This document shows positions 1-29,154 of a stretch of DNA of 29,154 nt, one piece after another. The stretch comes from a virus. The notes beneath the pieces were generated by a model that saw only the letters and a program-made list of their open reading frames with translations, made no database searches and had not been told where the DNA came from. Numbering within the stretch: position 1 is the first letter of the stretch; each line of letters begins with the position of its first letter. The stretch lies in the IMG/VR virus record IMGVR_UViG_3300023109_000090, positions 1 to 29,154 of that record; one strand, written 5' to 3'. The position numbers were made by a program, and so were the translations under genes.

Positions 1-93
1 AACGTTACCCGAAACTTTATAAGCTACATCGTTAACTTGCAGTGAAGCGTTAATGTCGCTTGTGTTGAATATTAGTTTGTGATATGTTGGCAT
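1..93 (-). CDS. partial CDS, unknown virion-region protein (5' part only)
   Basis: An open frame of 31 codons runs from an ATG at 91-93 off the left edge without a stop. The visible peptide begins MPTYHKLIFNTSDINAS and goes on to NDVAYKVSGNV. The start lies two bases after the stop of the 409-residue gene and follows a TTAATT leader like those of the other genes here, so it is probably the next gene of the same leftward tail operon. Too little is visible to name a function; position alone suggests a tail or fibre-associated protein. Confidence 0.6.
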   Translation of the reverse strand, partial: MPTYHKLIFNTSDINASLQVNDVAYKVSGNV

Positions 94-95
94 AA

Positions 96-1325
96 TTAAT
101 CGTCTAATCCTGTAGTTACAAATTTATCTAAATCTAAATATATTGTTTGATTTGAGCTAGGCTGCGAGTTGACTAGTATAGAACCTTCTAGCGTAAAACT
201 AGTAACGTGTATATAATTTTTGTCTATATGCCCAAACGTTAACTTTTCCCCACCTTTAAATGTTTGAGCAACATCGGCAACAAACGATCCAGCCGCAGCA
301 GATGCAGTTACATCTTGTACAATACCTGGCTTTGCGTTTAACCCGCTAAACGTCGTTGGCTCAGTAAAGCCTGAACCCGTATCGTAGTTGTCTTGCCCGT
401 TTATACCGTAAGTTCCGTTAACTGTAATAGTCGTGCTGTTGTTAACCGCACCTCTCACCGTTGTTGTAGGTACAACAAGATTATCTGGCTTTATGTTAGG
501 CACAATGCTAGCTCCTATAGCTTTAGATATATTAGTAAGACCATAGCCGTTAAAAGTAAGCGTAGCACCATCACTGCCGTTGCACGCTTTGTCTAAGAAC
601 AAAGTTTTTGTTGTAAGGTCTATTTTTGTAACTACAGGTTTAAACCCACTAAAACCAGACAAGCCTGAAGTTATAGACATGCCAGGAAAAAGGCCATCTG
701 TAGAGTCTACTACTACAGAGCTGCTAGCGCTTATGGCCCCGTCAATAGTGTCTGTAGTAACAAAATACCAAGCAGAGTCTGTTATGTTGTTAAGAATAGT
801 TGTTGTGTCAAGGTCAAATCCAGCTCCAAAACCATCATCTACATTTGACGTGACACTAACTATAGTCCAGCTAATAGGAGTGTTTGACGGTGCAGCTGTT
901 GGACTGTTTGTAATAACTAAATCACTAGGAAGCGTATTATAAAAACCACTAGCCGTAGTAGCTAAAGATAAAGTCAAAGCAGTGTCGCCTAGCTGTTTTA
1001 ATCTTTTGTTAACAGGCTTGCCTCTTTTCATTTCAGTGCCATTTGTAGGATCTGCTACTAATAAGATGTCGTAAGAAGCTCCTGCTGCTGATGGAAACAC
1101 GATAGATCCTTCGAACGATTCTCCAGCTAACGTACCTTTGAGCATTTTTTCTGGCCCATGACCTGAAGAAAATAATTTTGTAGTGAAATTATAATAATCT
1201 CCAGTAGAATTACTAACAATAAGAAAAAACTTAGCCCCAGGCTCACCTGTAACGCTAAATGTTTTTACGCCGCCAGTTTGTGGAAGCTCTACTAAATTTA
1301 TAGATATGTTGTTTATTTTTATCAT
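96..1325 (-). CDS. beta-rich probable virion (tail/appendage) protein, 409 aa
   Basis: This 409-residue protein has no motif I recognise. It is rich in Thr, Ser, Gly, Asn and Val with alternating hydrophobic residues, and has few charged residues and almost no Cys. That composition is typical of beta-sandwich or fibre-like phage virion proteins. The N-terminal ~110 residues (MIKINNISINLVELPQTGG onward) look like one compact beta domain. Several Thr/Ser/Asn-rich beta segments follow. No signal peptide or transmembrane segment is visible. Its ATG overlaps the stop of the 2955-residue gene in an ATGA arrangement, so the two are probably translationally coupled. Neighbours suggest a part of the tail or a host-contact appendage; this is inferred from context and composition only. 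Confidence 0.6.
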   Translation of the reverse strand: MIKINNISINLVELPQTGGVKTFSVTGEPGAKFFLIVSNSTGDYYNFTTKLFSSGHGPEKMLKGTLAGESFEGSIVFPSAAGASYDILLVADPTNGTEMKRGKPVNKRLKQLGDTALTLSLATTASGFYNTLPSDLVITNSPTAAPSNTPISWTIVSVTSNVDDGFGAGFDLDTTTILNNITDSAWYFVTTDTIDGAISASSSVVVDSTDGLFPGMSITSGLSGFSGFKPVVTKIDLTTKTLFLDKACNGSDGATLTFNGYGLTNISKAIGASIVPNIKPDNLVVPTTTVRGAVNNSTTITVNGTYGINGQDNYDTGSGFTEPTTFSGLNAKPGIVQDVTASAAAGSFVADVAQTFKGGEKLTFGHIDKNYIHVTSFTLEGSILVNSQPSSNQTIYLDLDKFVTTGLDD

Positions 1326-4300
1326 ACGTCTATTTCTTCTGATTCTTCAACAAGAAGTATAGGGTCTTGATATAGTTGACCTATTCCTTGAAAGTTAAAG
1401 CTTGATACGCTTGGCGCTCCTGCTCCTCTTATATAGTTAAACCACTTGTCTTCTTTATCGACAAACTCTTTTACAGAACCTTCTTCAATGTTTGTTTTTA
1501 TATACTCAACTAGCCAACCATTTTTACCACTTAAATTATAAAGCTCAGCGTCGTAGCCTAAAGAATCTTGCTGAAGCACTCTAGCCTGACTACCTTCGTA
1601 GTTTAATGTCTTAAAGTTTTTTACAAGATCTGGCTGGTCGTTAAGTAAAGTTGTTATAGTAGACTCTTTAAAACCTTCGCCATAAAAATCGTTTACGTTA
1701 GAGTTTTCGTGATAGTGTTGGTACGCTTTTCCGTGTTTAAATGTAAAATATTTTCTTGAAACACTAACGCCGTCTTCAGGATTAAAAGACTTAAAGCTAA
1801 CCCAGCCTTTTACATCTTCGCTATACGATACTGTAGGCTTTGATGTGTTGTAGCTTTCGGCAACCTTAGTCATTGTTATGTTGTCTAAGCTGTAGCTATT
1901 TAATGGTTGTGAAGTTATAAACACTAAAGACCCTATTAGCATGCCAGGCTGATAATACTCTGATTGCTCTACTGTTCTTATAACAGTGCCTGACGTTGGG
2001 CTTGTGCCGCTACCAATTACAAAGCCAATACCTGGCTTGCTAAAGTAGTAAATATCAAACTGGCCTTTAACGTGATCTACGTCAACTGATATTTCGTATG
2101 ATTCGCCTTCGTTAATTTCTTGACTTATAGCTTGACTAACTTGAATACCTTCTGGAGCATCACTAAATACTATTTGCTCTTGTTGAAATAAATATTCGGT
2201 CGTTGGCTGCACTGGATTAGACTCAGAAGATTCTTCATTGTAGCTAGTAAATATCCAAGAATCAGTGTTTCCACCGCTTACTATTTCAGAGTCGTCTTGT
2301 ATGCTAACTAAAGTTATTTTACCAGAAAATCCTGTGTCTGCATTAGGTATTATAGTTATTTGATCGCTAGGGTGCTCCAAAGTGTCAGTTGCAGCTAAAT
2401 CTAAACTAAAAGTAACGTCAGACCCAACTGGTTGCGATTGCACTGATATTACATTTGGATCAAAGTTAAAGTTTATGCTATACGTACCGTTGTTAACGTT
2501 AGCTGTGTTAATGTTTGTTATACTTAAAACCCTATGCTGACCATCACTCCACTCATCTGTTACTACGTGCAAGTCTAAAGAGCCTTGTATAGTGCCTGTG
2601 CTAGGGTTGTTGTTTATTTCAAAAGAAAGCGTATAACCTTGAGCCGTGCTCTGCAGAAGACTTCCTTGTAAATCTTGAGTAAGAGTATTTAAACTTGCAT
2701 TAGTATCGTTAAATAAATCCCATACCCAGCCACCGTTATCATAATATGATACTTGCTCGTCGAGCGCTGTTGTCAAGTTGTTTGTAGTGTTAACAACCCA
2801 AGCGTCAGAAAAATCACCTCCAGATCCAACCTCAGAGATATTTATAAGAGTAGCGTCTGTTATTATTATTTCAGTGCTATTGAAGCTTTGAAGTCTTATT
2901 CTGTCTACGCCGCCAGTTCTCTCTGAGCTTGCTTGAAACACGACTCTAAGAACTTCTCTTTCTTCACCATACTCTGTCGCTGTGGTAGGCATAAAAATAA
3001 GTCTACCGTTGGTAGTGCCTGAAGCTTGAATTTGTCCAAAGTAGCCAGCAGGATAGTTGTCTTGGCCTACAGAACTAACGAGGTTAGCAGTGGCACTGTC
3101 TGGCGTTATAGTGTTTTCATGCGTCGCACCATGAGCCGCTTGAGCTATATTAAAGTCAACAGCATAAGTTAACCCTAATGTCCCGCCATTGACTTTGTGG
3201 TAAAGTGGGTAGCCGCTACTTAAAACCGTATTGTCTACATCGTAGCCTAAATCAAGCATATACCATTGCCCGTGCTCTAGGATGTCTACTTGGTTTTGTT
3301 CAACATAAGAAGACGCCCCTGTTCCAACAGTATCAGCAAACTCAAAGTAATTGTCTACGTCTGTTATTACTCGCTGAGTAACGTTAGGCTGATGGTTTCC
3401 AAGAGGAACAGAGTTATATGTGTTTATAGAATCACCTAAAGCCGCATCAGCAGCGCCGTATGTTGTAATATTATTTGTTACAGTGTCGTTAGGCAAAAAG
3501 TATGTTAACGTGTTGCCGTTACTGTCAACAGGTGATTGAGCTTGGATAGCTGGATTTTCTGGACCATAAGCGTCTAGCAAACCTTTAGTTAAATCTACAG
3601 GAAGACCGCTAGCAAAACCAGCCCAATCACTAGGCGCTACATACTCTACAGCTGCGAAAGGAGGTATGGCTACCGCTGGAAAAGCTTCGTCAATAGTTTG
3701 CATTTCCTCTATTTGTTCTTGAATAATCGTTGTTGTTCCATAGTTAATGGTGTCTATAAGATTAGCGTTAACGCCGTCGGCATTAGCAAGCGTACCGTAT
3801 GTTGTAATATTATCTAGAGTTTGCGCGTATACTTGAAGATCTAATTCAGAATAGCCATATTGAGCTACGTTTTGCTGCACGACCGGCGGAACATAAGTTT
3901 GACCTACATCTTCTAGTTGAGAAACTCTTTGTATGGCAAAACCATCTATTAAAAGGTTGTGAGAGTGGGAGTACCCGTAGCCAATGTAATCGTTTCCGAA
4001 GCTAGGTGGATTGCTACTTTGACTAACTGTAACTTGAAGGTTTTGTATTGCTACATCTGTAGTAGCGGTAAATCCTGAGCTTTTGTATATTCTATATTTA
4101 AGAAGGTGTGATCTGCTTTCTGTGTACCACACGCTAGGTGGAGTACCTCCTGTGCTAACATAATCCATGCCGTATAAATTAGACGCGCTTGTAGCAAGAC
4201 CTTCAATTCCAGCTGTACTTGGATAGGTAGAGTTGTAAGAGTTTACACTTGTGTAATTAGCGGTAACACCAGGAACGGTAAAGGTATACTCACAGTCGAC

Positions 4301-7300
4301 GCTGTTAAGCGCGCCACCAAAGTTATGCTGAAAGCTTTCGTTTCTTTTAAATTCGCCAGCTTCTAACTGATGCCAAACGCTACTATTTAAGTTTTCGTTT
4401 GTTGCGGCAAAGTTATCCGAGTCACTTAAAGACACGTTACTCAACCAAGGATTGTTAGTGTTTGATCCACCAGCTCCAGTCCAAGATGACTGAAGAGCAG
4501 TAACATAACTATCGCCTGGCACACTTTTAAATCCATCAGCATTTCCACCTAAACCGTCAGTTAAAGATATAGTAACATTCATGTCGCCAGGGCAGTTTTC
4601 TTGATCGCAACCAGCTCCGTTCCAAGGAGTAGACGCCCAGGTCATCGCCCATCTAACTTGATAGTTTATTCTAATCCATATTTCTTCTCCATGAAAAACA
4701 GTAAAGTCTGTAGCTTCTGGATATGCAGCGCTAACGTTATTACTTAACGTTTGAGTACTCCAAGACCCATCTTGAGGTTGTCCTGGAAAAGTAAAAGAAT
4801 TACCAGGCCCTAAAACAACGGCTGAACTTGGCGCAGATCCAAGACTTTGACTGCTAGGTGTAGCCATTGAGCTTGTCACGCTAGAGCCGCTAAAGCCAGC
4901 TAAAAAGTTTTCTGTGCTACCAGCACTTGATGTAAATCCAGTATCACTTCCTATGATGTTATCAAATTCAGCGTACTCAGTTCTAAGCATGTACCCACTA
5001 CCACTGTAGTCTGGAAATATAGCGTCTTGTGCTTCTTGAGTAGTTACATCTGCATAACCTGTTATCACATTGTTACCATCTGCGTTAGCGTTAACTAATA
5101 TAGGCCCATAGTTAGGTACGGTGTCATCGACTTCTATTTGTGGTTGTGTTACAACTAATTGTTCTGAAAAAGCGGTTATACCACCAGCTTCAATGCCTGG
5201 AAAATATGTTATTTTTACACCAGCTTCAAGATTAGGATTTAACACCGGCACATTAGCACCACCATCTAAATATATTTGATTAATATCAGTTGGTACAAAG
5301 TTAGCGCCAGTATCTAAGTTAGGGTTTTGTAAAACTTGACTAGTAAACTGCGATATATTAAGCTCTGCACCTTCAGAAAGATATGAGTTTTTTAATATGT
5401 TGTTGTATACAAACTCTTTAAATGTTACATTGTATTGCCTCTTGTATTCATCGTACGTACCTAGCACTACACCTGCTTTTGGAAGCTCGTCTCTAAAATA
5501 GTCGTGCATTCCAGCGTCTGATATTGGAGTTAGCCCGTCCATAGATAACCTAAGCACAGCACCTCTCTGCTTGTCTGTGAAATAGGCTCTGTATGACTCT
5601 GAAGAAAAAGATTCTGGATTTTTTGATATACCATAATCTCCAACAAAAGGTGTAGCTTGTCCAAGAACGTTTGTTGTAGCTACAAGCTGAGGATTACCGT
5701 CGGCGTTAAATACAGCGTCTTTATTAGCTAGTATTTTTACAACTCTATCTTCACAAAAAGCTATTAAATCTGATGTTCTTGAAAACAGCTTTTGTATACT
5801 ACCGTAGGTAGGGTTTAAGTCTTTAGTTATTTTTTCTGCTTGTATAAACTGATTTAAGTTGTTTAAGCCAGAGCTAGCGTTGTACAAGCCAGAGTATATC
5901 AAGCCGTACTTACGATGCTCTTCTGAATAAGGTTCGTCTAAAGTGGTAGAAGCTTTAGCTCCGTTTTTAATAAAGCTAGCGTTAAAGTCATCTTCAACTC
6001 TGTTAGATTCTACACCATCACCAAAACTAAAACAGTTTGACCAGCCTAATCCAGTTTCTTCACTGATGTCAACTACTCTATTTGCTATAAATTGCCTTTT
6101 TAAAGTTACGCCTTGATTAGTTGTTATTTCGCCAGCGGTTGTGTCTGTTACTGGAGGACCTAGTCTACACGTGGTAAAACTTCCATCAGGTCTATAAAAT
6201 CTAACTCTAGCATCAACATAGTTTATTGCTACATCGTTTTTGTTAAACTTATTAAAACCTCTAGCGTTTGTTCCTAATCCGTTTTCTGTTTGCACTTCAA
6301 ACACTAAGCTACCGTCGTCATACTCAAACCATCTTGTTAAGTGTATTATGTCTGTTAGTATGCCTTGGCCTCTTCTTGCTTGAGGTAAATCTAAAAACTC
6401 TACTCTACATCCTACAGGAGCAAATTGACTTGCGTTATCTAACGTTAAGTACGTAGGTATTGCTTGGCTTGCTTCGTAAAATATATTCAAGTCTAAAGAT
6501 TCTTTAGGCTCTGTCTCAAAAATAGCTGATGCCTCTCTTGTAAACATAGACGCGGCGTGAGCTTTTTCGTCTAAAAACTGTATTTTATTAGCGTAAGTGT
6601 TGAGGTCTGCGTTAGGGTGTGACCCGCCTACTATAGGGCTGTTTGATCCAGTGTTAGCTGGGTTTTTATCTAATCTTAACACATACACTGTTCTTCTGTT
6701 ACTAGCTTGACCAAACTCTTTTATTTTATTAATAAGAGTTGTGTCTTCGCCGTCAACTGTATTTGTTAGTTTAGCTTTAGCCCAAGCAACAGCAGCCTCT
6801 TCAACACTATCTCCACCTCTTACTGGAACTCCACTTTCATTATAAGACCATTTAGCCTTCCATGGAGTGTGGTTGTAAACGTGTTTAACAGAAACATCTA
6901 GTATCGTATACAAAGAATCTTCAAGAGGAGAGTTATCGTTTTTAAATACAAACTTCTTTCCTGTAGTTAGATTGTTTATAAACTTCTCTAAATCTCTATC
7001 TACTTCGCTGGAGCTACCAAACGACCATCGACCAGTAGAATAAGTTGGGTCCCACTGTCTTTCATGGTACTCTCTATATTTTAAATCGTAACCTTTACCA
7101 ACGCCAGGCCCAGGCGCGTCACCAGCAGGATCATCGCCAAGGTAGTTACTTTCAAACTCTACAAACTTAACGGGATTATTATCAAGATCGTCACCAAGAG
7201 AACCGCCAAACTCATCTGTAAATGCGCCGCCTCCCCATATACCTTTTAACAACGCGGCTATACTGTTTTCGCCAGTAACGTCTACGTTATCTAAGTTACT

Positions 7301-10189
7301 TGCTCCGTCAAAGGTGCCGTCATGTAAATTTTTACCTGGAGCAAAAAAGGAAAGATGCATAAAATGGCCTCCAACTTCTTCACCATAAGTTTTATTTGTA
7401 GATGTAGACTCGTATATATCGTCTTTCCAAACATAGTGGCCGTCTATGTAATCTGAATCTGTAGTTATTATTCCAGGAATAAAGTTTCTTATTCTATTAT
7501 TCCACTGAGGATTTCCTATTTTAGAAAACGACCAAGTAGTGTTTTCATCTAAGTTCCAAGGGTAAATATCTTCATCAGAGTCAAACTCGCTATTCCACTC
7601 TGGCTTACTGTATATAACGTCATTAGCGGTTATTCCTTGGCCAGCTTCTTTAGCGTAGCTGTTAGAGGAAACATTAGCAGCAGCCATGTACATGTTATCT
7701 ATGAAAAACCTTTTACCATATCCAGCTGTAAGCAACGCTTCCCACTCTTCAGACGTGTTTGTTATGCCGTCGATAGCATTTAAGTCACTAGGAGCTTGTG
7801 ATGGCTCTGTTGCTATGGTAGGAGCGTTTAAAAGAGTTTCATTTTCAAATGTTCCAGCAGCATCGTCGTACCACCAGCCAAAGCCAGTAGAGGCAGATAT
7901 AAATTTGCTTTTAGACAAAGAAGTGTTTAAACTTAGTATTTTTTCTTTTATTATATCGTCAGAAGTTATCTTAACAAAAAACTTTCCAGCAAACTCTTCG
8001 CCGTCTAGCTTTTCTTTTCTAAACACGCTAAAAACTAAAGTAGGGTTTAGCGTAGGTCCATCTATAATTCCATCATCTCCGTTTTCAGAGTCGTCAGGAT
8101 TACTAGCTAGTATAGCGTCATCATAGGATATTTTTTCAACTAGCTTCAATCTAAACGCGGATCCTACTTCAACTGAAGCAACCTTGTATCTTTTAGAGTG
8201 AGTTTCAAATCCACCTGCTTCTTCTCTTTTCCAAGCTATATATATGTTGTCTACATCTTCTTTGTTAGTAACGCCAGACGAAACGTTCTCATTAGAGCCC
8301 ATACCTCTTATTACAGGGTAGCCAAGCCCGAACCACGTACTTTTGTCTATTTCGACAACATCTACTTCTTTGTCTACTCTATAGCTTTCGTTTTGAAATA
8401 AACCAGAATCTGGTATTGCCACGCCAGCGTCGTCCGTTTGAGGTGTTAAAGCCGTGCCGTTTGTGTTTGGAGCTTCACCTAAAGGAAGATAGATGTTAGC
8501 TATTGATTCTGGCGGCTCTGCAGATATGTCTATTACTTTGTACCTACTTTTTTGTTCTACAGGTATTATATTAGACGAGTCTACTCTTTTTAAAACTAAA
8601 TAGTCTTGTTCTGTTATTTTGTTTACTTCTGAAGAAGGGAACGACAACCAAACATGATCTTCTTTGTTGTCAAACTCAGAGCTTAGCGAAGGTATATACA
8701 ACTTGTCCATTAGTAAGTTGTAGTACTCACCTGAAGTTTCTTTTACATAAAACTTAAAATATGAAGCCCAATCTGGCGCAGAAGTTTGTATAGACCCAGT
8801 TAAAGCTAAAGGAATATAGTAATTAGGCGTCTTGTATCTTTGGTTTAGCCAAGGAATTTTAACAGAGCTTTCGCTAGAAGAAAACACCGGCGTTTCTCTA
8901 CCTTTATCATCTCCCCATACTACTCCTAACTGATAATCTCTTAAAGACTTTACAGTTTCAACTCCTCCTTCTAAAAAACTAGTTTCTCTAGTGTTTCTTT
9001 TTTCATAGTTTGCGTTTAGCTCAAAAGCTCCGTCAACATTGTAGCCTTGTTTGTAGTTTGCATATACGACTCTATTTCCAGTTATCTCCTGAGCTTTAGC
9101 AGATTTTGGTACGTTGTCCCAAGGTCTTAGCGCTTGGTTTTCTGGCAAAGCAGCATATATGTTCTCTGTAGTTATTAAATATCTACCTTTATTTTTTTCT
9201 TGTAAGTTGCCTTTGTATATATCATCTACGCCTTGATAAGACCCTTCGGCGTTAAACTCTTTATCTTTTGTTTTTACATTGGCAACAGAGTATACTACGT
9301 TTGAGTTTTCGCTCTTGTAAAGCAAGTCTACTTGAACAACATCTTTAGGTATGTCAAACGGCACAAAGTCCATTAACTCTATAGAGTCTATAGAATTAGA
9401 CATCGATACGTTTCTACTCTCTTTTTTTGAGTAATAATTTTTACTATTAATATCGTCTTTGTGCTTAGCGCTAAAAACCACACTAGTAAAAGGGCCAAAT
9501 GCAGAATATTCGCCGTCAATGTACTTATATCGATAACAAAATCTAGGTAAGACTTTCTCAAATATACCTCTTTCTTTACTGTCTTTATTATCGTTTATTT
9601 TTACGACAGGCGCAGACTTAGGTCTATCTTTTATTACTGTAATATACTTTTCTGTTACAAGCTCGTCTGTAGCTACGCCGTCAACTACTAACTTCGTGTG
9701 TTCTGCTATAGGTGATTGACTTTGGTTTGTTCCAAGTTTGCTTAGCCTAACGTTTATTTTTTTTGGCTCGCCAATACCGTCTGTCCAAAGCAAAAAGTCA
9801 TCAATTATATTAATTCCAGTTATATACGTGTTAGGAAACTTTAGAGCTGCTTTTGAATTCTTTTTATTAGGATCAACAAACACCAAAGAAGAAATTTGCT
9901 CTAAGTCGTTCCACTCTAGTATTACGTCAGTGTCTGTAGAAGACGCTAGCCAATAAAACCTATTATTTTTTTCGTCAGAAATAGATCCTATGCAAGTAAA
10001 ATCATTACTTGTCAACGCTCCACTAACTACTGTATTACCTAAAATACTTTGAACAGTACCTACGTTAGCTCCTTCAGATGTAGAGACTTCAATGTTTAAC
10101 GCCTCTCTATATTCACCTTTAGAAACTAATCTTTCATCAAGGTCTTTGTTCATCTTACCTTTTAGAAATGTGTTTTTAATTTCAGCCAT
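1322..10189 (-). CDS. giant tail nozzle/stabilisation-like protein with large inserted beta domains, 2955 aa
   Basis: At 2955 residues this is by far the largest gene. The N-terminus (NTFLKGKMNKDLDERLV, then EALNIEVSTSEGANVGTVQ) matches what I recall of a widespread marine and crAss-like family of tail stabilisation or nozzle proteins, functionally like P22 gp10 and probably beta-propellers at the tail end. A propeller-like pattern runs to about residue 1590 (TYDEYKRQYNVTF near 1580). The segment from about 2790 to the end (GWVSFKSFNPEDG, YEGSQARV) reads like the normal C-terminal end of the same family. The ~1200 residues between look inserted. They include beta-sandwich stretches resembling carbohydrate-binding modules (near 2310-2480, 2490-2660 and 2690-2770, the last ending SLDNITM) and a Cys pair near 1863. 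It begins 3 bases after the preceding stop. Function is inferred from recalled family similarity. Confidence 0.7.
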   Translation of the reverse strand: MAEIKNTFLKGKMNKDLDERLVSKGEYREALNIEVSTSEGANVGTVQSILGNTVVSGALTSNDFTCIGSISDEKNNRFYWLASSTDTDVILEWNDLEQISSLVFVDPNKKNSKAALKFPNTYITGINIIDDFLLWTDGIGEPKKINVRLSKLGTNQSQSPIAEHTKLVVDGVATDELVTEKYITVIKDRPKSAPVVKINDNKDSKERGIFEKVLPRFCYRYKYIDGEYSAFGPFTSVVFSAKHKDDINSKNYYSKKESRNVSMSNSIDSIELMDFVPFDIPKDVVQVDLLYKSENSNVVYSVANVKTKDKEFNAEGSYQGVDDIYKGNLQEKNKGRYLITTENIYAALPENQALRPWDNVPKSAKAQEITGNRVVYANYKQGYNVDGAFELNANYEKRNTRETSFLEGGVETVKSLRDYQLGVVWGDDKGRETPVFSSSESSVKIPWLNQRYKTPNYYIPLALTGSIQTSAPDWASYFKFYVKETSGEYYNLLMDKLYIPSLSSEFDNKEDHVWLSFPSSEVNKITEQDYLVLKRVDSSNIIPVEQKSRYKVIDISAEPPESIANIYLPLGEAPNTNGTALTPQTDDAGVAIPDSGLFQNESYRVDKEVDVVEIDKSTWFGLGYPVIRGMGSNENVSSGVTNKEDVDNIYIAWKREEAGGFETHSKRYKVASVEVGSAFRLKLVEKISYDDAILASNPDDSENGDDGIIDGPTLNPTLVFSVFRKEKLDGEEFAGKFFVKITSDDIIKEKILSLNTSLSKSKFISASTGFGWWYDDAAGTFENETLLNAPTIATEPSQAPSDLNAIDGITNTSEEWEALLTAGYGKRFFIDNMYMAAANVSSNSYAKEAGQGITANDVIYSKPEWNSEFDSDEDIYPWNLDENTTWSFSKIGNPQWNNRIRNFIPGIITTDSDYIDGHYVWKDDIYESTSTNKTYGEEVGGHFMHLSFFAPGKNLHDGTFDGASNLDNVDVTGENSIAALLKGIWGGGAFTDEFGGSLGDDLDNNPVKFVEFESNYLGDDPAGDAPGPGVGKGYDLKYREYHERQWDPTYSTGRWSFGSSSEVDRDLEKFINNLTTGKKFVFKNDNSPLEDSLYTILDVSVKHVYNHTPWKAKWSYNESGVPVRGGDSVEEAAVAWAKAKLTNTVDGEDTTLINKIKEFGQASNRRTVYVLRLDKNPANTGSNSPIVGGSHPNADLNTYANKIQFLDEKAHAASMFTREASAIFETEPKESLDLNIFYEASQAIPTYLTLDNASQFAPVGCRVEFLDLPQARRGQGILTDIIHLTRWFEYDDGSLVFEVQTENGLGTNARGFNKFNKNDVAINYVDARVRFYRPDGSFTTCRLGPPVTDTTAGEITTNQGVTLKRQFIANRVVDISEETGLGWSNCFSFGDGVESNRVEDDFNASFIKNGAKASTTLDEPYSEEHRKYGLIYSGLYNASSGLNNLNQFIQAEKITKDLNPTYGSIQKLFSRTSDLIAFCEDRVVKILANKDAVFNADGNPQLVATTNVLGQATPFVGDYGISKNPESFSSESYRAYFTDKQRGAVLRLSMDGLTPISDAGMHDYFRDELPKAGVVLGTYDEYKRQYNVTFKEFVYNNILKNSYLSEGAELNISQFTSQVLQNPNLDTGANFVPTDINQIYLDGGANVPVLNPNLEAGVKITYFPGIEAGGITAFSEQLVVTQPQIEVDDTVPNYGPILVNANADGNNVITGYADVTTQEAQDAIFPDYSGSGYMLRTEYAEFDNIIGSDTGFTSSAGSTENFLAGFSGSSVTSSMATPSSQSLGSAPSSAVVLGPGNSFTFPGQPQDGSWSTQTLSNNVSAAYPEATDFTVFHGEEIWIRINYQVRWAMTWASTPWNGAGCDQENCPGDMNVTISLTDGLGGNADGFKSVPGDSYVTALQSSWTGAGGSNTNNPWLSNVSLSDSDNFAATNENLNSSVWHQLEAGEFKRNESFQHNFGGALNSVDCEYTFTVPGVTANYTSVNSYNSTYPSTAGIEGLATSASNLYGMDYVSTGGTPPSVWYTESRSHLLKYRIYKSSGFTATTDVAIQNLQVTVSQSSNPPSFGNDYIGYGYSHSHNLLIDGFAIQRVSQLEDVGQTYVPPVVQQNVAQYGYSELDLQVYAQTLDNITTYGTLANADGVNANLIDTINYGTTTIIQEQIEEMQTIDEAFPAVAIPPFAAVEYVAPSDWAGFASGLPVDLTKGLLDAYGPENPAIQAQSPVDSNGNTLTYFLPNDTVTNNITTYGAADAALGDSINTYNSVPLGNHQPNVTQRVITDVDNYFEFADTVGTGASSYVEQNQVDILEHGQWYMLDLGYDVDNTVLSSGYPLYHKVNGGTLGLTYAVDFNIAQAAHGATHENTITPDSATANLVSSVGQDNYPAGYFGQIQASGTTNGRLIFMPTTATEYGEEREVLRVVFQASSERTGGVDRIRLQSFNSTEIIITDATLINISEVGSGGDFSDAWVVNTTNNLTTALDEQVSYYDNGGWVWDLFNDTNASLNTLTQDLQGSLLQSTAQGYTLSFEINNNPSTGTIQGSLDLHVVTDEWSDGQHRVLSITNINTANVNNGTYSINFNFDPNVISVQSQPVGSDVTFSLDLAATDTLEHPSDQITIIPNADTGFSGKITLVSIQDDSEIVSGGNTDSWIFTSYNEESSESNPVQPTTEYLFQQEQIVFSDAPEGIQVSQAISQEINEGESYEISVDVDHVKGQFDIYYFSKPGIGFVIGSGTSPTSGTVIRTVEQSEYYQPGMLIGSLVFITSQPLNSYSLDNITMTKVAESYNTSKPTVSYSEDVKGWVSFKSFNPEDGVSVSRKYFTFKHGKAYQHYHENSNVNDFYGEGFKESTITTLLNDQPDLVKNFKTLNYEGSQARVLQQDSLGYDAELYNLSGKNGWLVEYIKTNIEEGSVKEFVDKEDKWFNYIRGAGAPSVSSFNFQGIGQLYQDPILLVEESEEIDV

Positions 10190-10192
10190 GTA

Positions 10193-11710
10193 CTAGTGTT
10201 TTATTTGCTTAGACTTTCCTCTAAGTATTTGAATCAGCTCTTTAGGCTTTAAATTAGAAAGCCTTAATTTAGCTTGTCTTGTTGACGCAAACTTTTCTTT
10301 TTTAGCTCGCTGAACTATGTACTCCGGAACGTTAAGCTTGCTAGCTAACACTCCATAAGTTATCCATTTGTACATAGCGTCTTCAGCAAACTTATGAACT
10401 TGCATTTCGCCGTCAGTGCCAAGACTATCACTTATATAGTCTAATATCACAGTTTTTCCAGCAATGTTAGAGCTAAAATTAATTTTTCCTAACCTTTGGT
10501 CAATATAATAAGAACCATTTATTTGAGCTCTTGTTGGCTCAAGACCATATCTTTCACCCTGCTGAGGCCAGTATGTATCATCTTCATAATCCTCAGTTTG
10601 ATTTTCGTGAGGTGTGTTAGCTTTGTAGTTAGCCCAAGTAGAAGACTCGAAGGCGTTTGGTGAACTTAACTTTCCTATAGGTAGAGCGGTAGCTATAGAT
10701 ATTCCAGAAACCTCTGAAAACACTTTTAACTGGTCGCTAATTACGTTTGTGTTATTTTCTGTCCAAGGCGCTATGCATATTATCGTTAAGTAAACATCGC
10801 CAGTCACGTTTGTTACATCTAGCTCGGTTTCTGTTATTTTTTCTCCTGTTTCTCCATTTGACCATTCTAAATAACCTATATCGTAATAGTCTGCGTTTTT
10901 GTTCGTAGTGGCAGATCCAGGTGCGCGGTCGTCGTGTCTTAGATTTCGAGACGGTTGCTCTGTACTTAATCCAACTCTAATGGTTGTGCCTGGCGTGTTA
11001 AAAGTACCTGTAGTAGCGCCCGCGGGATAACCTTCAGTAGCGTTACTAATAATCTCTTGTGTAGAAGCGGCGACCGTAGTGGCTGTAGCTGTTAAATCAA
11101 TTAAAGTAAAATCAGTAACATTTATTATTTTATAGCAATAGGTGACAAAAGATCCAAAGCCTAAATATCTCGTAGGATGTTGTTCTATAATTAACTTGTC
11201 ATTGTTGTTGGCCTCTGCCTCTGTAAAGTCATTTACACCAACATTCCGTCCTAACTGTCCAAAACCACTGCTTACCCAGGTGTTTTTTTTGTTTAACTTA
11301 AACTCACTTGAAGTGTCGATATTGTAGTCGTAGCTTCCATCAGCATCTTGAGAAATTTCAAACGGATTAGAAGTATCACTAGTAGGGTATAGAGGATGTT
11401 TAACACCAGCAGAATCGACCCAGCTGATCTGAGTATAGTTGACATAGTCTTTTGGCAGCATCATTGTCAAGCTAGGCGGCACGTCTATTTGCTGTGCTTT
11501 AACCGATCTAAGCGTGTCAAAAGAAAGCTCAGCTAAAGCTCTATACGCATGAAACTGAACGTCAGTTCTACTAACATTATTTATAATTTTTTCATCACCA
11601 ACGTACACCACCATAAATTGGCTGATAATGTCGTCTAAAGAAACAAACTGATAACCACCTAAGTCACCAGCTTCGTAATAGTCAAAATCTGTGTTGTTTA
11701 TGTAGCCCAT
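10193..11710 (-). CDS. tail tube/head-tail connector-like structural protein, 505 aa
   Basis: I recognise the conserved ends of a phage structural family common in uncultured marine and crAss-like phages. Residues 20-110 contain VSLDDIISQFMVVYVGDEK, FHAYRALAELSFDTL and LPKDYVNYTQISWVD. The C-terminal ~110 residues contain GSYYIDQRLGKINFSS, DGEMQVHKFAEDAMYKWI and a basic tail rich in Lys and Arg. These proteins sit between the capsid genes and the nozzle gene and are thought to form a ring or tube in the head-tail connector. The middle (about residues 170-340), rich in Thr and Asn, looks less conserved and may be an inserted domain. The start is 4 bases after the preceding stop. The exact ring it forms cannot be told from sequence alone. 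Confidence 0.7.
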   Translation of the reverse strand: MGYINNTDFDYYEAGDLGGYQFVSLDDIISQFMVVYVGDEKIINNVSRTDVQFHAYRALAELSFDTLRSVKAQQIDVPPSLTMMLPKDYVNYTQISWVDSAGVKHPLYPTSDTSNPFEISQDADGSYDYNIDTSSEFKLNKKNTWVSSGFGQLGRNVGVNDFTEAEANNNDKLIIEQHPTRYLGFGSFVTYCYKIINVTDFTLIDLTATATTVAASTQEIISNATEGYPAGATTGTFNTPGTTIRVGLSTEQPSRNLRHDDRAPGSATTNKNADYYDIGYLEWSNGETGEKITETELDVTNVTGDVYLTIICIAPWTENNTNVISDQLKVFSEVSGISIATALPIGKLSSPNAFESSTWANYKANTPHENQTEDYEDDTYWPQQGERYGLEPTRAQINGSYYIDQRLGKINFSSNIAGKTVILDYISDSLGTDGEMQVHKFAEDAMYKWITYGVLASKLNVPEYIVQRAKKEKFASTRQAKLRLSNLKPKELIQILRGKSKQIKH

Positions 11711-11714
11711 CTAT

Positions 11715-12452
11715 TTATCTTTTTTGTTGTAAAACTGTATTCTGATCAGCTTGCCCAGCAACCTGAACTAAGCTAAAGTCTTTTATAGAAACACCAGCCA
11801 TTTGAAGTATTTTTAAAACTAAGTCTCTTTCTTCTGACTTGTCTAGTCCAAAATGCCTTGTTGAGTTGTTTGAGTTGTATATAGCTTTATCGTTAACAAC
11901 CATATACGTCCAGTTAGGATCTTGAGGCTTTTTGTAATAAGAAAAATTTACAGTACCAACCTCATTGCCATACGAACCTAACGTTGACGGGTTAGGCTTT
12001 ATAAATATTGTGTTTTGAAGTTGATAATAATTAGGCCTAGAGCTAGTGGGTTGAGTTAAATAACCACTAGCGCTTATTTTATTAGACTCATCTCTAGTTA
12101 TTTTTTCTACGTACACGAAACTATTAGACGTGGTAATGTCTACTGAAGAAGCCTTATAACAGTCGCTTGGTAAACCATAACCGCTGCCTTGAGGCGATAG
12201 AGGTGCGTGATAAATAAATCTAGATAACTTTTCTTCTATAATTTCTATAGAGTCAGGAGTAAACTCAGATAAAGAGCTTGGTAGTGATCTTTTAGCTTGA
12301 TCTAAGTCGTAAAAGTATTGCTCAAATATTTCCATCTGAGCTTGTCTGGCGAATAGGTTAAACTCTTGAGGCGTAATATAACCTCGCTGTTCTTTGTTAG
12401 CTAATGCTAACACTGTTTGATATACTGTGTCTACGTTTGCAAATTGCGCCAT
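11715..12452 (-). CDS. head-tail adaptor/connector-like structural protein, 245 aa
   Basis: The N-terminus, VDTVYQTVLALANKEQRGY followed by ITPQEFNLFARQAQMEIFE, is a signature I recall from small connector or tail-tubular proteins in uncultured marine and crAss-like phages. The first ~60 residues look helical, as in adaptor proteins that dock on the portal. The remainder mixes beta segments, for example NTIFIKPNPS and VNFSYYKKPQDPNW, with a helical region near the C-terminus (EERDLVLKILQMAGVSI). It lies between the capsid-proximal 280-residue gene and the 505-residue connector-like protein, which fits a role at the head-tail interface. The ATG follows an A/T-only leader and a small hairpin at 12474-12499. 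Confidence 0.65.
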   Translation of the reverse strand: MAQFANVDTVYQTVLALANKEQRGYITPQEFNLFARQAQMEIFEQYFYDLDQAKRSLPSSLSEFTPDSIEIIEEKLSRFIYHAPLSPQGSGYGLPSDCYKASSVDITTSNSFVYVEKITRDESNKISASGYLTQPTSSRPNYYQLQNTIFIKPNPSTLGSYGNEVGTVNFSYYKKPQDPNWTYMVVNDKAIYNSNNSTRHFGLDKSEERDLVLKILQMAGVSIKDFSLVQVAGQADQNTVLQQKR

Positions 12453-12473
12453 TATGTTTTATTTTTATAGTTA

Positions 12474-12499
12474 AGCAACCACCCCGGAGAGTGGCTGCT
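12474..12499 (-). other. intergenic RNA hairpin
   Basis: On the minus strand AGCAGCCAC pairs with GTGGTTGCT: nine base pairs including one G-U, with an 8-nt loop. It fills most of the 61-base gap between the 280- and 245-residue genes. The bases downstream in the transcript (TAACTATAAAAATAAAAC) are A-rich rather than U-rich, so it is not a standard intrinsic terminator. A role in mRNA processing, stability or shielding of the next start is possible. Confidence 0.5.
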
Positions 12500-12513
12500 C
12501 TACCATAAGATGA

Positions 12514-13356
12514 TTACGCGTTTAATCGCTTTTCTATGTTGGAGTATATCTCCATTCCTTCATCTGTTTTAAACCACGCGGCTAAAGCAGAGTATGGGTG
12601 TTCATCAAACGGAACTGTCATTAGTTTTCTATCGTTAGATCCCCAACTAAACGTTCTTTGGTCTGATGATAATTTAATAATTCCAAGTTCGCTCGCTTTA
12701 ATACCAAAGTTTCTAAGCTGAACGTTGTCATCGTTTACTAGCTCTAAGAATAAAACAGGATTTCTTTTAGCGTATAATAGCAAATCTCTTTTAAGTTCCT
12801 TAGAACTCATCTTAGATACTTTAGAGCCAAGCTCTACACGCATTACAGCTTCAGCCATGTCAATTTCTAAGCTTTGAGCTGCGTTTAGTGCTTCGATTTC
12901 TATCTCTATCATCTCAACCTCGTTGCCAGCAATAGCGGCAGGCTTGTGTTCGTAGAAAATCTTATCTCTTTGTGGGTGATATAAAGATAAAAGCTTTTGA
13001 AGTACAGTTTTATTTTTAGGAACGTTTAAAACTCCATTTCTAAAAATAATGTGCTCTAATCTTTGATCGCCTTTCATTTCATCAACAAATACGGTTCGTT
13101 GATTTGAGCAATACTTCAACTCTCTTTCGTAACCTTTTTCTTCGTCAAAATAATAAATATCACTACCTTTTACCAACTTGCTAAGTGGCTTATCGCTGCT
13201 TTTAAGCATGTAAAATCTATCTTTTATCTCCCAAGTATCTTTTACTGGTGTTGGTAAAGGTTTTTCTTTTACCTGAACAGTAATTGGTTTCATTTCATTT
13301 GTAGCTTTTATTTCTGGCTGTTCTACTTCAGCTTTTTTTGTTTGTTTTTTTGCCAT
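12514..13356 (-). CDS. conserved capsid-proximal protein of unknown function, 280 aa
   Basis: This 280-residue protein belongs, as far as I can recall, to a family found immediately after the major capsid gene in many uncultured marine phages; no biochemical role is known to me. The first ~40 residues are Lys-, Glu- and Pro-rich and probably disordered. A compact region follows, with FYMLKSSDKPLSKLV, DEEKGYERELKY, HIIFRNGVLNVPK and LQKLLSLYHP. Further on are a helical segment (IEIEALNAAQSLEIDMAEA), KMSSKELKRDLLLYAKRNP and the well-kept C-terminal motif VPFDEHPYSALAAWFKTDEG. It is preceded by the strong terminator after the capsid gene, so it may depend on read-through or its own promoter. A head-completion or minor head protein is plausible but unproven. 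Confidence 0.7.
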   Translation of the reverse strand: MAKKQTKKAEVEQPEIKATNEMKPITVQVKEKPLPTPVKDTWEIKDRFYMLKSSDKPLSKLVKGSDIYYFDEEKGYERELKYCSNQRTVFVDEMKGDQRLEHIIFRNGVLNVPKNKTVLQKLLSLYHPQRDKIFYEHKPAAIAGNEVEMIEIEIEALNAAQSLEIDMAEAVMRVELGSKVSKMSSKELKRDLLLYAKRNPVLFLELVNDDNVQLRNFGIKASELGIIKLSSDQRTFSWGSNDRKLMTVPFDEHPYSALAAWFKTDEGMEIYSNIEKRLNA

Positions 13357-13376
13357 GATATAATATAATAATAATT

Positions 13377-13411
13377 AAAAAAAAAGAGAGGAGGAGATTA
13401 TCCTCCCCTCT
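13377..13411 (-). terminator. intrinsic terminator after the major capsid gene
   Basis: On the minus strand AGAGG-GGAG pairs with CTCC-CCTCT (nine base pairs, one bulged T, six-nt loop). The second arm is followed directly by nine consecutive T. The stem begins about 15 bases after the capsid stop codon and ends well before the ATG at 13356. This is the clearest rho-independent terminator in the leftward block and would give the capsid message a defined 3' end. Confidence 0.88.
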
Positions 13412-13425
13412 GTTAATAAAACCGC

Positions 13426-14862
13426 TTAGTTTAACAAGCAGAAGTTGTTTGCACCTTGAACAATCATACATCTTTCAGATAAGAAGTTCATTGTCATTGC
13501 ATCTAAGTCAGAAGTAACAGCTCCAACAGATCCTGTAACCCAAGATTTGTTCTTTCTGCTTTCCATATTAGAAGCACGGTAACGTACGTGCAAGAATGGA
13601 CGCTTAAGGTTTTTACCTAAACCTTGGTCGTACACATTAGATACACCAGCTGGGATAACAACACCACGAATAGCTTCACCACCAGTTGCAGCAGCATTGA
13701 TGCCGCCTCTAGTTTGCTTGTCGTTTAGGTATTTCCAGTCAGACTTGTAGAAGTCATAAGAACCTCTTCTAAATCCAGAGAAACCTAAGTTTAAAGCCAT
13801 GTCTTCAGAGTTGTCAAATACACCGTAAGATGTACCACCAGCGCCGTAAGAGTTCATAGAAGCTAGCATATCGTCGATAGCTAGAGACGTAGATCTATTT
13901 AAAAACATCATGTTTTCTTCAATAGCTCCGTTTTCGTCAAAAGCAGCTAACATAGCATCAAACTCAGCTAAATCAGTAGCAGCGTTAATGCCAGTAACAC
14001 CAGATGATTGGTGACCTCTTGAAGTAATTGCTTTGAAAAGACCTTCAGTACCGTGAAGTCCAGTAACGTCATTTGCAGCGCCAAATGCAATACTTGCTTC
14101 AGCAGCTTTTTCAGCTTCAATACAAACCATCTCTAAGTAATCGTTGAAACGAGACTTAGTATCGCCAGCAGCTTTTAAGTACCAGTAGTAACCACCTTGT
14201 CCGTCTTCACCAGAAACTTCAACCCAACCAATTTGAGCAGCGTCAGATCCAGATACTTCGTACATGTCTTTAACGATGATCGGCTTGTTAGTGAAGCTAG
14301 AGAATACAGGCTCGTTAGCAGTCGCTTGATTAGTTGTTCCTTTTGCGAATTCAGAACCAAATACTAAAACTTTGCAAGTGTCATCGCCATCTGCGAAGCC
14401 AGCATCATCTAAGTGTTCAAAACCATAAGGAGTAACTGTAAATGCGTCTGTAGTAGCAGCATCAGCAACGCTTACACGCGCAGTGATAGTTTGTCCACCA
14501 CCAGCAATCAACACCATGTCTCCAACTCTAAGGCCGTGACCTGTAGTTTGTGCAACACCGTCTTGAGTTTTAGCTACCTTCATTGTAGAAGCAGCAGCAG
14601 CAGTAATAGTACATTCATAAGATAAGTGTAACCTACCTTGCTCTGACCATACAACTTGATCAGCAGACATAGCTTCTTCAGCACTTACTTGCGCTAAGAA
14701 TCCTGATATAGTTCTCTGTCCGAAAACTTCAGCTTCTTCAGCGATTAAGTCTGGAAGATATTGCTGTGCCCACCCACTGTTCTGTAGGTCTAAATAATTT
14801 TCCGATCCGATAACCTTTTGAGTATAGTCTTTACCAGTCGGAGTAAAACTTGAAATTGCCAT
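13426..14862 (-). CDS. major capsid protein, 478 aa
   Basis: The protein forms the icosahedral shell. The identification rests on gene order (terminase, portal, acidic scaffold-like protein, then this gene), on length (478 residues, usual for HK97-fold capsid proteins of crAss-like phages) and on motifs I recall from marine phage capsids: an N-terminal QKVIGSENYLDLQNSGWAQQ, and near the C-terminus RPFLHVRYRAS, KSWVTGSVGAV, MTMNFLSERC and ANNFCLLN. The Ala/Gly-rich, mildly acidic composition also fits. A loop around residues 95-160 (GLRVGDMVLIAGG, VTPYGFEHLDDAG) looks like a surface-exposed beta insertion. It has an A/T-only leader (AAATTAAAA before ATG) and is followed by the strongest terminator in the window. 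Confidence 0.9.
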   Translation of the reverse strand: MAISSFTPTGKDYTQKVIGSENYLDLQNSGWAQQYLPDLIAEEAEVFGQRTISGFLAQVSAEEAMSADQVVWSEQGRLHLSYECTITAAAASTMKVAKTQDGVAQTTGHGLRVGDMVLIAGGGQTITARVSVADAATTDAFTVTPYGFEHLDDAGFADGDDTCKVLVFGSEFAKGTTNQATANEPVFSSFTNKPIIVKDMYEVSGSDAAQIGWVEVSGEDGQGGYYWYLKAAGDTKSRFNDYLEMVCIEAEKAAEASIAFGAANDVTGLHGTEGLFKAITSRGHQSSGVTGINAATDLAEFDAMLAAFDENGAIEENMMFLNRSTSLAIDDMLASMNSYGAGGTSYGVFDNSEDMALNLGFSGFRRGSYDFYKSDWKYLNDKQTRGGINAAATGGEAIRGVVIPAGVSNVYDQGLGKNLKRPFLHVRYRASNMESRKNKSWVTGSVGAVTSDLDAMTMNFLSERCMIVQGANNFCLLN

Positions 14863-14891
14863 TTTTAATTTATTTTAAATGGGTTAATAAT

Positions 14892-16052
14892 TTATTTTCG
14901 TTTATTAATTTTAAACTTAAAATCAGAAGAACTTTCACCTACTACTCTAACCTTCACTCCGCTAGTATTGATCTCTCCACCGTGTTCTTGGCGAGGATTC
15001 ATGCTAACGTTTTTAGATTTAGCAACACTATCTTTTAAAGCGTCAGCTTTGCCTTGCTCATAAAAATGCTGTGCTATAGCATCTGGGTTCATAGCTGTGT
15101 ATAAAGATTTGTGATAACCTTTAGCATCAGAGATTGTATTGTCTTCGTTCAAAAACTTTTTGATGAAGTTGTTAATATCACTCTGCGTTTCTTTAACCGA
15201 CTCTTTGTTCTTAACATTAAACCTATACTTTTTATCACCGACGTTGTATTCAAAACCTTTGAACTTGTCGTTGAAAAGATTATCAGTTTTTTGTTTAAAA
15301 GTACTGAGTCGCTTTTCAGCTACTTTTTTGGACTCTTCCGACTCCTTGTTATACCTGTTGAAAAAATTGATAGCCTTTTGTTGTTCTGTTGTTAACCTTG
15401 AGCCATTTTTAATTTCATCATAGTAGTTGGATTTTACACTCTCCAAGTGGTTCTTTGCCTGAGCAACTTGCTCCTTCAAAGCTAATTTCTTTCTTCTTAT
15501 ATCTCTATCCTCGTCCATCTCTTCGTCAAAAGAAAACTGATCTTCCATCATGAAGTCTATTTCTTCTGCATTTAAATGAGGTTTAGTTTGCTTATAATAT
15601 TCTCTTAGAAGAGTTAAGTTATCTAAACCAGAGTAATCTCTGTTTAAGTTGACATAATCTTCTAGTGTACCGCCAGTGTCATTCATAAAGTCAACTAACT
15701 TTTGAATATTTTCTGGTAGTGGCTGACCAGTAGCTTCAGCTTCTTCTACAGCTTCTTCTACTTCATCAACTAACTCTTTCAAAGCCTCATTCGGCTCTTC
15801 ATCGGTAATTTCTTCTAGTGCTGGAGCTTCTTGTGTTTCGCTTTCCTCCTGTACTTCTTTTTGTTCCGGTGCGGGCTCGTCAGCTCCGTCATTTTCAATT
15901 TGTTCTTGTTCATCAGTAGAATCTGTTGGCGGTTTGCTTAAGTCTACCTTAAAGACGCTATCGTCGTCAGCAGAGCTAAACTTACTTTCTTCAACTGTCT
16001 CTACAGCCTGTTCTTGTGTAGTCTCTTCGACTACGTTTTCGTTTTCTTCCAT
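14892..16052 (-). CDS. putative scaffolding (or head-interior) protein, 386 aa
   Basis: This sits between the portal and the major capsid gene, the usual place for a scaffold. The first ~115 residues are extremely acidic, with long Glu/Asp runs and many Gln and Thr. The middle (about 165-290) is Lys/Glu-rich and predicted helical or coiled-coil, and the last few residues are basic (FKINKRK). Acidic N-terminus, helical body and basic C-terminal tail is the classical composition of phage scaffolding proteins. Crassvirales carry a less understood gene in the same slot, so an ejected or interior head protein is an alternative. No protease motif is visible within it. The leader contains only A and T. 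Confidence 0.7.
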   Translation of the reverse strand: MEENENVVEETTQEQAVETVEESKFSSADDDSVFKVDLSKPPTDSTDEQEQIENDGADEPAPEQKEVQEESETQEAPALEEITDEEPNEALKELVDEVEEAVEEAEATGQPLPENIQKLVDFMNDTGGTLEDYVNLNRDYSGLDNLTLLREYYKQTKPHLNAEEIDFMMEDQFSFDEEMDEDRDIRRKKLALKEQVAQAKNHLESVKSNYYDEIKNGSRLTTEQQKAINFFNRYNKESEESKKVAEKRLSTFKQKTDNLFNDKFKGFEYNVGDKKYRFNVKNKESVKETQSDINNFIKKFLNEDNTISDAKGYHKSLYTAMNPDAIAQHFYEQGKADALKDSVAKSKNVSMNPRQEHGGEINTSGVKVRVVGESSSDFKFKINKRK

Positions 16053-16075
16053 AATATAAAATATAAATTAGTAAT

Positions 16076-18493
16076 TTATCTAGGATCGTAACCACCTAAA
16101 TTAAATCCACTTCCAATAGTATCATTACCTGATGACTCAAAGTTTTTAGGTGGTTTACCTGACTTTCTTTGATCTATAAGCTCTGATTGTTGTGAAGCTT
16201 GAATTTTAGTTCTATTGTCTTTACGATCTTCTTTTTCTTTTTCTCTATTCGTCAACGTTTGGTTATCCATAGCTCTAAGCTGCATGTTGTATTGAAACTC
16301 TTGAGCCATAAGCCTTTCTTTAATGACAGACTCTGCTTGTAATTTTTGAGCGTCAAGTTGAGCTTGCATTTGAGCTAGCTGAGCTTCAGCTTGTTTAAGA
16401 GCCTGTTGCTTTTGCACTTCCATTTGAGCAGATGCTTGTTGTTGTTGTATATTAGCTTGAGACTGCGCTTGAATGTTTTGTTGTTGTATTTGCTGGTCTT
16501 TCTGCATCTTCTTCTTTCTACGTATTTTAAGAAGTTGATTTGCTAACTTAATATTCTTTATTTCTCTTAAATCAATAACATCTTCTAAGTCTATAGTCTG
16601 TTGAGCTAAAGCTTGTTGTATGTTGTTTTCTAGCTTAGCTTGCTCTTCTTCGTCTGGAGCTAAATCTAAAAATATACCAAAGTCATACAAGTGTAGGTTG
16701 CTCATTTCTTCTAACGTAGCTACATTGTGCACTCCAATACTTTGAATAAAAGCGTCTTTAGTAGGCGAATACTCTATTATATCAGATATTCTTAAAGACA
16801 AAGCTTCAGCTACTTCAGTCGTTAAATACAAACCAGAGTTTAATATATGCCTAGTTGCGGTGTTTGAGTTTGCTGCAGCCATTTTTTGAACGCCAACCAA
16901 AGCTCTTTCATCCGGCGTGCTACCATCTCTAGCTTCGTTAAGACCTGTAGTGTCACGTATCATTTGTAAGTAATAGTTGTAATTACCTATTAACGCTTGT
17001 ATTTTATTACCGCCAGATCCAGACGTAATTTCTTGAATAGGTACTTTACCTGGATTCATATCACCTTCTGAAGTAAAGCTTCTTCCAATAACACTACCTG
17101 TTTGAAAGAACATGTTTAAAGCTTCTTGTGGGCTGTAGTTGGTTCCATTGCCTAAGTCTATTTCAGCTAAACCATCAGCGTCAAGATAAACACCATCCGG
17201 AACCATCTTAGACATTACTTGTTGTAACTTTAAGTGCGTAAGCTGTATCATATCAGCAAAACCTGTAATACGCTTAACTAAAGACTCTATTCTACCTTTA
17301 TACATTCTAGGAGCTACAATACTATAGTTCATTTTAACTTTAGTAAAATCGCTCTTAGGTCTCATCATGTTTTTAGACATCTCCCACTTAATAAGCTTAT
17401 CTGTGCCTAAAACCATAGCGCCTTCATATAGACACTCTATTGATCTTTGTAGTTTAGAGAAGTTTTCAGCTTCTTCAGGTGGATTAAAGTTATCGTCTTT
17501 TTCTATAGCTTTATCAGCACCGCTGCCTGTTTCTTTTATTTTGTAAACTTCGTTCATGTACGTCTTGTAGTTAAAGTACAAAACTTGAACTTTGTTGTTG
17601 TCTTCACGGCTAAAGCCTCTACTTCTATTTCTGTTTGATGAAGTATCAGTTCCAGCTTGTTGTATCTCTTCTAAGTCAGACTGCTCTAAGTGAGGAAACT
17701 GCTTAACTAATTCGTTTATGGGTATTTCTTTAACTTCACCAACATAGTATATATCATCAAAATACGGCGACTCAGTATAAGAGTAAACTAAATCAGCTGG
17801 ATCAACATAATCTATAGTAACGCCTTCAGACGTGTTGAAACTAGTTTTTACAGCGCCAATACCTAATACAGTTAGATCGTAAAAAAATTGCTTTTTAATT
17901 AAATCGTACTTGTTGCCTTCCATTAAAACTTTTATAGCTTGCTCTTCAGCTATTTCTACGGCTTGCTTGTAAGTTAGCTGCATGTGAAGCTCTAGCTCTT
18001 CTTGTGTCTGTGGTAAAGTTTCAGGATCGTTTTCATACAAATTCATGCCAAACTCTTCAGCCGCAAAGTCATTCATTTCTTTAGCTGCCATATCACCAAG
18101 TATACTTTCCATATACTCTGTTCGTTTAGCAACGCCATTAGGATCTTGAGAGTACGCTTTAATATCGTACACGCGTTCTGCTATACCGTTAACCACAATA
18201 TCTACAAACTTAGGTATAATTGGTACTGGCGTCCAATCTAAGTTCAGGTAAGATAAGTCTCCGTTTATAGACAACTCATCTTTGTATTTTTTTATTGACT
18301 GTTCACCTCTAGCATAAAGCCTTAGTCTGTGAAAATCATTCTGATAGTCTTCGTACCTGTGACTACCACTGTTATCATTAAACCATTCTGATTCAATAGC
18401 CTTAGCCACCTTTAAACCGTATTCATAACTTATTTTTTCAGCGTCGCTAACGACTTGACTTGGAAAATAATTGTTTACAACAGACTCTGCCAT
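16076..18493 (-). CDS. portal protein, 805 aa
   Basis: The portal forms the dodecameric DNA channel at one capsid vertex and docks the terminase. Evidence is position directly downstream of the large terminase (4-base gap), the ~800-residue length typical of crAss-like and P22-like portals, and features such as a helical N-terminal region with FNDNSGSHRYEDYQ, a wing-like segment with VDYVDPADLVYSY-type sequence, and MIRDTTGLNEARDGSTPDE, which resembles the conserved stem or crown-proximal motif of podovirus portals. From about residue 660 the protein turns into a long Gln/Ala-rich coiled coil (QQQNIQAQSQ, QMEVQKQQALKQ) of roughly 100 residues, which would form a barrel-like extension into the head. 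The last ~30 residues are Gly/Ser-rich and probably flexible. Confidence 0.9.
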   Translation of the reverse strand: MAESVVNNYFPSQVVSDAEKISYEYGLKVAKAIESEWFNDNSGSHRYEDYQNDFHRLRLYARGEQSIKKYKDELSINGDLSYLNLDWTPVPIIPKFVDIVVNGIAERVYDIKAYSQDPNGVAKRTEYMESILGDMAAKEMNDFAAEEFGMNLYENDPETLPQTQEELELHMQLTYKQAVEIAEEQAIKVLMEGNKYDLIKKQFFYDLTVLGIGAVKTSFNTSEGVTIDYVDPADLVYSYTESPYFDDIYYVGEVKEIPINELVKQFPHLEQSDLEEIQQAGTDTSSNRNRSRGFSREDNNKVQVLYFNYKTYMNEVYKIKETGSGADKAIEKDDNFNPPEEAENFSKLQRSIECLYEGAMVLGTDKLIKWEMSKNMMRPKSDFTKVKMNYSIVAPRMYKGRIESLVKRITGFADMIQLTHLKLQQVMSKMVPDGVYLDADGLAEIDLGNGTNYSPQEALNMFFQTGSVIGRSFTSEGDMNPGKVPIQEITSGSGGNKIQALIGNYNYYLQMIRDTTGLNEARDGSTPDERALVGVQKMAAANSNTATRHILNSGLYLTTEVAEALSLRISDIIEYSPTKDAFIQSIGVHNVATLEEMSNLHLYDFGIFLDLAPDEEEQAKLENNIQQALAQQTIDLEDVIDLREIKNIKLANQLLKIRRKKKMQKDQQIQQQNIQAQSQANIQQQQASAQMEVQKQQALKQAEAQLAQMQAQLDAQKLQAESVIKERLMAQEFQYNMQLRAMDNQTLTNREKEKEDRKDNRTKIQASQQSELIDQRKSGKPPKNFESSGNDTIGSGFNLGGYDPR

Positions 18494-18497
18494 ATTT

Positions 18498-20714
18498 TTA
18501 TTTTATTATTTTTGATGTGTTACCAGTGTTAGTATATCTTGATATGTTAAGGTTTAATGCTGGTTTTTTTATGTCAGCGTGAGGCTTGTATAAGTGCCGG
18601 TTGCAAGCCATTATAGCCAAGCCAGAACTTATTGCAGCATCAAACTTTGTACGTTTATTTATATCAAACCTACTCCATTCATTCAGCGTTTGGTTAAAGT
18701 ATACGTTTCCGTAATTACCATCACCTTTGTGGCCTACGTGGTCTTGTATATACATTTCTATTGCCGCGGCGTGAGCTTGCTTTATATCTTCACTAGAGTT
18801 TGGTATACCACCAACTTCTTTTTCTGCCACGGACAACTTGTTCCATGTTTTGTCTGGTCTATTCATGCTAAAACCTCTATATCCTCTACGCTTTAAATAG
18901 TAAAGCAATCTAGGTTTATTGTTCTCAGCGAGCAATGGCATACCATAAAATACTAAAGCCATTAACACGTCTTCAAAAAATATTTCAGCGGTTTGTGGTC
19001 TTGCAATGTATTCTAAGAACATATGATTTGGCGGAGCGTCTTCCATTGAAAACTTTGTTAAACCGTGCAAAGCACCTTTAGATCCTTTACCGTCTACCGT
19101 TCCACTAATATCGTAGCTATCACACCCAAAAGCACCAACATGCTCATTACCCGGGTGTTTAACTCCGTTCTTTGTTATAACTCTATTCTGAAGGTTTACT
19201 GGTGGAACCCAACTAATGTTGAACCTACCTTTTGGATCTGGATAAAAAACTACTTTTGTATCTTTTACTCCGTTCACCCATTGGAAATTACCCGTGTTAA
19301 CTACAGAGCTATTTCTAATGCCTTCATTGTAATCTATCTGTTCGTATATCTTAACTAAGTTAAATATACTGTTTTTCGCTTCATCTCTGAAAGCGTGTTC
19401 TTCTGTTCTAGGAAACTGACGGTAAAATTCATTTAAACCATCTTGATCTCCTTTTAATCCATCAGCTTCGTTTTCCCAGTGCTCAATAATACCTATGTCT
19501 ATTAGTTCACCATCGGGTCCACAAACGTCGCGTCCGGGAGTATTAAACACAGGTGCTCCAAATTCATCAATGAATCCTTCATAGTTCCATTCCATTGGGA
19601 TAAACATAGAGTATAAACCAGAACGTGTTTGACCATTTCTATTTCTTTGTGTTACATCGCTGTCTTGATATAACTTTTTAAAATTATCGCCACCTTTGTC
19701 TAAGGCGTTGCTTGTTGAACCCATCATACACTTTCCAACTATTCTAGAACCTAGTCTAAGACAAGTTTTTGTAACCCGCCAGTTGTTTAGTATATTGTCA
19801 GGCCTTTCCCACTTGCCACTTTCGTCGTGTACAAGTAAAGAAAGTTTTTCACCATCATAACTGTTGTCACCAGTGTTCTTCCAGTCAATCGTAGTGTCTA
19901 GACCTTTTATATCTTCTAGTTTTTCGTTTACCTCTATTTTCTTACGAGTAAACTTACTCGCCGGCACACGGTACGCTAGCTCAGACTTAGGTCTGTCCAT
20001 ACCATCTTGTATTGGCTTAAAGAAAAAAGGATAATTTATTGATATAGGCACAACCTTGTCAGTAAACATCTTTTTTGCATCAGCCCCACTTTTGGATAGT
20101 ATTCCATATCTACTATCACTCGATATTGTAGCTAAGTTAACGGTTTCAGCAGAGCTCATAAAAGAAAAGCCAGAACGTCTGTTTTTAAGGTAACACATGC
20201 CGTAGCATCTTTTGTCAGCTTTACAAGCTTCCCAAAATATAAAAAACAATCTATTAGCTTCACGAAAGTCTGGCGCACCAACGTCTATTTTCGACCATTG
20301 GAGGTACATATAGTGAGCTCCTGTAAGATAAGTTGAAACACTATCGTTTTGAAACCAAAAACCTTCATCTCTTCTTTTGAATTCTTCATCTATATAATCG
20401 TACCATTGTTCTTTTTGCTCTTCAGGGTAAGCTCTCCAGTCAAATATATTTTTTATTTTTTCTAAAGGCTTAGGATATTCTATTTTACGCCATTTTTTTT
20501 CGTCGTTAGTGTAAACGTTACTAGGCGCTTTTGGTAAAGCAATTTTTAAGTTTTGAATCTCGTATATATCACCTATTTGGCCAGTCTTTGATATAACAAC
20601 AACATCGTGCTCGTTGTCATACCCATACCTCCACTTTCTACCTTTATTAAGTCTACTGATTGTAGTTTTCTTAATAGGCTCAATTATACTATATAGTGTT
20701 TGCTCGTAACTCAT
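18498..20714 (-). CDS. terL: terminase large subunit, 738 aa
   Basis: This is the DNA-packaging motor: an ATPase plus headful or site-specific nuclease. The ATPase has a degenerate Walker A-like stretch KNRRSGFSF at residues 177-185, in which the usual GKT/S is absent, a Walker B LLVHDE at about 293-298, and a coupling-type motif GSTSN at about 342. The C-terminal RNase H-like nuclease shows three acidic residues in the expected spacing: Asp532 (GCDSYD), Glu597 (LLAENNKP) and Asp692 (KFDAAISSG). The pattern and length match crAss-like terminases as I recall them. The ATG overlaps the stop of the preceding small gene (ATGA), suggesting coupled translation of small and large subunits. There is a 4-base gap to the portal gene. 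Confidence 0.93.
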   Translation of the reverse strand: MSYEQTLYSIIEPIKKTTISRLNKGRKWRYGYDNEHDVVVISKTGQIGDIYEIQNLKIALPKAPSNVYTNDEKKWRKIEYPKPLEKIKNIFDWRAYPEEQKEQWYDYIDEEFKRRDEGFWFQNDSVSTYLTGAHYMYLQWSKIDVGAPDFREANRLFFIFWEACKADKRCYGMCYLKNRRSGFSFMSSAETVNLATISSDSRYGILSKSGADAKKMFTDKVVPISINYPFFFKPIQDGMDRPKSELAYRVPASKFTRKKIEVNEKLEDIKGLDTTIDWKNTGDNSYDGEKLSLLVHDESGKWERPDNILNNWRVTKTCLRLGSRIVGKCMMGSTSNALDKGGDNFKKLYQDSDVTQRNRNGQTRSGLYSMFIPMEWNYEGFIDEFGAPVFNTPGRDVCGPDGELIDIGIIEHWENEADGLKGDQDGLNEFYRQFPRTEEHAFRDEAKNSIFNLVKIYEQIDYNEGIRNSSVVNTGNFQWVNGVKDTKVVFYPDPKGRFNISWVPPVNLQNRVITKNGVKHPGNEHVGAFGCDSYDISGTVDGKGSKGALHGLTKFSMEDAPPNHMFLEYIARPQTAEIFFEDVLMALVFYGMPLLAENNKPRLLYYLKRRGYRGFSMNRPDKTWNKLSVAEKEVGGIPNSSEDIKQAHAAAIEMYIQDHVGHKGDGNYGNVYFNQTLNEWSRFDINKRTKFDAAISSGLAIMACNRHLYKPHADIKKPALNLNISRYTNTGNTSKIIK

Positions 20715-20986
20715 TTAGATCTTCCTTCAGCAAATCCTTTAAACACTCGCTCTTCTTTCTTCTCAGATTCTTTTCCACTGAGCATCGCCTCTTCCTCTTG
20801 TATTCTGTTAAGTATTTCAAATGCATCAAATATAGCGAGTTTCTTCGTTGCGGCGGCGTTTTTAAGTCTGTCAGCAGTAATATCATCACCACTATCAACG
20901 ATAGCCTCTTTAGCCACCTTGATGAGCTCTTCAACGGCCTTATGCCCAGCTTGGATTATACTCTTCTTCGTCTCCTTGATATTCAT
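20711..20986 (-). CDS. putative terminase small subunit, 91 aa
   Basis: This 91-residue, largely helical protein (IIQAGHKAVEELIKVAKEAI, DRLKNAAATKKLAIFDAFEI) ends with a charged tail, GFAEGRSK. It sits immediately upstream of the large terminase and shares an ATGA overlap with it. Position, size and helical content fit a DNA-recognising small terminase. There is no diagnostic motif, and the helices do not form an obvious helix-turn-helix by eye, so the call rests on context. The start at 20986 lies inside the last 47 bases of the preceding gene; it is favoured because it has the AATTAAAT leader seen elsewhere and keeps the conserved-looking N-terminus MNIKETKK. Confidence 0.55.
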   Translation of the reverse strand: MNIKETKKSIIQAGHKAVEELIKVAKEAIVDSGDDITADRLKNAAATKKLAIFDAFEILNRIQEEEAMLSGKESEKKEERVFKGFAEGRSK

Positions 20987-21521
20987 ATTTAATTGTAATA
21001 AAACTAGATAGCACTCTATAAAGTCTTTCTCCTTCTATGATAAACTCGTATTTAGAGTTTGGCCTTACGCCTACAAGATCACCTAAGTCTACAGTTCCAT
21101 CTGTATACCTAACTATACCTACTAAAGGTCTTTCAGAGTCAGTGTTATACTTGTCAATAGCTTTAATAGGCTTTACAAAGCAATAGCCTTTTGGAGTTGT
21201 ATATTTGTTATTTCTTTTAATTAAAAATATTTGATCTATAGAAACAACGTATGTATGCTCGTCTATGAAGCTTCTACTATTTTTTTCTCTACCCTTAACA
21301 TCGTGCCATCTTCTAAAAACGTTGTGATGAACTATAACCTCATCTCCAACCTTAATATCTGTTTTCCCAACTGTTGGTACAGCTAAAACTTTAGCTAACC
21401 TATTAACGTGTTGATGGTTAAATATCTCACTGTTAACTATTAAGTTTTTATCGCCAACCTTCTTAACGTTGTTGTATCTTTGACCAACAGGCGTTATAAC
21501 AAAGTCATAGACACTTTTCAT
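20940..21521 (-). CDS. GroES-like fold protein, 193 aa
   Basis: The central part resembles the GroES beta-barrel: KVLAVP, then DIKVGDEVIVHHNVFRRW, then VVSIDQIFLI. These correspond to the GEVLAVG, VKVGD-VIF and ILAI elements of bacterial co-chaperonins. The stretch KNLIVNSEIFNHQHVNRL would replace the mobile loop. The N-terminal (residues 1-30) and C-terminal extensions (about 110-193, ending GDEEEYNPSWA) are not found in normal ~97-residue GroES. It could be a second co-chaperonin or a GroES-fold protein adapted to another job in head assembly. Its start overlaps the preceding stop by one base (TAATG), and its 3' end overlaps the putative small terminase by 47 bases. The fold assignment is by eye. 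Confidence 0.5.
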   Translation of the reverse strand: MKSVYDFVITPVGQRYNNVKKVGDKNLIVNSEIFNHQHVNRLAKVLAVPTVGKTDIKVGDEVIVHHNVFRRWHDVKGREKNSRSFIDEHTYVVSIDQIFLIKRNNKYTTPKGYCFVKPIKAIDKYNTDSERPLVGIVRYTDGTVDLGDLVGVRPNSKYEFIIEGERLYRVLSSFITIKYEYQGDEEEYNPSWA

Positions 21522-21742
21522 TAATATTGAAGGTTATATTCAATTGAAACAGCCATGTTTTTATTAAAGTCTTTCCAAGGCAGTACGTCGTTACCTTTTC
21601 TAATATAGATAGAAAACTTATCATCTTCTTCGATTATGTCACAGATAGTATGCCCTCCATAGACCTCTTGGCCTACGGAGTAATGCATAGCATCTATTTT
21701 ATAATCTTTACCTATTGTAATTTTACGAATCAGCTTGCTCAT
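21521..21742 (-). CDS. small protein of unknown function, 73 aa
   Basis: I do not recognise this 73-residue protein. It looks like a small all-beta fold: KLIRKITIGKDYKI, a VGQEVYGGHTICDIIEED segment, then FSIYIRKGNDVLPWKDF and a final strand ending YNLQY. It overlaps the upstream coiled-coil gene by 20 bases and the downstream GroES-like gene by one base (TAATG), so it belongs to a tightly coupled translational string. The compact start at 21742 keeps a complete first strand. A role alongside the neighbouring GroES-like protein or the terminase is possible but not shown. Confidence 0.65.
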   Translation of the reverse strand: MSKLIRKITIGKDYKIDAMHYSVGQEVYGGHTICDIIEEDDKFSIYIRKGNDVLPWKDFNKNMAVSIEYNLQY

Positions 21743-22004
21743 CTTCCTCGTATTTTATAGTACCATCTTGAATAGCAATATTACACGTGCCATACTCTTC
21801 TTCAAGAGACTGCTGAAGCTCTTTTATAGCGGCTTGCATTTGTTCTGCTTGATGAAGTATTTGATGTTTTTGAACTTCTAGTCTACCTAAGTTAGCGTGA
21901 CTTTCGTTTATTGCAGAGACAATACCTTGTAGTTTAGCCAGCTGCTCATCATTGATTTTACTTGGCCTAAGGTCTTTAACCTTGGCCGTCTTTCTTTTTG
22001 CCAT
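21723..22004 (-). CDS. coiled-coil protein of unknown function, 93 aa
   Basis: A basic N-terminus (MAKRKTAKVKDLRPSKI) leads into a long helix from about residue 18 to 70, rich in Leu, Gln, Glu and Ala with heptad-like spacing (INESHANLGRLEVQKHQIL, then QAAIKELQQSLEEEY). A short beta tail follows (NIAIQDGTIKYEED). I recall similar small coiled-coil proteins upstream of the terminase in uncultured marine phages, without a known function. It has the typical A/T leader (AAATTAAATT before ATG) and overlaps the next gene by 20 bases. Oligomerisation is likely; a small-terminase or scaffolding-accessory role would be guesswork. Confidence 0.65.
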   Translation of the reverse strand: MAKRKTAKVKDLRPSKINDEQLAKLQGIVSAINESHANLGRLEVQKHQILHQAEQMQAAIKELQQSLEEEYGTCNIAIQDGTIKYEEDEQADS

Positions 22005-22036
22005 AATTTAATTTGATTTAAGTTAATTGTTAATTG

Positions 22037-22801
22037 TTAATATTCAAAGCCAAGTCTAAGGCTTATTGGGTTAACTGGCCCAAATTCAAAGTTGTTAGCT
22101 ATAGCTGGAGAAGAATCTACAACAATACTATTAGCGCCTAAAGATTGCACTGTCATGTCAGCTGATTTAGTACCGTCAGTAGTCGCGTTTGAAGCATATA
22201 TTACATCTCCAACTGCAAATATTTCTCTAGGATCTACGGCATCTACTGGTATAGTCAAAACGTCAGCATCGTGACCATCAGCGTCGTTGACTAAGACCCC
22301 TGTGCCAAAATCAAAAACAGCTTCAGCAATACCGGCCACATATATAGTTTGATACCCAGGATTATCATTAACAAGCTCTCCATCTAAAATTAAATCAGGA
22401 TAAACTGCTGTAGGCGTGGTGGTTGAGTAGTTTTTTCCTAAAAGGCTGTATACTACAAAGCTATCAAGAACAGAATCCGCTTGCTCACCCATATCAACGT
22501 TGAAAAATCCTTGAATATAATCTCTAGCTAAAATAGCTTTTTGTTTGTTCATAGTGTCGTTAGGACTTCCTATAGAAGGTGGAGCTACATTATTTATTGA
22601 TTTTGCAAATATTAAGCTAAAAAGCTCTCCACCTTGAGCAGCGCCGTTTGTTCCTAAAATGTAGCCAGAAATATCTTTTAGTTTTACGGTTCCTTTAGGT
22701 ATTTCTACAGCTATCCAATCAAAAAGTATATCTCCAGCGGCAAAGGCAGCTTTTGATTTTACCGTAGGCTTTATTTCTCCTGTTTTGTAATTTCCTTTCA
22801 T
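22037..22801 (-). CDS. beta-rich probable head-decoration/structural protein, 254 aa
   Basis: This 254-residue protein starts MKGNYKTGEIKP and is rich in Ala, Gly, Val, Asp and Thr with alternating hydrophobic residues. No transmembrane segment or catalytic motif is visible. The pattern AAGDILFDWIAVEIPKGTV near the N-terminus and DAVDPREIFAVGDVIYAS near residue 190 suggest beta-sandwich or barrel folds. I recall similarly starting proteins in marine phages near head genes, so a capsid decoration or head-fibre protein is my best guess; it remains unproven. It starts two bases after the stop of the putative holin gene and has an A/T-only leader lying within that gene's end. Confidence 0.55.
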   Translation of the reverse strand: MKGNYKTGEIKPTVKSKAAFAAGDILFDWIAVEIPKGTVKLKDISGYILGTNGAAQGGELFSLIFAKSINNVAPPSIGSPNDTMNKQKAILARDYIQGFFNVDMGEQADSVLDSFVVYSLLGKNYSTTTPTAVYPDLILDGELVNDNPGYQTIYVAGIAEAVFDFGTGVLVNDADGHDADVLTIPVDAVDPREIFAVGDVIYASNATTDGTKSADMTVQSLGANSIVVDSSPAIANNFEFGPVNPISLRLGFEY

Positions 22802-22803
22802 TT

Positions 22804-23223
22804 TTATTTATTTACTTGTTCGTTTTTCTTTGAACTTCCACCGAAGAAGAAGTCTATTATTGTATTTACTTTAGCACTCATTGCACCAAAGATGCTTGAT
22901 ATAAAACTTATTTCAAATTCACCAAGATCTATACTCTTAGTTACAAAATAATTGAACATTATAAATGTTATGCCAAAATATGCTACAGTAAATAACGTTG
23001 CTAGAACCTTTTGAATAACAGCATCGTCTTTATACATATCTCTTGCAGACTTGCGATCTTCGACCTCTTTTGCAAACGCTTCCTTTTCTGCTTCCAAGAG
23101 TAGCTTCTTAAGAGCCAGCTTTGCTTGATCTCTTTCTTTATCTGTCGTGATAACTTTGTCGAGTATTCCTTCTGCATTGTCTAAGACTTTACCTAAAAGC
23201 CCTCCCATTATATTCTGTATCAT
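22804..23223 (-). CDS. putative holin (Holin_3TM-like), 139 aa
   Basis: A holin forms membrane lesions that start lysis. I use the ATG at 23223, which begins MIQNIMGGLLGKVLDNAEG one base after the preceding stop. The longer frame extending to 23301 lies within the upstream gene and adds an unlikely N-terminus. The order of parts fits the Holin_3TM type as I recall it: a short amphipathic or hydrophobic start; a charged helical region (TTDKERDQAKLALKKLLLE, FAKEVEDRKSARDMYKDD); a clear transmembrane helix at about residues 78-102 (LATLFTVAYFGITFIMFNYF); a second hydrophobic segment at about 108-133 (ISFISSIFGAMSAKVN, IDFFFGGSS); and a Lys-rich tail. The neighbouring HExxH protein could be a lysis partner. 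Confidence 0.65.
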   Translation of the reverse strand: MIQNIMGGLLGKVLDNAEGILDKVITTDKERDQAKLALKKLLLEAEKEAFAKEVEDRKSARDMYKDDAVIQKVLATLFTVAYFGITFIMFNYFVTKSIDLGEFEISFISSIFGAMSAKVNTIIDFFFGGSSKKNEQVNK

Positions 23224-23224
23224 A

Positions 23225-23653
23225 TTAGTGCTCGTTTCCGTTGTTAGCGTCATCTTCCCAAGGAAAGCCACCGTCACCAGCTTCTTTCCATTGACCATCA
23301 ACCTTAATCATATCTTTACCGTTGATAGTTTCACGCATAAACGTTTCTCCATTAAATTTTATATAGTTGTCACCATAAGCCAACTTGCCAGTACGCATGT
23401 CAGTAGCATGTCTCATCTCGTGGTTAATAACTTGTCTTTCTTCAGCGCTACCAGGAACTATCTTGTTACTAATATATATAGATCCGTCCATGTTAGCTTC
23501 GCCTAGTATGCCTTGTTCTAGGTTTTTTCTAATAACTGGAGTTCCTGGAACAGACACATCACTTTCTCCGCCTTCTTTACCAAACTTCATTTTTTTAGTA
23601 ACCTGGCCTGATGATGCTATTGGTCTTTTTCCTTTTCCTAGTTTGAACCCCAT
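23225..23653 (-). CDS. HExxH-motif putative zinc metallopeptidase, 142 aa
   Basis: Residues 78-82 read HEMRH, a zincin-type HExxH, within EERQVINHEMRHATDMRTG. It is preceded by a beta strand (GSIYISNKIVPG), the usual arrangement in metallopeptidases. No third zinc ligand is obvious; the Asp at residue 85 (HATDMRTG) or a later Glu could serve. The N-terminal ~45 residues are basic and Gly-rich and may be disordered. No secretion signal is visible. The gene lies between a winged-helix-like gene and the putative holin, so it may act on the cell wall during lysis, or as a virion maturation or entry peptidase. The start overlaps the previous stop by one base (TAATG). The motif is clear; substrate and activity are unknown. 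Confidence 0.6.
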   Translation of the reverse strand: MGFKLGKGKRPIASSGQVTKKMKFGKEGGESDVSVPGTPVIRKNLEQGILGEANMDGSIYISNKIVPGSAEERQVINHEMRHATDMRTGKLAYGDNYIKFNGETFMRETINGKDMIKVDGQWKEAGDGGFPWEDDANNGNEH

Positions 23654-24093
23654 TATCTATCTTTATCTTTTATCATATCGTCTATCGCCTTGTTAAAGAC
23701 TTTATCAGTATATGTTTTATTATCGTAAAATACACTTCTTTCAGATGTTGGCATATCTTCTTCGCCAAGTAGTATTCTGTATATTCTACTTATTAATTGC
23801 TGGCATTTAAACGATGTTTTAAATACTGAGTATTTTATCGTTGTTCTATTCCTGTGTCTCCACACTTCAATCCAGCCTAACTTTCTTAGTTTATCCCACC
23901 GAGTTTTATCCCAGCTCATGGTATAAGTACCATCTATAAATTCTTGTCTAGTAAACCGTTTCTTGCAATCTAAATATATTAGCAGTTCAAGATCGGCATC
24001 TGTTAACCCGTAAGTCTTACAAGCCCACTTTCTAGTGAGCCTGTAATACTTAAGGATTTGTAATTCACGTAAATCGTGACTAGTTAATCTCAA
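23653..24093 (-). CDS. winged helix-turn-helix-like protein, TTG start, 146 aa
   Basis: The first ~110 residues have the helix pattern of a MarR-type winged helix: LRELQILKYYRLTRKWACK, then YGLTDADLELLIYLD, FTRQEFIDG, and a wing-like KLGWIEVWRHRNRTTIKY. Many Arg and Lys in the recognition and wing area fit nucleic-acid binding. The C-terminal tail (TYTDKVFNKAIDDMIKD) is helical. No ATG lies before residue ~59, so the start is a TTG, six bases after the upstream stop (TAG-CGA-TTG). That keeps the conserved-looking LTSHDLREL N-terminus. I recall relatives in uncultured marine phages near lysis and head genes. It may regulate late transcription or be structural; there is no direct evidence of DNA binding. 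Confidence 0.6.
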   Translation of the reverse strand: MRLTSHDLRELQILKYYRLTRKWACKTYGLTDADLELLIYLDCKKRFTRQEFIDGTYTMSWDKTRWDKLRKLGWIEVWRHRNRTTIKYSVFKTSFKCQQLISRIYRILLGEEDMPTSERSVFYDNKTYTDKVFNKAIDDMIKDKDR

Positions 24094-24099
24094 TCGCTA

Positions 24100-24411
24100 C
24101 TAAGATTGTAATGTAACTGCTACAGAAGTTATAGACTTGTGACAGAATTCACCAGCAGCATCATCCGCCACCATTACAACACCGTTTCCTATTCCGTTAG
24201 CTTGTTTTAGTATCGCCAACATAACAGCTCTTTCTTCTCCAGATGTTACTGATAGAACAACCTCGTCAGCATCTAAATCTGCAGTACCACCAGCAACGTT
24301 AGCAAAGTGTAGCGTTACAGTAGTATCGGCTGTTACGATTCCGTTTAGTTTTCTAGAGTTGTAAGCGTAAGCTACGCTCGTTGAGTCTACAAATAAAAAG
24401 TAATTTTCCAT
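24100..24411 (-). CDS. small beta-rich protein of unknown function, 103 aa
   Basis: This 103-residue protein (MENYFLFVDSTSVAYAYNSR) appears to be a single alpha/beta or beta domain. It has a strand-rich N-terminal half (TADTTVTLHFANVAG, EVVLSVTSGEE), one central helix (RAVMLAILKQANG) and further strands to the end (GVVMVADDA, SITSVAVTLQS). No signal or membrane segment is present. It is separated from GroES by a 72-base gap with an A-rich leader ending in eight A before the ATG. I recall proteins with the same start in marine phage head regions; a small virion protein is the likeliest class, but function is unknown. Confidence 0.6.
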   Translation of the reverse strand: MENYFLFVDSTSVAYAYNSRKLNGIVTADTTVTLHFANVAGGTADLDADEVVLSVTSGEERAVMLAILKQANGIGNGVVMVADDAAGEFCHKSITSVAVTLQS

Positions 24412-24483
24412 TTTTTTTGTTTTTAATAATTAATAATTTGTTTGTCGTTTTAAGTTTTACGGACTATAGTTTATGGTTTTGGT

Positions 24484-24741
24484 TTAATCAATTAATACCA
24501 CGTCACGTGATTGTATGACTTGGTATAATTTATCGTTATACTGAACTCCGTGTCCAGCGTGTTTATCGTAGTAAACTACGTCTTTGTCTTCTATTCCTTC
24601 AACTAAGTTGCCAGTTGAAATAACATTAGCTTTTATATACCTGTTGTCTTCGTCGATGTCTTCTGTTAATATTAGACCTGCGACTTTCTTAGGTTCAGCT
24701 TTTATGTTCTCTACTACTATGTAATTATTTACTGCTTTCAT
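24484..24741 (-). CDS. groES: co-chaperonin GroES, 85 aa
   Basis: This is a short GroES homologue, the lid of the GroEL folding chamber. The N-terminal strand MKAVNNYIVVENI, the mobile-loop position KKVAGLILTEDI with the hydrophobic IL(T) tripeptide that binds GroEL, then ANVISTGNLVEGIEDKDVVYY and the last strand QSRDVVLID follow the GroES beta-barrel. At 85 residues it is shorter than the ~97 of bacterial GroES, mostly in the roof loop (KHAGHGVQYND). I start at the ATG at 24741; a TTG one codon earlier is possible. The start lies inside the last 17 bases of groEL, so the two are almost certainly translationally coupled. The order groEL-groES is reversed compared with bacterial operons. Confidence 0.88.
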   Translation of the reverse strand: MKAVNNYIVVENIKAEPKKVAGLILTEDIDEDNRYIKANVISTGNLVEGIEDKDVVYYDKHAGHGVQYNDKLYQVIQSRDVVLID

Positions 24742-26296
24742 CAACTCTAATATTTGAAATTACACAATCGGCAGATATAATAGTAGTTACAACAGATACC
24801 GCGTTTTTAAGCGCAGACTTAGTTACAAGTACAGGATCAATAATGCCTTCTTTAATCATATCAGCTTCTTCACCAGTTACTACGTTAACGCCTATGCCTT
24901 CACCTTTAGGTAAGCCTAATGTTTCAAAGCCCGCGTTATTTAATATAGTAACAAATGGCGCTTTAATAGATTCTAATAAAAGCTCTTCACCTACGTTAGT
25001 AGGTTCGATTTTCATAGAAGCGTTAAGGAGGGCAACGCCGCCCCCTGGCACTATACCTTCTTTTAATGCAGCTTTCGTAGCGTAAATCGCATCTTCGACC
25101 CTATCTTTCTTTTCTTTAAGTTCCACTTTTGAGTTTGCCCCAACGCGGATAATTCCAACACTACCTGATAGCATAGACAATCTTTCTTCCAGTTTCTTTT
25201 TAATGAAACCATTTTTTTCGTCAGCAACAAGTTTTGCGACTTGATCAATTCTTTCTGATACATCTTCGTGTAAGTCTTCTATAGTAGTTATAACAGTGTT
25301 TCTATCATCTGTAGCTGAGTATTCAGCTTCTCCTAGTATATCTAGACTTATACCGTCTAAATCATCTCCTAGCTCTTCATTTACAACTTTAGCTCCTGTA
25401 AGAACAGCTAGATCTTTACACGTGTCGTTTTTAGTAGGTCCAAATCCAGGTAGATCAATAATGTTAATTTTGATGTTACCTTTAACTTTATTCATTAAAA
25501 GCGCCGATTTTACTTGCTGTGACACTTTAGCCACTATAAGTAAAGATCGGTTATTCTTTATAACGTGCTCTAGTATAGTTTGTATCTTACGTATATTAGG
25601 TATCTCAGACATACAAATAAGCACTAGAGGATTATCAAGCTCAGCCTTCTGCTTGTCAGTGTTAGTGACAAAGTGAGGCGAAGTAAGACCACACTCTTTT
25701 AATTGTACCCCGTCAACTACATCTACGTAAGTTTCTTCAGTGTCTGACTCTTCCATAAGCACTATACCATCTTTTCCTACTTGATTGTAAGCATCAGATA
25801 TGATACTACCAAGCTCTGCGTCATTGTTACAGCTAATAGCACTAACAGATTTAAGCATATCACCTTCAATAGCAACAGCTACACTGTCTAAGTACTCGTT
25901 TATCTTGTCTAAACCAGACTTGATACCATTTTTTATTTCTCGTGTTGTAGCTTTGTTGTCAGAACTGACTTGCTTTAGCAGTGATTCAGCTAGCACGGTA
26001 GCAGTGGTTGTTCCATCGCCAGCTTCTCTAACTGTATTTCGGGCTGCTTCTTTGATTAAAGTTGCGCCCATGTTTTCAACCGGGTCATATAAGACTACGC
26101 TTTCCGCAACGGTTACACCATCTTTTGTTATGACCGGATTACCTCTGGCATCTTCGTATATTACGCATTTACCAGAGGCTCCTAAGGTTGATTTCACGGC
26201 TTTTGCTAGCTTTTCAACGCCAGCAACCACTTTTTTATTGGCATCTTGGCCAAAAGTAAGATCTTTAACGATCTCACTAGGTAGATTATACTCCAT
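24725..26296 (-). CDS. groEL: chaperonin GroEL (phage-encoded), 523 aa
   Basis: This is the ATP-driven folding chamber, most likely used to fold the phage capsid or other structural proteins. Diagnostic motifs are present: ITKDGVTVA near residue 56, the ATPase GDGTTTATVLA at 93-103 (Asp94 matches E. coli Asp87), the RVEDAIYATKAA segment near 400 carrying the second catalytic Asp, and VPGGGVALL near 415. Apical-domain sequence around 200-340 is divergent, for example ECGLTSPHFVTNTDKQ and LLIVAKVSQQVKSALLMN. The C-terminal GGM tail of bacterial GroEL is missing; the protein ends DESSK. Length is 523 against about 548 in E. coli. Chaperonin genes are known in some marine phages. It has an A/T-only leader (TTTAATTTAATC) and overlaps groES by 17 bases. 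Confidence 0.95.
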   Translation of the reverse strand: MEYNLPSEIVKDLTFGQDANKKVVAGVEKLAKAVKSTLGASGKCVIYEDARGNPVITKDGVTVAESVVLYDPVENMGATLIKEAARNTVREAGDGTTTATVLAESLLKQVSSDNKATTREIKNGIKSGLDKINEYLDSVAVAIEGDMLKSVSAISCNNDAELGSIISDAYNQVGKDGIVLMEESDTEETYVDVVDGVQLKECGLTSPHFVTNTDKQKAELDNPLVLICMSEIPNIRKIQTILEHVIKNNRSLLIVAKVSQQVKSALLMNKVKGNIKINIIDLPGFGPTKNDTCKDLAVLTGAKVVNEELGDDLDGISLDILGEAEYSATDDRNTVITTIEDLHEDVSERIDQVAKLVADEKNGFIKKKLEERLSMLSGSVGIIRVGANSKVELKEKKDRVEDAIYATKAALKEGIVPGGGVALLNASMKIEPTNVGEELLLESIKAPFVTILNNAGFETLGLPKGEGIGVNVVTGEEADMIKEGIIDPVLVTKSALKNAVSVVTTIISADCVISNIRVDESSK

Positions 26297-26313
26297 TATT
26301 TGATTAAATTAAA

Positions 26314-26421
26314 TTAAAATAGTTTTATAAGTCCAGCTATCGCAATATAGTACACAAAAGCTGTAAAAAGTAGCCCTAACCAACCGGCTAAAGCTACTAG
26401 TAGTAGTTTAAGTCTACTCAC
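26314..26421 (-). CDS. 35-aa single-span membrane peptide, GTG start
   Basis: In the gap between groEL and the 99-residue gene lies a 35-codon frame starting with GTG at 26419-26421, eight bases inside the end of the upstream gene. The peptide starts SRLK after the initiator, then a hydrophobic span LLLVALAGWLGLLFTAF followed by VYYIAIAGLIKLF. This reads as a membrane peptide with a positively charged N-terminus and a Lys near the end. The clean hydrophobic composition and coupled start suggest a real gene, possibly a lysis or membrane-associated peptide. It has no recognisable family, and the short length makes chance possible. Confidence 0.45.
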   Translation of the reverse strand: MSRLKLLLVALAGWLGLLFTAFVYYIAIAGLIKLF

Positions 26422-26713
26422 TTTTAAAAGTTTTAACAACCTTTGGTCCTTTTGTAGCCTCTACTTTTTTGGTAAAATGCTCAACTGAACCGTCTATTGC
26501 TTGTTCTGCACCTTCTAGCGTCTCTCGACGTGTTACATCGTGCCAATTATCATTATCTGGGTTTGAAACCTCTGTTTGGTAATAACCATTTGGCAGTTGT
26601 GTTATCCTCCAGTTCTCTTTATTGGATAAATGTTGCCATTGCTTCTTGGTTTTCTCGTTTGCTTTCATTTCGCCACCAGTTGTACTGGTAGTCTGGTAAT
26701 ATAGGTACGTCAT
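26414..26713 (-). CDS. small soluble protein of unknown function, 99 aa
   Basis: This 99-residue protein is rich in Lys, Glu, Thr and Asn. The middle, WRITQLPNGYYQTEVSNPD followed by WHDVTRRETLEGAEQAIDGS, looks like a small beta-strand plus helix domain of the kind that bears a single alpha/beta core. The tail is basic (KVEATKGPKVVKTFKSE). The first ATG (26713) is used because the AAATTAAA leader typical of this phage precedes it; a second Met at residue 16 is an alternative that would give 84 residues. I do not recognise a family. It sits upstream of the membrane peptide and groEL in the same transcript direction. Confidence 0.6.
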   Translation of the reverse strand: MTYLYYQTTSTTGGEMKANEKTKKQWQHLSNKENWRITQLPNGYYQTEVSNPDNDNWHDVTRRETLEGAEQAIDGSVEHFTKKVEATKGPKVVKTFKSE

Positions 26714-26763
26714 TTTAATTTGGTTTTAGGTTAATAACGTGGTTAACGGTCTTTCCGTTAAAT

Positions 26764-26982
26764 TTATCCTCTACAAGATGGACATATACTCTTACATCCT
26801 GGACAAGGTTTATTGCTTTTCATTTTTTTGTTGTCATACATCTTAGCAGGTGAAGCTATAATCTTAGCTTTTAACTCTTCTGGTAGTCTATGCTGATTAC
26901 CTATTAAGGCTTTCATCATCGGAGACTTACCTTTCATTTTGTAGCAGCTTCTTTTTTCAGCTGGGCTTTTCTTTCCGTACAT
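26764..26982 (-). CDS. small basic protein with C-terminal double CPxC motif, 72 aa
   Basis: This 72-residue, Lys-rich protein starts MYGKKSPAEK and contains KMKGKSPMMKALIGNQHRL, PEELKAKIIASPAKMYD and a C-terminus NKPCPGCKSICPSCRG. The two CPxC pairs could bind one zinc ion as a minimal zinc knuckle, although no histidines or further domain accompany them. Lys/Met/Pro-rich proteins with KSPMKMKG-like motifs are, as I recall, common but uncharacterised in uncultured marine phages. The start is one base after the upstream stop. Nucleic-acid binding, or head-interior packaging with DNA, is a reasonable guess from charge, nothing more. Confidence 0.6.
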   Translation of the reverse strand: MYGKKSPAEKRSCYKMKGKSPMMKALIGNQHRLPEELKAKIIASPAKMYDNKKMKSNKPCPGCKSICPSCRG

Positions 26983-26983
26983 G

Positions 26984-27175
26984 TTACTTTATTTTGTATT
27001 TTCCTAGTAATCTATTTAAGACACCTGGGTGATCTTCTCTATATGTTTTACGCGCAGACTTGTCGTGAGCTCTAGATTCTTTACGCTCATCTTTACGTCT
27101 TTTGCGAGCTTCTTTCTTGTCTTCGTCACCGAACCCAGAAAAACCTTTCATTTTAAATCCACTCTTTTTATACAT
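26984..27175 (-). CDS. small highly basic protein, 63 aa
   Basis: I start at the ATG at 27175, two bases after the preceding stop, giving MYKKSGFKMKGFSGFG; a start at 27202 would overlap the upstream gene by 25 bases and add nine residues. The protein is dominated by Lys, Arg, Glu and Asp (EARKRRKDERKESRAHD, KSARKTYREDHPG), with a charged helical centre and a short C-terminal end NRLLGKYKIK. The FKMKG-F-G-FG stretch resembles the YKMKGKSP stretch of the next gene, suggesting a shared origin or function. Basic composition suggests binding to nucleic acid or to an acidic protein. Function unknown. Confidence 0.55.
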   Translation of the reverse strand: MYKKSGFKMKGFSGFGDEDKKEARKRRKDERKESRAHDKSARKTYREDHPGVLNRLLGKYKIK

Positions 27176-27177
27176 GT

Positions 27178-27411
27178 CTATGATCTTTCGCCGTGTTTCC
27201 ACACGTTTCTATTATTACTTGTACTCATCTTAACTATAGATCCATCTGACTTGTGATGCAGATCGTATTCAGATGATTGACCTATTCTTTGGTTCTCTGC
27301 TTTACGCTTTCTACGCTTAGGAGTCATAGCTGCTGCTTTGTCTCTACGCTTCTTAGCTGCTGCCGCTTTAGGCGATAGCTTTTGCTTTAGTTTTATCGGT
27401 GAACCACTCAT
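27178..27411 (-). CDS. small highly basic protein, 77 aa, first gene of the leftward block
   Basis: This 77-residue protein has an extremely basic first half (IKLKQKLSPKAAAAKKRRD, MTPKRRKRKAENQR) and a polar second half (SSEYDLHHKSDGSIVKMS, RNVWKHGERS). The first half resembles histone-like or DNA-condensing tails; the second may be a small fold. It is the first gene downstream of the 397-base switch region, so it would be the first protein made from any leftward promoter there. No recognisable family. The ATG follows the A/T-rich AATAATATACCT leader. Real coding is likely given tight spacing with the next genes, but the function is unknown. Confidence 0.6.
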   Translation of the reverse strand: MSGSPIKLKQKLSPKAAAAKKRRDKAAAMTPKRRKRKAENQRIGQSSEYDLHHKSDGSIVKMSTSNNRNVWKHGERS

Positions 27412-27449
27412 AGGTATATTATTACATAGTACATAAAATAGTTAAAAGT

Positions 27450-27495
27450 GTGACACTTGCCTGTTACTAAAGAAACCTTAATAGGCTAATGTCAC
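27450..27495 (-). promoter_or_regulatory. 46-nt GTGACA/TGTCAC hairpin in the leader of the leftward block
   Basis: Read on the minus strand: GTGACA, TTA, GCCT, a 20-nt loop, AGGC, AAG, TGTCAC, then ACTTTTAAC. The outer six and inner four pairs match, separated by a symmetric 3-nt internal loop. It lies about 40 bases upstream of the first leftward gene. It has the same outer stem, 3-nt internal loop, 46-nt span and ACTTTT flank as the plus-strand hairpin at 28569-28614. It may be an attenuator, a terminator against antisense transcription, or a protein-binding palindrome. Confidence 0.6.
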
Positions 27496-27521
27496 TATAA
27501 AAAAAACATATTGTAAATATT

Positions 27522-27563
27522 GGGGTGTAGTGTAGCCCCTACCCCTCTAGGTGGCCCCGCCTA
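27522..27563. other. GC-rich hairpin and G/C-run cluster
   Basis: GGGG (27522-27525) can pair with CCCC (27536-27539) around a TGTAG-TGTAG loop. TAGGTGG (27548-27554) pairs with CCGCCTA (27557-27563), one wobble. With CCCC at 27542 and CCCCC at 27591, the minus strand carries four runs of four or more G within about 60 bases. No such cluster occurs elsewhere in the window. Possible structured leader of the leftward message, origin element or G-quadruplex. Confidence 0.45.
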
Positions 27564-27664
27564 AATGGAAAGTCGTTTATATATTACTAGCCCCCTTGCG
27601 TTTTTTGACATTTCCGCCAGCGTTTACGCGTTACGGCGCGCGTCAGCGTCGCTGTATAGCATTT

Positions 27665-27707
27665 GCACAAACTTACCACGATACTATCTAGATAATACTA
27701 TTGTAAC
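27665..27707 (+). promoter_or_regulatory. 43-bp promoter-like element, copy A
   Basis: GCACAAACT, 4 bases, ACGATA, 6 bases, AGATAATA, 6 bases, TAAC. It differs from the consensus ACGACT block at two positions. It lies 66 bp upstream of copy B with no credible gene between. AGATAATA could be a -10-like box; the GCACAAACT block is too far away (about 22 bp) for a normal -35. Confidence 0.65.
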
Positions 27708-27730
27708 TATTATTTAATGTACTGCACGCT

Positions 27731-27773
27731 GCACAAAGTCTATACGACTTACATCAGATAATATAAATGTAAA
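27731..27773 (+). promoter_or_regulatory. 43-bp promoter-like element, copy B
   Basis: GCACAAAGT, 4 bases, ACGACT, 6 bases, AGATAATA, 6 bases, TAAA. It ends 35 bases before the ATG at 27809, so it is well placed to drive the first rightward gene. The leader between holds only A, T and a single C (AAATTAAATTAATT just before the ATG). Confidence 0.7.
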
Positions 27774-27808
27774 TAAATAAATTATTATAAACTTAAATTA
27801 AATTAATT

Positions 27809-28042
27809 ATGTCAGTATTAAATTCAAAAAGATTCGTAATGCGTAAATCATTAATCGGAAACAACACAATCATTACATTTACGAATAAGAAAAATGAAAC
27901 GTATACTTATGATCATGACGCGGTATACTCAGCGAATCAAGAAAAACTTAACAACATGGACTGTTGGCACAAGTACGGTAATTACACGAACAGTAATAAC
28001 TTACCAACGTGGGCACGTGAACATCAAGTGGAGACTAAATAG
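27809..28042 (+). CDS. small protein, paralogue 1 of a tandem pair, 77 aa
   Basis: This is the first rightward gene, of unknown function. It is a clear paralogue of the 73-residue protein at 28338: KRFV-x-RKSLIG, ITFTNKK, YTY-x-HD, YS, QE, M-x-C and KYGNYTNSN are shared, with 41 of 65 residues identical and no gaps. The shape suggests a short beta hairpin (RFVMRKSLIG, TIITFTNKK, ETYTYDHD) followed by a helix and an ordered aromatic- and Asn-rich tail. One Cys (MDCWHKYG) is conserved between both copies. No membrane segment or signal. The AAATTAAATTAATT leader, downstream of promoter-like copies A and B, suggests strong early expression; a host-takeover or regulatory role is a guess from position. 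Confidence 0.85.
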   Translation: MSVLNSKRFVMRKSLIGNNTIITFTNKKNETYTYDHDAVYSANQEKLNNMDCWHKYGNYTNSNNLPTWAREHQVETK

Positions 28043-28078
28043 TCTTCATTTGATTCATTAACCTAACTAAACTAAACC

Positions 28079-28135
28079 ATGCTTTATCTACACATTGCTT
28101 TATTGATACTGATCATTGCAACATGCAATCAGTAG
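28079..28135 (+). CDS. possible 18-aa hydrophobic micro-peptide
   Basis: An ATG at 28079 opens an 18-codon frame, MLYLHIALLILIIATCNQ, ending in TAG. The sequence is almost entirely hydrophobic and ends with a lipobox-like ATC-NQ. It lies 36 bases after the stop of paralogue 1 behind a leader of A, C and T. It could be a membrane micro-protein or a leader peptide, but an open frame this short can easily arise by chance. Confidence 0.2.
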   Translation: MLYLHIALLILIIATCNQ

Positions 28136-28160
28136 CTGCCTCGCAGCAACGCCGCTTGCG

Positions 28161-28185
28161 GTGTATAGCACGAAGTGTATAGCAC
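28161..28185 (+). repeat. direct repeat of GTGTATAGCAC (two copies, 14-bp period)
   Basis: GTGTATAGCAC occurs at 28161-28171 and 28175-28185, separated by GAA, just upstream of promoter-like copy C. A single related box (TGTATAGCA at 27653-27661) sits at nearly the same place upstream of copy A. It may be an activator or repressor site. Confidence 0.6.
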
Positions 28186-28193
28186 CTGCACCT

Positions 28194-28236
28194 GCACAAA
28201 CTGTTTACGACTACCTTCAGATAATAAAACTGTAAC
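28194..28236 (+). promoter_or_regulatory. 43-bp promoter-like element, copy C
   Basis: GCACAAACT, 4 bases, ACGACT, 6 bases, AGATAATA, 6 bases, TAAC: the full consensus. The next bases form GTAACTG (28232-28238) and CAGTTAC (28252-28258), a seven-base inverted repeat at the expected RNA start, enclosing an ATG for a five-residue frame. There is no protein gene before copy D, so a short RNA may be made. Confidence 0.7.
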
Positions 28237-28277
28237 TGATAATAATAATGACAGTTACTTACTGAGTAATAATGAGT

Positions 28278-28320
28278 GCACAAACTCAACACGACTAAGT
28301 AAAGATAATAATAACGTAAC
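28278..28320 (+). promoter_or_regulatory. 43-bp promoter-like element, copy D
   Basis: GCACAAACT, 4 bases, ACGACT, 6 bases, AGATAATA, 6 bases, TAAC: the full consensus. It ends 17 bases before the ATG of paralogue 2, the shape expected of a promoter with a very short leader (AATTAAATTAAATACT). Confidence 0.7.
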
Positions 28321-28337
28321 CAATTAAATTAAATACT

Positions 28338-28559
28338 ATGACTACTAAAAGATTTGTAATCAGAAAGTCTCTAATCGGAGCAAACCAAGTAATAACGTTT
28401 ACTAACAAGAAAGGTGTTTCTTACACTTATAACCACGACGACATCTACTCTAAATTCCAAGAAAGATTCGAAAGTATGGAGTGTTTCCAAAAGTATGGTA
28501 ACTACACGAATAGTAATGCGGTGCCTGCCTTCGCTCGTGACTTGTCAGAAATCAAGTAA
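28338..28559 (+). CDS. small protein, paralogue 2 of a tandem pair, 73 aa
   Basis: Gapless alignment to the 77-residue protein at 27809 gives 41 identities in 65 residues, with most substitutions conservative (Ile/Val, Asp/Glu, Lys/Arg, Trp/Phe). Shared blocks are KRFV-x-RKSLIG, ITFTNKK, YTY-x-HD and KYGNYTNSN; the single Cys (MECFQKYG) is also kept. The conserved-core pattern shows both copies have been under selection, so both are probably functional proteins. No family recognised. It is driven by tandem elements C and D and followed ten bases later by a strong hairpin. Divergence is greatest at the ends and in the helix (KFQERFES against ANQEKLNN), which may mark a partner-binding face. 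Confidence 0.85.
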   Translation: MTTKRFVIRKSLIGANQVITFTNKKGVSYTYNHDDIYSKFQERFESMECFQKYGNYTNSNAVPAFARDLSEIK

Positions 28560-28568
28560 CATAAAACA

Positions 28569-28627
28569 GTGACAATAGGTAGTTACTATTAATAACTTAA
28601 CTACCTTATGTCACACTTTTCAAAAGT
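28569..28627 (+). terminator. bidirectional-looking hairpin/terminator after paralogue 2
   Basis: GTGACA, ATA, GGTAGTTA, a 12-nt loop, TAACTACC, TTA, TGTCAC: six plus eight base pairs with a 3-nt internal loop, 46 nt in all. It is followed by ACTTTT, which itself mirrors AAAAGT (28615-28627). A further small inverted repeat, AGTAAT-TATC-ATTACT, follows at 28625-28640. The stem starts ten bases after the stop codon, so it probably ends the paralogue 2 message, although the T-run is short. Confidence 0.65.
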
Positions 28628-28705
28628 AATTATCATTACTCATAGAGAGATGGTGTACTACTACTCACAATGGTAATTTATCACCTAAACAATATAACTA
28701 CTTTT

Positions 28706-28748
28706 GTACAAACTGAATAAGTCCACTTTCAGATAATATAAATGAACT
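28706..28748 (+). promoter_or_regulatory. 43-bp promoter-like element, copy E
   Basis: GTACAAACT, 4 bases, AAGTCC, 6 bases, AGATAATA, 6 bases, AACT. It is the most diverged copy, but the spacing and the AGATAATA block are exact. It ends 13 bases before the ATG at 28762, immediately upstream of an A/T leader (TAATAATAATAAT). Confidence 0.65.
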
Positions 28749-28761
28749 TAATAATAATAAT

Positions 28762-28956
28762 ATGACTCAAGAAATAGTAGAGAGAATAATAGATGAAACA
28801 GTAGATACTATAATAGATAGTATAGATGAAAAGACAGTAGATTACATGTTTGAATATGGTAACTATGAAGAAACAGATAATCAATTTTTAGAAGACCTAC
28901 AGGTGTTTAAAAAAGAAATAATAACAGAATTATATAACAGAATAAATAAGGAATAA
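28762..28956 (+). CDS. small acidic protein of unknown function, 64 aa
   Basis: This 64-residue acidic, helical protein (VERIIDETVDTIIDSIDEK, FLEDLQVFKKEIITELYNR) is spaced like amphipathic helices with Ile/Leu every three to four residues. No Cys, no membrane segment, no known motif. Short acidic helical proteins are common among phage early genes, and some bind host RNA polymerase or nucleases, but nothing here shows that. Promoter-like copy E lies directly upstream, and the next gene follows after three bases, so the two share a transcript. Confidence 0.75.
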   Translation: MTQEIVERIIDETVDTIIDSIDEKTVDYMFEYGNYEETDNQFLEDLQVFKKEIITELYNRINKE

Positions 28957-28959
28957 GAT

Positions 28960-29154
28960 ATGACTAAATTTAACTTCAAACTAATTTCCAATGTAGTACT
29001 AGATGGTATTGACCACAGAGACTACCCGGACTACTGCGATGCCTTTATAGACAGTGCAGACTATGATGGTAAAGAAATGACTGATGAACAACTCGATGAC
29101 CTCAATGAAGATTACGAGTTAGTAGGCGAATTAGTGTGGGATAATCTACACTAA
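28960..29154 (+). CDS. small acidic protein of unknown function, 64 aa, ends at window edge
   Basis: This 64-residue, strongly acidic protein is complete; its TAA is the last codon of the window. The N-terminal strand KFNFKLISNVVLDGID is followed by DYPDYCDAFIDSADYDGKE and a Asp/Glu-rich C-terminal part (EQLDDLNEDYELVGELVWD). The Asp-Tyr-Pro-rich stretch resembles small phage or plasmid proteins that contain a D-x-D-Y-P-D pattern, but I cannot name a family. AAGGA lies nine bases upstream of the ATG, the only Shine-Dalgarno-like word before a start here; it also encodes the end of the previous gene, so it may be coincidence. Confidence 0.75.
   Translation: MTKFNFKLISNVVLDGIDHRDYPDYCDAFIDSADYDGKEMTDEQLDDLNEDYELVGELVWDNLH

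Follow-up and report, generated by a model that had tools for sequence, protein, structure and literature searches.

The last part of a 29,154-bp record from an uncultured marine phage, a fragment that we call the window over its whole length, holds five copies of a 43-bp element ahead of small genes. The question raised by this locus is whether these copies are promoters and, if so, which polymerase reads them. A sequence-only reading had proposed a phage-specific promoter, or an operator overlaid on one, perhaps served by a phage-modified or phage-encoded polymerase. The minus strand of the window encodes a terminase, a portal protein, a major capsid-type protein, a 2955-aa protein, and GroEL/GroES, and small ORFs occupy the plus strand from about position 27,660. 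By terminase the nearest annotated phages are MW202828.1 (62%), the elemoviruses (45%), Maribacter phage Panino (42%), and Cellulophaga phages (37-38%). The GroES-like and GroEL proteins are encoded at 24484-26296 (Cpn60, E 3e-51), and GroEL or GroES is also annotated in MW202828, an elemovirus, Panino, and phi13:2. The 2955-aa structural protein (1322-10189, minus strand) matches the C-terminal domain of the crAss muzzle below the cut-off, and in one relative (G014) the match is above it. This weak match may link the clade to Crassvirales-type tails; with the terminase matches in Cellulophaga, Flavobacterium, and Tenacibaculum phages it points to distant structural kinship with the Crassvirales.

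Results

A strict pattern of the element matched the window at 27665 (2 mismatches), 27731 (2), 28194 (0), and 28278 (0), always on the plus strand, and had no match in 100 shuffled windows. The copy at 28706 has more than three mismatches; it retains ACAAACT and AGATAATA in exact register, with AAGTCC in place of ACGACT and AACT in place of TAAC. A matrix built from the five copies scored 46-58 bits at these sites and found no further site above 8 bits in the window. The five same-strand copies described earlier are therefore real, four by the strict pattern and the fifth by the matrix. The accompanying claim that all sequence blocks are fixed holds for ACAAA-T and AGATAATA, the only parts common to all five copies, and fails for the middle block, which varies in copies 1 (ACGATA) and 5, and for TAAC in copy 5.

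Coordinates of the copies were taken from the pattern and the five-copy matrix, and the predicted +1 and the register of the blocks were set by the consensus described below. All copies and ORFs that follow are on the plus strand. Two putative promoters precede a 77-aa early ORF (27809-28042): distal copy 1 (27665-27707), with ACAAACT at 27667-27673, ACGA at 27678-27681, GATAAT at 27691-27696, and a predicted +1 at G 27703, and proximal copy 2 (27731-27773), with ACAAAGT at 27733-27739, ACGA at 27744-27747, GATAAT at 27757-27762, and a predicted +1 at G 27769. A 73-aa early ORF (28338-28559) is preceded by distal copy 3 (28194-28236; GATAAT 28220-28225, predicted +1 G 28232) and proximal copy 4 (28278-28320; GATAAT 28304-28309, predicted +1 G 28316). 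Copy 5, with its degenerate middle block (28706-28748; GATAAT 28732-28737, predicted +1 G 28744), stands before a 64-aa early ORF (28762-28956), for which no convincing family was found. The distances of 35, 17, and 13 bases from the end of the element to the ATG (at 27809, 28338, and 28762) had been given correctly. In every window copy +1 is G and -1 is T or C; the predicted leader is 40 nt for copy 2, 22 nt for copy 4, 18 nt for copy 5, and exactly 106 nt for copies 1 and 3.

The 77-aa and 73-aa ORFs are paralogues, each behind its own pair of copies. No Pfam or PHROG match was found for the former; 54 IMG/VR loci contain relatives of the latter, and the majority of these loci have the motif close by on the same strand. 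No relative was found in the annotated phage collection. Copies 1-4 may thus have arisen by tandem duplication, their two downstream genes being paralogues with two copies each. Conservation of the element nevertheless reflects selection, as had been proposed, because the spacers have diverged and several hundred copies are present in relatives.

A consensus built from 164 unique copies reads YACAAACT-AAA-TACGA-N8-RGATAATA-TAAA-YR-TAA. YACAAACT occupies positions 2-9, AAA 10-12, TACGA 13-17, and RGATAATA 26-33, and positions 18-25 are weak. G27, A28, T29, A30, T32, and A33 are each present in 100% of the copies, and RGATAATA is followed by TAAA, Y38 (97%), R39 (100%), TAA, and an A-rich leader. 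When A28 is numbered -11, GATAAT spans -12 to -7 with an invariant G at -12, Y38 is -1, and R39 is +1; ACAAACT then lies at -36 to -30, 17-18 bp upstream of GATAAT, and an additional block, TACGA, covers -26 to -22. The upstream part of the consensus resembles an 11-bp direct repeat, TACAAACT/TACG-ACT. The 22-bp gap that had seemed incompatible with sigma70 was a misparse: with ACAAACT as the -35 block the geometry is that of ordinary sigma promoters. A YR step at -1/+1 is the usual initiator. ORF starts in the relatives peak 18-44 nt beyond position 39, and in about ten copies an ATG falls exactly on positions 39-41, so that its A is +1. Since geometry, initiator, and leader lengths all fit, the element appears to be a sigma-type promoter. 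That it is a promoter of some kind is very likely, with transcription predicted to begin at the R39 purine.

An exact search for ACAAACT-N4-ACGACT-N6-AGATAAT matched 42 IMG/VR stretches, and in 96 fetched loci the five-copy matrix gave 246 matches of at least 22 bits; reversing the matrix left none. Ten near-complete relatives (62-69 kb) were then scanned with a refined matrix. Each carried 5-10 copies; all 81 were on the early-gene strand, 0 on the late strand, and 0 in the structural half of the genomes. Although non-coding DNA makes up only 5-14% of these genomes, 78 of the 81 copies were outside ORFs of at least 60 aa, and 53 of 80 were at most 60 nt from the start of such an ORF. Several copies per genome precede phage genes in a single orientation, and these genes are separate ones spaced out along about 10 kb. 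The matrix scan that the sequence-only reading had suggested thus places copies ahead of other early genes, neither scattered at random nor inside genes, and consensus and scan agree with its proposal of a phage-specific promoter of early-strand genes, unlike that of the host sigma-A. In the same ten genomes the canonical Bacteroidota sigma-A promoter was not enriched on either strand, its pattern being no commoner than the reverse, and a gapped k-mer search for late-strand promoters gave nothing convincing. Lineage-specific -35 variants (ACGAAGC, ACGGACT, and ACAGAC) were observed in L203, L196, L201, and L305-L310, where each is kept across the phage's own copies; these phages also have changes near the recognition helix of the sigma factor described below (SELK for SQLK, ADF for SSY).

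A search with sigma-70 region 2 found a match in 9 of the 10 near-complete genomes, and the tenth was found by a profile of these proteins. Together with three genomes chosen by terminase, a sigma-70-family factor of about 250 aa is encoded in 13/13 near-complete motif-bearing genomes, for example at 53087-53839 in G014. It contains Pfam regions 2 and 4, matches the PHROG 'RNA polymerase sigma factor' down to 1.9e-23, and has sigma-28/FliA as its best sequence match among solved structures. An AlphaFold model of middling confidence (pLDDT 73) retrieved sigma-A and sigma-S in initiation complexes with Foldseek at E about 1e-6; TM-scores were low, as expected if the domains of the phage sigma are placed differently. 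No close relative was found in the annotated phages searched. The window, a 29-kb fragment, has no sigma gene, and that of its phage is presumed to lie in the missing part.

Sigma gene and motif go together. At 195 sigma loci (IMG/VR and MAG), 697 motif copies were on the strand of the sigma gene and 4 on the opposite strand. Most motif-less sigma loci had little upstream DNA. Five (L185, L241, L311, L312, and L331) combine a sigma gene and 10 kb of upstream DNA with no recognisable motif, also when the motif core was searched for; a diverged promoter may be in use there. Choosing contigs by terminase alone provides a fairer test of co-occurrence. Among window-type contigs chosen in this way, the three longest (53-69 kb) carry sigma and motif; three shorter fragments comprise two that lack a sigma gene and carry the motif at their ends and one that has neither. 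In 13 sister and outgroup records (nine MW202828-type contigs, MW202828, phi13:2, an elemovirus, and Panino) the sigma gene was found in 0/13 and the motif in 0/13. This joint presence and absence in terminase-chosen contigs indicates that sigma and motif were gained or lost together, within one clade. Shared ancestry may play a part in the association, sigma, motif, and the helix-turn-helix (HTH) protein described below all being confined to one clade.

The mirror-tree correlation between sigma and motif was weak overall and absent for the -35 with region 4.2. The top covarying pairs in a mixed model joined motif position 5 (-34) to residue 220, which lies in the turn ahead of the recognition helix, and position 26 (-13) to residue 120 in region 2.4/3.0; on the tree the first pair had five origins and the second two. 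Control genes were equally strong, p-values for the neighbouring HTH gene and a downstream gene reaching 6e-12 and 3e-9, and covariation therefore carries little weight for the pairing of sigma and motif.

In most of the ten genomes the sigma gene is immediately preceded by a gene for a protein of about 206 aa with a C-terminal HTH (e.g. G014 52457-53071 and G001 2405-3025); in G003 this gene is nearby. The two genes usually overlap or are closely coupled. The HTH gene was present in all 117 motif-bearing sigma loci tested and was not found in the sister clade, one weak elemovirus match apart. The motif is accompanied by a second putative regulatory element, an inverted repeat GTGACA...TGTCAC, which in the window lies at 27450-27495, in the divergent early/late region, and at 28569-28614, between the 73-aa ORF and copy 5. 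A first, strict pattern proved too narrow; the wider form GTGACA-N32-35-TGTCAC, 44-48 bp long with partly paired inner arms, yielded 111 distinct copies in the fetched loci. It occurs in 9 of 13 motif genomes searched (G001, G003, G008, G013-G016, G018, and G031) and in 0/13 sister and outgroup records. In several genomes the HTH-sigma operon has its start codon within the right arm, ATGTCAC, and the early/late divergent region contains a further copy. Although it is predicted to form a good hairpin, the repeat is more simply read as an operator of the HTH protein. A different palindrome was seen in the sister phage MW202828.1, where a perfect GTGTCGTTAACGACAC stands before many early genes (3700-5900) and is perhaps the operator of that phage's annotated repressor (record 40229-40705).

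Discussion

We consider it likely, with a probability of about 0.72, that the element defines a class of promoters found in an uncultured Bacteroidota podovirus clade and read by the host core RNA polymerase carrying a phage-encoded sigma factor. In this scheme the sigma-70-family factor, encoded distally on the early strand, would load onto the host core enzyme, melting GATAAT (-12 to -7) with its region 2 and binding ACAAACT (about -36 to -30) with its region 4. The purine of the YR step, 7 bases past GATAAT, would be the first base transcribed, giving leaders of 18-40 nt, of 106 nt from distal copies, and none where the A of the ATG is +1. The TACGA block (-26 to -22) would provide a further contact, made by sigma, the core enzyme, or the co-encoded HTH protein.

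The element differs from promoter classes with which it shares features. With the Bacteroidota sigma-A promoter (TTG at -33, TAnnTTTG at -12 to -5) it shares the -12 to -5 register of the -10 box, but it has G at -12, A/T instead of TTTG, and no TTG at -33, and does not belong to this class; the poor fit to that promoter reported earlier is borne out by the -10. T4 MotA middle promoters combine a -10 with a factor box near -30 and keep the host -10 consensus. The element likewise has a -10 and a box near -30, but its -10 departs from that of the host, and it is not a middle promoter of the MotA type. Sigma-28/FliA promoters (TAAAGTTT-N11-GCCGATAA; PMC2859248) have the GATAA core in common with it, and its CAAA is within one base of the position of the sigma-28 TAAA; it lacks the GCC extended -10, however, has a different -35 and the extra TACGA block, and is not a sigma-28 promoter, only GATAA being shared.

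The linked HTH gene suggests another division of labour, in which the HTH protein, in the manner of MotA, binds the ACAAACT/TACGA part (-36 to -22) and thereby activates the host enzyme, whose own sigma serves the -10. The constant presence of this gene at motif-bearing loci and its near absence from the sister clade fit such a role, as do the direct-repeat character of the upstream part and the covariation of HTH residues with the motif, which equals that of sigma residues in strength. We nevertheless regard it as unlikely: GATAATA is not the host TAnnTTTG box, which makes reading by the host sigma-A improbable, and the inverted repeat holding the HTH start codon in several genomes is a more natural operator for the protein. 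Less likely again is an immediate-early promoter for an alternative host sigma, with the phage sigma reserved for other, late genes. The copies would drive the first genes beside the divergent region, where phages usually use the host enzyme, and the phage sigmas 7-11 gp47 and phiEco32 gp36 are used for late or middle genes (PMC8948821). Against this, the Flavobacterium sigma motifs obtained from transcript starts (sigma-A variants, sigma-54, TAnnTTGY, and ECF CGT) differ from the element (PMC9723704), the motif goes with the phage sigma in both presence and absence, and the late-strand scan offers no convincing other promoter for the phage factor.

Repetition, fixed spacing, and intergenic position would also suit an operator or iteron, that is, sites for a repressor or replication protein instead of promoters. 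This is improbable given the single orientation toward genes, the spread over about 10 kb before separate genes, the -10/initiator geometry, and the copies that abut start codons. A T7-like promoter, on which a single-subunit phage polymerase would start at the G of GATAATA, has in its favour that AATACGACT-N5-TAG is in register with the T7 promoter and that, by eye, 12 consensus positions agree. It is close to refuted. No single-subunit RNA polymerase (PF00940) was detected in the ten near-complete genomes, in a search where the T7 control matched at 1e-109; conservation runs about 15 bp beyond the proposed start; and ORF start codons occur at positions 37-39, with none between the G and the YR step except a spurious upstream ATGG. 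Nor was an RNA polymerase domain found by Pfam or PHROGs in the large phage proteins tested, and where early transcription in Crassvirales is carried out by a virion RNA polymerase, these phages have a sigma factor instead. Of the polymerases envisaged at the outset, the phage-modified one is supported, probably as host core plus phage sigma, and a phage-encoded one of T7 type is not.

Phage sigma factors with their own promoters are already known, and phiEco32 gp36 and 7-11 gp47 are nearest in kind (PMC8948821). Those phages are likewise podoviruses with a sigma-70-family factor and a consensus of its own at several places, with starts 6-9 bp from the promoter element (PMC8948821). Their consensus sequences (tAATGTAtA; GTAAtg-16-aCTA) are unrelated to the present one (PMC8948821), and their sigmas serve middle and late genes, whereas the copies described here are on the early strand only. 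The clade further differs in its host phylum, as judged from relatives, in the third conserved block within the spacer, and in the linked HTH gene. Our literature search found no paper on early promoters of crAss-like or Cellulophaga phages.

The host core enzyme with a phage sigma could be part of something more elaborate: a self-contained module of an HTH-sigma operon with its start codon inside the inverted repeat and a three-block promoter that requires both proteins. We hold this extension to be possible but doubtful; if true, a dedicated sigma-activator pair, and not a phage polymerase, would run the early genes of these phages. Very few cases of early transcription are known for Bacteroidota phages. 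By pairing a consensus some 40 bp long with a candidate sigma, the present analysis allows promoters, operons, and probable early genes to be annotated by sequence alone in hundreds of contigs from uncultured, mostly aquatic phages. If this sigma reads the element, the two would constitute an orthogonal sigma/promoter pair for Bacteroidota.
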